From Calditrichales bacterium MX18-03 (GTDB taxonomy: Bacteria; Bacillota; Clostridia; Lutisporales; Lutisporaceae), in assembly GCA_021083345.1 (NCBI GenBank), contig JAJGRE010000005.1, forward strand, positions 124,001 to 188,000: a stretch of DNA of 64,000 nt. Direction: 5' to 3'. The notes under the pieces are model-generated. The model made no database searches. It had not been told where the DNA came from and saw only the letters and a program-made list of their open reading frames with translations. Both the position numbers and the translations under genes were made by a program. Below are positions 1-64,000 of this stretch, piece by piece (within the stretch, counting starts at the first letter, position 1; every line of letters starts with the position of its first letter).

Positions 1-1
1 A

Positions 2-613
2 AGTAATAGCCTTAAAACCGGTGACGTGGTACTATGTCACGGAACGGCTGCAGAAAGCCATATCATTGAGGCGGTTGAATGGTCACACTGGTCTCATGTA
101 GGAATGATAATACTTCCGGAGGATATAGGCCTGCAAAATACAAAGGGTCCTTTGTTCTGGGAGTCCACATCTTCTTCCGACGGGATCAAGGATGTTATCC
201 TGAAGCAATGCAAAACAAACGGACCGATGTTGATTCCTTTAAAGGACAGGCTTACGGTGGATATTACAAAAAAGTACGATACGGATTTTCAGATCAGGTA
301 TTTGGATGGCGCCTTGACAGATGAGATGTATACTGCACTAAAAAGCTTTATTGACAAGGTGCACAATTTACCTTTTCCTGATACAAAAAAGTTTTTAAAG
401 GATTATTTAGAGGGAAGGGATTCAAATAAAACAGCTGACAAAACAACATATTTTTGCAGTCAACTGGTTTCGGATACATATATGAGTATGGGTATCCTTT
501 CTTCCAGATATGTCAGCAACAGCTACGCCCCAAAGGATTTCTCAGGTGAAGGGGCGCTACCTTTTACTTGCAGGATGTTTTTAAGGGATGGGAGTTATAT
601 AGAGTTTGTATAG
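2..613 (+). CDS. YiiX-like permuted papain-fold amidase (5' end outside window)
   Basis: The reading frame is open to the left edge. Upstream of the first GTG (26) it reads L-K-T-G-D-V-V-L-C-H-G-T, the typical first strand of YiiX/YebB-type permuted NlpC/P60 proteins, so the gene starts before the window. Two conserved blocks of that family are visible: the histidine block W-S-H-V-G-M-I around residue 25 of the visible part and the cysteine block Y-F-C-S-Q-L-V near residue 145. These two residues would form a papain-like catalytic pair in permuted order. Members cleave amide or thioester bonds in lipids or cell-wall material; the substrate here is unknown. The next gene starts within 20 bp, so the two are probably co-transcribed. 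The family call is fairly secure, the function is not. Confidence 0.7.
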   Translation, partial: SNSLKTGDVVLCHGTAAESHIIEAVEWSHWSHVGMIILPEDIGLQNTKGPLFWESTSSSDGIKDVILKQCKTNGPMLIPLKDRLTVDITKKYDTDFQIRYLDGALTDEMYTALKSFIDKVHNLPFPDTKKFLKDYLEGRDSNKTADKTTYFCSQLVSDTYMSMGILSSRYVSNSYAPKDFSGEGALPFTCRMFLRDGSYIEFV

Positions 614-628
614 TAGAGGGTGAATATA

Positions 629-2569
629 GTGAGAGCGAAATATGCCATTATTATATTGATAATTTTAGTAACAGCGATCAGTTTTTGCTATGCAATGGAT
701 AACAGTGATATGCCCATGGCCCAGAAAGGTGTGCTGGATTTGACCTCATGGGATTTTACGAAGAACGGGCCAGTGCTGCTAAACGGAGAATGGGAGCTTT
801 ACCTTAATCAATTCATAGACCCAGAGGATTTCAAAAATGGATTAGTTGTGTCGCCTGAGTATATACGGTTTCCGGCAACCGGCGGAGATTTTGAAAAACT
901 GGATCCTGCTATTAATAATAAGGCGTATGCGACATTCCGGCTCCGCGTAAAACTGAATGATTTGGGCAAAAAGCTGGGCTTAAAAACTTACATCATGCTT
1001 TCATCATACAAGGTGTTTGTGAATGATGAATTCAAGGCTGAAGTGGGTAAGGTCGGTGCAAGCAAAGAGGAAAGTAAGCCGTACTATATGAATTCACAGG
1101 TTTATTTTCAAAAGGACGGCGATGAAGTGGAAATCATATACCATGCGTCGGATTTTCACCTGAATGACTTGTCAATAAGAAGCCCTGTGTTTGGGTCGGA
1201 TACTCAGATTGAAAAGCAGGCAAGCTATAACCTAGGTAAAGATATGTTTTTGTTTGGCAGCTTATTTATTATGAGTATTTACCATTTCGGACTTTTTGCC
1301 AAAAGGAGGAAGGAAAAGGCACCCCTGTATTTCGGGCTGTTGTGTTTATTAATCGCTCTGAGGACTCTGGTGACAGGAGAACGGTTTCTAGAACAGGTCG
1401 TTTTTCTACCCTATGAAGTGTACAGCAAGATAGGCTATATCAGTGCTTTTATGGGATTACCCGCGTTTATCAATTTTCTCGATAAAACAATTAACAAGCT
1501 GCTTTGGGAAAAGGCTGTGAGAATAACGAATTACGTAGGCATTGCCTTGACATCAGTCACCTTACTGACATCAAGAAAATTCTATGATGCTTTTCTCAAT
1601 CCCTTTTTTGTTCTTGTTGCCGTGATATTGCTGTATGCCTTGATAAGGCTGCTGTTAGCATTTTATAGGAGAACCCGGTATGCCGGACTTGTATTGGTTG
1701 GCTTTTTAGCCATTGGGGTTACTGTAGTAAATGATATGATTTATCAAAATAAGTTGACCGGCATTGGCTCAATCGTACCCATTGGGGTATTTCTGTTTAT
1801 ATTTTCCCAGTCCTACCTGCTGGCGTCCAAATTTTCAAGCGCTTTTAACGAAGCGGAGAAGCTGACGGCTGAGAACCAAAGCATTCTATCGGAGCTAAAG
1901 GAGCTGAATGCAGGCCTCGAGAGAAAAGTTGAAGAAAGGACGGAGGAGCTGAACGCTCTGATGCTTGAGCTGGAGAGCAGCAACATGGATCTGAAGGAAA
2001 GTATGGATCAACTGGCCCTGGAGGTTGAGGAGCATAAAAGAGCAGAAAAAGAAATAAGTGCAGCATACGAAAAGATTGAATTAATGTCAAAAACCGATTA
2101 CCTCACCAAGCTCTCTAATAGAAGGGACATATTTGAGCGGATGCAAAAAAAAGAACAGCATGCAGCTTCAATGGTATACTCCGTTATCCTATGTGATATT
2201 GACCATTTTAAAGCAGTGAACGATTCCTACGGACATAGTGTGGGAGACAAGATGCTGGAAAAAATAGCAGACCTTCTAAGAAGCGCTGTGGGGCCGGATG
2301 ATAGTGTAGCAAGATGGGGTGGGGAGGAATTCTTATTACTGCTTAAAAACACGGAAGGGCATAAAGCCTATGAGATTGTGGAGCAGATAAGGAAATCCAT
2401 AGAAAATATGAGCTTATTGGAAGATAACAATAGTATCAGTATAACAATGACCTTTGGTATTTGCCAGTTTGATGGTACTGCAAGCTTTGAAAGCTGTATT
2501 GCCAAGGCAGATAAAGCATTATACGCGGGGAAGAAAAGCGGCAGGAACAAGGTTGTACTGGGTGAATAG
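629..2569 (+). CDS. 7TMR-DISM membrane diguanylate cyclase (GGDEF)
   Basis: About 646 residues. A signal peptide (hydrophobic stretch ending F-C-Y-A) is followed by an extracytoplasmic beta-rich domain, roughly residues 30-200, of the 7TMR-DISM type. Seven membrane helices follow (about 205-400), then a coiled coil rich in E-E-L-N repeats (about 405-480), and a C-terminal GGDEF domain with the active-site motif G-G-E-E-F at residues 564-568. The intact signature predicts synthesis of cyclic di-GMP from two GTP in response to an external ligand, probably a carbohydrate given the DISM fold. I chose the GTG at 629 because AGAGGG lies about 8 bp before it; a GTG at 620 would overlap that ribosome site. 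A long hairpin terminates the transcript about 55 bp downstream. Confidence 0.85.
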   Translation: MRAKYAIIILIILVTAISFCYAMDNSDMPMAQKGVLDLTSWDFTKNGPVLLNGEWELYLNQFIDPEDFKNGLVVSPEYIRFPATGGDFEKLDPAINNKAYATFRLRVKLNDLGKKLGLKTYIMLSSYKVFVNDEFKAEVGKVGASKEESKPYYMNSQVYFQKDGDEVEIIYHASDFHLNDLSIRSPVFGSDTQIEKQASYNLGKDMFLFGSLFIMSIYHFGLFAKRRKEKAPLYFGLLCLLIALRTLVTGERFLEQVVFLPYEVYSKIGYISAFMGLPAFINFLDKTINKLLWEKAVRITNYVGIALTSVTLLTSRKFYDAFLNPFFVLVAVILLYALIRLLLAFYRRTRYAGLVLVGFLAIGVTVVNDMIYQNKLTGIGSIVPIGVFLFIFSQSYLLASKFSSAFNEAEKLTAENQSILSELKELNAGLERKVEERTEELNALMLELESSNMDLKESMDQLALEVEEHKRAEKEISAAYEKIELMSKTDYLTKLSNRRDIFERMQKKEQHAASMVYSVILCDIDHFKAVNDSYGHSVGDKMLEKIADLLRSAVGPDDSVARWGGEEFLLLLKNTEGHKAYEIVEQIRKSIENMSLLEDNNSISITMTFGICQFDGTASFESCIAKADKALYAGKKSGRNKVVLGE

Positions 2570-2622
2570 GACTTAATAAGGGCAAGCCTTCGCATTTACC
2601 ACCGTTACGCAGAACCTTATCA

Positions 2623-2685
2623 CAAATTAAAGAAGCGGCCTATAAGCAAGATGCATCAATGCTTATAGGCCGCTTCTTTAATTTG
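2623..2685. terminator. Long perfect hairpin terminator
   Basis: Two 26-bp arms (2623-2648 and 2660-2685) are exact reverse complements around an 11-nt loop. The arm begins CAAATTAAAGAAGCGGCC and the right arm ends in CTTTAATTTG, so only a broken T-rich stretch follows the GC core. It separates the diguanylate cyclase gene from the transpeptidase gene on the same strand. The symmetry would let it work in both directions. Confidence 0.75.
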
Positions 2686-2833
2686 ATAGGGAAGTCATTC
2701 TAAAATAACTAAACATAAGGGTAATAGACTATATGCTATCTAAATGTCAGGCTTAAAATCAAGAATTCAAACATAGTATAAATTAGTTATTATACATAGA
2801 TGAATGTAATTCTCATGAAAGGTATAAATCCGG

Positions 2834-4222
2834 ATGAAGAATATATATAAGCTTTTTAAAAGTGAGGCAGCAGGAAAAATAATTTCATTACTAGCTTCAA
2901 TTGCATTCGTATATTTCTTTATTTCATTCTATTTTACTTATCATACCTTCTTCAGGACAGTAATAAACGGAGTAGATGTTTCATTAAAGGCGCATGACGA
3001 TGTAGATGATATAATCAAAAGTCATATTAAAGATTATAAGCTAAGGTTAATTGAAAGAGACGGTGAAACAGAAGAGATATCAGGACAAGAGATTGGATTG
3101 CAATACCATGAAAAAAATAGTATTCAGAAAATTTATCAATTGCAGATTTCAACTTTATGGATCAGCTCATTACTAAAGGAACAGAAGTATTATGTTGATG
3201 ATTTAATTGCATATGATAGGGGTATTTTAGAAAATAGAATTAATGAGCTGAACTGCTTGAATAAAGAAATCATCGAACCGAAAAGTGTAGGCTTCAAGTA
3301 TTCAGGTGGTTTTTATGAAGCGATTGAAGAAATATATGGGAACAAGGTATATAAGGATAAATTAAGTAAAGCTATAAAAATGAGCATCTCTAGAGGAGAA
3401 ACAGAGCTTGACTTAAATGAAAAGCATTGTTACGAAAATCCAAGATTCACTCTGAACTCTGTTAAGACTTCTGTAACTAAAAACCGACTTGATCACTATG
3501 TAAAAGCAAAAATCACTTATCTATTTGGGAGTGAAAGAGAGACCCTGGATGGAAATGTAATAAACAAATGGCTTAGTGTTGATGAAGACCTGGAGGTAGT
3601 GATAGACAATAAAGCAGTCATGGGATACGTTGGGGGCTTGAGCCTGAAATATGATACAGTTGGGGCAGCAAGGAAATTTATAACCTCTATAGGTAAAACA
3701 GTAGAAGTTAAGGGGGGGCTTTATGGATGGAGAATCAACCGTGCTGCTGAAACAAAAGCGCTAATAGAAAATATAAAGCTTGGTGAAGTACTTGAAAAAG
3801 AACCGATATATTCCCAAAAGCCTTTGTTCAGGGGTGGAAATGAAATAGGCAATACATATGTAGAAATAAATGTAACAAGACAGTATTTATGGTTTTATAA
3901 GGATGGAAAGCTAATAGCCCGGGGCGCTGTCGTTACAGGGAATCCCAATAAAGGATACGCTACTGTGCTGGGAACTTACATGCTGAACTATAAGCAAAAA
4001 GGGGCGACCCTGGTTGGTCCGGATTATGAAGCTGAGGTAACTTACTGGATGCCCTTTTTCGGGAATATAGGAATACATGATGCAAGCTGGAGATATTCCT
4101 TTGGAGGGGACATCTATAAGAGAAATGGAACCCATGGCTGTGTAAATGTGCCAGTGTATTTAGCTAAAATAATTTATGACAATATAGAAGATGGAACGCC
4201 TATTATATGTTATGAGGAATAG
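2834..4222 (+). CDS. L,D-transpeptidase (YkuD) with peptidoglycan-binding-like domains
   Basis: 462 residues. One N-terminal membrane helix (about 17-40) anchors an extracytoplasmic protein. The middle (about 45-330) resembles the repeated domain often found before YkuD domains in clostridial L,D-transpeptidases, containing N-G-V-D-V-S and a later W-R-I-N. The YkuD domain spans about 335-462 and has the catalytic block T-H-G-C-V-N-V, with Cys436 as nucleophile and the upstream His in I-G-I-H-D. The reaction forms 3-3 meso-diaminopimelate cross-links or attaches proteins to peptidoglycan. The gene stands alone between two hairpins. The GAAAGG before the ATG is a modest ribosome site. Confidence 0.88.
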   Translation: MKNIYKLFKSEAAGKIISLLASIAFVYFFISFYFTYHTFFRTVINGVDVSLKAHDDVDDIIKSHIKDYKLRLIERDGETEEISGQEIGLQYHEKNSIQKIYQLQISTLWISSLLKEQKYYVDDLIAYDRGILENRINELNCLNKEIIEPKSVGFKYSGGFYEAIEEIYGNKVYKDKLSKAIKMSISRGETELDLNEKHCYENPRFTLNSVKTSVTKNRLDHYVKAKITYLFGSERETLDGNVINKWLSVDEDLEVVIDNKAVMGYVGGLSLKYDTVGAARKFITSIGKTVEVKGGLYGWRINRAAETKALIENIKLGEVLEKEPIYSQKPLFRGGNEIGNTYVEINVTRQYLWFYKDGKLIARGAVVTGNPNKGYATVLGTYMLNYKQKGATLVGPDYEAEVTYWMPFFGNIGIHDASWRYSFGGDIYKRNGTHGCVNVPVYLAKIIYDNIEDGTPIICYEE

Positions 4223-4256
4223 AATCATAGTAAAAACCTTCGAAGCGCAAAAGCAA

Positions 4257-4277
4257 ACCGCCGGCTAAACCGGCGGT
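4257..4277 (-). terminator. Terminator of the aminotransferase gene
   Basis: The arms ACCGCCGG and CCGGCGGT flank a 5-nt loop. Read on the minus strand, a T-rich tail (TTTGCTTTTG) follows, which fits termination of the minus-strand aminotransferase gene. On the plus strand there is no T-tract, so stopping of the transpeptidase transcript here is less certain. Confidence 0.7.
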
Positions 4278-4311
4278 CATGATTCAAAACGGGTATTGTA
4301 TATTTAATTAT

Positions 4312-5628
4312 TTATCTTTGTGATTCAAACTGTCTTAAAAGCTTGACAAACAATTCAGGGATCTTTGCCATATTCTCAGGTGTTTCTACGAATGAAATCC
4401 TGAATTGGGTGCTTCCCGGGTTTTTCTCACCGGCTTTAACATTATAGAATCCCTTCATCGGTGCTACCAGAAGCGTTGTTTCAACGCCGTCGAGGTTAAC
4501 AGATCCTTCCCCAGCGCAGTACAAAACGAAGTCAATTGCATCAAACCCAGGCTTTACGACGTTTCTGACGTCAATTACCGTGTAAATGGATGCGTCAGGG
4601 CTGGATACAATCAAACCAGGTTCCTGCTCCTTCAGGCCGTTATACACATTGAATATCTGTTCTTTGTAATAACTACGGATACTCTTGCACCATTCGGCAA
4701 TTTGTTCCTTGCTTTCATGTGCAAGTGCACCGAATACATACTGGCCGATTGCATTGGCACAAAGGTTAGCAGTATACTCAGCTACGGAGCGGTTGTTGTA
4801 TTCGGCACTGTCGGTGATCAAGGCGCCGATTCTTAAACCGCAGGCATTCCATACCTTAGATGCAGTTTCGATACTGATTCTCCTGCCTTCGATGCCAGGT
4901 ACTTCTGCATCTGTAACGCCCCAGATGCTCACCAGCTCGCCGCCTTCTTCATAGAAGAGCTCACGGTAAGCTTCATCGCTGATCATCCACAGGTTGTATT
5001 TCACGCACAACTTAGCCAATTCTTTCATTGTTTCATAATCATAGTACTGTCCGGTAGGATTGTCATAAGGAATGACCAGAAGCGCTCCAGGATTATTTGT
5101 CTTAATCGCTTCTTCAATTTTATTCAGTTCCGGAAGGCTGAACTTGCCGGACTCATTTAAGTTACGCGTTACGGTAACGATTTTGCGTCCGACTCTTTCT
5201 GCAAAAGAAATATAGTTGGTGTAAGCCGGGTCGATTACCATCAGAGGCCTTTCACTGGTACCTGCAGGACCACATACACCGATTAACAGCAATTCCATAG
5301 CAGAAGACCCGCCGTCTGTAATCTGAACGAACAATTTGCTTGTATCGAAACCTTCGCACTTCAGGATGTTTTTGAAAGCATCCTGACATTCTACAGTACC
5401 GGCAGTTGTTGTATATCTTACAACACCCTTCGCAAAGGGGCTCTCAGGTGCACCAAGTGCAAACATTCTTTTCTGCATAGCCGGGTTTGTAGGAAGCGAA
5501 ACATTACCGATACCTACATTGATAACAGCCTGGGGTTTGACTTTACGCTCCTCATACTTCATTTGTGCCAGACGGACATCTGAAGGTGTCCTTGATTCAA
5601 AGTGAGCGGATAGAATGGGTTTACTCAT
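4312..5628 (-). CDS. PLP-dependent class I/II aminotransferase
   Basis: 438 residues, the usual length for fold-type I aminotransferases. The PLP-binding lysine is Lys258 in E-T-A-S-K-V-W; the P-Y-D-N-P-T-G motif (Asn contacting the PLP ring), the D-E-A-Y-R block and a late R-I-S-F arginine are present. It would exchange amino groups between an amino acid and a 2-oxo acid in the cytoplasm; the substrate cannot be fixed, and aspartate- or aromatic-type use is possible. An AAGGAG ribosome site lies about 8 bp before the ATG. The gene is monocistronic, divergent from the GH2 gene across a 307-bp gap, and ends at its own terminator. Confidence 0.85.
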   Translation of the reverse strand: MSKPILSAHFESRTPSDVRLAQMKYEERKVKPQAVINVGIGNVSLPTNPAMQKRMFALGAPESPFAKGVVRYTTTAGTVECQDAFKNILKCEGFDTSKLFVQITDGGSSAMELLLIGVCGPAGTSERPLMVIDPAYTNYISFAERVGRKIVTVTRNLNESGKFSLPELNKIEEAIKTNNPGALLVIPYDNPTGQYYDYETMKELAKLCVKYNLWMISDEAYRELFYEEGGELVSIWGVTDAEVPGIEGRRISIETASKVWNACGLRIGALITDSAEYNNRSVAEYTANLCANAIGQYVFGALAHESKEQIAEWCKSIRSYYKEQIFNVYNGLKEQEPGLIVSSPDASIYTVIDVRNVVKPGFDAIDFVLYCAGEGSVNLDGVETTLLVAPMKGFYNVKAGEKNPGSTQFRISFVETPENMAKIPELFVKLLRQFESQR

Positions 5629-5935
5629 TATAAAACTCCTTTTCTAAAAAGTATTTGTTAAACTTCGAGCTATACTACTTAAGTTATGTTATATACTTTA
5701 TATTATTTATCCAGTATTATTTTAGCATTAATTCATGTTCATTTCACTTGTTTTTTAAAACTTTAATAAAAAACTATCAATGCTTGCTGCAGCTGCAGGG
5801 AACTGTACCGCAAATGGCTGCAATTCGGTGAATTTTTCAGCAGAAGATGTATTTATCAATTGCAATAATCCCTTATAATGAAAATAGATCGATGTATTTC
5901 AATCAATCAAGTAATTTTTACAGGAGAAAAAAGCA
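5629..5935. other. Divergent intergenic region (aminotransferase / GH2)
   Basis: This 307-bp AT-rich gap must carry two divergent promoters. On the plus side TATAAT at 5874-5879 is a good -10, but no convincing -35 lies 16-18 bp upstream. A 12-bp GC-rich palindrome CTGCAGCTGCAG at 5787-5798 stands out from the AT-rich surroundings and could be a protein site. I see no gene, RNA or riboswitch. Confidence 0.45.
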
Positions 5936-8350
5936 ATGGGTAGAATTGTAAAAAATATCAATCTGGACTGGAAGTTTTTAAGAGGGGACGAGCCAAGAGC
6001 ATGGTATAAAGGCCTGGATGACTCGAACTGGCGTAATGTGACCTTACCCCATGACTGGTCTGTCGAAGAGCCTTTCAGTGAAGCGCATTCAAGCGGAACC
6101 GGATACTTGCCGGGCGGTATCGGTTGGTACAGAAAAACATTTTCTTTACCGGAAGAACTGAAGGGTAAAAGAGTCTATATTACGTTTGATGGCGTTTACA
6201 ATAATTCGCAAACCTGGTGCAACAGCTATTACATTGGAAAAAGACCTTTCGGCTACAGTTCCTTTACATACGACATCACTGATTTCGCAGCTTTTGGTGA
6301 TGTGAAAAATGTTATTGCAGTCAAGGTAAATCATAAAGATATTGCCGACTCCAGATGGTTTACCGGCTCAGGGATTTACAGGGATGTGAGCATTACAATT
6401 ACGGATGCCGTACATATAGATAAATATGGGGTGTTTGTCACTACACCAAATGCAGCAAAAGAGCAGGCAACTGTTGCTATTGTTGTCCACGTGGTGAATG
6501 AAGCTGCGAAAGATGCAGACATACAAATAAAAAATACACTATATGACGCAAATGAGAAAGTTATTGATGCGGTACTGGATTCAAGGGCTGTTCAGGCAGG
6601 CTTAAGCTTGAAAATTGATCAGGCCATAACAGCAGCAGCTCCGGTTTTGTGGTCTCCCGATACGCCTTACCTGTATGCCCTACTGACAGAGATAATAAAA
6701 AATGGGGAAGTAATCGATCATGTCAGGACACCTGTCGGAATCAGATGGTTTGAATTTGATGCAGACAAGGGCTTCTTCTTAAATGGTACTAACCTGAAGA
6801 TCAAGGGTGTTTGTGTTCATCATGATGCAGGTTGTCTGGGTGCGGCAGTTCCCCCAAAGGTGTGGATCAGAAGGCTTAAGGCACTTAAGGAAATGGGCTG
6901 CAATGCTATAAGGACAAGCCATAATCCGCCGGCAGCCAACCTGCTTGATTTATGTGATAGCATGGGTTTTCTGGTTATGGACGAAGCCTTTGATGAATGG
7001 GAAGGCGTAAAGAACAAATGGTCGACGGGGCATAATATATACCCACCCAAGCATTTCGGCTATTATGAATATTTTCCGGAATGGAGTGAAATCGACATCA
7101 AGGAAATGGTCTTAAGAGATAGAAACCATCCTTCGATTATTTTATGGAGCATAGGAAACGAAGTGGACTATCCCAATGATCCTTATTGCCATCCTCATTT
7201 CAAAACCATGACTGGGAACAATGATGCAAACAAACCGGCAGCCGAAAGGGAATACGATCCGGACAAACCCAATGCAAAAAGACTTACAACCATAGCAAAA
7301 CGCCTTGTCAAATATGTAAAGGAGTGTGATACGACAAGACCTGTTACGGCGGCACTTGCTTTTCCTGAGCTGTCAGACATTATCGGGCTTGCCCAGGTTC
7401 TTGATGTGGTAGGATACAACTACAAGGAACATTTATATAAGGAAGCCCATGAAAATAATCCATGCAGGGTCACATACGGAAGTGAAAACGGTTCGCTCTT
7501 GGATTCGTGGCTTGCTGTCAGGGACAATGATTATATATGTGCTCAGTTTATCTGGACCGGAATCGACTATATGGGGGAGGCAAAAGGGTGGCCCGTGCGC
7601 GCTTCACAATCGGGATTTTTGGATCTGGCGGGCTTTAAAAAATCAAAATACTTCTATCGCCAGAGTATATGGTGTAAAGAGCCCATGCTGCACCTTTCCA
7701 TAAAGAGAAAAGACGATCCGGCTTATCAGGGAAACAGCAGATGGCATGGCGGTGAGCCTCATTGGAATTGGAGTGCAGGAGAACAAGTCGAGGTTATTTG
7801 TTATACCAACTGTGAAGAAGCAGTACTGTTTATAAATGATAGATCTTTGGGAACTAAAAAACTCAAGGACGCTTCCCAGTGTTATCTAGCATGGGAGGTT
7901 GATTTTGAAGAAGGGACATTGAAAGCTATTGCCAAATGTAGTGGCGCTGTTATCTGCTCCGCAGAACTTTATACTGCCTCAGAACCTGAAAGATTAGCGA
8001 TGAAAGTTGATCAAGCAGAGCTGACCGCTGATGGTCAGGACATCGCTCATATTGAGATACAAATAATGGATGGAAGAGGAAAGCCGGTCTATTTGTCGGA
8101 TAATCGAATAAAGCTGACGGCAGAAGGCCCAGGGGAGATAATTGGGATAGAAAACGGCGATGCGCAGGATTTGGAACCCTATAGCTCCAGGACAAGAAAA
8201 GTATGTAATGGGAAGCTTCTTGCTTACCTTAGAACAACCACCACCGCAGGACAGATCGTAGTAAAGGCGGAGTCGCTAGATTTGGAGCCGGCCCAGATCG
8301 TTGTAAACAGCATGCTGCCAAGTACAAAAGATAAGAATACGTTGTCTTAA
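5936..8350 (+). CDS. Glycoside hydrolase family 2 (beta-galactosidase type)
   Basis: 804 residues with no signal peptide, so cytoplasmic. Domain order is that of GH2: a sugar-binding jelly roll (about 1-160, with L-P-H-D-W and W-Y-R-K), an immunoglobulin-like domain (about 165-270), a TIM barrel (about 275-570) and C-terminal beta domains including a late Ig-like domain (about 690-795). The acid/base is Glu409 in S-I-G-N-E-V, and the nucleophile is probably Glu517 in Y-G-S-E-N-G. R-T-S-H-N-P is the conserved substrate-site block. It should remove terminal beta-linked sugars from imported oligosaccharides; galactose, glucuronic acid or mannose cannot be told apart here. An AGGAG site precedes the ATG. 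The agmatinase-family gene follows after 56 bp with no terminator between. Confidence 0.85.
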   Translation: MGRIVKNINLDWKFLRGDEPRAWYKGLDDSNWRNVTLPHDWSVEEPFSEAHSSGTGYLPGGIGWYRKTFSLPEELKGKRVYITFDGVYNNSQTWCNSYYIGKRPFGYSSFTYDITDFAAFGDVKNVIAVKVNHKDIADSRWFTGSGIYRDVSITITDAVHIDKYGVFVTTPNAAKEQATVAIVVHVVNEAAKDADIQIKNTLYDANEKVIDAVLDSRAVQAGLSLKIDQAITAAAPVLWSPDTPYLYALLTEIIKNGEVIDHVRTPVGIRWFEFDADKGFFLNGTNLKIKGVCVHHDAGCLGAAVPPKVWIRRLKALKEMGCNAIRTSHNPPAANLLDLCDSMGFLVMDEAFDEWEGVKNKWSTGHNIYPPKHFGYYEYFPEWSEIDIKEMVLRDRNHPSIILWSIGNEVDYPNDPYCHPHFKTMTGNNDANKPAAEREYDPDKPNAKRLTTIAKRLVKYVKECDTTRPVTAALAFPELSDIIGLAQVLDVVGYNYKEHLYKEAHENNPCRVTYGSENGSLLDSWLAVRDNDYICAQFIWTGIDYMGEAKGWPVRASQSGFLDLAGFKKSKYFYRQSIWCKEPMLHLSIKRKDDPAYQGNSRWHGGEPHWNWSAGEQVEVICYTNCEEAVLFINDRSLGTKKLKDASQCYLAWEVDFEEGTLKAIAKCSGAVICSAELYTASEPERLAMKVDQAELTADGQDIAHIEIQIMDGRGKPVYLSDNRIKLTAEGPGEIIGIENGDAQDLEPYSSRTRKVCNGKLLAYLRTTTTAGQIVVKAESLDLEPAQIVVNSMLPSTKDKNTLS

Positions 8351-8406
8351 ATATTATAAATAAGTTCTTATGTGCTGTAACTAGTACCATAATAAGGAGT
8401 GAAGTT

Positions 8407-9336
8407 ATGAAAAAAACAGAAGAAATGATACAAGAGTCAGCCATCTGGGCTGGTCTTAACAGACCGGATCTATCCTTGCCGAGTGCCGATATCATTGTTT
8501 TTGGCATTCCGTATGATGGCGGTGTGAGTTTCAGAAGCGGGGCAAAAGATGCCCCGGCTGCCCTGCGAGGCATCACTTATACCATTGCGCCTACTACGGA
8601 GTATTTTGAAGATATTTCTGAACTCAAGATATTGGACATCGGTGACTTTGAAGCAACGACCCGGGAGGATTTATTTGCTGAAGTTGAAGATAAGGTATGC
8701 GAGCTTGTGAGACAAAATAAGTTCTTTACAATGATTGGCGGGGACCACTCGACGACTATCCCGGTGCAAAGAGGGATCAATCGGGCTTTGAATGAGCCCT
8801 TCGGAATCATCCACATAGATGCTCACTTTGATCTTTGCAATGAGCTGGAAGGAGACACGTTGTCCCATGGTTCCACCGAGCGTAGAGCCCTTGAACTCAA
8901 TAATATCACCTCAACGGAAAATATTTTCTTTATTGGTATCCGCTCCATCGAAATGGATGAGATGGCATTCATGAGAAATAATAGGGTTCATGTCATCAAT
9001 GCCCATGAGTTTCATAACTTTGGAGTCAGTCAGGTATTGGATTCGGTAAAAGCTCAAATGCAGGCATTCAATAAGATTTATCTGACCTTGGATATTGATT
9101 GCCTAGACCCGGCTTATGCCGCGGGAACCGGAACACCCCAGTTTGGAGGTCTTCACGCCCGAGATCTTTTGAATCTGCTCAAAGGGTTGTTTGACTTGCC
9201 GATCATTGGTTTTGATGTCGTGGAGATTGCGCCCGGATTAGATCCTGCACTTACTTCGCTGTTTGCCGGCAGAAAAATCATTACAGAGTGTTGGGGACAC
9301 TATCTTAGAAAAAGGAACCGGTTGGATTTGGGATAA
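8407..9336 (+). CDS. Agmatinase-family ureohydrolase
   Basis: 309 residues, the normal length for agmatinases. All Mn-binding blocks of the arginase/agmatinase fold are present: G-G-D-H-S (His), I-D-A-H-F-D (Asp, His, Asp) and D-I-D-C-L-D-P (two Asp). The enzyme would hydrolyse a guanidino compound, agmatine to putrescine and urea in the classic case; guanidinobutyrate or another guanidino substrate remains possible because no polyamine gene adjoins. An AAGGAG ribosome site lies 7 bp before the ATG. It sits between a GH2 enzyme and a VOC protein with short gaps, which gives no pathway hint. Confidence 0.85.
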   Translation: MKKTEEMIQESAIWAGLNRPDLSLPSADIIVFGIPYDGGVSFRSGAKDAPAALRGITYTIAPTTEYFEDISELKILDIGDFEATTREDLFAEVEDKVCELVRQNKFFTMIGGDHSTTIPVQRGINRALNEPFGIIHIDAHFDLCNELEGDTLSHGSTERRALELNNITSTENIFFIGIRSIEMDEMAFMRNNRVHVINAHEFHNFGVSQVLDSVKAQMQAFNKIYLTLDIDCLDPAYAAGTGTPQFGGLHARDLLNLLKGLFDLPIIGFDVVEIAPGLDPALTSLFAGRKIITECWGHYLRKRNRLDLG

Positions 9337-9414
9337 TACTCTAATGCAAAGGGCATAGCTTAAATGACTCAAAATAAAAATCTTATCAACCACCATTCTG
9401 AAAGGAGATCAACT

Positions 9415-10299
9415 ATGCAAAAAATAGTACCTCATTTATGGTATGACAAGGAAGCCAAGGAAGCAGCCATGTTCTATATCAGCCTATTTGATCAATCCAA
9501 GCTCGTTAATTCGACGATTCTAGAGAACACCCCTTCAGGAGATGCAGAGATTGTGAATTTCGAACTAGCTGGACAGCCATTCGCAGCAATAAGTGCAGGT
9601 CCCTACTTCAAGTTCAACCCATCGATATCTTTTATAGTCGCTTGTAAATCTGTAGAAGAAGTGAATGCGAAGTGGAGCGCATTGTCAGAAGGCGGAACCG
9701 AATTGATGCCGCTGGACGAATATCCCTTCAGCAAGAGATACGGATGGCTTCAGGACCGTTATGGTCTGTCCTGGCAGCTGATGCTTTTCGAGGGTGGGCA
9801 GCAGGTTCAGAAGATAACGCCCAACCTGCTTTTTTCCAATGATGTTTGCGGGAAAGCAGAAGAAGCAATAAAGCACTATGTTGAGGTTTTCGAGGATTCT
9901 GAGATTGGATTTGTGAGCAGATACGGAGAAGGGGAAGCAATGTCGCCCGAGGCGAAGGTGAACTATGCAGCCTTCAAGCTTTGCGGCATTGATTTCTCGG
10001 CGATGGACAATGCTTTTGGTGCGGATTTCAATTTCAATGAGGCATTTTCTTTTATGGTGAAGTGCAAGGATCAGGCGGAGATCGACTTTTTCTGGGATAG
10101 GCTTTCAGCCGTTCCGGAAGCGGAGCAATGCGGATGGATCAAGGACAAATTCGGTGTTTCATGGCAGATTGTACCTGCAAATCTAGATGATGTCATGTTC
10201 CATGGCACAAAGGATGAAGTTCAAAGGATGACCGAGGCATTTCTAAGAATGAAGAAGTTTGATTTGGAAGCTTTGGAAAGAGCAAGAGCGGGAAATTAG
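9415..10299 (+). CDS. Tandem PhnB/VOC-fold protein
   Basis: About 294 residues from the ATG at 9415, chosen because AAAGGAG lies 8 bp before it; an ATG at 9364 has no ribosome site. The protein has two similar halves of about 140 residues. Each begins with a P-x-L-W/F-x-x-x block, carries an F-x-V-x-C-K block and ends with G-W-x-x-D-x-x-G-x-S-W-Q, the PhnB-type vicinal oxygen chelate signature. Duplicated PhnB proteins are widespread and mostly of unknown function; the old label demethylubiquinone methyltransferase is unlikely here. It may bind a small molecule or metal. A strong terminator follows. Confidence 0.8.
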
Positions 10300-10350
10300 A
10301 TAGGCGGTTGTAGATCGTTTATTGGAATGGCTTAAAAGATTTTAAGGTTC

Positions 10351-10406
10351 GCGGTGCCGGCGTTTTCTTCAAAGAGAATAGAATGCCAGGCACCGCACTT
10401 TTTTTC
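10351..10406 (+). terminator. Rho-independent terminator after the PhnB gene
   Basis: GCGGTGCC (10351-10358) pairs with GGCACCGC (10389-10396), and the hairpin is followed by CTTTTTTT. It ends the GH2/agmatinase/PhnB transcript. Confidence 0.85.
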
Positions 10407-10461
10407 GGGTGCAAACAAGATAAACATGAAAAAACATGAAAGCAGCATCGAAAGGAGCACA

Positions 10462-11408
10462 TTAGCGTGTATGAGTTGCGACATCTAATGCCATCGCCGG
10501 GTTTTCAATCAGTATTTGACTCATCACGGTATCCGGTATGCCTTTTGATTTGCAAAGAGGGATGAATTTGGTAAATATATTATTGTAGGACCTAAGCTTG
10601 GTATCCTTAACCTCACCTATTTCATAGCAACCGGCATCCTGTGATATCAGTACCTGATTCGACAGTTTATCTTCTATAAGGCTTTGCAGCAGGCCTATTT
10701 GCACCTCATACGGCTCTGGAAAAGCACTAATTGCATCGATTTCCACCCAGATACCTTTCCTTGCTAGCTTCAAAATAGTTGGATAGTCATTGGACCAATC
10801 GATATGAACCCAAATGAACTTATTGAAGGGAAGATTTTCTTCTTCTATGATTTCAACTGCTTTAACTGCACTTGTAGAAGAGCCTATATGACATTCTATA
10901 GGTAATCCTGAGATAAGACTTGTTCTAGCTGCAGCTCTCAGCAGCTTTTCCTGCATCTCTGAAACAAAGCCCTCATCACCTAATGCAAGCTTGATGAAAC
11001 CTGGCGGATACCTGTACCATCTATTCCTGCCTGAAATTCCTGTACCCATGCTTCTGCAATCTTGTTCGCATCCATGTTTTTAATTTCGTCAGGTATGAAC
11101 TTTCCTCTATATTTTCCGCCGTCCCATGCACCGCAGTTTGTAATGATATGAAGACCTGTCCTCATGGCACATGCCTTAAGTACATCTACATCTCTTCCGG
11201 CTCCATAAGTGGTTGCTTCCACTAATGTTTGACATCCTAACCTTTTCAGCTCAATAAGATAGGGTACCATTGTGTCGACTATCTCTTTTTTGCTGTAAGG
11301 CACGCGGCCATTCTTTTCCGCTCCGTTCCAATCCCATATGATATGCTCATGCATCAAAGTAATACCTAGCTCTGCCGGTTGTATTTCCCCCAGAACAGTT
11401 CGAATCAT
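10462..11408 (-). pseudogene. Frameshifted phosphotriesterase-like hydrolase
   Basis: Two overlapping minus-strand frames (10980-11408 and 10462-11049) together give one complete phosphotriesterase-family protein of about 315 residues. The first frame has the metal motif M-H-E-H-I and reads to G-I-D-G-T-G-I-R. The second resumes at P-G-F-I-K-L-A, whose lysine would be the carboxylated metal bridge, and continues through H-I-D-W and S-Q-D-A-G-C. One base is missing at a GG run near 11003-11004; adding one G on the plus strand restores a continuous frame. Either the gene is broken or the base was lost in sequencing. The intact enzyme would be a binuclear-metal hydrolase, probably a lactonase or esterase. 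The original start is the ATG at 11408 behind GGAGGGG. Confidence 0.8.
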
Positions 11409-11441
11409 TAAAGCCCCTCCAAATAAGAAATATTTGGTATA

Positions 11442-11464
11442 TTATATCAATAAACCTGATATAA
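11442..11464. promoter_or_regulatory. Inverted repeat upstream of the phosphotriesterase-like gene
   Basis: TTATATCA and TGATATAA form 8-bp arms around 7 bp. It lies 34-56 bp upstream of the minus-strand start, next to a minus-strand TATAAT-like sequence, so it may be an operator. No regulator gene adjoins. Confidence 0.35.
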
Positions 11465-11493
11465 ATAAAGGTATTTTCTCAAAAGTCATGAAG

Positions 11494-11540
11494 CTACCCT
11501 GAAGCTAAACATACCAATGCTTTTGGGTAGTTTGTTTTTT
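11494..11540 (+). terminator. Hairpin with T-tract ahead of the polyserine gene
   Basis: CTACCCTGAAGC (11494-11505) pairs with GCTTTTGGGTAG (11519-11530) with two central mismatches, and TTTGTTTTTT follows. There is no plus-strand gene upstream. It is therefore either a leader attenuator for the polyserine/kinase operon or the end of a short untranslated transcript that starts in the gap. Confidence 0.5.
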
Positions 11541-11609
11541 GGTACCTTTGCCCTTTCCGGTGGATATAATGATTATATGGATGTATAAAAGCAAGGCAGG
11601 TGGACAAAT

Positions 11610-11885
11610 ATGAGTTCTTCTTCATCATCTTCTTCAAGCTCATCATCATCTTCTTCAAGCTCATCATCATCTTCTTCGAGCTCAAGCAGGTACTACTGCT
11701 GCAAAAGAAGAGGAAGCAGGCACTATAAGCGTTCACATGGACACTGCTGCAGCATTTTTGACGCAATATTGAAGGCCTTAAGCGATTTGGAAAGCTTTAT
11801 AGGCTCTTGCTCCTCCTGTTCATCGTCTTCATCCTGGAGTTCAAAGCGCCGCTGCAAATGCCGTAAAAAGCGGCATTCCAGTTAG
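11610..11885 (+). CDS. Small polyserine, Cys/Arg-rich protein (putative kinase substrate)
   Basis: 91 residues. Residues 2-26 are 25 consecutive serines. Next comes a short Tyr/Cys/Arg/His segment (R-Y-Y-C-C-K-R-R), then a mildly hydrophobic middle (I-F-D-A-I-L-K-A-L), then a second Ser/Cys cluster and a basic tail with C-K-C-R-K-K-R. There is no signal peptide and I recognise no domain. AGGTGG lies 7 bp before the ATG, which supports real translation. The stop codon is 4 bp before the kinase start, so the two genes are translationally coupled. My inference is that the serines are phosphorylated by the kinase. Ser/Lys/Arg-rich tails of spore coat proteins such as CotB and CotG, phosphorylated by CotH, are the closest known analogy, but I see no homology that proves a coat role. 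Confidence 0.65.
   Translation: MSSSSSSSSSSSSSSSSSSSSSSSSSRYYCCKRRGSRHYKRSHGHCCSIFDAILKALSDLESFIGSCSSCSSSSSWSSKRRCKCRKKRHSS
11625..11687 (+). repeat. 3 x 21-bp in-frame tandem repeat (serine codons)
   Basis: Three copies of a 7-codon unit (TCA TCT TCT TCA AGC TCA TCA) run in frame, the last copy with two codon changes. TCN and AGC codons are mixed in a fixed order, so the serine run grew by unit duplication and its length may vary between strains. Confidence 0.8.
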
Positions 11886-11889
11886 AAAT

Positions 11890-12612
11890 ATGATTATGAA
11901 GCTGCTGGACACTGATATAAAATACTCTGCCGGACAGTATCTTGAAGGTTTCAAGATCGTAAATAGAATCGGAGAGGGTAGGTATGGGACATGCTACCTT
12001 ATAACAGATGATAAAAACCTCTACATATTGAAGCAGCTTAAGAAAAGATTGTACCAGGAAAATCTGCTGAAGGCACATTACGAGGAAGACATTCTTAAAG
12101 CTCTGAAGCATGACGCAATTCCCGGATTTGTAATGAAGATAGAGAATAAGCAATTTGTGGGATATGTACTGGAATATAAGCAAGGCATAACCTTTGAGGC
12201 TATGATCTTTAAACAAAAGCGAATTTTTACGCGAAGTGAAATATACGGTACAGGTAAGCAGTTGATTCGTATCTTGAGCTATTTGCATGGAAAAGGAGTC
12301 GTTCACAGAGACATAAGGGTTCCTAATACATTACTCGACGGAACGCATATTTACTTAGTGGACTTTGGTTTGGCAAGGTGGATCGATGATAGAAAATATA
12401 AGGCGGACATAGACTTTTCGTATTTCGGAGATTTTTTGATATATCTTTATTACACATCGTATTTGGATAAGACAAAGAAAAGCAAGCCATGGTATGAAGA
12501 ACTGACCTTAGGCGGCAAAGAGCTGGTATTCCTGAAAAAGCTTATGGGGATTGAAAAAAGATACAAGAGCATAGCTGAAGTAGAGATAGATTTTGAAGAC
12601 ATATTTACTTAA
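11890..12612 (+). CDS. Minimal Hanks-type Ser/Thr protein kinase
   Basis: 240 residues, a kinase domain with nothing else: no membrane helix, PASTA or sensor domain. Visible motifs are the glycine loop G-E-G-R-Y-G (28-33), the ATP lysine Lys48, a helix-C glutamate near 65-66, the catalytic loop H-R-D-I-R-V-P-N with Asp141 and Asn146, and D-F-G at 158-160. The usual lysine after H-R-D-x is an arginine, as in many small bacterial kinases. The C-lobe is short and lacks an obvious A-P-E motif. It should be active on Ser/Thr. There is no clear ribosome site before the ATG at 11890 (an ATG at 11896 is also possible); the polyserine gene ends 4 bp upstream, so translation is probably coupled and that protein is the obvious substrate candidate. 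Confidence 0.85.
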   Translation: MIMKLLDTDIKYSAGQYLEGFKIVNRIGEGRYGTCYLITDDKNLYILKQLKKRLYQENLLKAHYEEDILKALKHDAIPGFVMKIENKQFVGYVLEYKQGITFEAMIFKQKRIFTRSEIYGTGKQLIRILSYLHGKGVVHRDIRVPNTLLDGTHIYLVDFGLARWIDDRKYKADIDFSYFGDFLIYLYYTSYLDKTKKSKPWYEELTLGGKELVFLKKLMGIEKRYKSIAEVEIDFEDIFT

Positions 12613-12767
12613 GCAGGATGCCCTTATTCCGATCTTAAGACGCCAACCACTGTACTCGGCACTGTCAATTTTGCTACAGATTACATTTTCAAGGCATGCG
12701 CACTATCCTGGATATATATGAATAAGATATAGGATAGATATTTTTGTTAAATAAAGGGGTAGATGTG

Positions 12768-13670
12768 ATGATCGCTGAAAGCATCCTTGATGTCATTGGC
12801 AATACGCCTATGGTTAGCCTGAAAAAGCTATCAGGCTTGAATATCTTTGCTAAGGCAGAATACCTGAATCCAGGTGGGAGTATTAAGGATCGGGTTGCAA
12901 AATATATGGTTGAACAGGCGGAAAAGAAAGGGATATTGAAATCAGGTATGACAATTATGGAACCTACTTCGGGCAATACGGGGATAGGCATAGCTCTAGC
13001 GGGAGTTCAAAAGGGATATAGGGTTGTAATTGTTATGCCGGAAAATATGAGTGAGGAGAGAAAAAAGATTATATGGGCATTGGGTGCGGAACTCATCCTG
13101 ACTGATCCGGAAGAAAGCATCGGCGGATCAATTGCTGAAGTTGAGAGACACAAGGCAAAGGACTCCAATATTTTTGTCCCCCAGCAGTTTGAGAACCCTG
13201 ACAACCCCCAAATTCATTATCTGACTACAGCCTCGGAAATTTGGACGCAAATGAACGGTGAAGTCGATGTGTTCGTTTCGGGTTTGGGCAGTGGAGGGAC
13301 GCTGGGAGGAATCGGCAGATTCATTAAAGAAAAAAATCCCAAGGCTAAGATCATTGCAGTAGAACCTAAAAACGTATCCGCACTTCTTGGGCACGAGCCG
13401 GGGCTGCATAAGATTCAAGGAATCGGTGATGGCTTCATCCCCAATGTCCTCGATACAACGCTCATAGATGGGGTAATACAAGTCACAGATGATGATGCAA
13501 TTAATACAGCCAGGGATTTGGCCAGGGTCCAAGGCATCCTTGCAGGGACTTCTTCAGGTGCCAATGTCTGGGCTTCGATCATAGCCGCACAAAAGTATGG
13601 CCCGGATAAAAACATTGCAACCATTTTGCCCGACAGAGTTGAAAGATATTTCAGCACAGCGTTAATATAA
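12768..13670 (+). CDS. cysK: Cysteine synthase (O-acetylserine sulfhydrylase family)
   Basis: 300 residues from the ATG at 12768, which has AAAGGGG 8 bp upstream. It is a fold-type II PLP enzyme: the lysine sits in N-P-G-G-S-I-K-D-R, the substrate loop is T-S-G-N-T-G, the phosphate-cup glycines are G-S-G-G-T, and the late serine block is G-T-S-S-G. This pattern is that of cysteine synthase A/B, which makes cysteine from O-acetylserine and sulfide. The late P-D-R-V-E-R-Y-F motif is also typical. It is close in length to the minimal enzymes. Cystathionine beta-synthase-like use cannot be excluded. The gene seems monocistronic; an EamA-type exporter for the same metabolites lies at 55389. Confidence 0.87.
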   Translation: MIAESILDVIGNTPMVSLKKLSGLNIFAKAEYLNPGGSIKDRVAKYMVEQAEKKGILKSGMTIMEPTSGNTGIGIALAGVQKGYRVVIVMPENMSEERKKIIWALGAELILTDPEESIGGSIAEVERHKAKDSNIFVPQQFENPDNPQIHYLTTASEIWTQMNGEVDVFVSGLGSGGTLGGIGRFIKEKNPKAKIIAVEPKNVSALLGHEPGLHKIQGIGDGFIPNVLDTTLIDGVIQVTDDDAINTARDLARVQGILAGTSSGANVWASIIAAQKYGPDKNIATILPDRVERYFSTALI

Positions 13671-13709
13671 GGTCATAGCAGAAGCTAGCCGAAGGAAAGA
13701 AAAAGTGTC

Positions 13710-13755
13710 AAAGCAGCCAGGAAGCGTAATGTGTTAATACATCTTGGCTTTATTT
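13710..13755 (+). terminator. Probable imperfect terminator after cysK
   Basis: AAAGC (13710-13714) and CCA pair with TGG and GCTTT (13747-13751), with an inner ATGT/ACAT stem; TTTATTT follows. The stem has bulges, so this is a moderate call. Confidence 0.4.
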
Positions 13756-13771
13756 ACCGCAAACATTCAGA

Positions 13772-13800
13772 TTGACGTTTATCCTATGAAGTGATACTGT
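13772..13800 (+). promoter_or_regulatory. Sigma-A promoter of the glycosyltransferase-TetR operon
   Basis: TTGACG (13772-13777) and TACTGT (13795-13800) are 17 bp apart, and a TG one base before the -10 makes it an extended -10 element. The start site would fall inside the palindrome at 13806-13832. Confidence 0.5.
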
Positions 13801-13805
13801 ATATA

Positions 13806-13832
13806 TATTCCGACGACACTGTCGTCGGAATA
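13806..13832. promoter_or_regulatory. 27-bp palindromic operator, probably of the TetR protein at 15172
   Basis: Thirteen-base arms are exact reverse complements around one central base (13819); the core is TTCCGACGACA. It begins 6 bp after the likely -10, so a bound dimer would block initiation. The operon encodes a TetR-family protein as its second gene, and autorepression through such an operator is the usual arrangement. Confidence 0.7.
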
Positions 13833-13866
13833 ATTTATTAACGACTGCTTATAGGAGGTTCTGAAT

Positions 13867-15129
13867 ATGAAAGTTACCTTTCTTACATTAGGAAGCAGAG
13901 GTGATGTTCAGCCATACCTGGCATTAGCTAAAGAACTGATTAAGAACGGGCATACGGCGCAGATATGTACGGGCGGCAGCTTCAAAAACTTCGTGCAGGA
14001 AAACGGCGTTGAGTTCTATGAAGCCTCTGCCGACTTGATGGCCATATTGGAAAGTGAAGAGGGAAAAAGAATATTCAATGGCGGCAGCTTCAATATCTTT
14101 AAAATGCTAAAGTATGCGAAGGAAGTAATTACCCCGGCCTACAGGAAAAGCATGTATGATTTTCTGGAAGCCTCAAAAAGAACGGACATGATCATTTATC
14201 ACCCTAAAGCCCTTGGTGCGGCTGATATAGCAGAGTATCTGGGCATTCCCTGTGTTAGTATGCCTCCTGTGCCCATTCTGTTTCCGATTACGGAGTTCCC
14301 GAATCTTGCAATAGCATCAAATAGAAACTTCGGGGCAGCTCTAAACAAGCTGACTTATAAAGCTACTGCATTGGGAGAATCCTCATATATGAAGGATATT
14401 AATGAGTTTAGGAAAAGTGCATTGAATCTTCCCGAGCGAAAAGCAGGGGAGCGTACGTTCAGAATAAATGGCAAAGACATCCCAATCGTCTATCCGATAA
14501 GCCCATATTTATTTAAGGAAGTAAAGAGCTGGAAAGACCGAGTTTATGTCCCAGGATTTTTCTTCATGGACATAGGGGAGGCCAAATTGGATGAAAAGCT
14601 GGCTGGATTCATCACAAGAGGTAGGAAGCCTATTGTTGTCTCCTTCAGCAGTATGCCCCTTAAGAATCCTGAGGCTTTTGGAGAAAAGCTGACTAAGGCT
14701 TTAAAAGAGACAGGTGACAGAGCTGTGGTGCTAACAGGAACAAGCGGAATGACCTTTGCAGATGGGGATAACATTTTTGCCGTAAAGAAAGCGCCGCACC
14801 GGCTTTTATTCGCGGCTGCAAAGGGAGTCATCCACCACGGGGGAGTCGGGACAATGTCTGAAGCGCTTCTCAGCGGTGTCCCCCAATTGATTATGCCCTT
14901 TGCCACGGATCAACCCTTCTGGGCCTATACCCTGCATTCCAAAGGATATGCAATGAAGCCTCTGAAGGAAAAAAGCCTGGAGGTAGCGGATCTGGTGAAA
15001 GCCTTTAAAGAAATGGATAGCGCAGTATTAATTGAAAATGCAAAACAGATTCAGAAAATAATCAGAGAAGAAAATGGACTTCTAAACGCTGCTAAGTATA
15101 TTGAGAAAGTGCAGGAGCTTCGCATGTAA
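13867..15129 (+). CDS. GT1-family glycosyltransferase (sterol/macrolide-type)
   Basis: 420 residues with a two-lobed GT-B fold and no signal peptide. The N-terminus G-S-R-G-D-V-Q-P-Y is the acceptor-side motif of sterol- and rhamnolipid-type GT1 enzymes. The donor-binding block H-H-G-G-V-G-T lies near residue 320 and is followed by P-F-A-T-D-Q-P-F-W. Such enzymes move a sugar from a UDP- or dTDP-sugar to a hydrophobic small molecule. Because a TetR regulator and a perfect operator control it, the likely role is glycosylation of a toxic or signalling compound that also acts as inducer; this is inference. AGGAGG lies 8 bp before the ATG. The TetR gene follows after 42 bp. Confidence 0.82.
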   Translation: MKVTFLTLGSRGDVQPYLALAKELIKNGHTAQICTGGSFKNFVQENGVEFYEASADLMAILESEEGKRIFNGGSFNIFKMLKYAKEVITPAYRKSMYDFLEASKRTDMIIYHPKALGAADIAEYLGIPCVSMPPVPILFPITEFPNLAIASNRNFGAALNKLTYKATALGESSYMKDINEFRKSALNLPERKAGERTFRINGKDIPIVYPISPYLFKEVKSWKDRVYVPGFFFMDIGEAKLDEKLAGFITRGRKPIVVSFSSMPLKNPEAFGEKLTKALKETGDRAVVLTGTSGMTFADGDNIFAVKKAPHRLLFAAAKGVIHHGGVGTMSEALLSGVPQLIMPFATDQPFWAYTLHSKGYAMKPLKEKSLEVADLVKAFKEMDSAVLIENAKQIQKIIREENGLLNAAKYIEKVQELRM

Positions 15130-15171
15130 CCATACTTGCAGCATGATAAAATCTGTATAGGAGAGGAAAAC

Positions 15172-15780
15172 ATGCCCAAACAGACATTTTTCAATCTGAC
15201 ATGCGAAAAGCAGGAGCAAATTATAGAGGTCGCAATAAGAGAGTTCTCTGTGTATACCTTTAATGAAGTGAAAATTTCTGATATCATCAATAAGGCAAAA
15301 ATTCCCCGAAGCAGTTTTTATGACTACTTTGAGGACAAGAAGGATCTGTATCGGCATATAATTCTCATGATCCGGGAAGAGAAAATGAAATACATGGTGC
15401 CTGCTTTGGAGAGGCAGCAAGCAAGCTTTTATGAAAGGTTCAGAGCACTTTTTCGGGCTGGAGCGCAGTTTGCAGCTGCAAAACCGGAATATGAAAAGCT
15501 GGCAGGCAAAATGTATGAGAACATGGAGCTTGTCAACGGATTATTTGGGACGGAAGCGCTTGATGCGTCAAGCTTTTATGAGTCTATGCTGATAAAAGGC
15601 ATTGAAGCAGGAGAAGTAAGAAGCGGTATAGATGTGAAGTTCGTTGCCAGGTCCATTCATATCCTGGCATCCAATCTTTTGCCGGGCAGCTTTGAAAACA
15701 ATAAGGAGACGCTGAGCGAACGCATTGAAGAGTTTGCTGAAAACCTGACAAGCTTTATCAGGTTTGGAATAGCAAAATAA
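15172..15780 (+). CDS. TetR/AcrR-family repressor of the glycosyltransferase operon
   Basis: About 202 residues from the ATG at 15172, chosen because AGGAGAGG lies 5 bp before it. The N-terminal helix-turn-helix (about 12-55) has the TetR pattern I-I-E-V-A-I-R-E-F, V-K-I-S-D-I-I and S-S-F-Y-D-Y-F. The C-terminal ligand domain is alpha-helical and unlike any I can name. It is the second gene of the operon that opens at the 27-bp palindrome, so it is probably an autorepressor released by a hydrophobic ligand. A terminator follows directly. Confidence 0.85.
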   Translation: MPKQTFFNLTCEKQEQIIEVAIREFSVYTFNEVKISDIINKAKIPRSSFYDYFEDKKDLYRHIILMIREEKMKYMVPALERQQASFYERFRALFRAGAQFAAAKPEYEKLAGKMYENMELVNGLFGTEALDASSFYESMLIKGIEAGEVRSGIDVKFVARSIHILASNLLPGSFENNKETLSERIEEFAENLTSFIRFGIAK

Positions 15781-15842
15781 AATAAGAGGAACGGTGCTTT
15801 CTGCTTTAAAAATAAGCAAAAAGTATCGTCCCTCTTATTTTA
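15779..15842. terminator. Bidirectional-type terminator after the TetR gene
   Basis: AAATAAGAGG pairs with CCTCTTATTT at the far end, with partial pairing inside (AACGGTGCTTT against AAGTATCGTC). The right arm ends in a T-rich stretch. It starts within the TetR stop codon. Confidence 0.6.
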
Positions 15843-15874
15843 TACATAATATGTATATTTCTCATTTTGAATTA

Positions 15875-15907
15875 ATTTCTCAATACGAAAATCACGACTT
15901 GAGAAAT
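15875..15907. promoter_or_regulatory. Candidate enhancer site for the sigma-54 activator
   Basis: ATTTCTCAA (15875-15883) and TTGAGAAAT (15899-15907) are exact 9-bp inverted repeats 15 bp apart. They lie about 95-125 bp upstream of the sigma-54 promoter at 16000, the usual position for a binding site of a Fis-type activator such as the one at 18749. Confidence 0.5.
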
Positions 15908-15999
15908 CAGGCGGAGATTTCAGTATGAAAAAAAGAAGCCATGTAATTCACAAACCTGAAAACCCTTGCAAATGCTTATAGATTTCTATGCCGAACCTT

Positions 16000-16015
16000 T
16001 GGCACAACTCTTGCT
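16000..16015 (+). promoter_or_regulatory. Sigma-54 (-24/-12) promoter
   Basis: TGGCAC-N5-TTGCT matches the sigma-54 consensus, with GG and GC exactly one 12-bp step apart. It lies 52 bp before the opine-dehydrogenase-type gene, the first gene of the operon, and the operon is followed by a sigma-54 activator gene. Confidence 0.87.
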
Positions 16016-16067
16016 CATATAGGAGTTATAGCTGCGCAGCTACATACTCTTAAGTGCGAGGTGTGAT

Positions 16068-17201
16068 ATGACGAAGAAAAAGACACGGTATGCCATTCTT
16101 GGCGCTGGAAACGGAGGGCAGGCGGTTGCGGGACATCTGAGCTTATCCGGATACAGTGTCAGATTATATGATTACTCAGATGAGCAGATTGACAAACTCC
16201 GGAAGAGGGGACGAATCACTCTGGTGGAAGATGGGAACACCAACGAGGCATACCCGGAGATGTTCACAGCAAATATTAAAGAGGCAGTTGAAGGCGCCGA
16301 TGTGGTGATGATCGTTAACCCTGCCATCTATCACGGACAGCTGGCTGCAGCCTGTGCACCCCATCTGAAAGACAACCAGATCGTGTTTTTGCATCCCGGT
16401 TCAACCTTCGGCGCTCTTGATTTCAAACAGAAATTAGAAGAGAATGGATGTAAGCGGCTGGTCAGCATCGCTGAGAGCAATACCCTGATATTCGCTTGCC
16501 GTGCCATGGAGGCCGGGCTGGTTCAGCTATGCGGGAAAAAGGATCGGCTGCTGGTTGCAACGGTCCCTGCTGCGGATAACCTCAGAGTGGTCGGAGTTTT
16601 GAAAGAAGCCTTCCCGGAAATAGACGGGGCGTCCAATGTCATGATAACTAGCTTTGACAACACCAACCCCATTTTTCATCCGGCTCCGACCTTGCTCAGT
16701 ACAGCGTTTATTGAATCGGGACAGGACTTCAAATATTATCATCAGGGTATCAGTGAAAGCATAGGGCGGTTCATTACTGCAATGGATCAGGAACGGCTGG
16801 CGGTAGGTGCAGCTTTGGGGCTGGACAGAGCTTCGGAACTGAATGATATTTTCAGGCAGTACCTGGCAGAATATGCTGCCGCAGGGGATACCATAACGGA
16901 GGTTGTCAGGAATGTAAAGGCTTACGCGGACATCTCAGGACCGGCATCGCTGAAAACCAGGTATTTGTACGAAGATATCCCAATGGGATTGGTTCCGTTG
17001 GTTTCACTGGGCAAGCAACTGGGCGTCGGTGTCGATAAGATGGAGCTGGTTATCCGGTTGGCTGAGCAGCTCACGGGTGAAGATTTCACGACCTGCGGAA
17101 GAACAATGAAGAACCTTCGAATGGAAGGCATGACCGCTTCGGAGATCATGGCTTATGCGATAACCGGAATAAAAAAATATGTAAGGGAAAAGGGGGTTTG
17201 A
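16068..17201 (+). CDS. Octopine/nopaline (opine) dehydrogenase-family enzyme
   Basis: 377 residues. A Rossmann fold opens with I-L-G-A-G-N-G-G-Q (about 10-18), followed by an all-helical C-terminal domain with the catalytic block N-P-I-F-H-P-A-P near residue 200. This is the NAD(P)-dependent opine dehydrogenase architecture. The family reductively joins an amino acid to a 2-oxo acid, or runs in reverse to break opines. The next gene, 3 bp away, encodes a carboxylate/amino-acid carrier, so uptake and oxidation of an opine-like compound as nitrogen or carbon source is plausible; sigma-54 control fits nitrogen-linked catabolism. The exact substrate is unknown. GAGGTG precedes the ATG. Confidence 0.83.
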   Translation: MTKKKTRYAILGAGNGGQAVAGHLSLSGYSVRLYDYSDEQIDKLRKRGRITLVEDGNTNEAYPEMFTANIKEAVEGADVVMIVNPAIYHGQLAAACAPHLKDNQIVFLHPGSTFGALDFKQKLEENGCKRLVSIAESNTLIFACRAMEAGLVQLCGKKDRLLVATVPAADNLRVVGVLKEAFPEIDGASNVMITSFDNTNPIFHPAPTLLSTAFIESGQDFKYYHQGISESIGRFITAMDQERLAVGAALGLDRASELNDIFRQYLAEYAAAGDTITEVVRNVKAYADISGPASLKTRYLYEDIPMGLVPLVSLGKQLGVGVDKMELVIRLAEQLTGEDFTTCGRTMKNLRMEGMTASEIMAYAITGIKKYVREKGV

Positions 17202-17203
17202 TC

Positions 17204-18649
17204 ATGAGTACGGCAATAGACGATAAAAAGGAAAAGGCCGGGACACCGCCTAAAGAGAAAAAGCACTGGAATATTCACCCATATACCATCATATTCATGC
17301 TGATGCTTGCTGCCGCTATCCTGACCTGGATAATACCCGCCGGACAGTTTGACCGGGTGATGGATGAAAAGACAAACCGTGAAATAGTCGTTGCAGGAAC
17401 TTATCATATTATAGAATCCAACCCCATAGGCCCCGTTGAGTTTATGATGAATATGCAGAAGGGCATGGTCAATGCATCTGAAATCGTTATCTTTATTCTG
17501 GTCATCGGAGGCGCCTTTGGAATATTCACCGCAACCGGCGCAATTGATGCACTGATGGCAAAGATCGTAACCAAGTTTGCAGGGAAGACCTACAGCCGCT
17601 GGGTTTTTCCGCTTCTTATGGTTTTCTTCTTCTCTTGCGCAGCCTTTTTCGGGATGGGAGAAGAGGCCATGATATTCACACCCTTTCTGGTGGCACTCTC
17701 AATTGCTTTGGGCTATGATGCTGTCATCGCTGTTGCGACCCTGGTGCTGAGTATCGCACTGGGCTATTCAGCCTCCCTGACGAACCCCTTCAATATAGGG
17801 ATTGCCCAGTCTATAGCAGGGCTGCCTATGTACTCGGGGCTCTGGTACAGGCTGATCATATTTGCCGTCATTTACAGCGTTGCAGCCTGGTGGGTTTTGA
17901 GGTACGCAAAAAAGATCAAGAAGGATCCTTCCAAAAGCATCGTTGCCGATCTGGATTACAGCCATGTTGTCATTCAAGACGATCCGGCAAAGATTGTGAT
18001 GACCGGCAGGCACAAAGCTGTTCTGGCAGTGTTCGGAGCTTGTTTCGCCTTTATGATATTTGCCATTATGAAGTGGGCTTGGTGGATCGATCAGCTTACG
18101 GCCTTTTTCCTTGTTGTCGGACTTCTGGTGGGGCTCGTAAACCGTTATGGGTTCGGTAAAATAGCCGATGAGTTTGTGACCGGTGCCAAGAATATGCTCT
18201 TTGCAGCCTTGATGGTCGCTTTTGCCAGAGGCATCAGGGAAGTCCTGTCGTCAGGCCTGATACTGGATACCGTCATATATGGTCTTACAGTGCCCTTGAG
18301 CTATGTGCCCAGACTGCTGGTAGGTCCTCTGATGGTTTTTGTCCAGAGTCTGATCAACCTTACAATACCCAGTTCATCCGCTATGGCCGTCGTAACCATG
18401 CCGATCATGTCGCCTTTGGCAGACGTACTGAGTATCCAAAGGCAGACGGCAGTCATCGCCTATCAGTTTGGTGACGGCATTACCAACCTTCTTATGCCGT
18501 TCTACAATGTTTTGATCATCGCATTGGGGCTGGCAAACGTACCCTTCCAGAGATGGTTCAAATGGGTGCTGCCACTGGTGGGTATCCTTCTCGTTGTGGC
18601 ATTGATCATGACGGGTATAGCTGAATATGTTAAAGTAGGTCCCTTCTGA
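17204..18649 (+). CDS. YfcC/ArcD-type membrane carrier
   Basis: 481 residues from the ATG at 17204, which has AGGGGG 7 bp upstream; the preceding stop ends at 17201. There are about 12 membrane helices. The first loop carries W-I-I-P-A-G-Q-F, and later blocks such as F-F-G-M-G-E-E, S-L-T-N-P-F-N-I-G and P-S-S-S-A-M are typical of the YfcC family, relatives of DcuC and arginine/ornithine carriers. It should move a basic amino acid, dicarboxylate or opine across the membrane. Tight linkage to the opine-dehydrogenase-type gene suggests that it imports that enzyme's substrate. Confidence 0.85.
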   Translation: MSTAIDDKKEKAGTPPKEKKHWNIHPYTIIFMLMLAAAILTWIIPAGQFDRVMDEKTNREIVVAGTYHIIESNPIGPVEFMMNMQKGMVNASEIVIFILVIGGAFGIFTATGAIDALMAKIVTKFAGKTYSRWVFPLLMVFFFSCAAFFGMGEEAMIFTPFLVALSIALGYDAVIAVATLVLSIALGYSASLTNPFNIGIAQSIAGLPMYSGLWYRLIIFAVIYSVAAWWVLRYAKKIKKDPSKSIVADLDYSHVVIQDDPAKIVMTGRHKAVLAVFGACFAFMIFAIMKWAWWIDQLTAFFLVVGLLVGLVNRYGFGKIADEFVTGAKNMLFAALMVAFARGIREVLSSGLILDTVIYGLTVPLSYVPRLLVGPLMVFVQSLINLTIPSSSAMAVVTMPIMSPLADVLSIQRQTAVIAYQFGDGITNLLMPFYNVLIIALGLANVPFQRWFKWVLPLVGILLVVALIMTGIAEYVKVGPF

Positions 18650-18655
18650 TTTTCA

Positions 18656-18711
18656 GCTAATGCACCTTTCGGCCGGCTGCATGATTGTAGTTGGCCGTTT
18701 GGTGTGTTAGC
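18656..18711 (+). other. Long hairpin between carrier and regulator genes
   Basis: GCTAATGCACC (18656-18666) pairs with GGTGTGTTAGC (18701-18711) using two G-U pairs, and an inner CGGCC pairs with GGCCG. No T-run follows, so it may stabilise the upstream mRNA or reduce read-through into the activator gene. Confidence 0.5.
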
Positions 18712-18748
18712 ATGGTATTAATAGCTTCATTTGTAAAGAGGTGGTATT

Positions 18749-20509
18749 TTGGCGCTGCTCAACGATATCGTGGATTATGTTCAAAAGACATCGGAAATCA
18801 TCGCAAGTGTTTTGGATATTGAGGTCATCATATGCGACAATCATTATAGGATACTGGGGGACAGCGAAGACAAGCCCGCTTCGGAGCCAAGCTATATCAG
18901 TGAAACATCTTTACTGAATGAAGTGATTGAAGAGAATAGGATCGTATTCATCAGCAACAGGGATGACCATATAGGCTGCCTGTCCTGCAGCAAAAGGAGC
19001 AGGTGCCAGGTCCGGTCCATGGTTGGAATGCCCATTGTCCTGCATGGCAAGGCAATTGGGGCAATAGGCCTGTTAGCGCAGAATGAGGCGGCACAAAAGG
19101 CAATGCATGAGAAACTGGAGTATTTCAAGCAGTTTGTCCAGCAGATGTCGGAGCTGCTGATCGGCAAAGTCCGGGAGTACGAAGAGAATACGGCCTTATC
19201 GGTCATGAAGGAAAGGCTTATCAGCATTATCGAGTCGATGGACAGCGGTATCATTGCAGTTGACGAAGCAGGTATACCCACCTTCTTTAATTCCATGGTG
19301 TTTGACTTCCTGGATGAAAAAGCTGTACGATTGAAGACACCCCTTCACCGGTTGATCGAAAAGCCGTATGTCCGAAGCCTAATAGAAAACTGTGAGGATT
19401 TTAAGAACAAGGAAGTCCTTTTTACAAAGAACGGCAGGCAAGTCCATGCACTGATCAGCGGAAGGCCTGTTATCTTTATGAATCAAAGCGCCGGGGCAAT
19501 CCTGACAATCAAAAAGATATCGGATATCTACGAAGAAGTAAACCAGCTTTCAAACGCCGATATGCAGGCAGGCCTGGATGATATCATAGGGCAAAGCGAA
19601 CAGGTCATCAGCCTGAAGAAAAAGATCATCATTATTGCAAAGAGCAAATCCACCGTTTTGATTACAGGCGAGAGCGGAACGGGAAAAGAACTGATTGCCA
19701 GGGCGCTGCATAACTGCAGTGCGATGCCTGGTAAACCGTTTATTGCGTTGAATTGTGCTGCCATCCCCGACAGCTTGCTGGAAAGCGAACTTTTCGGCTA
19801 TGAGGAAGGTGCCTTTTCCGGTGCCAAAAGAGGCGGAAAACTGGGCAAGCTTCAGCTGGCACATGGGGGAACCCTCTTTCTGGATGAAATTGCGGAGCTG
19901 TCGCTGCATTTGCAGGCTAAGCTTTTGCGGGTCCTGCAGGAGCGCTGCATCGAGAAGCTGGGCGGTATAGGAACCATTCCCATCGATTTACGGGTGGTGG
20001 CTGCCACCAATCAGAACCTTGAAGAGATGGTAACGACAGGTGAGTTCAGGGAAGACCTCTACTACCGTTTGAATGTCATCCCGCTGCACATTCCTCCCTT
20101 GAGGGAGAGAAGGGGCGATATACCGCTTCTGCTGGATTATTTCCTTGGAAAGTACAATACTAAGCTGAACAAGAGGATATCCGGATTTAGTGAGGACGCA
20201 AGGGAAGTGCTGCTGCAGTACTCATGGAAAGGCAATGTCCGGGAACTTCAAAATGCAGTTGAATATGCTGTGAACATGGCAGATGGAAATTACATCCGGT
20301 TAAAGGATATCCATATCCGGAATACGGCACCTGCCCTAACCAGCAGCCCGGCAACGGTGCAGTGTATGGATGACTATTTGATCGTTAGCATCCGGGAAGC
20401 GCTTAAGCAATTCGGTGCTGATACCCAAGGCAAAGATATGGCAGCGCAGGCTCTTGGAATCAGCAGATCGACACTATATAGGAAAATGAAGAAGTACGGA
20501 CTGGAATAA
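18749..20509 (+). CDS. Sigma-54-dependent transcriptional activator (sensor-AAA-Fis HTH)
   Basis: 586 residues from a TTG behind GAGGTGG. The N-terminal sensor domain (about 1-150) is GAF-like and holds a cysteine group C-L-S-C-S-K-R-S-R-C near residue 72; a PAS-like domain follows (about 160-260). The AAA+ domain (about 275-510) has Walker A G-E-S-G-T-G-K-E, Walker B F-L-D-E-I-A and the sigma-54 loop written G-A-F-S-G-A rather than G-A-F-T-G-A. The C-terminus is a Fis-type helix-turn-helix (G-I-S-R-S-T-L-Y-R-K). It very likely activates the sigma-54 promoter at 16000. A terminator overlaps its stop codon. Confidence 0.9.
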   Translation: MALLNDIVDYVQKTSEIIASVLDIEVIICDNHYRILGDSEDKPASEPSYISETSLLNEVIEENRIVFISNRDDHIGCLSCSKRSRCQVRSMVGMPIVLHGKAIGAIGLLAQNEAAQKAMHEKLEYFKQFVQQMSELLIGKVREYEENTALSVMKERLISIIESMDSGIIAVDEAGIPTFFNSMVFDFLDEKAVRLKTPLHRLIEKPYVRSLIENCEDFKNKEVLFTKNGRQVHALISGRPVIFMNQSAGAILTIKKISDIYEEVNQLSNADMQAGLDDIIGQSEQVISLKKKIIIIAKSKSTVLITGESGTGKELIARALHNCSAMPGKPFIALNCAAIPDSLLESELFGYEEGAFSGAKRGGKLGKLQLAHGGTLFLDEIAELSLHLQAKLLRVLQERCIEKLGGIGTIPIDLRVVAATNQNLEEMVTTGEFREDLYYRLNVIPLHIPPLRERRGDIPLLLDYFLGKYNTKLNKRISGFSEDAREVLLQYSWKGNVRELQNAVEYAVNMADGNYIRLKDIHIRNTAPALTSSPATVQCMDDYLIVSIREALKQFGADTQGKDMAAQALGISRSTLYRKMKKYGLE

Positions 20510-20543
20510 AGCAATCGGGACTGCCCGATTGCTTTATTCTTTA
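20508..20543. terminator. Terminator between convergent genes
   Basis: AAAGCAATCGGG (20508-20519) and CCCGATTGCTTT (20524-20535) are exact arms around ACTG, followed by ATTCTTTATTTTT on the plus strand. It separates the activator gene from the minus-strand LuxR-type gene. Confidence 0.85.
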
Positions 20544-21188
20544 TTTTTGCTTGGCACTACTGAGATAAACTTCTCTGAAGCTGTTACGGTCAGTTGCACC
20601 AACCTTTTGATATATGTTCTGGATATGTTTCTTTACGGTGGCTTCGCTTATATAAAGCTGACTTCCGATTTCCTTGTTGGAGATATTCTCCAGAAGCTTT
20701 AAGGCTACGTGACATTCCCTTCCGGTGAGGCCGAAGTCTCTAAAAACCTGCTCTGATGCTGCTGCGGAGATCAAAGCCTGCACTTCACCCCGGGCGGGGG
20801 CTTCCCGGAGAGCACTGCCGGCGTTTCCGTCCTCTCGGAGGATCAGATTCAGAAGCAGGTACAGCATGCTACCGTACAGCATCGGCAACAAGGCGCCAGC
20901 CAGCTGGTGGCCCGTCATATCGGCCAGGCTGCGGGAGGGTACGGTGGACAGCAACGATACCAGTGTTGTCAGGAAGCTGGCGAAAAGCAGGTTCCAAGCG
21001 GTGCTGGCAAGGATATCGTCTCGGGAGTATGTCTTTTTGTACTGTGAGGCCGTCAGCAGCACCATCCCCAGCAGCACCGAGAAAAAGGGCCTGGGCTGAA
21101 AAAGCAGCGGCCAGTCAAAATTGAAGAGCACGCCCACAAGGATCATGTAGCAGAGAAAGCCTACCGCTTTAACGACTGTCTTCTTCAT
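20541..21188 (-). CDS. Membrane-anchored LuxR-type transcriptional regulator
   Basis: 215 residues. The first about 125 residues hold four hydrophobic helices, and the last about 65 form a LuxR/GerE helix-turn-helix with L-T-G-R-E-C, N-I-S-N-K-E-I-G and V-K-K-H-I-Q-N-I-Y-Q-K-V. A DNA-binding domain tethered to a small membrane domain without a sensor loop is unusual for this family. It overlaps the upstream membrane-protein gene by 20 bp, so the two are co-translated and may form a membrane sensor pair. Target genes are unknown. Confidence 0.75.
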   Translation of the reverse strand: MKKTVVKAVGFLCYMILVGVLFNFDWPLLFQPRPFFSVLLGMVLLTASQYKKTYSRDDILASTAWNLLFASFLTTLVSLLSTVPSRSLADMTGHQLAGALLPMLYGSMLYLLLNLILREDGNAGSALREAPARGEVQALISAAASEQVFRDFGLTGRECHVALKLLENISNKEIGSQLYISEATVKKHIQNIYQKVGATDRNSFREVYLSSAKQK

Positions 21189-21639
21189 AAAGATATTCCT
21201 TGTCCATGGTCAGTAATACGGCTCTTACCTTGGCCTGCACAGGCAGCAGAATAAAAACAAGAATAACGGCATAGAAGGGGGTCAGCGTTGCCACTGCCAG
21301 GCCGGGGGCCAGGTAGGCCATGTCCCGGATGCCGGACAGGATGGCGATGAGTCCGATGAGGAAGCCCGCCAGGCCTGAAAAAAGCAGAAGCTTTATCGTA
21401 AGCCCCAGAGAAATTTCGGTTTTTCGGATCTCGTAGCAGGAATAAGTATTGGTCCGCTGACCCATGATCCTGAAGCTGCGGAAAAAATCCGGAAACAGTC
21501 CGGAGGCCATGAGCATCGGCAGGCTGAAAGCCAAGATGATCAAGATGCTGGGAAAGTCAATAAATGTGGCCAGGGGACCGGAAAGAAGGGTGGAGCCTGC
21601 AAGGAAGGCGACAAATAAGATAATACCTACGTAATACAT
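21169..21639 (-). CDS. Small integral membrane protein (weakly MotA-like)
   Basis: 156 residues with four membrane helices. The first helix pair and the block F-I-D-F-P-S-I-L-I-I resemble the start of MotA-type proton channels, but the large cytoplasmic region and the rest of that family are missing, so this is only a weak resemblance. ATAGGAGG lies before the ATG. It is the first gene of a two-gene unit with the membrane LuxR-type regulator and overlaps it, which suggests a partner or sensor role. Confidence 0.6.
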   Translation of the reverse strand: MYYVGIILFVAFLAGSTLLSGPLATFIDFPSILIILAFSLPMLMASGLFPDFFRSFRIMGQRTNTYSCYEIRKTEISLGLTIKLLLFSGLAGFLIGLIAILSGIRDMAYLAPGLAVATLTPFYAVILVFILLPVQAKVRAVLLTMDKEYLYEEDSR

Positions 21640-21831
21640 TGAAAATCCTCCTATCTTTGGCAGAAGTCTGTCTGCCTTTATATGCCCATTCTAATACAGC
21701 GGCGCATAACCTGCCATACTCCTGGGGGCGTAATAAGGGGGTATCCTAAGTATATAATATTTTTCGCCGCATTTCCACAGCCGCCCGCCGTGTAATAACC
21801 GGTTCCGGTCAAAGTGGAGCTGCTTTTATCC

Positions 21832-21875
21832 TTAAGAAAATATTAAGATTTGCATCAGGCCTTTATTAAGATTTG
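21832..21875 (+). promoter_or_regulatory. Phased TTAAGA direct repeats, likely OmpR-type binding sites
   Basis: TTAAGAAAAT (21832) and two exact copies of ATTAAGATTTG (21842-21852 and 21865-21875) are spaced 11 and 23 bp apart, close to one and two helical turns. OmpR-family regulators bind such direct repeats. They lie about 35-80 bp upstream of the likely promoter of the response-regulator gene, so autoregulation is probable. Confidence 0.55.
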
Positions 21876-21911
21876 ACTGGTATCATAAGTTTAGAACAAA
21901 TAGTAAAGAGG

Positions 21912-21920
21912 TGGTATAAT
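21912..21920 (+). promoter_or_regulatory. Extended -10 promoter of the two-component operon
   Basis: TGGTATAAT has a perfect -10 and the extended TG. No good -35 is present, as expected for an activator-dependent promoter. The start codon lies 33 bp downstream. Confidence 0.5.
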
Positions 21921-21952
21921 ATGTACAAATTCATCTTTAGGAGTGATTTTCC

Positions 21953-22639
21953 TTGAACATTTTAGTTTGTGATGATGATAAGTCAATTGCAGCTGCGATA
22001 GAAATCTATCTTGAGAATGAAGGCTATAAAGTCTTTAAGGCTTATGACGGCGTGGAGGCCATTGACATCATCAGAGACCGGGATATACATCTCATTATCA
22101 TGGATATCATGATGCCGAAGCTGGACGGTTTACGAGCCACCATGAAGATCAGGGAGGAAAATAATATCCCGGTGATTATGCTTTCAGCAAAATCTGAGGA
22201 TGCGGATAAGATCATCGGCTTGAATCTGGGTGCTGATGATTACATAACCAAGCCGTTTAATCCTCTGGAGCTTATTGCAAGGGTCAAATCCCAGCTGAGA
22301 AGATATACGGCCCTGGGAAGCCTTGAAGCAAAGAGCAATGTTTATAGGAGCGGGGGCCTCGTTATCGATGATGAGAGCAAAACCATAACCGTAGACGGTG
22401 AGGAAATATACCTTACGCCGGTGCAATATAAGATATTGAAGCTGCTTACCGCAAACGCCGGAAGAGTATTCTCCATTGAGGAGATTTACGAGAAGGTCTG
22501 GAATGAGCCGGCTTTCAGCCCTGAAAACACGGTAACAGTCCATATAAGAAAAATCAGAGAGAAAATAGAGATTAACCCGAAGGAACCAAAATACTTGAAG
22601 GTGGTGTGGGGAATTGGATATAAAGTGGAAAAACTATAG
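21953..22639 (+). CDS. OmpR/VanR-type response regulator
   Basis: 228 residues from a TTG with TAGGAGTG 7 bp upstream. The receiver domain (1-about 118) has the acidic pocket D-D-D, the phospho-acceptor aspartate in I-I-M-D-I-M-M-P near residue 52, and the K in T-K-P-F-N-P. The C-terminal winged helix (about 130-228) is of the OmpR type, with L-T-P-V-Q-Y-K-I and G-I-G-Y-K. It overlaps the sensor kinase gene by 26 bp, so the two act as a pair. Phased direct repeats upstream may be its own sites. Confidence 0.92.
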   Translation: MNILVCDDDKSIAAAIEIYLENEGYKVFKAYDGVEAIDIIRDRDIHLIIMDIMMPKLDGLRATMKIREENNIPVIMLSAKSEDADKIIGLNLGADDYITKPFNPLELIARVKSQLRRYTALGSLEAKSNVYRSGGLVIDDESKTITVDGEEIYLTPVQYKILKLLTANAGRVFSIEEIYEKVWNEPAFSPENTVTVHIRKIREKIEINPKEPKYLKVVWGIGYKVEKL

Positions 22640-24701
22640 TCATCTGATGACAACGAAAGTAATCGCCTTTGTTGTGGCGGTTGCATGCTTTACAGGGGCT
22701 ATTGCAGCTTTTGTAAATGTAGCGGTGCTGAATGATGGCGATTTCGATATCGTGTATGAAGACAACTACTATCAAAGCCGGTCCTATGTAAGGGAAGCTG
22801 AAGATCTCCTGCGTGTACTGACACGGCTATTGGTTGAATACAAGAATGAAGCGTACATTATGCAGGGCAAGACAGTTACTGAAGATGAAATAAAAAACGA
22901 AGAAGATGTTTTGTTTTCTGAGTTCAGAGGCAATTCCAGAAGTTATGACCCTGACCTGGGAGAAGAAAAGAATTATGAGAGGTTCAGGGCAGAATATGCC
23001 GAAAAGATCACGCAGGCAAGGGAAAGACTGATCAAGGATGATCTGAAGGAATACAATCTGCTGCTGCAAAAATTAAGGGGATACAAAGGCATATTATATT
23101 TTGCCAGCGACGGTTCAAACGTATTTACGAACTACTCATATTTAGGCAGAGAACTGCTTAACAGATATCCCTCATACATCATGGCAGAGAAATATGAAAC
23201 GGAGATTTACCCTAAGGAAGTCACAAAAAATGGGCATCTGCACCGGATAACGGAAAAGCTGGATGCACTGGAGCCGGAGAGCCATGTCCTATATATGGCC
23301 TTTACTAAAGAATTACTAAACGCAAAAATGAAAGCCTGGCAGGCAGATAAAGCGATAGCTGTCTACAATTTGTACTGGCTGGCCGTGTCTTTGCTGGGAC
23401 TTATTATGACCTTTGCCTATCTGGTATTTGTGATAGGCAGAAAAACCTTTGGTGATCGTGAGCTGCACTTGAATCCGGCAGACCGTTTGTATAATGATAT
23501 CAATATCGTGCTATGCATAGGGCTGATGGTATTATGGGTAGGTGTGCTGGAAGACATGGATTTTGACAATATCCATAAGCTGATAATCCCTGTGACCATT
23601 CCTATTGCCTCTGCCGGTTTGATGCTGATTCTCTCTATGGTGAAGCATATTAAGAACAAAACCTTTCTGAGGCATACCTTTGTCTATAGCATCATACACG
23701 GCGTTATAAGATTTGCAAGAGGTGTATACGACAGTGGAAGCGTTGGTATAAAGACGGTACTGCTGGTGGTAGGCTACCCGTTTATCGTTGCATTGACTTT
23801 CTTCATGTTCCCAATAACGATAGGCGCAGCAGCCTGGTTGGCCCATAAGCGGATCAAATCCTTTAATGCAATAAAGGAGGGTGTCGAGCGGATAAAGTCA
23901 GGAGACATCCATCATATCATCGCAGTTGATGGAAAAGGAGAGTTCGGAGGGCTTGCTGCCAACATAAACAGCATAACAGACGGATTGAAAAAGGCGGTTG
24001 ACAGCGAATTGAAAAGCGAGCGGCTGAAAACGGAGCTGATCACCAATGTATCACACGACATAAGAACACCGCTGACTTCCATTATCACCTATGTGGACCT
24101 GCTGAAAAAGGAAAAGGACCCGGAAAAAGCAGCAGAGTATATTGAGGTGCTGGATCAGAAATCACAACGGCTGAAAACACTGACGGACGACCTGTTTGAA
24201 GCGGCAAAAGCTTCAAGCGGCAATATTCCCGTCAATTTTGAGCGGATAGACATTGTATCTTTATTAACCCAGGGATTAGGGGAGCTTCATGATAAAATTG
24301 AAGCAGTCGATTTGGAATTTAGAATAACTCACCCGAAGCAGCCTGTCTATATTGCAGCGGATGGAAAGCTGTTATGGCGGGCGGTTGAGAACCTGCTGTC
24401 CAATATATTCAAATACGCGCTTAGAGGGTCACGGGTATATATTGATATAGAAGACTCGAGCCATGAAATACTGCTTGTCATCAAAAACATTTCAGCCTAT
24501 GAGCTGAACATTTCGGCAGATGAACTGATGGAACGCTTCAAAAGAGGCGATGAAGCCAGGAACAGTCAGGGCAGTGGATTGGGGCTGTCTATTGCAAAAA
24601 GCCTGATCGATATTCAGAGAGGCAGATTCTCTATACAAATCGATGGAGACTTGTTCAAAGCCATGATTTATATGCCCAAGCATAAAGAGATCAATATGTG
24701 A
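22614..24701 (+). CDS. Membrane sensor histidine kinase
   Basis: 695 residues from a TTG inside the end of the regulator gene; an ATG at 22647 is an alternative, and neither has a strong ribosome site. One membrane helix (about 15-38) is followed by a long extracytoplasmic domain rich in charged helices (to about 235), then four or five further membrane helices (to about 410). A HAMP-like linker, the phospho-acceptor block N-V-S-H-D-I-R-T-P, and a catalytic domain with N-L-L-S-N-I-F-K and G-S-G-L-G-L-S follow. The family resembles VanS-like kinases with enlarged membrane domains. The signal is unknown; an envelope or antibiotic signal is a guess from the VanRS resemblance. Confidence 0.9.
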   Translation: MDIKWKNYSHLMTTKVIAFVVAVACFTGAIAAFVNVAVLNDGDFDIVYEDNYYQSRSYVREAEDLLRVLTRLLVEYKNEAYIMQGKTVTEDEIKNEEDVLFSEFRGNSRSYDPDLGEEKNYERFRAEYAEKITQARERLIKDDLKEYNLLLQKLRGYKGILYFASDGSNVFTNYSYLGRELLNRYPSYIMAEKYETEIYPKEVTKNGHLHRITEKLDALEPESHVLYMAFTKELLNAKMKAWQADKAIAVYNLYWLAVSLLGLIMTFAYLVFVIGRKTFGDRELHLNPADRLYNDINIVLCIGLMVLWVGVLEDMDFDNIHKLIIPVTIPIASAGLMLILSMVKHIKNKTFLRHTFVYSIIHGVIRFARGVYDSGSVGIKTVLLVVGYPFIVALTFFMFPITIGAAAWLAHKRIKSFNAIKEGVERIKSGDIHHIIAVDGKGEFGGLAANINSITDGLKKAVDSELKSERLKTELITNVSHDIRTPLTSIITYVDLLKKEKDPEKAAEYIEVLDQKSQRLKTLTDDLFEAAKASSGNIPVNFERIDIVSLLTQGLGELHDKIEAVDLEFRITHPKQPVYIAADGKLLWRAVENLLSNIFKYALRGSRVYIDIEDSSHEILLVIKNISAYELNISADELMERFKRGDEARNSQGSGLGLSIAKSLIDIQRGRFSIQIDGDLFKAMIYMPKHKEINM

Positions 24702-24719
24702 TCTGGCCAAAGGCCACAA

Positions 24720-24752
24720 AGAGGGATCAAGGGGAGGTCCCTCTCTAATTTT
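24720..24752 (+). terminator. Terminator after the histidine kinase gene
   Basis: AGAGGGA (24720-24726) pairs with TCCCTCT (24738-24744), followed by CTAATTTT. Confidence 0.7.
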
Positions 24753-24874
24753 CTTCATAGTCGTGAAAAATTGATTAAAGTTTGGTTTATTTCGCCATTT
24801 GGTATTTACAAAAGGTGAACTCTGTAGTAGAATTACATTGAATGAAGTTTCAACCAATTAAAGAAGGGTGTTAT

Positions 24875-25480
24875 TTGGCTAGAAATAAAGATATGAATCA
24901 GAAGATCAAGGATGAACGCAGAGAACAAATACTGTCAAAAGCGCTGATGTTCTATGCAAAGAAAGGCCTATCAGCAACAAAGATAACAGATATTGCTTCC
25001 GCATTGAGTATTTCTCAAGGGCTTATATACCATTACTACAGGTCTAAAGAGGAAATATTTACTGAATTGATCGGGACTGCCTTTGAGCGCATGAATGAAG
25101 CATGCCGCTGGCTGGAAAGCCAACCCATGACGGCGAAGGAGAAGATCGCATTTGCTATCCAGGAGCTGCTTAAGCTTCTGGAGAAAGACGAAGATGCTGC
25201 ACGATACCATTTGCTGATCGCACAGGCAGCTGCATCGGAGGCCATTCCAGGGGAGGCAAAAGCTATCATAGAAAAAGAGAACACATTTTCCTATGAAGTG
25301 ATAGCAAGAATTATCACAGACGGTCAAAAAGATGGTTCGTTTAAGAATTACGATGCCAAGGAATTGGCTTTGGTGTTTTGGACATCCATTAACGGGCTGG
25401 CCATATACAAGGCGGTCCATGGAGAAAAGTTCAAGGCGCCTGACGCCGCAATTCTAACCAGTATGTTTTTTCAGGAGTAA
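24875..25480 (+). CDS. TetR/AcrR-family regulator
   Basis: About 201 residues if translation starts at the TTG at 24875, which has AAGAAGGGTG just upstream; an ATG at 24842 lacks a ribosome site. The N-terminal helix-turn-helix is standard TetR: R-E-Q-I-L-S-K-A, I-T-D-I-A-S-A-L and G-L-I-Y-H-Y-Y-R-S-K. The C-terminal domain is helical with a Y-H-L-L-I-A-Q-A segment. The esterase gene follows after 38 bp, so it probably regulates its own operon and senses a compound related to the esterase substrate. I did not find a clean palindrome in the 140-bp upstream gap. Confidence 0.85.
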   Translation: MARNKDMNQKIKDERREQILSKALMFYAKKGLSATKITDIASALSISQGLIYHYYRSKEEIFTELIGTAFERMNEACRWLESQPMTAKEKIAFAIQELLKLLEKDEDAARYHLLIAQAAASEAIPGEAKAIIEKENTFSYEVIARIITDGQKDGSFKNYDAKELALVFWTSINGLAIYKAVHGEKFKAPDAAILTSMFFQE

Positions 25481-25518
25481 CACAAACAGCGTATGATTGA
25501 TTAAAGGAGATGTAAAAA

Positions 25519-26448
25519 ATGCCCAGTATGCGAGGTCGATTGATCAAGTTTTTATTGCAGCATCGTCATTTATTTCAGCTTCAATTCAAGAAGGAAATCA
25601 TCGATTGGAGTCGATATGAAGCAATCGTTAATTTCCGAAAGCAGGTTGAAGATGGGGCTGAAAGGTTCGGGAAGCTGCCGGAGGATATCCAGATTACGCC
25701 TGTAGATATAGACGGTCTCAAGGCCGAATGGATTGCGCCGGCCCATTGCGAAAGGGAAAAGACAATCCTGTATTTTCATGGCGGTGGTTACATATCCGGT
25801 ACATGCAATTCCCACCGCGCCATAACCGCAAAGTTTGTTAAAAACAGCGGGATACGGGCGCTGCTCTTTGAGTACCGGTTGGCTCCGGAAAATCCCCATC
25901 CGGCTGCCTTGGAAGATGCTCTAGCAGCGTATCACTGGCTGCTTGACCAGGGAATAAAGCCCTCAAACATCGTATTTGTGGGAGACTCTGCCGGCGGCGG
26001 TTTATGCCTGGCTACCTTGCTTGCCATCAGAGATCAAGGCACGCCCCTTCCGGCTGCAGCGGCAGCGTACTCTCCCGTAACGGATTTCAAGTGCAACGGG
26101 GAGACCTACCGGACGAAAGTCAAGGTGTGCCTGTCGCCGGAGGGGATGGGGCAAGCGCTTGCAAAGCATTACGCAGGTGAAATGGATCCGGGTTTGCCGT
26201 ATATATCACCTCTATATGGAGAGCTTCACCAGCTTCCACCCTTGCTTATCTTTGCAGGAGAAGATGAAACCCTTTGCTCTGAAGGCGTCCAGTTTGCGGA
26301 GAAGGCGAAAAAAGCAGGAGTAGATGTCACCTTAAGGGTGGGAGAGGGAATGTTCCACTGCTATCCGGCGATGGCACCCCTTTTTCCGGAGGCGACACAA
26401 GCAATGGAAGAGATTTGTACATTCATAAATCAGCATGTGGCGGCTTAG
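25519..26448 (+). CDS. Alpha/beta hydrolase, hormone-sensitive-lipase type esterase
   Basis: 309 residues with no signal peptide. The HSL oxyanion motif H-G-G-G-Y lies near residue 90, the nucleophile serine in G-D-S-A-G-G-G near 155, the acid in A-G-E-D-E-T near 250 and the histidine in M-F-H-C-Y near 280. It should hydrolyse short acyl esters in the cytoplasm. It shares an operon with a TetR regulator, and AAAGGAG lies before the ATG. Substrate is unknown. Confidence 0.88.
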   Translation: MPSMRGRLIKFLLQHRHLFQLQFKKEIIDWSRYEAIVNFRKQVEDGAERFGKLPEDIQITPVDIDGLKAEWIAPAHCEREKTILYFHGGGYISGTCNSHRAITAKFVKNSGIRALLFEYRLAPENPHPAALEDALAAYHWLLDQGIKPSNIVFVGDSAGGGLCLATLLAIRDQGTPLPAAAAAYSPVTDFKCNGETYRTKVKVCLSPEGMGQALAKHYAGEMDPGLPYISPLYGELHQLPPLLIFAGEDETLCSEGVQFAEKAKKAGVDVTLRVGEGMFHCYPAMAPLFPEATQAMEEICTFINQHVAA

Positions 26449-26693
26449 TCCCTGCTACTTTTATCGGATCTGAGCCGCGGTAGTGTATTCATGTCCTTTT
26501 GGCTATACAAGACTATGAGATTCGAACACGAGTCTGGCAACATATATTTCGTGCCAAACTAATCGGACAATGGAAACAAATGCAGGAATTCCAATTCAAT
26601 TGGAGAACTATTAGAAGTACATTCCGAAAAGAATCCGGGGGATGACCTGCATGAGGAAATCGAAATCACGTAAAGCAAATGTCAAAAATAGTA
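26449..26693. other. Intergenic region without recognised features
   Basis: About 245 bp between the esterase gene and the MerR-type promoter. No terminator hairpin with a T-run, no ribosome site followed by a plausible gene, and no RNA fold that I recognise. A 30-codon open stretch ending near 26673 has no start codon or ribosome site. Confidence 0.4.
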
Positions 26694-26724
26694 TTGACTC
26701 TGCCCAAGGGGCAGGGTTTACTAT
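26694..26724 (+). promoter_or_regulatory. MerR-type promoter with 19-bp spacer and internal palindrome
   Basis: TTGACT (26694-26699) and TACTAT (26719-26724) are 19 bp apart, the over-long spacing typical of promoters untwisted by MerR activators. The spacer contains the palindrome CTGCCC-AAG-GGGCAG (26700-26714). The gene directly downstream encodes a MerR-type DNA-binding domain, so autoactivation is very likely. The mRNA would start almost at the ribosome site. Confidence 0.78.
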
Positions 26725-26746
26725 TTAATTGGGGGTGTTCAGTTAT

Positions 26747-27799
26747 ATGAATACAAAGGAAGTATGTAAAAAGCTCTGCATGACGGAAAAAGCACTGAGG
26801 GTTTATGAAGCCTGCAGTATTATTACACCGGAAAGGGAAGCTAACGGCTACAGGAATTATAGCGAAGAGGACTTGCTGAAACTGAGAGAGATATTGTTAC
26901 TCAAGGAGATCGGGTTTTCCTTAAAAGAAATAAAGCTGCTGACAGACAGGAACATATACGCCAACAATCGGTTTACGCGCAGCCTGTACCTTCAATATAA
27001 AGCAATAGATTGCAAGATAGCAGAGCTGGACAATATCAGGAGCACCTTGAAGGAAAGTGTTGATAGAATGCTGGAGTCTGATAAGGAGCTTAATCAGACG
27101 CGTTTTCTGGATAATATTTCTGAAACACTGAAAGCGAATAAGGCAGTCAGAAGGCAGTGGATAGACAAATGGGGCTTTGACAACAAGGCGATGAAATACG
27201 ATAAAATGGTAAATGACAGGGCCAATGACGAACTGGGTTTGTTTGAAAAATATGATGAGATTTTGGAAGAAATCAGATGCATGATAATAGAGCATAAGGC
27301 TCAGGAAGTCCTTGACATAGGGTGTGGCACGGGAAACTTGTGCGGCAGCCTGGGTAGTAAGATAAAAGTGGTAGGCATGGATCAGAGCTTGGAAATGCTG
27401 TTGCAGGCAAAGAGAAAGTATGAAAACATGAAGCTGAAGCTAGGGAATTTTTTAGATAAACCATTCGATACGAACCGCTTCGATGTCGTAGTTTCAACCT
27501 TTGCCTTTCATACCTTAAACAATGAAGAAAAGAAAATCGCTTTGTATCACATGCTTGAGTTCATAAATGAAAAGGGGAAAATCATCATTGGTGATTTTAT
27601 GTTCACCAATGACAGTGAGAGAGAGAGCTGTAGGGAAAAGCTGTGTGCTCAGCATCAATTTGATTTGTGGGAAGTAATAGAGAAAAGGCATTATACAAAC
27701 CTGGAAAACTTTTCAGAATATGTGAAAAGCCTTGGCTTGCGTGTCACATGCAGACATATTGTTAATTTCACATGGCTGATGGTAATTGAAAAATATTGA
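26747..27799 (+). CDS. MerR-type regulator fused to a SAM-dependent methyltransferase
   Basis: About 350 residues from the ATG at 26747, preceded by GGGGGT. Residues 1-70 are a MerR winged helix (T-E-K-A-L-R-V-Y, G-Y-R-N-Y-S, I-G-F-S-L-K-E-I) followed by the usual dimerisation coiled coil to about 120. Where MerR proteins carry an effector domain, this one has a class I methyltransferase domain (about 130-350) with the SAM motif V-L-D-I-G-C-G-T-G and a later D-V-V-V-S-T-F-A. It could be a SAM-sensing regulator, or an enzyme that controls its own expression in response to its substrate. It heads an operon with a GNAT gene 14 bp downstream and sits behind a classic MerR promoter. Confidence 0.85.
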   Translation: MNTKEVCKKLCMTEKALRVYEACSIITPEREANGYRNYSEEDLLKLREILLLKEIGFSLKEIKLLTDRNIYANNRFTRSLYLQYKAIDCKIAELDNIRSTLKESVDRMLESDKELNQTRFLDNISETLKANKAVRRQWIDKWGFDNKAMKYDKMVNDRANDELGLFEKYDEILEEIRCMIIEHKAQEVLDIGCGTGNLCGSLGSKIKVVGMDQSLEMLLQAKRKYENMKLKLGNFLDKPFDTNRFDVVVSTFAFHTLNNEEKKIALYHMLEFINEKGKIIIGDFMFTNDSERESCREKLCAQHQFDLWEVIEKRHYTNLENFSEYVKSLGLRVTCRHIVNFTWLMVIEKY

Positions 27800-27813
27800 T
27801 GAGGAGGTATTAA

Positions 27814-28353
27814 ATGAGTAAGGATTTGTTTCATGGGCTGGAAGGCGAAAACATATATTTCAAAGCATTGAATGCCAATGATGCGCAAGAAATACACAGC
27901 TATGCTTCGGATGAGAATGTTAAGCGCTTTATAGGCTGGCCTTTGATGAAGACTTTGGATGAAACCCGGGATTATATTGAAGAGATGGTGAGGCGTGAAT
28001 CAGCGGGCACACATTTATATGCATCCATTGTACTTAAATCAACACAAGAGATTATTGGAACAGCAATGATTTTCAGTTTCGACCACGAGGCGAAGCATGC
28101 GGAGATCGGCTATGTCTTTCACAGCAGACATTGGGGCAAAGGCTATGGCACAGAAGCGACTGCCTTAATGAATGATTTTGCATTCGGTTCACTTAACCTC
28201 CGCAAGCTCCATGCACGCGTGATTGATGCCAATATTGGCTCGGTGCGGGTGGTGGAAAAGAACGGTTTTGAGCTGGAGGGGCGGTTAAAAGACTATTATT
28301 TCATTGGTCAGTCCTATTATGACCTGATGTTGTTTGGCAAGTTCCGGTCCTAG
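27814..28353 (+). CDS. GNAT acetyltransferase (RimJ/RimL type)
   Basis: 179 residues. The acetyl-CoA pyrophosphate loop is H-W-G-K-G-Y-G-T-E near residue 110, preceded by A-E-I-G-Y-V-F and followed by N-I-G-S-V-R-V-V-E-K-N-G-F, the usual RimJ/RimL pattern. It transfers an acetyl group to an amine, either a protein N-terminus or a small molecule such as an antibiotic. It lies 14 bp after the MerR-methyltransferase gene behind GGAGG and ends at a strong terminator, so the two form one operon and may modify the same compound. Confidence 0.87.
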   Translation: MSKDLFHGLEGENIYFKALNANDAQEIHSYASDENVKRFIGWPLMKTLDETRDYIEEMVRRESAGTHLYASIVLKSTQEIIGTAMIFSFDHEAKHAEIGYVFHSRHWGKGYGTEATALMNDFAFGSLNLRKLHARVIDANIGSVRVVEKNGFELEGRLKDYYFIGQSYYDLMLFGKFRS

Positions 28354-28383
28354 TGTTAAGCTCCGGTCTACTAGCCAGTTTAC

Positions 28384-28413
28384 AAAAGCAAAGGAACCGA
28401 CGCCTTTGCTTTT
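28384..28413 (+). terminator. Terminator after the GNAT gene
   Basis: AAAAGCAAAGG (28384-28394) and CCTTTGCTTTT (28403-28413) are exact arms around an 8-nt loop; the right arm supplies the T-run. Confidence 0.85.
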
Positions 28414-28451
28414 AAACATTTAAAAAATGTTAAAATATTATCTTAACGCAA

Positions 28452-28480
28452 TTGCATTTAATTTTCATTAGTGGTAATAT
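28452..28480 (+). promoter_or_regulatory. uxaC: Sigma-A promoter of the uxaC-uxaA pectin operon
   Basis: TTGCAT (28452-28457) and TAATAT (28475-28480) are 17 bp apart with an extended TGG before the -10. The start site would lie about 7 bp downstream, just before the LacI-type operator. Confidence 0.72.
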
Positions 28481-28493
28481 GAAAATAACAGGA

Positions 28494-28511
28494 ATTGTTA
28501 ACGTTAACAAT
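28494..28511. promoter_or_regulatory. LacI-family operator over the uxaC start site
   Basis: ATTGTTAACGTTAACAAT is a perfect 18-bp palindrome with the central C-G step typical of LacI/GalR operators. It lies 13 bp after the -10 of the uxaC promoter, a blocking position. The operon encodes a LacI-family protein as its second gene. Confidence 0.83.
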
Positions 28512-28545
28512 ATTATAGGACGATATGGAAGAGGTGGCTGTATTC

Positions 28546-29946
28546 ATGACAAAATTTATGGATGAAAACTTTCTGCTTAAGAATCCTGCAGCCGTTAAGC
28601 TTTATCATGATTACGCGGCTTCAATGCCGATCATAGACTATCATTGCCATATCAGTCCCAAGGAAATATATGAAAATAAGCGTTTCAGCAATTTGACCGA
28701 AGTCTGGCTGGGCGGCGATCACTATAAATGGCGGTTGATGAGGATCAACGGTGTGGATGAGCACTATATCACCGGAGATGCCGATGATTACAGCAAATTT
28801 CTGGCCTGGGCGGAAACAGTGCCGGCTACGATAGGAAACCCGGTTTATCACTGGACGCATCTGGAACTTCAAAGGTACTTCGGAATCCATGAGGTTTTAA
28901 GTGAAAAAACGGCAGCAGCCATTTGGGAAAAAGCCAATGACATACTGCACAGCAATGAATTAAGCGTAAGGAACCTGATAAAGAAGTCCAACGTAAAGGT
29001 CATATGTACAACGGATGATCCTATTGATTCGCTGGAATACCATATAAAGCTCAAGGCTGAAACGGATCTTGATGTAAAGGTATTGCCTGCAATGCGGCCC
29101 GATAAGGCGCTTCAAATCAACAATGAAGGTTTTGCAGCATGGGTTGGGAAATTGGAGCAGGCGGCAGGCCGGACTATCGGCGATTATAACGACTTCTTAT
29201 CAGCTCTTGAGGAAAGGATCCTGTTCTTCCATTCCATAGGCTGCAGAGTATCGGACCACGCAATTGACTGTATGTATTACGAGGAAGCGGACCTGGATCA
29301 GGTCAGCAATATATTTGAAGCTGCAAAACACGGCTTTAAAATAAGTGAGATCGAGGAGCTCCGGTATAAGACATATACCCTGAAGTACCTTGCAGGAAAA
29401 TATGCCGGGTTGGATTGGGCAATGCAGCTTCACATCAATGCTTTGAGAAATACCAATTCCAAGATGTTCAGAGCGTTAGGCCCCGATACCGGATATGATG
29501 CCGTCAATGACAGCAGTATGGCAGTACCGTTGTCACAATTCCTGGATTCTCTTGAAAGGGAGGGCAGCCTCCCCAAAACGATTCTGTATACCTTAAATAA
29601 AAAAGATAATGATGTCATTGCTTCGCTGCTGGCGAATTTCTGCGGAAGAGGAATCGCAGGGCAGCTGCAGTTCGGATCCGCTTGGTGGTTCAATGACAGC
29701 AAAGCGGGCATACTGGAGCAAATGAAATCATTGGCAAGTACAGGGCTGCTGAGCCGATTTGTGGGCATGCTGACGGACTCAAGGAGCTTTTTATCCTACA
29801 CAAGGCATGAGTACTTCAGAAGAATACTGTGCAACATGCTTGGAGAGTGGGCAGAAAACGGTGAAGCACCCTATGATATGGCGCTATTAGGCAAAATGGT
29901 GCAGGATATTTCATTTAACAATGCCAGCAACTACTTCAAGCTATAG
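28546..29946 (+). CDS. uxaC: Glucuronate/galacturonate isomerase
   Basis: 466 residues from the ATG at 28546, which has AGAGGTGG 8 bp upstream. Characteristic blocks include M-P-I-I-D-Y-H-C-H-I (metal-binding His pair), T-T-D-D-P-I-D near residue 165, and S-A-W-W-F-N-D near 380. UxaC converts D-galacturonate to D-tagaturonate, or D-glucuronate to D-fructuronate, in the cytoplasm. It is the first gene of a long galacturonate operon and its start site is covered by a LacI-type operator. Because uxaB and uxaA are in the same operon and no fructuronate-specific genes are seen, galacturonate is the likely main substrate. Confidence 0.95.
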   Translation: MTKFMDENFLLKNPAAVKLYHDYAASMPIIDYHCHISPKEIYENKRFSNLTEVWLGGDHYKWRLMRINGVDEHYITGDADDYSKFLAWAETVPATIGNPVYHWTHLELQRYFGIHEVLSEKTAAAIWEKANDILHSNELSVRNLIKKSNVKVICTTDDPIDSLEYHIKLKAETDLDVKVLPAMRPDKALQINNEGFAAWVGKLEQAAGRTIGDYNDFLSALEERILFFHSIGCRVSDHAIDCMYYEEADLDQVSNIFEAAKHGFKISEIEELRYKTYTLKYLAGKYAGLDWAMQLHINALRNTNSKMFRALGPDTGYDAVNDSSMAVPLSQFLDSLEREGSLPKTILYTLNKKDNDVIASLLANFCGRGIAGQLQFGSAWWFNDSKAGILEQMKSLASTGLLSRFVGMLTDSRSFLSYTRHEYFRRILCNMLGEWAENGEAPYDMALLGKMVQDISFNNASNYFKL

Positions 29947-29985
29947 GCGGTTCTCAGACACAATTCGGAAGGTAGAGGGGGATAA

Positions 29986-30993
<1,008 letters not shown>

Positions 30994-31007
30994 TCATTTT
31001 TCATAAA

Positions 31008-31024
31008 ATTGTTAACGTGTGCAT
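31008..31024. promoter_or_regulatory. Half-conserved LacI-type operator before the GH105 gene
   Basis: The first 11 bases, ATTGTTAACGT, are identical to the uxaC operator; the second half (GTGCAT) has diverged. It may be a weaker site controlling an internal promoter or supporting looping with the site at 28494. Confidence 0.5.
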
Positions 31025-31062
31025 GAAATCAATTTTAAGATTATTTTCAGGGGGTGGGCATA

Positions 31063-32178
31063 ATGCTTGACGCGTTCATCCAAGCGTATCTGCACGAATA
31101 TCAAAGCCATAAGGGCAGCTGGTGTTATGAAGATGGCTGTGTCCTAAAAGGGGCCTGGGATTTGTATGGCAGTACAGGTGCCAAGAACTGCAGAGACTTT
31201 GTGCTGAGCTATATGGATGCCTTTATTGATCAGGATGGGAATATCAAAGGATATGAGCCTCATCGACATCATCTAGATGATATAAGCTCAGGAAAAGTCC
31301 TGTTTGATTTGTTTGGAATATTGCCGGAAAAACGCCTGACCAATGCAATAAGTCGCTTTTATGAGCAGATAAAAACCCAGCCCAGGACAAAGAATGGAAG
31401 TTTCTGGCACAAGGACATCTATCCCAATCAGGTATGGCTGGACGGCTTGTACATGGTTATGCCCTTCTACATAAAATATGAAAAGAGATTCAACAAAGGC
31501 AGGCATATTCCGGACATCGTCAATCAGTTTGTCAATGTCCGTCAGTATATGCTGGACAGCAAAACAGGCCTTTACTACCATGGCTATGATGAGAGCAGAC
31601 GGGAAGCCTGGTCGGATAAGACCACCGGCTTATCCCCAAATTTCTGGGGACGCGCTGAAGGCTGGTTCGTAATGGCCTTAGCGGATGTGTTGCAGGAAAT
31701 GGATGATGTAGAACCAACGCATCGGAAAGAGCTTGAAAACATGCTCCGTGATGCCATAGATGCGCTGCTGCAGTATCAGGACCCGGAAACCGGCATGTGG
31801 TACCAGGTATTGGACAGAGGTCAGGCTGAAGGGAATTATCTTGAAACATCTGCAACGCTGATGATTGCATACAGCATCCTCAAGGGCTGCAGACTGGGTT
31901 TTCTGGATCAGGCATATAAGCAACATGCCGTTGATGCTTTTAACGGGACTGTTGAAAAGTATCTTATGATGACTGAAAAAAATAAAACAGTGCTTGCAGG
32001 TATATGCGGTGTAGCAGGCTTGGGAAATACACCCTACAGAGATGGAAGCTTTGAGTATTATATCTCTGAAAAAATAGTTTCCAACGACCCGAAAGGTGTA
32101 GGCGCATTGCTAATGGCCTATAGTGAGGTACGGTTTAATTTATCTATGGGAGGTGGTGCTTATGAGAGCGGGCAATAA
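31063..32178 (+). CDS. GH105 unsaturated rhamnogalacturonyl/galacturonyl hydrolase
   Basis: About 371 residues from the ATG at 31063, behind GGGGGTGG. The protein is an alpha/alpha barrel without a signal peptide. Conserved GH105/GH88 blocks are H-H-L-D-D-I-S near residue 70, Q-V-W-L-D-G-L-Y-M near 130 (catalytic aspartate), F-W-G-R-A-E-G-W-F near 200, and Y-L-E-T-S-A-T near 260. The enzyme removes the unsaturated uronic acid that pectate or rhamnogalacturonan lyases leave on oligosaccharides, giving 5-keto-4-deoxyuronate for KduI. It acts in the cytoplasm after ABC import. Confidence 0.9.
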   Translation: MLDAFIQAYLHEYQSHKGSWCYEDGCVLKGAWDLYGSTGAKNCRDFVLSYMDAFIDQDGNIKGYEPHRHHLDDISSGKVLFDLFGILPEKRLTNAISRFYEQIKTQPRTKNGSFWHKDIYPNQVWLDGLYMVMPFYIKYEKRFNKGRHIPDIVNQFVNVRQYMLDSKTGLYYHGYDESRREAWSDKTTGLSPNFWGRAEGWFVMALADVLQEMDDVEPTHRKELENMLRDAIDALLQYQDPETGMWYQVLDRGQAEGNYLETSATLMIAYSILKGCRLGFLDQAYKQHAVDAFNGTVEKYLMMTEKNKTVLAGICGVAGLGNTPYRDGSFEYYISEKIVSNDPKGVGALLMAYSEVRFNLSMGGGAYESGQ

Positions 32179-32245
32179 GATAAAATCAGGGTGTTTGTGA
32201 GGTCAACCATTAAGTTTTGATTTAACATTAAAGGGGGAAAAGTCA

Positions 32246-33532
32246 ATGAAAAAGTCTATCGCGTTAATGCTGGCCATTGTAATGCTGGTATCAATTTTTA
32301 CAGCATATATACCTGTCGCTGCCAGCACGCCGGTCACTCTAAGGTTCTCTTGGTGGGGAGATGATACAAGACATAAAGCGACCCTTGAGGCAATCAAGCT
32401 TTTTGAAGCCAAATATCCCAACATCAAGATCCAGCCTGAATATGCCGGCTGGACGGGGTATCAGGATAAACAGACGACACAGATAGCCGGCGGTACTGCT
32501 GCCGACGTGATGCAGATAAACTGGAACTGGCTGCCCGAGTACTCAAAGACTGGCACAGGCTTTTACGACCTGAAAAAAGTATCTAAGGAAGTCGGATTGC
32601 AAAACTTTACGCAAGCCATGCTCAATACGGGCACGGTAAAAGGAAAGCTGAATGCCATACCTGTTGCCCTGACAGGAAGGGTATTCTACTTCAACAAGAC
32701 GATATATGAAAAATTCGGCCTGTCCACTCCTAAAGTCTGGAGTGAAATATTGAATGCGCCTGCGAAGTTTGAAAACGGCTATTATCCCCTGGACTTAAGT
32801 GCTTATGATGCATGGTTATTGGCGATGACCTATGTGGTGCAACGTACCGGCAAACCGTTTATCAGCAATGAAGGACAATTGATATTTACTCAGAATGATA
32901 TAAAAGTAGGATTGCAGTTCTACAAGAGCCTTATCGATAAGAAGGTTGCCGAAACCATACAGGTGAGGACTGCCGAAGGCGGCAACAGCTTGACCCCTGT
33001 AGCCCAACTTCCCAGCTTCTTAGAAGGTAAATATGCAGGGATATTTGAATGGACCAGTGCAATTAATAAGTCTGCAAACCCGTTAGCAGAAAAGAATATG
33101 CAGATGGTATGCGGATATTTGCCCATGATAGCAGGCCACAAGGATTCAGGAGCAATTGTAAAACCATCCATGATGTTTGCGATCAATAAGAATTGCAAAA
33201 ATCCGAAGGAAGCAGCCATGTTCCTGAACTTCATACTGAATGATCCGGAAGGTGTCAAGGCAATGGGTGCCAACAGAGGCATACCGGTAAGCCAAGCCGG
33301 TTTGGCGGCTATGAAAGCAGCTGGCCAGGTTAAGGGGCTTGAATATGAAGGCATACAGTATTTGGTTAAAAATCCAGGCGTTCCATTAAGCCCATATACT
33401 GAGAATGCCAAGCTGCAGTCTGTGTACCAGCAGACCATTGAGCAGTTGTCCTATGGCAAGCTTGACGTCGATGGAGCAGCTAAGTATATGTATGATAATG
33501 TACAATTGGTTTTAAAGCAAATAGTGAAATAG
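32246..33532 (+). CDS. ABC transporter sugar-binding protein (family 1)
   Basis: 428 residues. An export signal (K-K-S-I-A-L-M-L-A-I-V-M-L) ends at a likely signal peptidase I site, V-A-A-S. There is no lipobox cysteine, which is unusual for a Gram-positive binding protein that must stay at the membrane. The mature part opens with L-R-F-S-W-W-G-D-D and has the two-lobed family 1 pattern, including F-E-A-K-Y-P-N-I and A-D-V-M-Q-I-N. The ligand is probably oligogalacturonide or rhamnogalacturonide, judged from the operon. A long hairpin separates it from the two permease genes. Confidence 0.88.
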   Translation: MKKSIALMLAIVMLVSIFTAYIPVAASTPVTLRFSWWGDDTRHKATLEAIKLFEAKYPNIKIQPEYAGWTGYQDKQTTQIAGGTAADVMQINWNWLPEYSKTGTGFYDLKKVSKEVGLQNFTQAMLNTGTVKGKLNAIPVALTGRVFYFNKTIYEKFGLSTPKVWSEILNAPAKFENGYYPLDLSAYDAWLLAMTYVVQRTGKPFISNEGQLIFTQNDIKVGLQFYKSLIDKKVAETIQVRTAEGGNSLTPVAQLPSFLEGKYAGIFEWTSAINKSANPLAEKNMQMVCGYLPMIAGHKDSGAIVKPSMMFAINKNCKNPKEAAMFLNFILNDPEGVKAMGANRGIPVSQAGLAAMKAAGQVKGLEYEGIQYLVKNPGVPLSPYTENAKLQSVYQQTIEQLSYGKLDVDGAAKYMYDNVQLVLKQIVK

Positions 33533-33553
33533 ATATTGTTTGGTCATTCATGA

Positions 33554-33597
33554 TTTTAAGAAATTGCATAATCCCAGGATTATGCAATTTCTTAAAA
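33554..33597 (+). other. Perfect hairpin between binding-protein and permease genes
   Basis: Two exact 21-bp arms (33554-33574, 33577-33597) around 2 bp, beginning TTTTAAGAAATTGCATAATC. The right arm ends in A, not T, so it is not a classic plus-strand terminator. Hairpins here in ABC operons commonly protect the binding-protein mRNA and lower permease output. Confidence 0.7.
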
Positions 33598-33636
33598 CAT
33601 ATATAACGGGATTCTTGTTCAGATAAGGAGGGCTCA

Positions 33637-34527
33637 ATGAGTAAGAAGTACATTGGTTTATGGTTTATAATCCCCTGGCTTATCGGGTTTCTGATGTTTA
33701 CGTTATATCCCTTTATCTCTTCGTTTGTATTAAGCTTTACAGAATACAATATAATAGATCCCCCGGCGTTTGCCGGTTTCAACAATTATATATACATGTT
33801 CACCCAGGATCCTGATTTTTGGAGCTCAATGCTTGCAACCTTCAAATATGTATTTTTTACCGTGCCTTTGAAGCTGGCATTTGCCTTGTTCATAGCCTTC
33901 ATTCTGAACTTTGAATTGAAAGGGATCAATCTATACAGAACAGCGTACTATATCCCTTCGATCCTGGGAGGCAACATTGCGATTTCGGTGCTGTGGCGGT
34001 TCTTGTTTTCAACCAACGGCTTGATAAACCAGACTGTGGGGGTATTCGGAGCAGAGCCGCTGCCGTGGTTTTCCTCAGCCTTCGGCGCAATGGTCACCAT
34101 AAGCCTACTGAGGATCTGGGAGTTTGGTTCCGCCATGCTGATTTTTCTTGCAGCCTTGAAAGAGATTCCCAGAGACTTATATGATGCAGCTGCTGTGGAT
34201 GGTGCAGGTAAGGTAAAAACATTTTTCAAAGTGACAATGCCGCTCCTGACGCCTATTATCTTCTTTAACCTAGTGATGCAGATGATTCACGCTTTCCAGG
34301 AGTTCAACGGGCCGTATATGATCACAAACGGCGGACCGATGAAAGAGACCTATCTGTTCTCAATGCTCATTTATGATAATTCATTCAAGTACTTCAATAT
34401 GGGCTATGCCAGTGCTATTTCGTGGGTTTTGTTTGTCATTATCATGGCTTTTACCCTGATGGTATTCAAGTCGTCCAGCTACTGGGTCTACTATTCTGAT
34501 GAGGCAGGTGAAAAAACGAATGGATAG
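33637..34527 (+). CDS. ABC sugar permease (MalF/UgpA type)
   Basis: 296 residues with six membrane helices. The EAA loop that contacts the ATPase is R-D-L-Y-D-A-A-A-V-D-G-A-G near residue 190. It pairs with the next permease, whose gene overlaps its end by 8 bp, and with the binding protein upstream, to import pectic oligosaccharides. No ATPase gene occurs in the operon, so a shared MsmK-type ATPase encoded elsewhere is expected. AAGGAGG lies before the ATG. Confidence 0.92.
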   Translation: MSKKYIGLWFIIPWLIGFLMFTLYPFISSFVLSFTEYNIIDPPAFAGFNNYIYMFTQDPDFWSSMLATFKYVFFTVPLKLAFALFIAFILNFELKGINLYRTAYYIPSILGGNIAISVLWRFLFSTNGLINQTVGVFGAEPLPWFSSAFGAMVTISLLRIWEFGSAMLIFLAALKEIPRDLYDAAAVDGAGKVKTFFKVTMPLLTPIIFFNLVMQMIHAFQEFNGPYMITNGGPMKETYLFSMLIYDNSFKYFNMGYASAISWVLFVIIMAFTLMVFKSSSYWVYYSDEAGEKTNG

Positions 34528-35434
34528 CGGAAGTAAGCTTGCAACTGAAAAAAGCTTCAATCTGATGACCAACAAAGAGTATAAAAAAAGGCACATCAGG
34601 AGAAGGCTCAATCTGATCATAAGATATATCATACTGACCTTTGTCGCGTTTATCATGCTGTATCCCATCCTTTGGCTGATTGGCGCGTCCTTTAAAAGCA
34701 ACAGTGAAATATTCAGCTCCATAGGCTTTATACCCAAGAGATTGGACTTCACACCTTATGTAAATGGATGGAAAACAGGCACCGAGTATACCTTCGCGAC
34801 CTACTTCCTCAATACCTTCAAGATTGTCATCCCTAAAGTTATCGTCACCGTTATTTCTGCCACTTTAACCGCATATGGCTTTGCAAGGTTTAAATTCCCA
34901 GGCAGGAAGATTCTTTTCGCGATACTGATATCAACCTTGTTCTTACCCCATGTGGTTACGAGGATTCCAATGTATTTATTCTGGAACAAAATTGGCATGC
35001 TGGATGGGTTCGTCCCTTTGGTAGCACCTTCGGGATTTGCCGTTGATACTTTTTTTGTATTCATGCTAATCCAGTTCATGCGGAGCATCCCTCGGGAGTT
35101 GGATGAAGCAGCAACCGTTGACGGCTGCGGACCCTTCAGAATCCTGATTGAAATTATCGTACCGATACTGAAGCCGGCTATCATATCGGTGGCATTATTC
35201 CAGTTTATGTGGACAATGAATGATTTTATGGGGCCGTTGATCTATATCTCAACTGTAAAAAAATATCCTGTAGCCATAGCGCTGAAAATGGCGATGGATA
35301 CAACCAGCGGTGCATTTGAATGGAACCAGATCATAGCGATGTCTATAATTGCTTTGATTCCTTCTATCGCCTTATTCCTTTCTGCACAGAAGTATTTTGT
35401 GGAGGGGATTTCCACCAGCGGGATAAAAGGATAA
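34520..35434 (+). CDS. ABC sugar permease (MalG/UgpE type)
   Basis: About 304 residues from the ATG at 34520, preceded by AGGCAGGTG; a GTG start at 34499 would be possible but overlaps more. Six membrane helices and the EAA loop R-E-L-D-E-A-A-T-V-D-G-C-G are visible. It overlaps the MalF-type gene by 8 bp, showing coupled translation of the two halves of the channel. The long basic N-terminus (to about residue 40) is typical of this subfamily. Confidence 0.92.
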   Translation: MDSGSKLATEKSFNLMTNKEYKKRHIRRRLNLIIRYIILTFVAFIMLYPILWLIGASFKSNSEIFSSIGFIPKRLDFTPYVNGWKTGTEYTFATYFLNTFKIVIPKVIVTVISATLTAYGFARFKFPGRKILFAILISTLFLPHVVTRIPMYLFWNKIGMLDGFVPLVAPSGFAVDTFFVFMLIQFMRSIPRELDEAATVDGCGPFRILIEIIVPILKPAIISVALFQFMWTMNDFMGPLIYISTVKKYPVAIALKMAMDTTSGAFEWNQIIAMSIIALIPSIALFLSAQKYFVEGISTSGIKG

Positions 35435-35451
35435 AGTACGATGGAGTGATA

Positions 35452-37041
35452 ATGATGATAAAGCTGAATATGATCTCGGTAACATCCAGTACAATGTCAT
35501 TTGAGATCGAGAACAAGGAATGCTTTTATACGAAAAATAAAATCGATATGTATATAAATGGAGTCAAGTCAGGAGAGACAGGTACCAATGTTTTTGTGAT
35601 CCGGAACCTGAAGGCAGACTCCCAGTACACTGTTTATGCAGAGGATAGCGTATCAAAAGAAACCAGCAATGAAATCACCGTCATGACCAAAAGCGATACA
35701 ATGGTTATTAATATACAGGATTTCGGAGCAATGGGAGACGGGGTACACGCGGATACGGCTTCTATTCAGGCAGCCATTGCGGCCTGCCTGCCAGGGGGGC
35801 GGGTATATTTCCCTGAAGGGACATATCTGGCATCCCCGTTATTTTTAAAGAGCGATATCACCATAGAACTTGGCAAAGGAGCCATACTGCTTGGCGAAAA
35901 GGATAGAGAAAAATACCCTGTCCTGCCGGGTCTTGTTGCATCCAATATTACGGGTAAAGATGCGTATCTGGCCTCATGGGAAGGGGAGGCTGCCGACTGC
36001 TTTGCCAGCCTTATCACAGGGATCCATGTAAAAAACGTCAGTATTATAGGTGAAGGCGTCATTGATGGTAATGCAGATTATGATAACTGGTGGCGCGATG
36101 TGAAAAACAAAAAGGTGGCATGGCGGCCTAAAACAATTTTCCTTAACCAGTGTGAAAATATCCTGATAGAGGGGATCACCATAAAGAATTCTCCCTCCTG
36201 GACCTTGCACCCGCTGATGTGCCAGAGCATCAAACTGATTGGTGCCGTCATTGAGAATCCCAAGGATGCACCCAATACCGACGGCTTTGACCCTGAGTCC
36301 TGCAGCAAAGTGTGGGTGTTGGGAACAAGGTTTTCGGTGGGGGATGACTGCATCGCCATAAAGTCCGGCAAATTCAGCACAAGCAGAAAGTACCTTGTCC
36401 CATCGGAGGATATTTACATAAGAAATTGCCTGATGGAGTTTGGCCACGGCGCAGTGGTTATCGGAAGTGAGATGTCCTGCGGTGTCCGGAATGTGCATGT
36501 AGAAAGATGCGTGTTCAACAGCACCGACAGGGGAATCCGGATAAAAACAAGGAGAGGCCGGGGTGCTACCGGCGTCATTGATGAAATACATGCTTCGAAC
36601 ATCATGATGAACAGGGTAAAGACGCCATTCACAGTCAATTGTTTCTATTTTTGTGATGCAGACGGCAAAACAGAGTATGTATGGAGTAAGGAGAAACTGC
36701 CGGTGGATGATAGGACCCCATATATAGGCAGCATCCATATCCAAGATGTTTCCTGCACCGATACACAGGTAGCGGCGGGATTTGTATACGGCCTTCCGGA
36801 GAGAAAGATTGAGGAGCTGGTCTTGGAGCATATCCACATCCATTTTGATGTCTCTGCAGAAGCAGATTATCCTGAAATGCTGAGCTTTGTAGAACCCATG
36901 TGCAAGGAGGGCTTCTACTTCAATAACATAAAGAAGCTGGTGCTTAAGGATATCAGGTTGGAAAATTCAACAGGCACTCCTGTTATTATACAAAATATCG
37001 ACAGAGAAGAAATATTATGGGGGGAGATGTCATGGACATAA
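35452..37041 (+). CDS. GH28 polygalacturonase, cytoplasmic, with N-terminal Fn3-like domain
   Basis: 529 residues from the ATG at 35452 (35455 is equally possible), behind GGAG. Residues 1-80 look like a fibronectin-III-type domain, and the right-handed beta-helix of GH28 starts at F-G-A-M-G-D-G. All catalytic blocks are present: [19 protein letters not shown] and R-I-K-T-R. There is no signal peptide, so it should act inside the cell as an exo-enzyme that frees galacturonate from imported oligogalacturonides. kduI overlaps its end by 10 bp. Confidence 0.9.
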
Positions 37042-37862
37042 GGTATGGAAACAATCCGAAGGACTCGAAATTTTATACGACAGATGAGCTGAGAGCAAAT
37101 TACCTGGTGGAAAAAGTATTTGTATCTGGAGCGCTTAGTCTGACTTACAGCCATGTAGACAGGATCATATTCGGAGGGGTTATCCCTGTGGGAAACACAA
37201 TCGGCCTTGATGCAGGCAAGGAGTTAGGGGCCCGGTATTTCCTTGAAAGAAGAGAGTTAGGCGTCATCAACCTAGGAGGCGCTGGAACCGTTGCTCTGGA
37301 TGGGGTGGAATATAAGCTTGAAAATCGGGATGGATTATATGTAGGCGCAGGAATCAAAGAGGTAAGCTTCCGCTCGGAGGATAATGAAACCCCGGCCAAA
37401 TTCTATATAAACAGCGCACCTGCACATACTGCTTATCCCACTGTCAAGATTGAGATCAGCAAGGCTAACCCTATTCAGCTGGGCAGCCTTGAGACCTCAA
37501 ATAAGAGGACGATATATCAGTACGTGCACCCCAATGTTTGCAAGAGCTGCCAGCTGCTTATGGGAATGACCATCCTGGAACCAGGCTGTGTGTGGAACAC
37601 CATGCCCTGCCATACCCATGACAGGCGTATGGAAGTATACTTCTACTTCAACATGGATAGCGGCAGCAGGGTATTTCACATGATGGGGGAACCAAGTGAG
37701 ACAAGGCATCTGGTGGTAGCAAATGAACAGGCTGTCATTTCTCCAAGCTGGTCGATCCATTCCGGTGTGGGCACCGGCAGTTATACGTTCATATGGGGCA
37801 TGGCAGGAGAAAATCAGACCTTTGATGATATGGACGCCATAAAAACCATTGATCTGAGATAG
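37032..37862 (+). CDS. kduI: 5-keto-4-deoxyuronate isomerase
   Basis: 276 residues from the ATG at 37032, with GGGGGGAG 5 bp before it; this matches the usual KduI length. It is a cupin-type zinc enzyme: the metal block is [13 protein letters not shown] near residue 195, and the start R-Y-x-x-N-P-K-D is family-typical. It converts 5-keto-4-deoxyuronate, released by the GH105 enzyme, to 2,5-diketo-3-deoxygluconate, the substrate of KduD. It overlaps the GH28 gene and is followed by kduD after 49 bp. Confidence 0.95.
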
Positions 37863-37911
37863 TATCCCTGACCATGGTTAATGAAATATGTGAAGGATCG
37901 GAGGCATGACA

Positions 37912-38694
37912 ATGGAATTCTTAATGAAGGATTTTTCCATGGACTTTTTCTCTTTGCAAGGGAAAATTGCTGTCGTTACCGGGGGCAATACAGGCCTTGG
38001 ACTGGGATACACCGTTGCTTTTGCCAAAGCAGGAGCAGACCTGTTTGTCATAACGCACAATGAAAACTGGGATGAAGCAAGAGAACTGGTGGCGGCAGAA
38101 GGCAGAAAGGCCGTGTTCTTTAAAGCGGATCTGACAGATAAGACCCAGGTGAAAAATGCAGTCAGTGAATGCATCAAGGCATATGGCAAAATTGATATCC
38201 TGGTTAACAATGCCGGTACAATAAAAAGGGCACCGCTTCTGGAGTATAAAGATGAGGACTGGGACGCAGTAATGGATATAAACCTCAACGCGGTATACCG
38301 CTTGAGCCGTGAGGTGGCGGTCATCATGGCAAAGCAGCGAAGCGGCAAGATCATCAATATTGCATCCATGCTTTCCTTCCAGGGCGGAAAGTTTGTTCCG
38401 GCCTACACAACCAGCAAGCATGGAATCGTAGGACTTACCAGGTCTTTCGCAAGTGAACTGGCAGATTACAATATTCAGGTAAATGCAATCGCACCAGGCT
38501 ATATTGAAACAGCAAACACAGCGCCTATAAGGGCCGATCAAAACAGGAACCGGGAAATCACGGCCAGGATACCTGCGGGAAGATGGGGGCAGCCCTCCGA
38601 TGTCATGGGTGCTGCAATATTTCTTGCCGGCCATGCCTCGGACTATGTCAACGGGCATGTATTGGCCGTTGACGGCGGATGGCTTGTAAGATAG
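37912..38694 (+). CDS. kduD: 2-dehydro-3-deoxy-D-gluconate 5-dehydrogenase
   Basis: 260 residues from the ATG at 37912, chosen because GGAGG lies 7 bp upstream while the ATG at 37906 is too close to it. It is a classic short-chain dehydrogenase: cofactor loop G-G-N-T-G-L-G, N-N-A-G, and catalytic Ser with Y-T-T-S-K. KduD reduces 2,5-diketo-3-deoxygluconate to 2-keto-3-deoxygluconate with NAD(P)H. Position next to kduI fixes the assignment. The uxaB gene follows closely. Confidence 0.92.
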   Translation: MEFLMKDFSMDFFSLQGKIAVVTGGNTGLGLGYTVAFAKAGADLFVITHNENWDEARELVAAEGRKAVFFKADLTDKTQVKNAVSECIKAYGKIDILVNNAGTIKRAPLLEYKDEDWDAVMDINLNAVYRLSREVAVIMAKQRSGKIINIASMLSFQGGKFVPAYTTSKHGIVGLTRSFASELADYNIQVNAIAPGYIETANTAPIRADQNRNREITARIPAGRWGQPSDVMGAAIFLAGHASDYVNGHVLAVDGGWLVR

Positions 38695-38706
38695 GGAGGT
38701 GTGGAT

Positions 38707-40227
38707 ATGAAAGAATTAAGTGAGAGTCTAGTAAGGAGCGGGTTGGAGCTTCCCGAAGATCTAAAAATAAATGCCATTAAGGAAGTGCCCGAGAAAATAC
38801 TGCAGTTTGGTGAAGGCAACTTTTTAAGAGGCTTTGTTGATTGGATGGTCCATGCAATGAATGAAAAGGGATTGTTCAATGGACGGGTCGTCGTGGTACA
38901 ACCCCTCGGACAAGGGCTTGTGGAAGTGCTGAACAGGCAGGACGGCTTATACACCCTTTATTTAAGGGGTATACAGGACGGAAAAGTTGTGGAGGAAAAG
39001 GGCATCATCTCATCGATAAGCAGGGGCATCAACATTTTCACGCAATTTGATGAATACTTGACATGTGCGGAAAATCCTGAATTGAGATTTATCATCTCCA
39101 ACACCACCGAGGCAGGCATAGCGTATAATGCAAAGGATCGGCCGGATGACATGCCGCCAGCTTCTTTCCCCGGTAAATTAACTGTTTTGCTGTATAAGCG
39201 GTTCCTGCATTTTAACGGGGATGCAGCAAAAGGACTGGTTATGATGCCTTGCGAGCTGATTGACAGAAACGGTGATAACCTCAAAAAAATTGTCCTGCAG
39301 CTTGCAAAGGAATGGGGAATGGGAGAAGCGTTTATTAGCTGGATCAAGGACTCAAACTATTTCCTGAACACCCTTGTTGACAGGATTGTAACAGGCTACC
39401 CCAGTGATGAAGCGGAAAAAATCACAGAAGAGCTGGGGTACAAGGATAACCTGTTGGATACGGCTGAGATTTTTCACTTGTGGGTGATTGAAGGGGACAA
39501 AAGGTTTTCCGATGAACTTCCACTTATCCATGCCGGATTAAATGTCGTATGGACGGATGACATGACCCCTTATCGGACTAGAAAGGTCAGAATACTGAAC
39601 GGAGCACATACCATGACAGTGCTGGCAGCCTATCTCTACGGATTGGATACGGTTAAGGAGTGCATGGACGACGCATTAATAAGCACATTTATGAAGAAGG
39701 GGATCTATGAGGAAATCATTCCTACCCTTGACCTGCCGGAAAAAGAACTTATCGATTTTGCGAATGCTGTCGGCGAAAGGTTCAGAAATCCTTTCATCAG
39801 GCATCAGCTGCTCAGTATATCTCTGAATTCCACATCCAAATTCAAAACGAGAGTGCTTCCCTCCATCTTGGAATATGTCAGTAGAAAAGGAAAGCTGCCA
39901 AAAGTGCTGACCTTCTCCATGGCTGCATTGATTGCATTCTATAGGGGCACAGAGATACGTGAAAACTCCCTCATAGGAAACAGGCCGGCAAATGAGTACA
40001 AGATTAATGACGATATACCCGTACTTGAATGGTTCGCCGGACTCTGGAGGGACTGTGACGGGAGTAGAGAAGGCAGCCGGGAACTGGTATCTGAAGTACT
40101 GTCAAAAACGGATATTTGGGGTGCAGACCTCAATGACCTGCCTGGCTTTGCACCCGCTGTGGCTGACTATCTGTATGGAATAGCAGCTTATGGGATGAAG
40201 GAAGCAATTAACGAATTGTTAAAATAG
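38707..40227 (+). CDS. uxaB: Tagaturonate reductase (altronate oxidoreductase)
   Basis: 506 residues from the ATG at 38707, with GGGAGGTG about 5 bp before it. It belongs to the mannitol dehydrogenase family: L-Q-F-G-E-G-N-F-L-R-G-F at the cofactor site, N-T-T-E-A-G-I, and the late K-x-R-I-L-N-G-A-H. The sequence pattern and length match UxaB rather than the fructuronate reductase UxuB. It reduces the UxaC product D-tagaturonate to D-altronate with NADH. Its genes before (kduD) and after (uxaA) complete the pathway. Confidence 0.93.
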   Translation: MKELSESLVRSGLELPEDLKINAIKEVPEKILQFGEGNFLRGFVDWMVHAMNEKGLFNGRVVVVQPLGQGLVEVLNRQDGLYTLYLRGIQDGKVVEEKGIISSISRGINIFTQFDEYLTCAENPELRFIISNTTEAGIAYNAKDRPDDMPPASFPGKLTVLLYKRFLHFNGDAAKGLVMMPCELIDRNGDNLKKIVLQLAKEWGMGEAFISWIKDSNYFLNTLVDRIVTGYPSDEAEKITEELGYKDNLLDTAEIFHLWVIEGDKRFSDELPLIHAGLNVVWTDDMTPYRTRKVRILNGAHTMTVLAAYLYGLDTVKECMDDALISTFMKKGIYEEIIPTLDLPEKELIDFANAVGERFRNPFIRHQLLSISLNSTSKFKTRVLPSILEYVSRKGKLPKVLTFSMAALIAFYRGTEIRENSLIGNRPANEYKINDDIPVLEWFAGLWRDCDGSREGSRELVSEVLSKTDIWGADLNDLPGFAPAVADYLYGIAAYGMKEAINELLK

Positions 40228-40253
40228 CAGCACTGCTGAAGTGAGGTCTTGGT

Positions 40254-41747
40254 ATGATCGATAATGGCAAATTGCTTAGAATCAATAAAAAAGATAATGT
40301 TGGCGTTGTACTGGAGGATATCAGGGAAAATGATACAATGTCTTTCGATGGCATATCTCTTAAAGCCGGAGAAGATATAGACTGTGGGCATAAGATAGCG
40401 CTAAGGGATATAGCTGAAGGCGAAGATATTATAAAGTATGGATTCCCCATAGGCCATGCTGTAAGACCCATACTGGCAGGCGAGTATATTCATACTCACA
40501 ATATAAGGACGAATCTGAAGGGGCTTTTGGACTATCGCTACGCACCCGCTTTGAATGAAAAAGCGACCCACTTATCCTCAAATTTTATGGGGTATATGAG
40601 AGAAAATGGTGAAGTGGGCATAAGAAATGAAATATGGATCATCAATACGGTGGGCTGCGTCAATAAGACTTCTGAAATACTGGCCAAGGAAGCGAATATG
40701 GCATTTGCCGGAAAGACAGACGGCATTTTTGCCTTCCCTCACCCCTATGGATGCTCACAGTTGGGTGATGACCATTTGGCTACACAAAAGATATTAGCCG
40801 GTTTGGTGAAGCATCCCAATGCAGCCGGTGTGCTGGTACTTGGACTTGGGTGCGAAAACAACAATATACCGGCGTTCAGGAATGTGCTGGGCGATCAAAT
40901 CCCAGGCCGCGTTAAGTTTCTTGTGACTCAGGAAGCCGAAGATGAAATACAGGAAGGGCTGAAGCTGATCGGTGAGCTGGTTGAGTATGCCGGGACATTC
41001 AAGCGGCAGGAGTGTGCTGCTGACCAATTGGTGATTGGCCTTAAGTGCGGGGGATCCGATGCTTTTTCCGGTATTACCGGTAATCCTCTGGTGGGGGAAT
41101 TTTCCGACCTGTTGATTGCACAAGGCGGAACAAGCATCCTGACAGAGGTTCCGGAAATGTTCGGCGCAGAGACGATACTGATGAACCGATGCATCAATGA
41201 AGCGGTTTTTCAAAAGTCGGTGCACTTGATAAATGATTTCAAAGAATACTTTATGAAGCACAACCAGGAAATCTATGAGAATCCTTCTCCGGGGAATAAA
41301 AAGGGCGGCATATCAACGCTGGAGGAAAAGTCCCTGGGTTGCACGCAAAAGGGGGGCACCGGTCATGTGGTTGACGTGCTGGACTACGGAGAACGGGTAA
41401 CAAAACCGGGATTGAATCTTCTTGAAGGGCCGGGCAACGATATCGTAGCAGCAACCGCATTGACGGCAGCAGGTGCACATATCATTCTGTTTACCACAGG
41501 GCGCGGGACGCCGCTGGGGGCGCCGGTACCGACCGTTAAAATATCTACCAACTCTGAGCTTTACCGAAGAAAGCGCAACTGGATAGACTACAATGCCGGA
41601 TCTCTTCTGGAAGGAAACGGCATGGAGCAAGTAAAAATGGATTTCTTCAAATTCGTTCTGAAGGTGGCCTCAGGGGATATCCGGACTAAGAATGAAGAAA
41701 ACGGATATAGGGAAATTGCAATTTTCAAAGACGGTGTGACGTTGTAA
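40254..41747 (+). CDS. uxaA: Altronate dehydratase
   Basis: 497 residues, the full length of UxaA. The N-terminal SAF-type domain (about 1-95) includes G-H-K-I-A-L. The large catalytic domain has G-Y-M-R-E-N-G-E-V-G-I-R-N, H-P-Y-G-C-S-Q, G-L-G-C-E-N-N and F-T-T-G-R-G-T-P, with several cysteines expected to hold iron. It converts D-altronate to 2-keto-3-deoxygluconate in the cytoplasm. It is the last gene of the operon and ends at a 28-bp-arm hairpin. KDG kinase and aldolase genes are not in the window. Confidence 0.95.
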   Translation: MIDNGKLLRINKKDNVGVVLEDIRENDTMSFDGISLKAGEDIDCGHKIALRDIAEGEDIIKYGFPIGHAVRPILAGEYIHTHNIRTNLKGLLDYRYAPALNEKATHLSSNFMGYMRENGEVGIRNEIWIINTVGCVNKTSEILAKEANMAFAGKTDGIFAFPHPYGCSQLGDDHLATQKILAGLVKHPNAAGVLVLGLGCENNNIPAFRNVLGDQIPGRVKFLVTQEAEDEIQEGLKLIGELVEYAGTFKRQECAADQLVIGLKCGGSDAFSGITGNPLVGEFSDLLIAQGGTSILTEVPEMFGAETILMNRCINEAVFQKSVHLINDFKEYFMKHNQEIYENPSPGNKKGGISTLEEKSLGCTQKGGTGHVVDVLDYGERVTKPGLNLLEGPGNDIVAATALTAAGAHIILFTTGRGTPLGAPVPTVKISTNSELYRRKRNWIDYNAGSLLEGNGMEQVKMDFFKFVLKVASGDIRTKNEENGYREIAIFKDGVTL

Positions 41748-41808
41748 AAGCATCAGAAATAGGAAAGCAGAAGAGACAAGCTCTTCTGCTTTCCTATTTC
41801 TGATGCTT
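41748..41808. terminator. Bidirectional terminator between uxaA and the SHMT-like gene
   Basis: Two exact 28-bp arms (41748-41775 and 41781-41808) around ACAAG. The stop codon of the minus-strand SHMT-like gene overlaps the hairpin end, so it must serve both convergent transcripts. Confidence 0.85.
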
Positions 41809-43057
41809 ATTCAAAGTAACCTTCATACAAAGGGAACCTTGAGCTTAATTCAAGAACGTCCTTAGCTACTTTTTCCATGATTTGCGCATTATCAATGTTA
41901 TCAGCCACTGTCTTCATCATATTCGCGATCAAGCCCATTTCATTTTCTTTCATACCCCTGGACGTCACAGCAGTGGTACCAATCCTTACGCCGCTGGTGA
42001 CCAAAGGCTTTTGGGGATCAAAGGGGATCATGTTCTTGTTTACTGTAATCCCCACTGACTCCAAAGCATTTTCGAATTGAGCACCTGTCAGATTCTTCGG
42101 ACGCAAGTCCAAGATCAACAGATGATTGTCAGTGCCGCCGGTTACGACTCTAAAGCCATAGGTACCCAGCACTTGCGCTAATTTCTGTGCATTTCTTATG
42201 ACCTGTGCCATGCATGCTCTGTATTCCTCAGTCATCGCCCGCTTGAAGGTAAAAGCTTTGGCTGCCATGACCTGTGGATGCATGGAGCCTTGTACCCCGG
42301 GAAAGGTTGCTTTGTCCAGCTTCTTGCCAAACGCTGCTTTGCACAATACAAAACCGCCTCTAGCCCCGGAAAGTGTCTTTGTTGTCGTCGATGTAACAAA
42401 ATCAGCATAAGGGACAGGACTTGGAATAAGCTTTGCAGCAACCAAGCCGGCTATATGGGCCATATCTACCATGAAATACGCATTCACTGACTTGGCAATA
42501 TCGCTTATGTGTTCATAATCAATAACTCTGGGATAAGAGCTTCCGCCCGCGACGATAAGCTTTGGGGCATGCTCTTTTGCCAGCCGCTCAACTTCCGCAT
42601 AATCGATGGTCTCTGTTTCTTTACTGACGCCATAGGATATGAAATTGTACACCCTGCCGGAGAAGTTGACCTTGCTTCCGTGGGTCAAATGGCCTCCCTG
42701 ATCGAGCCTCATGCCGAGTACGGTATCTCCAGGCTCAAGTATCGCTGCATAAACACTGTGGTTTGCATTTGACCCTGAAAGTGCCTGGATATTGGCATAT
42801 TCAGCCCCGAACAAAGCCTTAGCCCTTTCGATCCCCAAGATCTCCATTTTGTCAATGGCCTTATGTCCTGCATGATAACGGTTCCCGGGGAATCCTTCCA
42901 AGGTCTTGTTCGTCAGGATGCTTCCCTGAAGTTCCAAAACCTCCACAGGCACATAGCTTTCTGACGCGATCATTTCAATCCCTGTTCTCTGACGGGTAAA
43001 CTCTTCCGCTACAATCTCATAGAGCTCGGAATCTGATTTTTTTACTGATGGCAGCAT
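41807..43057 (-). CDS. glyA: Serine hydroxymethyltransferase-like enzyme with altered active site
   Basis: 416 residues from the ATG at 43057 behind AAGGGAGG, the normal SHMT length. The fold-type I pattern is clear: A-S-E-S-Y, H-L-T-H-G-S-K-V-N-F-S-G and V-D-M-A-H-I-A-G-L-V. The PLP lysine is Lys227 in T-S-T-T-T-K-T-L-S-G-A-R-G-G. Classic SHMT has a histidine directly before this lysine and R/A-G-P after it; here the histidine is Thr226 and the proline is Ala. It may be a paralogue with aldolase or other activity instead of, or besides, serine-glycine interconversion. A PHP-domain gene lies upstream in the same operon. Confidence 0.82.
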   Translation of the reverse strand: MLPSVKKSDSELYEIVAEEFTRQRTGIEMIASESYVPVEVLELQGSILTNKTLEGFPGNRYHAGHKAIDKMEILGIERAKALFGAEYANIQALSGSNANHSVYAAILEPGDTVLGMRLDQGGHLTHGSKVNFSGRVYNFISYGVSKETETIDYAEVERLAKEHAPKLIVAGGSSYPRVIDYEHISDIAKSVNAYFMVDMAHIAGLVAAKLIPSPVPYADFVTSTTTKTLSGARGGFVLCKAAFGKKLDKATFPGVQGSMHPQVMAAKAFTFKRAMTEEYRACMAQVIRNAQKLAQVLGTYGFRVVTGGTDNHLLILDLRPKNLTGAQFENALESVGITVNKNMIPFDPQKPLVTSGVRIGTTAVTSRGMKENEMGLIANMMKTVADNIDNAQIMEKVAKDVLELSSRFPLYEGYFE

Positions 43058-43101
43058 CTTCAGCCCTCCCTTAATGCAATTGGCAATTAGCCCTACCTGT
43101 A

Positions 43102-43989
43102 TTATATAACAACTGGCGCTGGCATAGGAAGCCACGGTTCCAATATTCCAAAGGGGATTTTTGCGCCATTGGTGATTTCGCCAAGTTTTACGTTAGGTTT
43201 GAAGTCTCCATGGTAATCGCTTCCGCCCGATGCATAAAGCTTATGTTCCTTGCAGTAATTGAGCAGAAAATCTGTCCTTTCTCTTGAATGAAGCGAATGG
43301 TAGCACTCAATGCCGTCCAATGCATTCAAAGAAATAATGTCATTTAACAAAGCATCATAGTCATCAGAAAAATAGACATATAGATGGGCAAGGAAAGATT
43401 TGCCCCCTGCTTGCTTGATCAGCTTGGCCGCCTCCTGCACGGTGGGATAGTTTTTGGTTTGATTGAGGAAAAAAGGGCTGCCCTCATTGTTGATGCAGGT
43501 CCGGTAGAAGGCGTTGACACTTTCCCATATTTCTTTTGTGAAGTGTTTTTCGTTCTCAGGGTATTTCCTTAAGTCGGCGTGCATGACCTGTGATGCAAAA
43601 TATTTGGAGCGGCTGATTGAAAGCTTCTCCGTATAGGCCAGTCCCAGGTTCCTGCAAACAGCCTTCATTTTTTCTAGATATCCATTCTCTCTTTCAAGGA
43701 ATTTCTCATCTGAAACGATTCCGGATGAGTGGATTGCTTCCAGGTCTATACCGTAGCCCAACACCTCAATGGGTTTTCCGTTATGAGCAACAGAAAACTC
43801 ACAGCCGGGAATAATCCTACCTTCAAAATAGTCAGCCATCTTGATTTTTCTCAACTTTTCATAAGCGCCGATCGAGTCATGGTCCGTGATAGATATGTGA
43901 CTTAGCCCCGATAGTTGCGCCATCTTCAATATTTCTACGGGTTCATCTGAACCGTCCGATGAAGTCGTGTGAATATGTAAATCAATCAT
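43102..43989 (-). CDS. PHP-domain metal-dependent phosphoesterase
   Basis: 295 residues from the ATG at 43989, which has AAAGGAG 8 bp upstream; a start at 44109 has none. PHP motifs are I-D-L-H-I-H-T-T-S-S-D-G at the N-terminus, I-T-D-H-D near 37, and the late S-G-G-S-D-Y-H-G. The family includes nucleotidase and 3'-5' or 5'-3' exonuclease members such as RNase AM (YciV); which activity this has is open. The SHMT-like gene begins 44 bp after its stop, so the two are probably one operon. Confidence 0.85.
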   Translation of the reverse strand: MIDLHIHTTSSDGSDEPVEILKMAQLSGLSHISITDHDSIGAYEKLRKIKMADYFEGRIIPGCEFSVAHNGKPIEVLGYGIDLEAIHSSGIVSDEKFLERENGYLEKMKAVCRNLGLAYTEKLSISRSKYFASQVMHADLRKYPENEKHFTKEIWESVNAFYRTCINNEGSPFFLNQTKNYPTVQEAAKLIKQAGGKSFLAHLYVYFSDDYDALLNDIISLNALDGIECYHSLHSRERTDFLLNYCKEHKLYASGGSDYHGDFKPNVKLGEITNGAKIPFGILEPWLPMPAPVVI

Positions 43990-44098
43990 TTCAACATCTC
44001 CTTTTCGAGTTACACCTTTCATTCTATACCATTTTACAAGCTCTGACAAATACAGGTTAAGATTGAAGCGCACCAGCAAAGCCGGGTGTGTTTTATAT

Positions 44099-44127
44099 TT
44101 GAAGAACAAGAGTCTATGTGGTAATAT
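44099..44127 (+). promoter_or_regulatory. Sigma-A promoter of the MFS gene at 44269
   Basis: TTGAAG (44099-44104) and TAATAT (44122-44127) are 17 bp apart with an extended TGG. This predicts a leader of about 135 nt before the MFS start codon. Confidence 0.6.
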
Positions 44128-44174
44128 AAGGATGCTAAGGAATTATCCGTTATTGCCTGAATCTTTATTATTGT

Positions 44175-44252
44175 ATGGGAAAGTATGACTTTAATGGTGC
44201 ATGGGCTGAGAAATGCGGCCAAACCGCCTTTCTCATTAGGGGATATAAATAG
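44175..44252 (+). other. Leader of the MFS gene with hairpin and possible short ORF
   Basis: A 25-codon frame (44175-44252, starts M-G-K-Y-D-F and ends R-G-Y-K) occupies the leader but has no ribosome site. Within it GAGAA-AT-GCGG pairs with CCGC-CT-TTCTC (44209-44234), just before the MFS ribosome site. This layout could allow translational attenuation; it may also be chance. Confidence 0.3.
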
Positions 44253-44268
44253 AAATGAGGTGTGTGTT

Positions 44269-45519
44269 TTGTTTAAAAATTTGCCGGGAAATATTAAGGT
44301 GAGGCTGCTTACTTCCTTCTATACGAGGATTATCAGTGTGTCCATCATGCCTTTCATGGCATTGTTTTTTTCTGACCGTCTGGGGAAGGTCTTTGCAGGG
44401 AGCTTTCTGTTGGTTACAACGCTAGCCAGCTTCATTTTCAGACTCTGGGGGGGTTACATAGCCGACAGGACCAGGAGAAAGAACGTGTTGGTTGCGTCGA
44501 ATACTGCCGGCGCGGTGCTGATGGTATTAATGACCATTTGCTTGCTGCCATCCAATGATTTCATCTACGCTTTTGCAGCCTTCTACCTGTTATGGAGCAT
44601 CGTCAGCAGCATGGGAGGACCAGCCATGAATGCGCTGATCCTGGATTCCACAGATGAGGATAACCGGAAGCGGGTTTATGTCATGAGTTACTGGCTGGAC
44701 AATATCTCAATATCTGTGGGCATCGCATTGGGTGGCCTGATGTACAAAAACCATCGGCTGGAGTTGTTCATACTGCTATCGATGGCGCTAATCATCACGA
44801 CCTTGATCTATATGGTTTTTTTGAAGGATAATCAGATAAACCTCCTGAAGCGGACGCATACCAATCCATTCCAGGATATCCTGTCAAACTATGCCACTGC
44901 CATCCGAGATAAAAAGTTCCTGATGTTTGTTATAGGGTGGATGTTCTTTTTATCTTTAGAGTTTGCTGTGTCAAACTATATTGGGATCCGGCTGAAGGAA
45001 ACCTTCAATACGGTGAGCTTTTTCGGATTTGAGATTGATGGGATACGGATGATGAGTGCGATTACGATTGAAAATACGCTGATCGTTGTTTCATTGACTT
45101 TTCTGATCAGTTCTTTCATGGAGCGGATTTCAAAACCAAAGGCGTACATAATCGGTATCGCGCTTTATGGGCTGGGCTATACTGTGCTGAATGTCGCCAA
45201 TACCTGGTACGGTATACTGGTTTTCGGTCTGCTGGCAGTCATCGGGGAGTTGATTTGTGCGCCCATTCATATGGCGGAACAGGCAAAGCTGATTCCCGAT
45301 GACAAAAGAGCTTCCTATATGGCATTCGGATCCTTATCCTTCAGCGGAGGAGACATGTTGGGCAGGTTCGGTATTATTTTAGGTGCGTACCTGATAGCAC
45401 CTATGATGGCTGTATATACAGGATGTGTTGTGACTATCGGGGCATTTCTGGTGTACAATGCGTTTTATGGGAAAGCATTGGCAAGTGAGAAAAGCATAGG
45501 GGTCAAGCTTGATATTTGA
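44269..45519 (+). CDS. MFS transporter
   Basis: About 416 residues from a TTG at 44269 that has GAGGTG 6 bp before it; the frame extends upstream without a ribosome site. Twelve membrane helices with the family loop G-G-Y-I-A-D-R-T-R-R after helix 2 indicate a proton-driven exporter of the MdtG/drug-efflux type. Substrate is unknown. It is divergent from the PHP gene and has a long leader with a hairpin over the region before its ribosome site, which may point to substrate-induced expression. Confidence 0.83.
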   Translation: MFKNLPGNIKVRLLTSFYTRIISVSIMPFMALFFSDRLGKVFAGSFLLVTTLASFIFRLWGGYIADRTRRKNVLVASNTAGAVLMVLMTICLLPSNDFIYAFAAFYLLWSIVSSMGGPAMNALILDSTDEDNRKRVYVMSYWLDNISISVGIALGGLMYKNHRLELFILLSMALIITTLIYMVFLKDNQINLLKRTHTNPFQDILSNYATAIRDKKFLMFVIGWMFFLSLEFAVSNYIGIRLKETFNTVSFFGFEIDGIRMMSAITIENTLIVVSLTFLISSFMERISKPKAYIIGIALYGLGYTVLNVANTWYGILVFGLLAVIGELICAPIHMAEQAKLIPDDKRASYMAFGSLSFSGGDMLGRFGIILGAYLIAPMMAVYTGCVVTIGAFLVYNAFYGKALASEKSIGVKLDI

Positions 45520-45531
45520 GTAAATAGCAGA

Positions 45532-45543
45532 AGAACTGTCCCT
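45532..45543 (+). repeat. Copy of the AGAACYGTCCCT element
   Basis: AGAACTGTCCCT differs by one base from AGAACCGTCCCT in the hairpin at 46943-46988. The two copies flank the S41 peptidase gene. Similar AGGGACGGTTCT strings recur between genes in many clostridial genomes. Confidence 0.4.
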
Positions 45544-45574
45544 GGTGATATTTAGGAGGAGGTTGCGTTAATAG

Positions 45575-46936
45575 ATGAAAAGGAAAAGAGTATTAGCAGT
45601 TACGCTCATTCTGCTATTGTCGGCATCTATGCTCACAGGCTGCAATGCGGAAAATGGGACAATAGAAACCGGCAGTATGATTCCGTATAAGACCTATACC
45701 TTATCGCAACTGCAGGCTGACTTTGAAATGTTTCAAAATACCATCGAAGCACAGCACCCGATGCTGTACACAAACAAGGAAGAGCTGTCTCAATTGTTCA
45801 AAACCCAATATGAGCTGCTGGAAGACAATATGGAGGAGTTGGCATTCTACAGGGTTTTATCACCGATCATCGCAAAATTGAACTGCGGCCATACAAATCT
45901 GAGTTTTTCAAAGGGGTATGAGGCGTTTGTCCATGGAAACGGGAGGTATTTGCCCTTTACGGTTAAGGTTATCGAAGACAGGGCATATGTCAACCAGTGC
46001 CCCCTGTCGGAGGACATCCCTGAAGGCTCGGAGATTTTGAGCATTAACGGGAAAACAGCCCAGGAAATTATCAGTATATGTTTAAGCAATTTAACGGCTG
46101 ATGGTTCCAACACTTCGAAAAAATATTATGTTTTGAACCACTGGTTCAATGATCAATACTACAATTACATAGACAGCCCCGAAAGATTTGTCATTTCATA
46201 TATTAACCCGGCGGATGGCAAGACTTTGGAAAATGAGCTGCCTGCAGTCAACAAAGAGCAGTTGGAGAATGCCGTAGCCAACTTGTCACCTGAGTCAAGG
46301 CAGCAAAGTGAAATGTACTCCGGGACGTTTGAAAAAAACCATGCCGTTTTGACGATCAAGTCTTTTGGGTTCTATGATGAGACGGAGAGAAAAAAGTTCA
46401 AGGCATTTACTGACGATTTCTTTAATGATCTGAGAAAAAGCGAGGTCGCAAACCTGATACTGGATCTCCGGGATAACTGGGGCGGTGACCCTTACTGCTC
46501 TTCTCATCTATTCTCGTACCTAATAAGCGAACCTAGCCCGTATTTCGCCCAGGAAGCGGGGAGCTATTATGCTGACCTCAAAAAACCGGTAATGCCGGCT
46601 GAACACAGCTTCAAGGGAAAGCTGTACGTCTTGACAAACGGTGCCAGCTTTTCTTCAACAGGGCACTTGTGTTCACTCTTAAAGTTCCATAAGGTCGGAA
46701 CTTTCATTGGAGATGAAACGGGAGGTTCGTTTGTTTGTACCGACAGCTCCAGAGAAATCAGTTTAGTGAATACCAAGCTGAGGCTTCGCTATTCAACAGC
46801 ACCCTGGAAGGTAGCTGTATCGGGATTGACGCCGGGCAGGGGAATAATTCCTGATCATCTGATCACCCCGACAATTGAGGATTATATCAACAATAGAGAT
46901 GCAGAAATGGAGTTTGTGCTTGGTTTGATAAAATAA
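45575..46936 (+). CDS. S41-family peptidase-like lipoprotein
   Basis: 453 residues. The lipoprotein signal ends at the lipobox L-T-G-C near residue 23, so it is anchored outside the membrane. The C-terminal half is the S41 (tail-specific protease) domain: L-I-L-D-L-R-D-N-W-G-G, the serine block T-N-G-A-S-F-S-S-T-G and G-D-E-T-G-G. The N-terminal half may hold a degenerate PDZ region (G-S-E-I-L-S-I-N-G). It could cleave peptides or act as a processing enzyme at the cell surface. GGAGGAGG lies 12 bp before the ATG, a little far. Conserved inverted elements lie on both sides. Confidence 0.82.
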   Translation: MKRKRVLAVTLILLLSASMLTGCNAENGTIETGSMIPYKTYTLSQLQADFEMFQNTIEAQHPMLYTNKEELSQLFKTQYELLEDNMEELAFYRVLSPIIAKLNCGHTNLSFSKGYEAFVHGNGRYLPFTVKVIEDRAYVNQCPLSEDIPEGSEILSINGKTAQEIISICLSNLTADGSNTSKKYYVLNHWFNDQYYNYIDSPERFVISYINPADGKTLENELPAVNKEQLENAVANLSPESRQQSEMYSGTFEKNHAVLTIKSFGFYDETERKKFKAFTDDFFNDLRKSEVANLILDLRDNWGGDPYCSSHLFSYLISEPSPYFAQEAGSYYADLKKPVMPAEHSFKGKLYVLTNGASFSSTGHLCSLLKFHKVGTFIGDETGGSFVCTDSSREISLVNTKLRLRYSTAPWKVAVSGLTPGRGIIPDHLITPTIEDYINNRDAEMEFVLGLIK

Positions 46937-46942
46937 AACATA

Positions 46943-46988
46943 AGGGACGGTTCTACCAGCTTTGTTCCAAGCTGAAAGAACCGTCCCT
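46943..46988. terminator. Hairpin terminator built from AGGGACGGTTCT elements
   Basis: AGGGACGGTTCT (46943-46954) pairs with AGAACCGTCCCT (46977-46988), and CAGCTT with AAGCTG inside. It lies between the convergent S41 and SIMPL genes, so it may end both, but the arms are also a recurring clostridial repeat. Confidence 0.65.
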
Positions 46989-46995
46989 GTTATAA

Positions 46996-47742
46996 TTAGT
47001 AGTTGTAGACCAAGCCTACTGAAGCTCTGATCTCCAGTTCTCCGGAAGAGATATCCGTCACAGCAGCAGTATCCGCGCTGAATTTTGCGCTTTCCATTCT
47101 TGAGTACATAATCGGAGGATTGTAGCCGCCGCTTGTTTCGTTGATCTGTGACGGAAGGCTGATCTTTATGCCAAACTGCTTTGCCAATACATCAGCTTTT
47201 GCTTTTGCCTTTACGGTAGCATTTTCTAAAGCCTGCAAGTAATATTTGTCCGGATCAGCCACTGTAAAGCGGATATTTGATACGGTGTTTGCGTCCTTGG
47301 CTGTTACAGCATCAATTACTGCACCGACTTTTGAAATATCCCGGATGGTGACTTCCAATGTATTGATTACTCTATAGCCTGTTATATAGGAACGTTGATC
47401 TTTTTCAGAATAAGCTTCCATCGGGTAGATGGTGTACTGAGAGGTCTTGATATCAGATTCTGCAATTTTCAGGTCTCTCAGTACCTGCATGACCTTGTTC
47501 ATTTTTGCTGCATTGTCCTGCTGGGCAACTTTTGAGCTTTGGTTTTCTGTCTGAACACCGACATTGATATAAACCATATCCGGCTTCACCTTTACGGTGC
47601 CCTCTGAGCTAACTGAAATTGTTTTCTGCGGGGTCTCTGCCTGCGGGTCGTCAGCATTGCTGATGAAAGAGAAACCGCCTGCAATGGCACCAAAGACAAA
47701 TACAAAGGTTAAAGCACATATTAATATAATCTTTTTACTCAT
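46996..47742 (-). CDS. SIMPL-domain (DUF541) secreted protein
   Basis: 248 residues. An N-terminal hydrophobic helix (about 5-28) exports or anchors it. The SIMPL domain (about 40-248) shows I-S-V-S-S-E-G-T-V-K-V-K-P-D, Y-R-V-I-N-T-L-E-V-T, A-K-A-K-A-D-V-L-A and a final S-V-G-L-V-Y. The family is widespread; proposed roles involve the cell envelope and oxidative stress, but none is fixed for clostridia. AGGAGG lies before the ATG. The gene is divergent from the M28 peptidase gene. Confidence 0.87.
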   Translation of the reverse strand: MSKKIILICALTFVFVFGAIAGGFSFISNADDPQAETPQKTISVSSEGTVKVKPDMVYINVGVQTENQSSKVAQQDNAAKMNKVMQVLRDLKIAESDIKTSQYTIYPMEAYSEKDQRSYITGYRVINTLEVTIRDISKVGAVIDAVTAKDANTVSNIRFTVADPDKYYLQALENATVKAKAKADVLAKQFGIKISLPSQINETSGGYNPPIMYSRMESAKFSADTAAVTDISSGELEIRASVGLVYNY

Positions 47743-47962
47743 TTCAATTCCTCCTATTTACTTATTTGTTATACTCGTAAGACGTGGTGTAAAGAGCATA
47801 AGTTCCAATCATTTTTTCTGTCCGGACTTTCATCCTGAATTCAGTATCTCATATCTTTTTTGTCATTGGGAGAAATATTATACAAAAATTCCATTATTTA
47901 TAGAGATAACGTATAATTCTAATCAAGCAGAAAAATACCACATGAGTTGGGGGAGGGTTAAC

Positions 47963-49423
47963 ATGAATACAAAGAAGAATGGTATCCTCTGCATTTTGAT
48001 TTGTTTGCTCTTGATCTGCAATATAATGGGCGGATGCGCGCCCGAAACAAAGGCTGCGGTCAGTAATGAAACACCCGCTTTGCCCGCCGTAAGCTACTTT
48101 GTCAACCTGAAGGAAGAAAGCATCGACAAGGAAAGTATGATGAATACTGTTCAGGAGCTGACCTCGGAAAAGTACAAGGGAAGGCTGCCGGGAACGGAAG
48201 GGAATACACTAGCAACCCAATACCTTGCGGAGCGCTTTAAGGCATTGGGCCTGGAGAGTCCGGAGCGGTTGGACGGCTATTTACAGCATTATACTCAACC
48301 GACCATCGTATTGGAAGAAAAACCGGTGCTGCAGATTGTGGACGGCAATGGCAAAGTGCTCGACGATTTTGATTATCCCGAGAACTTTGTGATGCGCAGG
48401 CTTTCCAGCAAGACAGAGGAAATTGATATCCAGGTGCCGCTATATCATGTTGAGGAATATCCTGAGCTGGGCAGTAAAAGCAAAAACACCGAAGGTAAGG
48501 CGGTCCTTGTACCGTGGAAGTTTTATGGACTGTTCGGCAAACATAACTGGCCGGATGATATTGCAAAACGTTGTGGCGCCGAGCTGGCCGTCAGTGAGTT
48601 TGATTTATCCGCGAACAGCATGGGGTACCGGCATCTGAAGGTAACGCCCAGGATCGGTTCATGGCTCAATAATATGGAATATAGTCCTTTTATCCATGTT
48701 GACAGCGATACCTTTGCCCAATTGAAAGACGCCTCCAAAGCAGGTCACAAATTGCGCTTCCGCTGCAAAAGCAAGCTGGACTACGGCACAAAGGTTGCCA
48801 ATGTCGTAGGCTTGATTCCGGGCAGCGACCCGGTTCTCCGTGAGAGCTTTATCATCATCGGTGCCCACTTTGACCAACAGGGTGATAATATGGACGGTAC
48901 TTACAACCCTGGAGCCTTGGACAATGCATCAGGAGTTGCAGCCCTACTTGAGATTGCCAGGGTGATCAGGGAGAGCCCTGCTGCACCGAAGCAGTCGATT
49001 CTTTTTATTGCCTTCAACGGTGAAGAAAGCGGTCTTAACGGCTCGAATTATTATGTGAAGAATGCCCTCTATCCGCTCTACAAGTCGGTCATGATCAATC
49101 TGGATATGGTGGGAGCCGCCTCTGGCATACCGCTGTCTATTGCCATGTACGCAAGCAGCAGTACTACGGCCAGAAGCAGGAGTTTGAGAGCAGACATGAC
49201 CGTGTATGCAGACAAATTGGGCATAGCGTATAATACGATTTATGAGTCAGGAAGCGATCATACTTCTTTTGCATACTATGATATACCTGCGGTGTGCCTT
49301 GTCAATATGGATTTCGAAAATGGATATCACAGTCCATACGATACCATTGAAGCAGTCAATGGAGATAAATTGAAGGAGGCGGTCAGCTTAACTTTATGCT
49401 ATATAGATCAGCATGCCTATTGA
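47963..49423 (+). CDS. M28-family zinc aminopeptidase, lipoprotein
   Basis: 486 residues from the ATG at 47963, which has GGGGGAGGG before it and starts a lipoprotein signal with M-G-G-C near residue 28; the longer open frame upstream is not used. The M28 zinc ligands are visible: G-A-H-F-D, G-A-L-D-N-A-S-G, N-G-E-E-S-G, N-L-D-M-V-G and the late S-D-H-T-S-F. A PA-type domain probably lies in the middle (about 130-290). It should remove amino-terminal residues from peptides at the cell surface, feeding amino acids to the cell. Its stop overlaps the convergent AraC gene by 7 bp. Confidence 0.88.
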   Translation: MNTKKNGILCILICLLLICNIMGGCAPETKAAVSNETPALPAVSYFVNLKEESIDKESMMNTVQELTSEKYKGRLPGTEGNTLATQYLAERFKALGLESPERLDGYLQHYTQPTIVLEEKPVLQIVDGNGKVLDDFDYPENFVMRRLSSKTEEIDIQVPLYHVEEYPELGSKSKNTEGKAVLVPWKFYGLFGKHNWPDDIAKRCGAELAVSEFDLSANSMGYRHLKVTPRIGSWLNNMEYSPFIHVDSDTFAQLKDASKAGHKLRFRCKSKLDYGTKVANVVGLIPGSDPVLRESFIIIGAHFDQQGDNMDGTYNPGALDNASGVAALLEIARVIRESPAAPKQSILFIAFNGEESGLNGSNYYVKNALYPLYKSVMINLDMVGAASGIPLSIAMYASSSTTARSRSLRADMTVYADKLGIAYNTIYESGSDHTSFAYYDIPAVCLVNMDFENGYHSPYDTIEAVNGDKLKEAVSLTLCYIDQHAY

Positions 49424-50337
49424 GCGTTTGGATCTTCAGGTAACGCAGCACAAAGACTGCGAAATTCTTTTGGTGTGTAGCGCGTATGCTTGCGGAATTT
49501 TTCGATATAATAGCTGACGCTGCCGAATCCAACCTCATCAGCAATTTCCGTAATGGACAGATTGCTCTTTCTCAGGAGGAGGATACTCTGATTGATCCGA
49601 TAAGCAGTGAGGTATTCAAAGGGTGTCAACCGGGTCATGTGCTTGAAGAACCGGCAGCATTCGGACCGGCTGACATTGGCCGCCCGTGCAACATCATCCA
49701 GTGAAATCTTATGTTTGTAATTTTGATGGATATAGGACAGCAGCTCTTTGATCCGTTTATCCTCAACAAAAGCATTTGTACCGACCTCTGCAGAATAGTC
49801 AGGCGTATTGCTGATGATAAGGTTCCATATATTCAATATAGCGGCATACATATTCAGCTCATAGCCGAACTTCTGACTTGTATGCAGCGTGTACAGGCTG
49901 TTCAGCGCTTCCAGTACATTGCTCTGCCAAGGAATTGAAGGGCAAAAACCAATGGCGGAATGGAGCTTTGATTTTAAAAACGGTTCTACATATTTTCGAT
50001 AGATAATACTATCTGCGGGGGCAAGAAAACTGGGAGCTATATCGAAGCAGATATAAGCGCTGTCCTCCGAATTGTGGGATCTGGCAGAATGAAGGCAGCT
50101 GGAATTAATAAAAATGCCGTTTGTTTCTTCAATAAGATAGGCAGACTGATCTACAGTAAAACAGACACAGCCCTTTGTGACAAGAACGAATTGTATTTCG
50201 TCATGCCAATGCAAAGGGACATATCCGTACACATTCCGGCTTATCTGTGTTGTGTACACACCTATTGGAAATGATGCATTGCCGTGCATGGTCAGCTCAT
50301 GCAAGTCACTGGTTATCTGAATATCAACTATTTGCAA
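49417..50337 (-). CDS. AraC-family transcriptional regulator
   Basis: 306 residues from a TTG with AGAGGTGAG 5 bp before it. The N-terminal cupin-like ligand domain (about 1-150) has P-L-H-W-H-D-E-I-Q-F, and the C-terminal pair of helix-turn-helix motifs (about 200-300) has I-S-L-D-D-V-A-R-A-A and S-I-T-E-I-A-D-E-V-G-F-G-S-V-S-Y. It is divergent from the diaminopropionate ammonia-lyase operon across 157 bp, the standard layout for a regulator and its target, so it probably activates dpaL-ygeY in response to an amino-acid-like inducer. Confidence 0.87.
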   Translation of the reverse strand: MQIVDIQITSDLHELTMHGNASFPIGVYTTQISRNVYGYVPLHWHDEIQFVLVTKGCVCFTVDQSAYLIEETNGIFINSSCLHSARSHNSEDSAYICFDIAPSFLAPADSIIYRKYVEPFLKSKLHSAIGFCPSIPWQSNVLEALNSLYTLHTSQKFGYELNMYAAILNIWNLIISNTPDYSAEVGTNAFVEDKRIKELLSYIHQNYKHKISLDDVARAANVSRSECCRFFKHMTRLTPFEYLTAYRINQSILLLRKSNLSITEIADEVGFGSVSYYIEKFRKHTRYTPKEFRSLCAALPEDPNAQ

Positions 50338-50494
50338 TGGATCTCACCTCTTAAAAAGCAATATCACGATATTAACCGGGAATAAAATGATAGAAAACAC
50401 CGTTAACATACAATATAATAATAACATACTTATATGGCATTGAAAAATTTGCTGTTCAGAAAAACTTTGAATAAACTGACAAGGAGTGAGTGAA

Positions 50495-51721
50495 ATGAGA
50501 AATGTGGAGGGCATTGAATTTATCTCAAATGAAAATGCGCGGAAAAAGGATCATACCAAATCACCTGTAGAATTTATAAGCAGGGAAGCCGTCGAAAAGG
50601 TCAGAAACTTTCATAAAACCTTTCCGGAATACCAATTAACACCCCTCCATAGCCTGGATGAGCTGTCAAAGAAGCTAGGTGTCAGCAGTATCTGGGTGAA
50701 GGATGAATCCTTCCGGTTCGGACTGAATGCCTTTAAGGTGCTGGGCGGATCCTATGCGGTGGGCAACTATCTGGCGGAAGTATTGAATGTGGATATCTCA
50801 GAACTTTCCTTTGAGAAGCTGAGGTCCAAAGAAATAAAGGAAAAGCTCGGAGAGATCACTTTTGTGACAGCAACAGACGGCAATCACGGCAGAGGGATTG
50901 CCTGGGCTGCAAGACAACTGGGCCAGAAAGCAGTCGTGTTTATGCCGAAAGGGTCTTCAGCCATAAGACTGAACAATATAAAGAAGGAAGGTGCAGAAGC
51001 GTCCATAACAGACTTTAACTACGATGATGCAGTGAGGTTAGCCAATAAGTATGCTGAAGAACACAATGGCGTCATCGTACAGGACAGTGCATGGGAAGGT
51101 TATGAAAAGATTCCGACCTGGATCATGCAGGGATATGCGACACTGATTGATGAAGCAATAGAGCAGATAAAAGACCAGGGGAAAGATAAGCCGACCCACG
51201 TATTCCTTCAAGCGGGCGTAGGGTCTTTTGCCGGAAGTGTACAAGGCTATCTGGCAGCTGTTTTTGGAGAAGACCGGCCGGTTACGGCTATCGTAGAGCC
51301 CGATGAAGCGGCATGCATCTATAAATCCGTAAAAGCAGGCGATGGAAAACCGCATGCAGTAACAGGCTTCATGCCGACCATAATGGCAGGGCTTGCCTGT
51401 GGTGAGCCAAGCACTGTGGCCTGGGGGATATTGAGAGATTATGCCGATATATACATATCCTGCCCTGATTATGTAACGGCCAGAGGGATGAGAATACTCG
51501 GCAATCCTTTAGCGGGAGACCCCAAAGTCATATCCGGAGAATCCGGTGCAGTGGGGCTGGGAATTTTGAGCCTGATCCTGCAGGACAGCAGCTTGAAAGA
51601 AATATCAAAGAAACTGAATATAAACAAGGATTCAAGAATACTGGTCATTAGCACCGAAGGAGATACGGATCCCGAAGGCTATAGGGAAATCGTGTGGGAA
51701 GGCATGTGCCCGTCTGCTTAA
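50495..51721 (+). CDS. dpaL: Diaminopropionate ammonia-lyase
   Basis: 408 residues from the ATG at 50495, with AAGGAGTG 6 bp upstream. It is a fold-type II PLP enzyme: the lysine is in F-G-L-N-A-F-K-V-L-G-G, and the blocks T-D-G-N-H-G-R-G, Q-A-G-V-G-S-F-A-G and S-G-E-S-G-A-V are as in YgeX. It splits 2,3-diaminopropionate into pyruvate and ammonia. It is followed by ygeY after 27 bp; the same gene order occurs in the E. coli ygeW-ygeX-ygeY cluster. An AraC regulator lies divergent to it. Confidence 0.93.
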   Translation: MRNVEGIEFISNENARKKDHTKSPVEFISREAVEKVRNFHKTFPEYQLTPLHSLDELSKKLGVSSIWVKDESFRFGLNAFKVLGGSYAVGNYLAEVLNVDISELSFEKLRSKEIKEKLGEITFVTATDGNHGRGIAWAARQLGQKAVVFMPKGSSAIRLNNIKKEGAEASITDFNYDDAVRLANKYAEEHNGVIVQDSAWEGYEKIPTWIMQGYATLIDEAIEQIKDQGKDKPTHVFLQAGVGSFAGSVQGYLAAVFGEDRPVTAIVEPDEAACIYKSVKAGDGKPHAVTGFMPTIMAGLACGEPSTVAWGILRDYADIYISCPDYVTARGMRILGNPLAGDPKVISGESGAVGLGILSLILQDSSLKEISKKLNINKDSRILVISTEGDTDPEGYREIVWEGMCPSA

Positions 51722-51748
51722 TCATTCAATAAGGAGAGTGTGGTTTGT

Positions 51749-52921
51749 ATGAAAAAACAGATTATGGACGCGTTGGCTGCTGTAAAAGAGGATCTGGTGA
51801 AGTTTACGCAGGATTTGGTCAGGATAAAAAGTTATTCAGGACAGGAAGAGGAAATCATCCGTTTCATTGCTGAAAAAATGAATGCGCTTGGCTATGATGA
51901 AGTATTGATTGATGCGATGGGCAACGTTCTTGGCAGGATCGGAAATGGTGAAAAAGTGATCATGTTTGATTCCCATGTTGATACGGTTGAGGTAAAGGAT
52001 GGAGACAAATGGGAGGTCCCGCCTTTTAGCGGCGAGATAGTGGATGGGAAGCTCTATGGCAGAGGATCGGTGGATATGAAGTCAGGAGCTGCTGCTTCAA
52101 TCTATGCCGGTGCGCTTGCAAAAAGTCTGGGGCTGGATGCCGGAAAGACGATCCTGGTTTCCTGCACTGTCTTTGAGGAAGATTGCGACGGAGAAAACCT
52201 GAAGCACTTGTTCAGGGAATGCAAGCTCCGACCGGATTACTTTATCACCTGTGAGCCTTCCGACAATAAAATTGTGACCGGCCATAAAGGTAAAGCACAG
52301 ATTTCCATTAAAACAAGAGGGATATCTGCCCATGGCTCAGCACCTGAAAAAGGTAAAAATGCCATATACGAAATGGCTGAAATCATTCAGCGTGTTGAGA
52401 AGACCAATGAGGCCCTCATGGGAATGGATGGCCCAAGGAGAACCCTTGTCATGTCCCGGATATCATCCGTCAGTGTATCCTTGAATGCAGTGCCGTCGGA
52501 ATGCGAAGTCTATTTGGATAGAAGAATGGTCGTAGGAGAAACGGAGGAAACCATCAGAACAGAAATGGACAAAATAATTGAGGGCAAAAACGCAATATGG
52601 GAAATAGGGACAATCGCCAGAAAAAGCTGGACCGGAATGGAGATCTGCTACGAGCCTTTCCACCTGGCATGGGAGATTGACTTAAACCATGAGCTTTCAA
52701 GGGCTTGCATCCAAGCATACAATGAGCGCTTTGGCAGTGAACCAGGGTATGATTACTGGGATTTCAGCACCAATGCAGTAACAACTGTCAGCATGGGCAT
52801 ACCCACCATTGGATTTGGACCTGGCGTGTATAAACTGGCACACTGCCGCAATGAAAACTGTGAAGTAGATAAGATTGTTGACGCATGCAGCTTTTATACC
52901 ATGGTTATTCATAAACTATAA
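51749..52921 (+). CDS. ygeY: YgeY-family M20 metallohydrolase
   Basis: 390 residues from the ATG at 51749; a GTG at 51740 is nearer the AAGGAG site and also possible. The M20 dinuclear zinc ligands are S-H-V-D-T-V (His, with catalytic Asp two later), G-R-G-S-V-D-M-K-S-G, C-T-V-F-E-E-D (catalytic Glu) and a late H-C-R-N-E-N. The dimerisation domain is inserted in the middle. YgeY proteins are peptidase-like amidohydrolases found beside diaminopropionate ammonia-lyase, in some genomes within selenium-linked gene clusters; here only the pair is present. It may release diaminopropionate from a conjugate. A hairpin terminator follows. Confidence 0.9.
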   Translation: MKKQIMDALAAVKEDLVKFTQDLVRIKSYSGQEEEIIRFIAEKMNALGYDEVLIDAMGNVLGRIGNGEKVIMFDSHVDTVEVKDGDKWEVPPFSGEIVDGKLYGRGSVDMKSGAAASIYAGALAKSLGLDAGKTILVSCTVFEEDCDGENLKHLFRECKLRPDYFITCEPSDNKIVTGHKGKAQISIKTRGISAHGSAPEKGKNAIYEMAEIIQRVEKTNEALMGMDGPRRTLVMSRISSVSVSLNAVPSECEVYLDRRMVVGETEETIRTEMDKIIEGKNAIWEIGTIARKSWTGMEICYEPFHLAWEIDLNHELSRACIQAYNERFGSEPGYDYWDFSTNAVTTVSMGIPTIGFGPGVYKLAHCRNENCEVDKIVDACSFYTMVIHKL

Positions 52922-52928
52922 TCAGGGG

Positions 52929-52988
52929 AAAAGTAATCCCGTTGCGAATCATACCTCAAAGGGTAGGATTTGCAGCGGGATTACTTTT
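52929..52988. terminator. Bidirectional terminator between ygeY and the EAL gene
   Basis: 22-bp arms (52929-52950, 52967-52988) match except for two positions that pair as G-U in plus-strand RNA. The left arm begins AAAAGTAATCCCG and the right ends TACTTTT, so each strand gets a T-run. Confidence 0.8.
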
Positions 52989-53003
52989 ATCATCTCAATG
53001 GAT

Positions 53004-55172
53004 TTAAAGGTTGGATACAAATTCGCCGAACTTCATATCCTCTTTTAATATATGGTTCGTTATCCAGACCGAAATGAAATCGATCAGGTACATGTAAAAA
53101 TCCTTCAGTGCATATTGATCGAACTCCTTGTTGACCTTATTGACCTTTACAATCAATGCCGCATGCTCGTTGATGTGGTTTTCCAGATAAGCGTAGCCAT
53201 GCATCCGCATTAAGGACTCTTCATATCTGAAATGGATCGTTGTATAACTCTTCAGCTCCATAAGAATATTTTCTATCTGGCCGCCGTTAATCGGGTAATC
53301 AATGGAAAAAACCAGCTCGGACAGCCGCTTGCCAAGCTCGAAAAGCTTTTTATGCTGGACATCGATATTCTCAATGCCGATACTATAATCGTCCTTCCAA
53401 TCAAACCCGTACAATTCATATGATTTTTCCAGGCAACTGCCAATAAGCGCCGGGATTTTTTCTTCAGGAACCGGTTTGGAGAACAAGTATCCCTGAATGA
53501 CGTCACATCCGTTGCGGATGAGATAGTCCAATTGCTCCTGAGTCTCAACGCCTTCTGCCAATACCCGCAGTCCCATCCTTTTACCGATCTGTATGATCAT
53601 GTCCGCAATACAGCTGCTTCGGCTGGACTCCACAATGGAGTCAATAAATACCTTGTCCACCTTCAGGATATCGATAGGAAGGCTCTGCAGCCCACTCAGA
53701 GACGAAAAGCCTTTGCCGAAATCGTCCATGGCTATTTTTATCCCATGGGACCTCAGGATTTCCAGCTTCCTATAAATAATCTCGTAGGACTCAATCAACA
53801 TGGACTCTGTGATTTCCAGCTCAAGATATCGGGGATCCAGTTCGATGAGTGCCAATTGCGTAAGAACCGTATCAACATAATCCTCTTGCAGCAGCTGTAA
53901 TACAGAAACATTGACTGAAACAACAAAACCAGGGCAGCCTCGGATCTGAAGCTTTTTAATAAAATAACAGGCGTTCCGGAGCACCCATTTACCGATGGGG
54001 ATGATCAAGTGTGAATACTCGGCAATCTGTATGAAGTCTGAGGGAGAGACAGAGCCCAGTTCAGGGCTGTTCCAGCGAAGCAAGGCTTCAAAGCCGCAGA
54101 TTTCATTGGTGTGCAGGTCCAATTGCGGTTGGTAATGAATGCTGAATTCATGATTCTCCATGGCGGTATGCAGAAGCCTTTCGATATTCAGCTGCCTGTC
54201 AAGCTTGCAATGCATGTCCGAGTCATAGAAAGCATATCGGTTTTTACCTTTTTGTTTGGCGATATATAATGCCATGTGTGCGTTTTTCAAGAGTTCATCC
54301 GGGTTGGCTCCGTTTTCCGGGTAGCCTGCGATACCGATGCTGGTGGTCATATGCAGCTTGTTGCCTTTTAATTGAAAAGGTGCTTCAAAGCTTTGAATGA
54401 TCTTCTCTGCGCAAGCTTCTACTTCTGTCTGGGAGCTGAAGTCGTTCAGGCAGATAATGAACTCGGCCCCGCTCAGGGCATAGATGGGATAATTGCTATG
54501 GAACAGCGTGGTCAGCCGCTTCTGAACAGCCAGAATCAGCATCTCCCCAAAAGGATGCCCCAATCGGCCGTTAATGAGCTTATAATTGTCGGAATCGATA
54601 TAAAGTAAGGCCATTCTGCTATCTGGTGCTGCGGACAGCTGCGCATACATATCCATATAGAAAGAAGACAGATTGGGAAGACCGGTCAGCGGGTCATATT
54701 CTGCCATATGCCGCAATCTTTCTTCTGAAGCGGAAAGCGCTGTGTTTTTTTCCCGCAAGTCTGATTCGCCCTTCTTAAGCCGGCTGATATCGTTAAAAAC
54801 AGTTATAAAATAGCCTTGCTTGGGACAGTAGGCGTTGATGGTATACCACCTTTCCAGTGCCTCGGAATAGCTCTCAAAACTGATGGACTCACAGTTCAAT
54901 GCAACTTTGCCGTAGATTTCAATCCAATTTACTTTATCGGACTTTATTGCCGGAATGACTTCAGTGATTTTTTTCCCGACAATGGTCTCCTTTTTCAGGC
55001 CGGTCATCTGCTCAAATGCGGGATTCACAGTCAGGAATTCATAATTACAAGGTTCGCCTTTGTCATCCAGTATGATTTTATGAAGCGCAAAAGCATTCAT
55101 CATACGGTCGATAATCGTATGATAAAAGCTTGCGGTTGTAATGACAGCATCTATAGAAGCTGTAGGATTCAT
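53004..55172 (-). CDS. PAS-GGDEF-EAL-hemerythrin cyclic-di-GMP phosphodiesterase
   Basis: 722 residues in four parts. A PAS domain (about 20-135); a GGDEF domain (about 155-320) whose active site reads S-G-A-E-F instead of G-G-D/E-E-F, so it should not make cyclic di-GMP; an EAL domain (about 330-575) with E-A-L-L-R-W, E-L-E-I-T-E-S, D-D-F-G-K-G and E-G-V-E intact; and a C-terminal bacteriohemerythrin (about 590-722) with Q-H-K-K-L, H-F-R-Y-E-E-S, H-I-N-E-H and N-H-I-L-K-E-D, the residues that bind a diiron site. It should hydrolyse cyclic di-GMP under control of oxygen or redox state. It is cytoplasmic and monocistronic. Confidence 0.92.
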   Translation of the reverse strand: MNPTASIDAVITTASFYHTIIDRMMNAFALHKIILDDKGEPCNYEFLTVNPAFEQMTGLKKETIVGKKITEVIPAIKSDKVNWIEIYGKVALNCESISFESYSEALERWYTINAYCPKQGYFITVFNDISRLKKGESDLREKNTALSASEERLRHMAEYDPLTGLPNLSSFYMDMYAQLSAAPDSRMALLYIDSDNYKLINGRLGHPFGEMLILAVQKRLTTLFHSNYPIYALSGAEFIICLNDFSSQTEVEACAEKIIQSFEAPFQLKGNKLHMTTSIGIAGYPENGANPDELLKNAHMALYIAKQKGKNRYAFYDSDMHCKLDRQLNIERLLHTAMENHEFSIHYQPQLDLHTNEICGFEALLRWNSPELGSVSPSDFIQIAEYSHLIIPIGKWVLRNACYFIKKLQIRGCPGFVVSVNVSVLQLLQEDYVDTVLTQLALIELDPRYLELEITESMLIESYEIIYRKLEILRSHGIKIAMDDFGKGFSSLSGLQSLPIDILKVDKVFIDSIVESSRSSCIADMIIQIGKRMGLRVLAEGVETQEQLDYLIRNGCDVIQGYLFSKPVPEEKIPALIGSCLEKSYELYGFDWKDDYSIGIENIDVQHKKLFELGKRLSELVFSIDYPINGGQIENILMELKSYTTIHFRYEESLMRMHGYAYLENHINEHAALIVKVNKVNKEFDQYALKDFYMYLIDFISVWITNHILKEDMKFGEFVSNL

Positions 55173-55323
55173 ACGTTACACCCCCGAGTATGTAAAAAGA
55201 TATATATCGACAATTTTCACCAATATCTTCTTATAATAAAACTATATCATTTGTTTTGCCAGTTTGCAATTCTTTAGGCGCCGGGCAAGCGGCTTTCCTG
55301 GCGGGAGAAATCATATTCAGGCT

Positions 55324-55351
55324 TTGACAGAGAGGATAATACTGTTATAGT
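55324..55351 (+). promoter_or_regulatory. eamA: Strong sigma-A promoter of eamA
   Basis: TTGACA (55324-55329) and TATAGT (55346-55351) are 16 bp apart. The ribosome site AAGGAGG and start codon follow within 40 bp. Confidence 0.78.
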
Positions 55352-55363
55352 ATAGATATACTA
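55348..55363. promoter_or_regulatory. Palindrome overlapping the eamA -10 region
   Basis: TAGTATA-GA-TATACTA has exact 7-bp arms and covers the -10 and start site, the position of a repressor site. No regulator gene adjoins; GntR-type proteins bind sites of this kind. Confidence 0.5.
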
Positions 55364-55388
55364 CCAGGCTTTCTAAGGAGGACATAAC

Positions 55389-56315
55389 ATGAGCAGGCGC
55401 GATCTGGGCATTGGATTAATCGTCGTGATTCTTTGGGGTCTCAACTTCAACGCCATCAAGCTGGGCTTGGGGAATATGCCGCCATTTTTGCTGGGAGCAG
55501 TCCGGTTTGTTTTTGTGTGCATCCCCGCTATCTTTTTCTTGCCACGGCCGCCGGTAGCTTGGCGCTGGCTCATTGCCCTGGCGCTGACCATGAACGTGGG
55601 GCAGTTTGCCTTTCTGTTCCTGGGAATCAAGCTGGGAATGCCGGCCGGCATGGCTTCATTGATCCATCAGTCCCAAGCCTTTTTCACCTTGATACTTGCT
55701 GTCCTATTCATAGGTGAGCGATGGCATTGGAACAATCTGCTGGGTCTGATCATCTCCGGCGGCGGTATGGTCGTGATTGCATCCCAACAGGGAAGCAGTA
55801 TGACGGCAGTGGGCTTCTGGCTGACAATTACGGGAGCCGTCAGTTGGGGCGCGGGCAACATCATCATGCGACGGGCCACCCAGGGGGTTCCGCCTTTTTC
55901 CATGCTGGCTCTGGTGGTATGGGCGGGTGCAGTGGCCATTCTGCCCATGAGCCTGTTGTCCCTAGGTATAGAAGGGTTTGCCGCCTGGCAGCAGGCCTGG
56001 CATTCCGTTACCTGGATAACCGTGGCATCAATCATTTACCTGGCCTACTTCGCTTCCCTTTGCGGCTATGGCCTATGGGGAAAGCTGCTTTTCCGGTATC
56101 CGGCATCCATGGTTTCGCCTTTAGCCTTATTGGTTCCCATCATTGGCATGAGTAGTGCCGCCATATTGCTGGGAGAAGCATTTTCACTCCGGCAGCTCAT
56201 CGGCGCATTATTGGTGATGACAGGCCTTGTGGTTCATGTCTTTGGCGGGAACATTAAGCTGCCAAACAATTTGAGTCGTGAGAAGGAGGAGCTTTTGCAT
56301 GATGAGCAGCTATAG
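55389..56315 (+). CDS. eamA: EamA-type O-acetylserine/cysteine exporter
   Basis: 308 residues with ten membrane helices in two EamA repeats. The N-terminus (W-G-L-N-F-N-A-I-K-L-G-L and M-P-P-F-L-L) and blocks such as Q-F-A-F-L-F, G-M-P-A-G-M-A-S-L and S-W-G-A-G-N-I match E. coli EamA closely over the whole length, from memory of that protein. EamA exports cysteine-pathway metabolites such as O-acetylserine. A strong promoter with an operator-like palindrome lies upstream, and a GNAT gene overlaps its end by 17 bp. It may balance cysteine made by the CysK-type enzyme at 12768. Confidence 0.85.
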   Translation: MSRRDLGIGLIVVILWGLNFNAIKLGLGNMPPFLLGAVRFVFVCIPAIFFLPRPPVAWRWLIALALTMNVGQFAFLFLGIKLGMPAGMASLIHQSQAFFTLILAVLFIGERWHWNNLLGLIISGGGMVVIASQQGSSMTAVGFWLTITGAVSWGAGNIIMRRATQGVPPFSMLALVVWAGAVAILPMSLLSLGIEGFAAWQQAWHSVTWITVASIIYLAYFASLCGYGLWGKLLFRYPASMVSPLALLVPIIGMSSAAILLGEAFSLRQLIGALLVMTGLVVHVFGGNIKLPNNLSREKEELLHDEQL

Positions 56316-57084
56316 AGAAATAGAGAACAGGTACTTGGAGAACTTTTCAATTAAAGAGGATAAAGGTGATCATATTATCTTTCGGGATGAAAAGCTTCCG
56401 GATATGTATGCCTTCAATTGTATTTTGGTAAAAGAAACCATGAATCAGAATGCCATTCAGAGCTTCGTATTCAACTGCCTTAATCAAGCGAAGCTGAACG
56501 GAAGGGAATTCATGAATATCCTATTCCACCCAAAGCATGCGTTCACAGAATATGATGTGGCGAATTTCTTGGACATGGGCTTTGAAGCCAACACAAACCT
56601 GTATATGAAAATTGACGGCAGCAAGGCAACAAGCTTCAGAGCCAATGAAGACTGTACCGTTAAGCCTGCTGAAACGGAAGAAGAGCTGGAAGCAGGGAGG
56701 AGGCTTGACCTTGAAACCAGCATACAGGCAGGCATGCCGGCAGAATTTGCTATGAGAAGGGCCTTAAGGAAAAAAGAAGTATTTCAGAATACAAAAAACA
56801 GGCTGTTATCATATCACTGCAACCATCAAGGTCACCTGATCGGAAAGTGCGAGCTTTATATAAGGGATGGATATGCAAAAATTGAAGATTTCGATGTCTT
56901 GAATACATACCAAAGGAAGGGCTTTGGTACAGCATTACTCAAAAGAATGATTGTGGATGCAATGGGCTATGGCGTGGAAAACATATACCTGGTTACCGCG
57001 AAAGATGACACGCCAAGGGAAATGTATGGCAAACTTGGATTTGAAGCCGTAGGTGAAGAATTGGAATTATTCTGGGGACAATAG
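56299..57084 (+). CDS. GNAT-type acetyltransferase
   Basis: 261 residues from the ATG at 56299, preceded by AAGGAGGAG and overlapping the eamA end by 17 bp. The C-terminal half is the GNAT fold, with the acetyl-CoA loop Q-R-K-G-F-G-T-A and Y-G-K-L-G-F-E. The N-terminal half (about 1-115) is a second, weakly related region found in some two-domain acetyltransferases. The substrate is unknown; overlap with eamA suggests a link with amino-acid-derived compounds. Confidence 0.8.
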   Translation: MMSSYREIENRYLENFSIKEDKGDHIIFRDEKLPDMYAFNCILVKETMNQNAIQSFVFNCLNQAKLNGREFMNILFHPKHAFTEYDVANFLDMGFEANTNLYMKIDGSKATSFRANEDCTVKPAETEEELEAGRRLDLETSIQAGMPAEFAMRRALRKKEVFQNTKNRLLSYHCNHQGHLIGKCELYIRDGYAKIEDFDVLNTYQRKGFGTALLKRMIVDAMGYGVENIYLVTAKDDTPREMYGKLGFEAVGEELELFWGQ

Positions 57085-57122
57085 AGAAACGCCGTTTCCG
57101 ATAATAAGGGAACGGCGTTTCT
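57085..57122 (+). terminator. Terminator after the eamA-GNAT operon
   Basis: AGAAACGCCGTTTCC pairs with GGGAACGGCGTTTCT (57108-57122) with one G-U pair; the arm ends T-rich. Confidence 0.75.
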
Positions 57123-57183
57123 TGCAAGTAAACTGTTGATAATCAAATGCAAAGCTGTCACTTAATCAATTACTTAACACAAC

Positions 57184-57212
57184 TTGACAGAATGCCGTAA
57201 ACAAGTTATCTT
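57184..57212 (+). promoter_or_regulatory. Sigma-A promoter of the polyferredoxin-reductase gene
   Basis: TTGACA (57184-57189) and TATCTT (57207-57212) are 17 bp apart. AACTTG and CAAGTT, 15 bp apart, bracket the promoter, and GGTAC-CT-GTACC lies about 8 bp after the -10; either could be a regulator site. Confidence 0.55.
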
Positions 57213-57302
57213 AGTATGTGGGTACCTGTACCGGGTATGCGTAGATGGAACAGGGGATTCCGGAACTAGAATCTGATTATTTAGGGAGGAGTCATACTAA
57301 GA

Positions 57303-58766
57303 ATGGAACTATTCTATATTAAGACAAATCGAGTCTTTTCATGGACTAGAAAACATGCATGGATTATTACAGTTATTGTGGCAATAGGCGGATTGTGGTA
57401 CCCCAAACTAGGGCTTGTCGTAATACCCATCATGCTTAGTTTAACAGTGCTTTCTTTTTTTAAAGGACGTTATTGGTGTGGAAATTTTTGTCCTCACGGA
57501 AGCCTGTTTGATGCAGTGATTATGCCTTGGAGCAGGAACAAAAAAATTCATCCGGTCCTAAGGTCAAGAATAACAGGCGTGCTCTTTTTTTCATGGTTTG
57601 CCGTCAAGCTTTTCAACAAGTTTATTAAGGTTGCAGGTGCTTTTGGAACGGCTTCCTTCTGGGATAAGCTAGGATTTATATTTGTGTCCAGCTATCTGAT
57701 GGTATTGGTTGTGGGGGGTACATTGAGCTTGTTTAACAGTCCGCGATCCTGGTGTCATATTTGTCCTATGGGGCTATTACAGATTTTTTCCTACAGGCTA
57801 GGCAAACGATTAGGGGTAACCCAAAAATCAGATGGTAAAATCACTATTGCAAGCAAGAAAATGTGCCATCTATGCGGAAAATGTGCACGCGTCTGCCCAA
57901 TGCAGTTGGAACCGTATTTGGAACTCAATGAAGAGAACCAATTTGATCATGAAAAGTGTATCCGATGCGCTACATGCATAGAAAACTGTCCTGCAGGTAT
58001 TCTGACACTGGATAAGTTGTCCGGGGCAAAGGAGCTATGTGAAAATACAGATACTAAAGGCTATGATAGCAGGCAGAAAATAAAGGCGAAAATTGGAGAA
58101 ATAAAAAAGCTTGGCTTGAATTTGAATGAATATATATTGGAGTTTGTTCAGCCGCAAGTGGTTCGGTATCAGCCGGGACAATTCGTTTTAATTAAGATTC
58201 AGGATGATCCCGTCATGTATCGGGCTTATTCCATCGCATCCTATGATAGAGAAGGCAAAAACCTTAGCATTATCATAAAAAAGGCACAAAACGGATATGG
58301 AACGAACATCATTTTCAATCAGTTTAAGGTTGGTGATAGCATAGACCTTGAAGGTCCCTTAGGTGAAGCATTGGTTGTCGATAAATCAGCAGAAAGGGTT
58401 TTATTGATAGCAAACGGCATTGGTATTACCCCCTTTATTCCCATAGTGGAGGAGCTGAATCGCACAAAAAGCAATATTCATGAAATAAAACTGATTTACG
58501 GTGCTCGGACAGAGGATGATTTTATCTACGATCCGTATTTTGAAAGCTGCAGCCGAAAAAATGTAAGGTTCGAATATATCAAGGTTGCTTCCAGGCCGAA
58601 GGAAGATAATATGAGGAGGGGATATGTCACGGATGTATTGAAGGATATGCAGCTGGAAGGTTATAAGATTTATATATGCGGTTCAAAAGCCATGGTACAA
58701 GATACTGTCAAGCTATTGGAAGAGCAGTCAGTAAAGCAAGAGGACGTTTTTTTCGAGACTGCATAG
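57303..58766 (+). CDS. NapH-like polyferredoxin fused to a ferredoxin-NAD(P) reductase
   Basis: 487 residues. The N-terminal membrane part (about 15-165, four to five helices) has two C-x-x-x-C-P motifs (W-C-G-N-F-C-P and W-C-H-I-C-P), as in NapH/NosR/CcoG. A soluble ferredoxin segment follows with C-H-L-C-G-K-C-A-R-V-C-P and C-I-R-C-A-T-C-I-E-N-C-P, enough for two [4Fe-4S] clusters (about 185-245). The C-terminal third is a flavoprotein reductase: R-A-Y-S for the flavin, G-P-L-G-E-A, and N-G-I-G-I-T-P and I-C-G-S for NAD(P). One chain could pass electrons between NAD(P)H and a membrane acceptor. GGGAGGAG lies before the ATG; the gene is monocistronic. Confidence 0.87.
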   Translation: MELFYIKTNRVFSWTRKHAWIITVIVAIGGLWYPKLGLVVIPIMLSLTVLSFFKGRYWCGNFCPHGSLFDAVIMPWSRNKKIHPVLRSRITGVLFFSWFAVKLFNKFIKVAGAFGTASFWDKLGFIFVSSYLMVLVVGGTLSLFNSPRSWCHICPMGLLQIFSYRLGKRLGVTQKSDGKITIASKKMCHLCGKCARVCPMQLEPYLELNEENQFDHEKCIRCATCIENCPAGILTLDKLSGAKELCENTDTKGYDSRQKIKAKIGEIKKLGLNLNEYILEFVQPQVVRYQPGQFVLIKIQDDPVMYRAYSIASYDREGKNLSIIIKKAQNGYGTNIIFNQFKVGDSIDLEGPLGEALVVDKSAERVLLIANGIGITPFIPIVEELNRTKSNIHEIKLIYGARTEDDFIYDPYFESCSRKNVRFEYIKVASRPKEDNMRRGYVTDVLKDMQLEGYKIYICGSKAMVQDTVKLLEEQSVKQEDVFFETA

Positions 58767-58802
58767 CGGAATTGATACCGCCAGATGACCGTATTTGAGT
58801 GG

Positions 58803-58828
58803 CCTCCTGTTAACAGGAGGTTTTTCTT
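58803..58828 (+). terminator. Terminator after the reductase fusion
   Basis: CCTCCTGTT and AACAGGAGG form a continuous palindrome (58803-58820), followed by TTTTTCTT. Confidence 0.9.
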
Positions 58829-58913
58829 GTACATACTTTTTATGCTGCAAGTGTTATAATATACTAGAAATGCAGGATAAATGCATGCATTCGGATTGGA
58901 GTGACAGTTACAA

Positions 58914-60128
58914 ATGAAGAATAATTGGAAAAAAGACACCTTCCTGTTCTTGGCGGGGCAAACCATATCGCTTTTTGGCTCCTCGCTGGTACAGTATGCC
59001 ATCATGTGGTATATCACACTCAACACCAAGTCGGGGGTCATGATGACGATTTCCATTATTTGCGGATTTGTGCCGACATTCTTCCTATCCCCTTTCGCAG
59101 GGGTGTGGGCAGACCGCTATAACCGGAAAATGCTGATCATATTGGCGGATACATTTATTGCAGTGACAACACTGCTGATGGCCGTCCTATTCTATGCTGG
59201 CTATGATTCCATCTGGCTGCTGTTTCTGATGTCTTCCTTCAGGGCAATCGGTTCCGGGACTCAGCTGCCCGCTATCGGGGCATTTATTCCCCAAATCGTA
59301 CCGGAGGATAAGTTGACCAAAGTAAACGGCATCAACAGCAGCATTCAGGCCATGATCATGCTGGTCTCTCCGATGCTGAGCGGGGCACTCCTTACGATGG
59401 CTACCATTGAGACAATCTTCTTCATTGATGTCGTTACCGCTGCAGTCGCAGTAGTGATACTGCTCTTTTTCCTTAAGGTGCCGGCTCATGCCAAAGCGCA
59501 AACCCCGCAGGAGATCAGCTACTTCAGGGACCTGCATGACGGCATCGTCTATATCGGCAATCATACCTATGTAAGAAAGTTCTTTGTCTTCTGCGCCTTT
59601 TTCTTTTTCCTGATAGCCCCGGCAGCATTCCTGACCCCGCTTCAGGTCACAAGAAGCTTTGGAGACGATGTGTGGCGCCTGACTGCCATAGAGATCAGCT
59701 TTTCCATCGGGATGATGCTGGGAGGTATCCTTATGGCTTCGTGGGGCGGATTCAAGAACAAGGTCCACACCATGACCTTTGCATGCTTGATCATCGGCGT
59801 TTGCACCTTTGCGCTGGGCATCATCCCGATATTCTGGATCTATCTGTTTTTCATGGTGCTTACCGGTGTTTCGATTCCCATTTTCAATACGCCCTCAACC
59901 GTACTGCTGCAGGAAAAAGTTGAGCCGGACTTCCTGGGGCGCGTATTTGGTGTCATGGGTATGATCTCTAGTGCCATGATGCCTTTGGGCATGCTGGTAT
60001 TCGGGCCTACTGCCGATATTATCCGGATCGAGTGGTTGCTCATCGGAACCGGCGTTTTGCTCTTCATCCAAAGCTTTTTCCTGATCGGCAGCAAGGATCT
60101 GGTGGAGGCAGGAAAGCCGAAGCAATAA
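58914..60128 (+). CDS. MFS transporter (macrolide-efflux type)
   Basis: 404 residues with twelve membrane helices. The start (F-L-F-L-A-G-Q-T-I-S-L-F-G-S) and the loop A-G-V-W-A-D-R-Y-N-R-K are typical of the MFS-3 group that includes the macrolide exporter MefA. It should export a hydrophobic compound in exchange for protons; resistance is possible but the substrate cannot be read from sequence. GGAGTGA lies before the ATG. Strong terminators bound the gene, so it is monocistronic. Confidence 0.85.
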   Translation: MKNNWKKDTFLFLAGQTISLFGSSLVQYAIMWYITLNTKSGVMMTISIICGFVPTFFLSPFAGVWADRYNRKMLIILADTFIAVTTLLMAVLFYAGYDSIWLLFLMSSFRAIGSGTQLPAIGAFIPQIVPEDKLTKVNGINSSIQAMIMLVSPMLSGALLTMATIETIFFIDVVTAAVAVVILLFFLKVPAHAKAQTPQEISYFRDLHDGIVYIGNHTYVRKFFVFCAFFFFLIAPAAFLTPLQVTRSFGDDVWRLTAIEISFSIGMMLGGILMASWGGFKNKVHTMTFACLIIGVCTFALGIIPIFWIYLFFMVLTGVSIPIFNTPSTVLLQEKVEPDFLGRVFGVMGMISSAMMPLGMLVFGPTADIIRIEWLLIGTGVLLFIQSFFLIGSKDLVEAGKPKQ

Positions 60129-60133
60129 AAATC

Positions 60134-60168
60134 AACCCTGGGGAATGTGAACCCCAGGGTTTTATTTT
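60134..60168. terminator. Bidirectional terminator between the MFS and ytfJ genes
   Basis: AACCCTGGGG (60134-60143) and CCCCAGGGTT (60152-60161) are exact arms, followed by TTATTTTT on the plus strand and GATTTTTATT on the minus strand. Confidence 0.9.
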
Positions 60169-60181
60169 TAAGGTGTCGGTG

Positions 60182-60619
60182 TTATGACTGCCCCCACTGC
60201 TGGCCTGACTGGCTTTGCTGCTGTCCTTGCTGTCCTTGTTGTTGTCCGGTTTGACCTTTGCCCATCATTTGCGGAAGCTGATTGATCAACTGACTCATGT
60301 TGCCAGTTGCACTGTTGACAGGGAGCACACTGACATTGTTTCCGTCTACAAGCACCACTGCATCCGTACTGATTTTCGCACCCAATCCCAATGCGTCCAT
60401 GCCGGTATTAGCTGTCCCGGTACTAGTCGTCGTACTGCCTTGTGACATTTTTCCGCTGGAATTGCCTCCACCAAAGCCTATGGTAACAGAAACGACCGGT
60501 ATAAGCGTTTTCTCCCCTAGAGAAACGGGTTTGCCAAGCATCCCCTCGTTTTGTGTGAAGCTCTCGATATTTGAGAATAACGTATCAACATTCTGGCTCA
60601 TCGTAGAATTTATTTCCAT
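60182..60619 (-). CDS. ytfJ: GerW-family sporulation protein YtfJ
   Basis: 145 residues from the ATG at 60619 with AGGAGG 8 bp upstream. The GerW domain (about 5-110) shows P-V-S-L-G-E-K-T-L-I-P-V, G-F-G-G-G, G-L-G-A-K-I and D-A-V-V-L-V-D-G. The C-terminal tail (about 120-145) is a Gln/Gly-rich low-complexity stretch. YtfJ/GerW is made during sporulation in bacilli and affects spore germination. Finding it beside a DUF2953 gene, as in other endospore formers, is good evidence that this organism sporulates. Confidence 0.92.
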   Translation of the reverse strand: MEINSTMSQNVDTLFSNIESFTQNEGMLGKPVSLGEKTLIPVVSVTIGFGGGNSSGKMSQGSTTTSTGTANTGMDALGLGAKISTDAVVLVDGNNVSVLPVNSATGNMSQLINQLPQMMGKGQTGQQQGQQGQQQSQSGQQWGQS

Positions 60620-60661
60620 AAGACATCCTCCTAGAAATTTATTTTGGTTCATAACAATTTG

Positions 60662-61141
60662 TTATACCAGCGCCAAGAGAGACCGGCCCAGATTCAGCCT
60701 TGCTGTAGCATCAATGTTGATATAAGTATCAAAGGCCAGAAAATCGGGTTGCTGGGATAACGAATCCACAGAAAAAAACTGTGAAATCATGCTGATCACA
60801 GTACAGAACATGCCTGTGAAATAGGGGTCCTGAAATCCATATTGCGCCTTTATAGCAATGTTTGTCGGGTGAAGGCGCTGGATATCGTACATGTTTCCAG
60901 AGATTTTTTTGTTTACATTCATGATTCTCTTAAGGATCCTTTTGTTGAACAGAAACAGCTGAAGCGTATACCCGCTGTCTTCTGACGATACTTCCGCTTT
61001 CAGAAAAGGATAAAGCCACAGAATCGCCAGCTTGAACCGGGCAGCAGCAGAATCAAAATGAAATTCAATTCTTGATGCGACTGTAAACAACAAAAGAATC
61101 AAGAGTGCAATAGTGATCAATAATAAAAACAGTATGATCAT
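60662..61141 (-). CDS. ytfI: DUF2953 membrane protein YtfI
   Basis: 160 residues from the ATG at 61141 with GGAGGT before it. One N-terminal membrane helix (about 3-24) is followed by the DUF2953 region, ending with R-L-N-L-G-R-S-L, with a basic middle (F-N-K-R-I-L-K-R). It directly precedes ytfJ by 42 bp in the same direction, the conserved order in sporulating Firmicutes. The molecular role is unknown; it is probably made in the developing spore. Confidence 0.87.
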   Translation of the reverse strand: MIILFLLLITIALLILLLFTVASRIEFHFDSAAARFKLAILWLYPFLKAEVSSEDSGYTLQLFLFNKRILKRIMNVNKKISGNMYDIQRLHPTNIAIKAQYGFQDPYFTGMFCTVISMISQFFSVDSLSQQPDFLAFDTYINIDATARLNLGRSLLALV

Positions 61142-61229
61142 GGAACTACCTCCATGCTGACATATAAAATTGTGTCTCTTATATTTTAACCGGATCAGCA
61201 TTATTTATGGTATAAACCTTTTGCACAGT

Positions 61230-61258
61230 TTGACTTCTCTTACCAAATTTGTTATGAT
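61230..61258 (+). promoter_or_regulatory. Sigma-A promoter of the rubrerythrin-like gene
   Basis: TTGACT (61230-61235) and TATGAT (61253-61258) are 17 bp apart. The leader is about 88 nt and very AT-rich; I found no convincing PerR box in it. Confidence 0.75.
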
Positions 61259-61352
61259 ATTATACAATTAATAGAAAATAATTACTAGTTAATAAAATAT
61301 ATTTGAATAATCTCCTTTCCGGATCCTAAATTTATAAAGGGAGTGATCCATC

Positions 61353-61844
61353 ATGAATGCAAAAGAACTGGATATCATCAAACAGGCCATTCTAAACGAA
61401 ATTGAAGGATATGAGTTTTACAGGATGGCCGCCAGACAAGCCGAGAGCAAGGAAAGCGAAGAGGCTTTCAATGAGCTGGCAAATGAAGAACTGAAGCATG
61501 CAGGGTACCTGAGAGAACTCTTCAACCAAATCAAGGACGGAAAGGAAGATGATTTCGCATTATCCTTCTTATCCGCAGCGCCGTCCCCGAAAATCTTCGA
61601 ATGGGAAAAAATCGGACACCAGCAGACCGGTCTTGCATTATCCGTGTTTGGAATCGGAGTTCAGATGGAAAAAGCCTCAATCGATTTTTACGAGCAGGCA
61701 AAACAGGGTACGCAATATGAGAACGCCAGAAAGCTCTATGAAATGCTCATATACTGGGAAAAGGTCCATCTGCAGCAGTTTAACGCACAATACAACCGGT
61801 ATAAGGAGGACTGGTGGAACGACCAAGGCTTTGCCCCCTATTAA
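61353..61844 (+). CDS. Ferritin-like diiron protein (rubrerythrin type)
   Basis: 163 residues, a four-helix bundle. The iron ligands are visible as E-I-E-G-Y near residue 17, E-E-L-K-H near 48, Q-M-E-K near 100 and W-E-K-V-H-L near 135. There is no rubredoxin domain at either end, so an external electron donor is needed. Such proteins reduce peroxide or store iron in anaerobes. A good ribosome site (AAAGGGAG) and a sigma-A promoter precede it, and a strong terminator follows. Confidence 0.87.
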   Translation: MNAKELDIIKQAILNEIEGYEFYRMAARQAESKESEEAFNELANEELKHAGYLRELFNQIKDGKEDDFALSFLSAAPSPKIFEWEKIGHQQTGLALSVFGIGVQMEKASIDFYEQAKQGTQYENARKLYEMLIYWEKVHLQQFNAQYNRYKEDWWNDQGFAPY

Positions 61845-61860
61845 GCTTCTATAAGACCAT

Positions 61861-61898
61861 AAACAAGCTTGCCGCGAGGATAAGCTTGTTTTTTTTTC
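61861..61898 (+). terminator. Terminator after the rubrerythrin-like gene
   Basis: AAACAAGCTT (61861-61870) pairs with AAGCTTGTTT (61882-61891), followed by a run of T. Confidence 0.92.
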
Positions 61899-61987
61899 TA
61901 AAACAAAATATAGTATAGTCATACATCGTTGTAGCGGGATCAAGGGCAGTTCACTTTCCTTACAGCGAAGGGATGGGAGGTCAGGGC

Positions 61988-63889
61988 ATGAAGGAAATTG
62001 TTTTGATTGCACCCTATGAGAATATGTACCATCTGTCAGTTGAACTCATTGAGCATTATGGATACAGCAATGCAGAGGCTATAAGGGGCGATTTGCATGA
62101 AGGGGTAAAAGCAGCGCACCAAGCTGTGGATAACGGCGCAAAGGTGTTGATTTCAAGGGGTGGCACCTTTACACTGATCAAAGAGTCCATTAATGTGCCC
62201 GTCGTGGAAATTCAGACCAGTGCTTACGACGTCTTTGCCAACATGAAGCATATCGTCGGGAAGAATGAGCCTTTTGCTATCGTAGGGCATAATAATATCA
62301 TCTACGGGTATGACCTGATCAAGGACTTTGTAAAGCAGGTAAAGAAGGTAGATATCGAGCGGGGTGAAAGCGTTGAACAAAAGATCAGACAGTGTGCGGA
62401 GGACGGCATCAGGCTGTTTGTAGGCGATGCTGTTGTGAATAATGCCTGCAATAAGCTGGGGTATACCTGCTTCCTGCTGGAAAGCGGACGGGACTCTATA
62501 CGAAGCGCCATAGAGGAAGCTAAGCGGATACTGGTTGCTTCGAAGAACGAAATAGAGAGGTCAAAGCGTTATATGGCGCTTATTGACTATGTTCATGACG
62601 GTGTTATTGCAACAGACAATGAAAACCGCATTTTGCTCTTTAACTCGGTAGCTCAAGAGATTTTAGGCATACCCAAAGAAGACACCATCGGGCGCAATAT
62701 TGGGGAATATATCGGGCTGGGTACTGCCCTGGAAGAGGTTGCACAAGGCAAAGCACTGATGGATGAGGTGCGGAAAATCAGGGAGACACTGGTGACCATC
62801 AGCAATATCCCCATTGAAGTGAATAATGAAGGGAAGGGCTCGGTGGCTGTATTCCAAAACATCAAGACGCTGCAGAGCATGGAAGCTAATGTAAGGGTAA
62901 AGCTGCTGCAAAAGGGGTTTGTAGCCAAGCACACCTTTGAGTCTATTGTTCATAAGAGCGCAGCCATTGAACACTGTATTTCCATAGCAAAAAAATTCAG
63001 CCGGTATGACTCCAGCGTCTTGATCGAAGGCAACTCAGGCGTTGGGAAAGAGCTTTTCGCGCAAAGCATACATAACGAAAGCAGAAGGAAAACGGGACCT
63101 TTTGTAGCGATAAACTGTGCAGCCTTGCCTATTTCTTTGATTGAAAGCGAGCTTTTCGGCTATGTGGAGGGGGCTTTTACCGGAAGTAAAAAGGGCGGCA
63201 AGGCAGGGGTGTTTGAGCTGGCTCATAAAGGTACGATATTTTTGGATGAAATCAGTGAGCTGCCCGTCGATGTGCAGGGGCGGCTGCTGCGCGTGCTGCA
63301 GGAGAGGGAGGTGGTCCGCCTGGGTGACGATAAGGTGGTACCCCTTGATGTACGCATCATCTGTGCAACAAACCGGGATATCAAAGAAATGGTTCAAGCG
63401 GGATCCTTCCGTCGGGATTTGTTTTACAGGATCAACACCTTGTCTTTTTACATACCCCCTTTGGCCCAGCGCAAAGAAGATATAGAGGTCATCGCCCGGC
63501 ATTTTCTTCAGCGGTATTGTAAAAAGTATTCCAAGAAAATCGACGGTTTCACCAAGGGCGCCACGGATTTTCTAAACAGTCATGATTATGAGGGAAATAT
63601 CCGGGAACTTCAAGGAATGATTGAAAGGGCGGTCATCATCTGTGAAGATACCATGGTGACAAGGAGTGATCTGAACAGCAGAGAGGCTGAGCAACAGGCT
63701 GTCAGGGAAAAAGCGGCCGGCGACCTTATTCCAGCCGGACTTGCAGAGGATATGCCCAGCTTGCAGGAGCTGGAGCAACGCTATATTTCGAAAGTATACG
63801 GCATGAACGGGAATTCGACGTCAAAAACTTGTGAAGTATTAAAAATAGATAGAACCACGCTATGGCGCAAAATGAAAAAACCACAGTGA
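61988..63889 (+). CDS. Sigma-54 activator with PrpR N-terminal sensor
   Basis: 633 residues from the ATG at 61988, with GGGAGG upstream. The N-terminal PrpR-type domain (about 1-180) has I-S-R-G-G-T and V-P-V-V-E-I, the pattern of sensors for small carboxylic-acid-like ligands. A PAS domain follows (about 195-300), then the AAA+ domain (about 310-545) with G-N-S-G-V-G-K-E and F-L-D-E-I-S; the sigma-54 loop reads G-A-F-T-G-S. A Fis-type helix-turn-helix ends the protein (I-D-R-T-T-L-W-R-K). TTGCA-type repeats start right after its stop codon, so it probably controls the operon beyond the window's right edge. Confidence 0.92.
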   Translation: MKEIVLIAPYENMYHLSVELIEHYGYSNAEAIRGDLHEGVKAAHQAVDNGAKVLISRGGTFTLIKESINVPVVEIQTSAYDVFANMKHIVGKNEPFAIVGHNNIIYGYDLIKDFVKQVKKVDIERGESVEQKIRQCAEDGIRLFVGDAVVNNACNKLGYTCFLLESGRDSIRSAIEEAKRILVASKNEIERSKRYMALIDYVHDGVIATDNENRILLFNSVAQEILGIPKEDTIGRNIGEYIGLGTALEEVAQGKALMDEVRKIRETLVTISNIPIEVNNEGKGSVAVFQNIKTLQSMEANVRVKLLQKGFVAKHTFESIVHKSAAIEHCISIAKKFSRYDSSVLIEGNSGVGKELFAQSIHNESRRKTGPFVAINCAALPISLIESELFGYVEGAFTGSKKGGKAGVFELAHKGTIFLDEISELPVDVQGRLLRVLQEREVVRLGDDKVVPLDVRIICATNRDIKEMVQAGSFRRDLFYRINTLSFYIPPLAQRKEDIEVIARHFLQRYCKKYSKKIDGFTKGATDFLNSHDYEGNIRELQGMIERAVIICEDTMVTRSDLNSREAEQQAVREKAAGDLIPAGLAEDMPSLQELEQRYISKVYGMNGNSTSKTCEVLKIDRTTLWRKMKKPQ

Positions 63890-63890
63890 T

Positions 63891-63945
63891 GTTGCATATC
63901 GAAACTGAGTTGCAAAATGCAATAAAACAAGTTGCAATAAGCAAC
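63891..63945. promoter_or_regulatory. TTGCA repeats, candidate enhancer sites of the PrpR-type activator
   Basis: GTTGCA occurs at 63891, 63909 and 63931. The last two are parts of palindromes, TTGCA-AAA-TGCAA (63910-63922) and GTTGC-AATAA-GCAAC (63931-63945), with centres 22 bp apart. They stand just after the activator gene and before the next operon, the place for an upstream activating sequence. The remaining 55 bp to the window end contain no -24/-12 promoter. Confidence 0.6.
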
Positions 63946-64000
63946 GGATTATTGTCCCGAAGAATATGAATGAAGAGCGGCTGGGTTTGTTTGGGCAGAA

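Follow-up and report, generated by a model that had tools for sequence, protein, structure and literature searches.

Eukaryotic SR proteins carry Ser-Arg repeats and serve splicing control together with their SRPK/CLK kinases. In Bacillus subtilis, the Ser/Thr kinase CotH belongs to the spore outer coat and is encoded in one cluster with CotB and CotG, which are reportedly rich in Ser, Lys, and Arg, probably disordered, carry many phosphates each, and are under sigma-K control (PMC7821199). PMC12747378 reports PrkC, PrkD, YabT, and YrzF as kinases of B. subtilis, PMC3416734 lists ybdM as a sigma-G core sporulation gene, and YbdM of B. cereus, a related stand-alone kinase, is reported to be active in vitro on CodY (PMC12583987). 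YbdM/PrkD and YrzF are small, soluble, stand-alone Hanks kinases of Bacillus and in this respect resemble the kinase described here.

The locus under study lies in a window of 64,000 nucleotides (the whole stretch of DNA that was analysed) and resembles CotH/CotG in that a Ser/Thr kinase is encoded with a Ser-rich, basic, and probably disordered partner (Table 1). Both components differ, however: CotH belongs to PF08757, whereas the window kinase belongs to PF00069 and has no CotH match among its Pfam matches up to an E of 1, and the window partner, unlike CotB/CotG, is without a family match (Pfam and NCBIfam, E up to 1). Direct repeats of Ser, Lys, and Arg as in CotB/CotG were not seen by eye in the window partner, which has poly-Ser instead. 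CotH was not found in the window genome, and its candidacy as a usual companion was rejected, as it is present in only 4 of 20 kinase genomes. By analogy, CotH with CotB/CotG is nevertheless the nearest functional likeness. The likeness to SR proteins lies in the partners of L037, L096, L097, and L098 (loci are numbered with L, genomes with G), which place Ser-Arg repeats next to a kinase from the same superfamily. In contrast, the window partner is poly-Ser with a longest Ser-Arg/Lys stretch of 2 residues (relatives reach 20) and matches no family, RNA-binding domains included, and the kinship of SRPK/CLK with the window kinase is at superfamily level only.

As stated in the initial annotation, a protein with 25 consecutive serines stops 4 nt before the ATG (11890) of a 240-residue Hanks-type kinase, an observation confirmed by the open reading frames and by PF00069 (83.6 bits, curated cut-off 31.7), further Pfam matches of the kinase being kinase families without exception. 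The remark that the kinase is nearly devoid of its own ribosome site likewise held, since no Shine–Dalgarno-like site was seen upstream of its start and it is the partner that carries one; this fits translational coupling of the kinase to the partner. The basic tail of the partner reads KRRCKCRKKRHSS. Downstream of the pair follow a PLP-dependent enzyme and a glycosyltransferase. Upstream, a phosphotriesterase-family gene (10462–11408, minus strand) is split over two overlapping frames that match profile positions 1–123 and 129–295, so that it is probably frameshifted or decayed. Elsewhere in the window, a sigma-54 activator (18749–20509, plus strand) was seen whose N-terminal part also matches the profile of the SpoVT C-terminal (GAF-like) domain.

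Table 1. Features of the partner–kinase locus, in window coordinates.
Feature	Position	Strand	Basis
Ser-rich, basic partner protein of 91 aa	11610..11885	+	ORF; kept in relatives
Run of 25 Ser codons (S2–S26), TCN and AGC/AGT mixed	11613..11687	+	
Head motif GSRHYKR (G35–R41), proposed kinase-docking element	11712..11732	+	Motif conservation; docking inferred
Cys/Arg/Lys basic tail (K79–S91)	11844..11882	+	
Partner ribosome-binding site AGGTGG	11598..11603	+	Direct reading of sequence
Stand-alone Hanks-type kinase, 240 aa	11890..12612	+	PF00069, E=1.9e-23
Glycine-rich loop GEGRYG (28–33)	11971..11988	+	Invariant in 13 aligned kinases
Catalytic loop HRDIRVPN (139–146), Arg replacing the usual Lys	12304..12327	+	Alignment of 13 kinases
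DFG (158–160)	12361..12369	+	Invariant in 13 aligned kinases
Weak sigma-K-like promoter candidate, AC-N17-GATATAATG	11544..11571	+	Relaxed pattern only

The adjacency of kinase and partner is real and extends well beyond the window. The test set beforehand, which looked for a Ser-rich frame beside the kinase in relatives, failed to refute the pairing: a partner lies directly upstream of the kinase in 73 of 77 distinct loci, one of these being fused in frame, and the other four comprise two without a partner, one cut by a contig edge, and one broken in the assembly. At L022 and L100, the roughly 400 bases upstream of the kinase hold no partner; at L017, a contig edge cuts the Ser-rich stretch, and a second contig of the same genome has a matching piece at its own edge; the assembly-broken L039 retains a partner-like tail. 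Among 11 less related Hanks kinases, including four others of the window genome, none has a partner just upstream, the whole kinase-sense flank having been scanned without a match at eight loci (L001–L004, L006, L040–L042). Stop and start are spaced by −10 or +4 nt in 12 of 13 loci and by −4 nt in one. These counts were made after removal of L079, L080, and L081 (partners letter-identical to those of L019, L028, and L018), L059 (same place as L052), L106 (same as L044), the duplicate places L005, L007–L010, L012, L013, L029, L030, and L032, L006 (no kinase-profile match), and the CotH loci L055–L057.

Within the family of the window organism (22 genomes), there are three clear relatives of the kinase with 75, 68, and 46 % identity. 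A Ser-rich frame immediately precedes the kinase in the first two (that of the second cut by a contig edge), and a zinc-ribbon partner does so in the third. Scanning the contigs of named genomes with a single protein gave no match; a four-kinase alignment gave 15 loci in Pelotomaculum, Desulfosporosinus, Clostridium, and uncultured Clostridia, and also in metagenome bins titled Legionella and Deltaproteobacteria, which we suspect to be mis-binned. The kinase was matched in 14 of 391 genomes of the class (E ≤ 1e-40), in 11 of 398 genomes of the phylum (1e-30), in 59 of 60 Bacillus-type genomes (family of G654; 1e-20, many via other kinases), and in 40 of 194 Clostridium-type genomes (family of G138; 1e-45). 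All of the best 20 Bacillus-type loci from the 60-genome search have a partner, and 27 new loci were read from the Clostridium-type search, some 15 further places being left out. Conversely, a partner profile run over 17 kinase-bearing genomes found its target in 16 of them at 19 places, 17 of which lie beside the kinase, and missed the fused copy in G908; the two places away from the kinase are a second copy in G938 and a contig-edge piece in G011. The second partner-like sequence of G938 (G938:C3:704928-705017) is located about 7.5 kb from the partner–kinase pair. A mobile origin was rejected, as viral contigs contained no relative of the kinase, a single query of 701 bases, the kinase DNA from one relative, matched nothing in phages, and plasmids held only more distant kinases of under 60 % identity, one of them with a partner on a Cytobacillus record. 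The kinase on a Mesobacillus plasmid (L058), which we take to be YbdM-like, differs from the window kinase in that it has no partner.

The nearest relative retains the Ser-rich frame (61 % identity), and dN is below dS both in the partner after the Ser run (0.33 vs. 0.54, window against nearest relative) and, in the same comparison, in the kinase (0.14 vs. 0.98). As the Ser runs mix both codon families (TCN and AGY), slippage of a single codon would not yield them, and the Ser tracts look to be under selection. Near-repeats of about 21 bases are visible by eye in the DNA of the run, and the length of the longest run differs between the window (25) and L014 (11 at most), both of which would suit a neutral microsatellite inside an unimportant frame; yet the mixed codon families, the conservation of frame and head with dN below dS, the ribosome site of the partner's own, and the Ser-rich stretches that relatives also carry make such an origin very improbable. 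The cysteine clusters pointed out in the initial annotation do exist in the window partner (8 Cys in 91 residues) but are not conserved, given that nine of 10 non-zinc-ribbon relatives have 0–2 Cys and L014 has 3, and because the cysteines vary in this way, the suggested cysteine-rich matrix is unsupported. The abundance of Ser and Cys might also recall the precursor of a peptide natural product whose phosphorylation by the kinase would precede lanthionine formation, and the kinase indeed touches the LanL/LanKC profiles; since these matches are far below the cut-offs, six neighbouring proteins that were tested include no cyclase or lyase, and the relatives are so poor in Cys, this explanation is scarcely credible.

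Five types can be distinguished among the 73 partners: Ser-run (3; the window, L014, and the fused L083), SSWS-ending or similar (26), zinc-ribbon (10), Ser/Ser-Arg-tail (13, among which L038 has lost its Ser-rich tail), and Bacillus-type (21). A head motif, G[HSGYCN].[YH]Y, is present in all 73, as compared to 1.3–5 % of shuffles, which measure composition only because the expression was drawn from these same sequences. With a profile of the SSWS type, 3/3 Ser-run, 10/10 zinc-ribbon, and 20/21 Bacillus-type partners score higher than each of 50 shuffles of their own sequence, as compared to 0/13 of the Ser/Ser-Arg-tail class. The zinc-ribbon profile recovers 2/3 Ser-run, 26/26 SSWS, 4/21 Bacillus-type, and 0/13 tail-class partners, the Bacillus-type profile 1/3 Ser-run, 17/26 SSWS, 7/10 zinc-ribbon, and 3/13 tail-class partners, and the Ser/Ser-Arg-tail profile 1/3 Ser-run, 2/26 SSWS, 2/10 zinc-ribbon, and 2/21 Bacillus-type partners. 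A common descent of the Ser-run, SSWS, and zinc-ribbon partners is well supported and its extension to the Bacillus-type partners fairly so; for the tail class, the case for common descent is one of position and motif. In the SSWS type, the partner end overlaps the kinase start by 10 nt in eight of nine loci, so that the conservation of SSWS may stem in part from this overlap. Family profiles run on nine partners gave a result above a cut-off for the zinc-ribbon partner of L025 only.

The tails are far more variable. Ser makes up 9–13 % of the zinc-ribbon partners (10 loci) and 20–33 % of the Bacillus-type ones, and Ser-rich stretches recur with differing make-up (poly-Ser, Ser-Arg, Ser-Tyr, Ser-Asn), including unbroken Ser-Arg stretches directly before the Hanks kinase of 16 residues in L037, 14 in L096, 20 in L097, and 10 in L098. 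Judging from these alignments and compositions, all partner types share the head, but only some have a serine-rich tail.

On the side of the kinase, the G-loop (28–33), K48, E65, HRD (139–141), N146, and DFG (158–160) are invariant in 13 aligned kinases. The initial description of a kinase with all catalytic motifs is therefore accurate for this core; it does not extend to the lysine of HRDxK, which is Arg in the window kinase (HRDIRxxN), nor to an APE/P+1 segment, none having been seen by eye in the alignment, although a degenerate form may be present. In the same alignment, 17 positions separate D158 from D175, the next Asp that is invariant; the Bacillus-type kinase L052 has a longer stretch after DFG, and a short activation segment is hence not common to that type. 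An AlphaFold2 model of the window kinase has a mean pLDDT of 87.2. Its structural matches are ordinary kinases throughout, with PknB in the top row of VIA-align (Z 21.4, rmsd 3.2, 218 residues aligned, other kinases near-tied) and PDK1 in the first row of Foldseek, the lack of other families from such lists not counting as evidence. We infer that the kinase of the window branch is active with its substrate site open, and a short activation segment would suit low-complexity substrates.

Partner type follows the kinase phylogeny closely. On a kinase tree of 75 rows, seven labels (the five partner types, none, and outgroup) need 7 changes, as compared to a minimum of 6 and a shuffled mean of 44, on a tree that was made by a quick method without bootstrap, is flagged for long outgroup branches, includes 12 of the 21 Bacillus-type kinases, and leaves out L039. 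The window kinase forms a clade with those of L014, L017, and L083 (four rows, SH-aLRT 100). The partnerless L040–L042 branch off between the partner-bearing kinases of the Bacillus type and those of Clostridia; provided that these long branches are rightly placed, the partner must have been lost on that line or else acquired on two occasions. L040–L042 come from three genomes belonging to a single genus; at each, another kind of small kinase comes immediately after a gene that resembles, by eye, an ABC transporter ATPase, and the two frames overlap. In L083 (oriented 1321–2220), a single uninterrupted frame of 299 residues comprises both partner and kinase; as other codons stand at the junction where the window has the ATG codons of the kinase, a reading error is an improbable source of the fusion, although a TTG further in could still act as a start. 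L083 is the only natural partner–kinase fusion found. Because of this fusion and because partner type tracks the kinase tree, kinase and partner very probably constitute a physical partnership.

What the partnership does is a more graded matter. Observed directly are the conserved neighbourhood of the two genes, their overlapping or nearly touching ends, the agreement of partner type with the kinase tree, a single in-frame fusion, and the intact kinase core. The partner would be translated before the kinase, whose own translation is probably coupled to it, and both proteins would thus be made together; the head, comprising GSRHYKR with its surroundings and the residues that follow, would dock the kinase, and the variable tail would carry the output. 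In the window branch, the kinase most likely phosphorylates the Ser-rich tail and the N-terminus many times, and multiple phosphates would turn a basic, disordered protein acidic and thus alter its assembly or binding. We regard it as probable that the pair is a conserved two-gene module of this kind, in which the head binds the kinase, the tail is the output, and Ser-rich tails are multiply phosphorylated in the window branch; for the narrower statement that the kinase phosphorylates the tail of its partner in that branch, the balance tips slightly in favour. The kinase–substrate pair proposed at the outset stands as far as the pairing is concerned (73 of 77 loci, fusion, tree), but a Ser substrate is not the function common to all, because zinc-ribbon partners are low in Ser and L038 is without a Ser-rich tail.

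These Ser-poor tails, the head as the one element common to all partner types, and the many basic tails that would suit polyanion binding would be expected if the partner were a targeting or activating subunit whose tails anchor it at various sites, with another protein as the real substrate. This reading is unlikely, however, as poly-Ser and Ser-Arg repeats arose beside the kinase in separate clades, as a phospho-acceptor would show, and as the fused copy L083 retains its Ser-rich stretch. The best reading is a dedicated kinase–adaptor module whose tail would be a phospho-acceptor in the window branch.

Promoter sequences bear on the conditions under which such modules may operate. The sigma-K-type consensus is AC-N16/17-CATANNNTA, and the ECF-type consensus is TGAAAC-N15-17-CGTA. 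Element lengths and spacing are given in PMC517825. A sigma-K-type site lies before all 13 Ser/Ser-Arg-tail partners (shuffle mean 0.14), a count over related and hence non-independent sequences with a pattern that was fixed after L035–L038 and others had been inspected, eight of the nine other tail-class loci having been inspected before being counted. An ECF-type site lies before all 21 Bacillus-type partners (L044, L052, L060–L078; shuffle mean 0.00), again over non-independent sequences and with a pattern set after their inspection, which suggests envelope-stress control of the Bacillus-type pairs. The strict sigma-K pattern was found in none of the three loci of the window clade, the 10 zinc-ribbon loci, or the 21 Bacillus-type loci, and the ECF-type pattern in none of the three of the window clade. 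A relaxed sigma-K pattern matched 12 of 31 loci (shuffle mean 2.62), with the start codon set a few bases out at some of them, and at the place equivalent to that of the window site, L014 has AC-N17-TATATAATG. In the SSWS type, 5 of 26 loci match a sigma-A pattern and 4 of 26 the sigma-K pattern, L087 matching both, so that no promoter is assigned there. Patterns for sigma-E, sigma-F, and sigma-G showed no excess over shuffles, the one sigma-G-like match being equalled in 39 of 300 shuffles.

For the Ser/Ser-Arg-tail branch, these promoters make a spore reading likely. A wider version of it, in which the window organism too would use the module to phosphorylate its spore coat in the manner of CotH/CotB/CotG, with production at a late stage in the mother cell and under sigma-K control, can be held only tentatively. 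It would agree with the sigma-K-type promoters of all 13 tail-class loci, the relaxed site upstream of the window gene, the failure to find CotH in the window genome, and the presence of SpoIVA in 18 of 20 kinase-bearing genomes, that of the window included. SpoIVA is common anyway, though, being found in 280 of 391 genomes of the class and in 9 of the 11 kinase-bearing ones among them, and a sporulation link by gene presence was rejected for want of a clear enrichment; in G133, the module is present (L034) but neither SpoIVA nor Spore_III_AE was matched; and both the missing strict site in the window clade and the zinc-ribbon loci and the ECF-type promoters of the Bacillus-type loci speak against it. 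The spore-coat role put forward in the initial annotation thus survives for one clade and not as a general rule, the window itself having only the weak site. A broader proposal joins both kinds of promoter: an old and general Bacillota counterpart of SRPK/SR, independent of CotH, in which the head docks a Hanks kinase and a Ser or Ser-Arg tail is multiply phosphorylated to control assembly, wired to sigma-K in some Clostridia and to ECF factors in the Bacillus type. This is conceivable, and we advance it with considerable reserve.

In Bacillus, yrzK presumably lies before yrzF, and we suspect the two to be a Bacillus-type partner–kinase pair. A literature search, with most subscription journals outside its scope, found no mention of yrzK and no description of the pair in work on YrzF/YbdM, CotH/CotG, or SR-type systems. 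On the best reading, the module would work like CotH/CotG or SRPK/SR proteins by analogy and belong to neither. For most bacterial Hanks kinases, substrates must be identified one at a time; here, the genome itself names a likely partner, at 73 loci with one fusion among them. If the tail is phosphorylated, the pair would represent a small, portable kinase–substrate system amenable to reconstitution in E. coli and, beside CotH, a second route to phosphoserine in the outer layers of spores.
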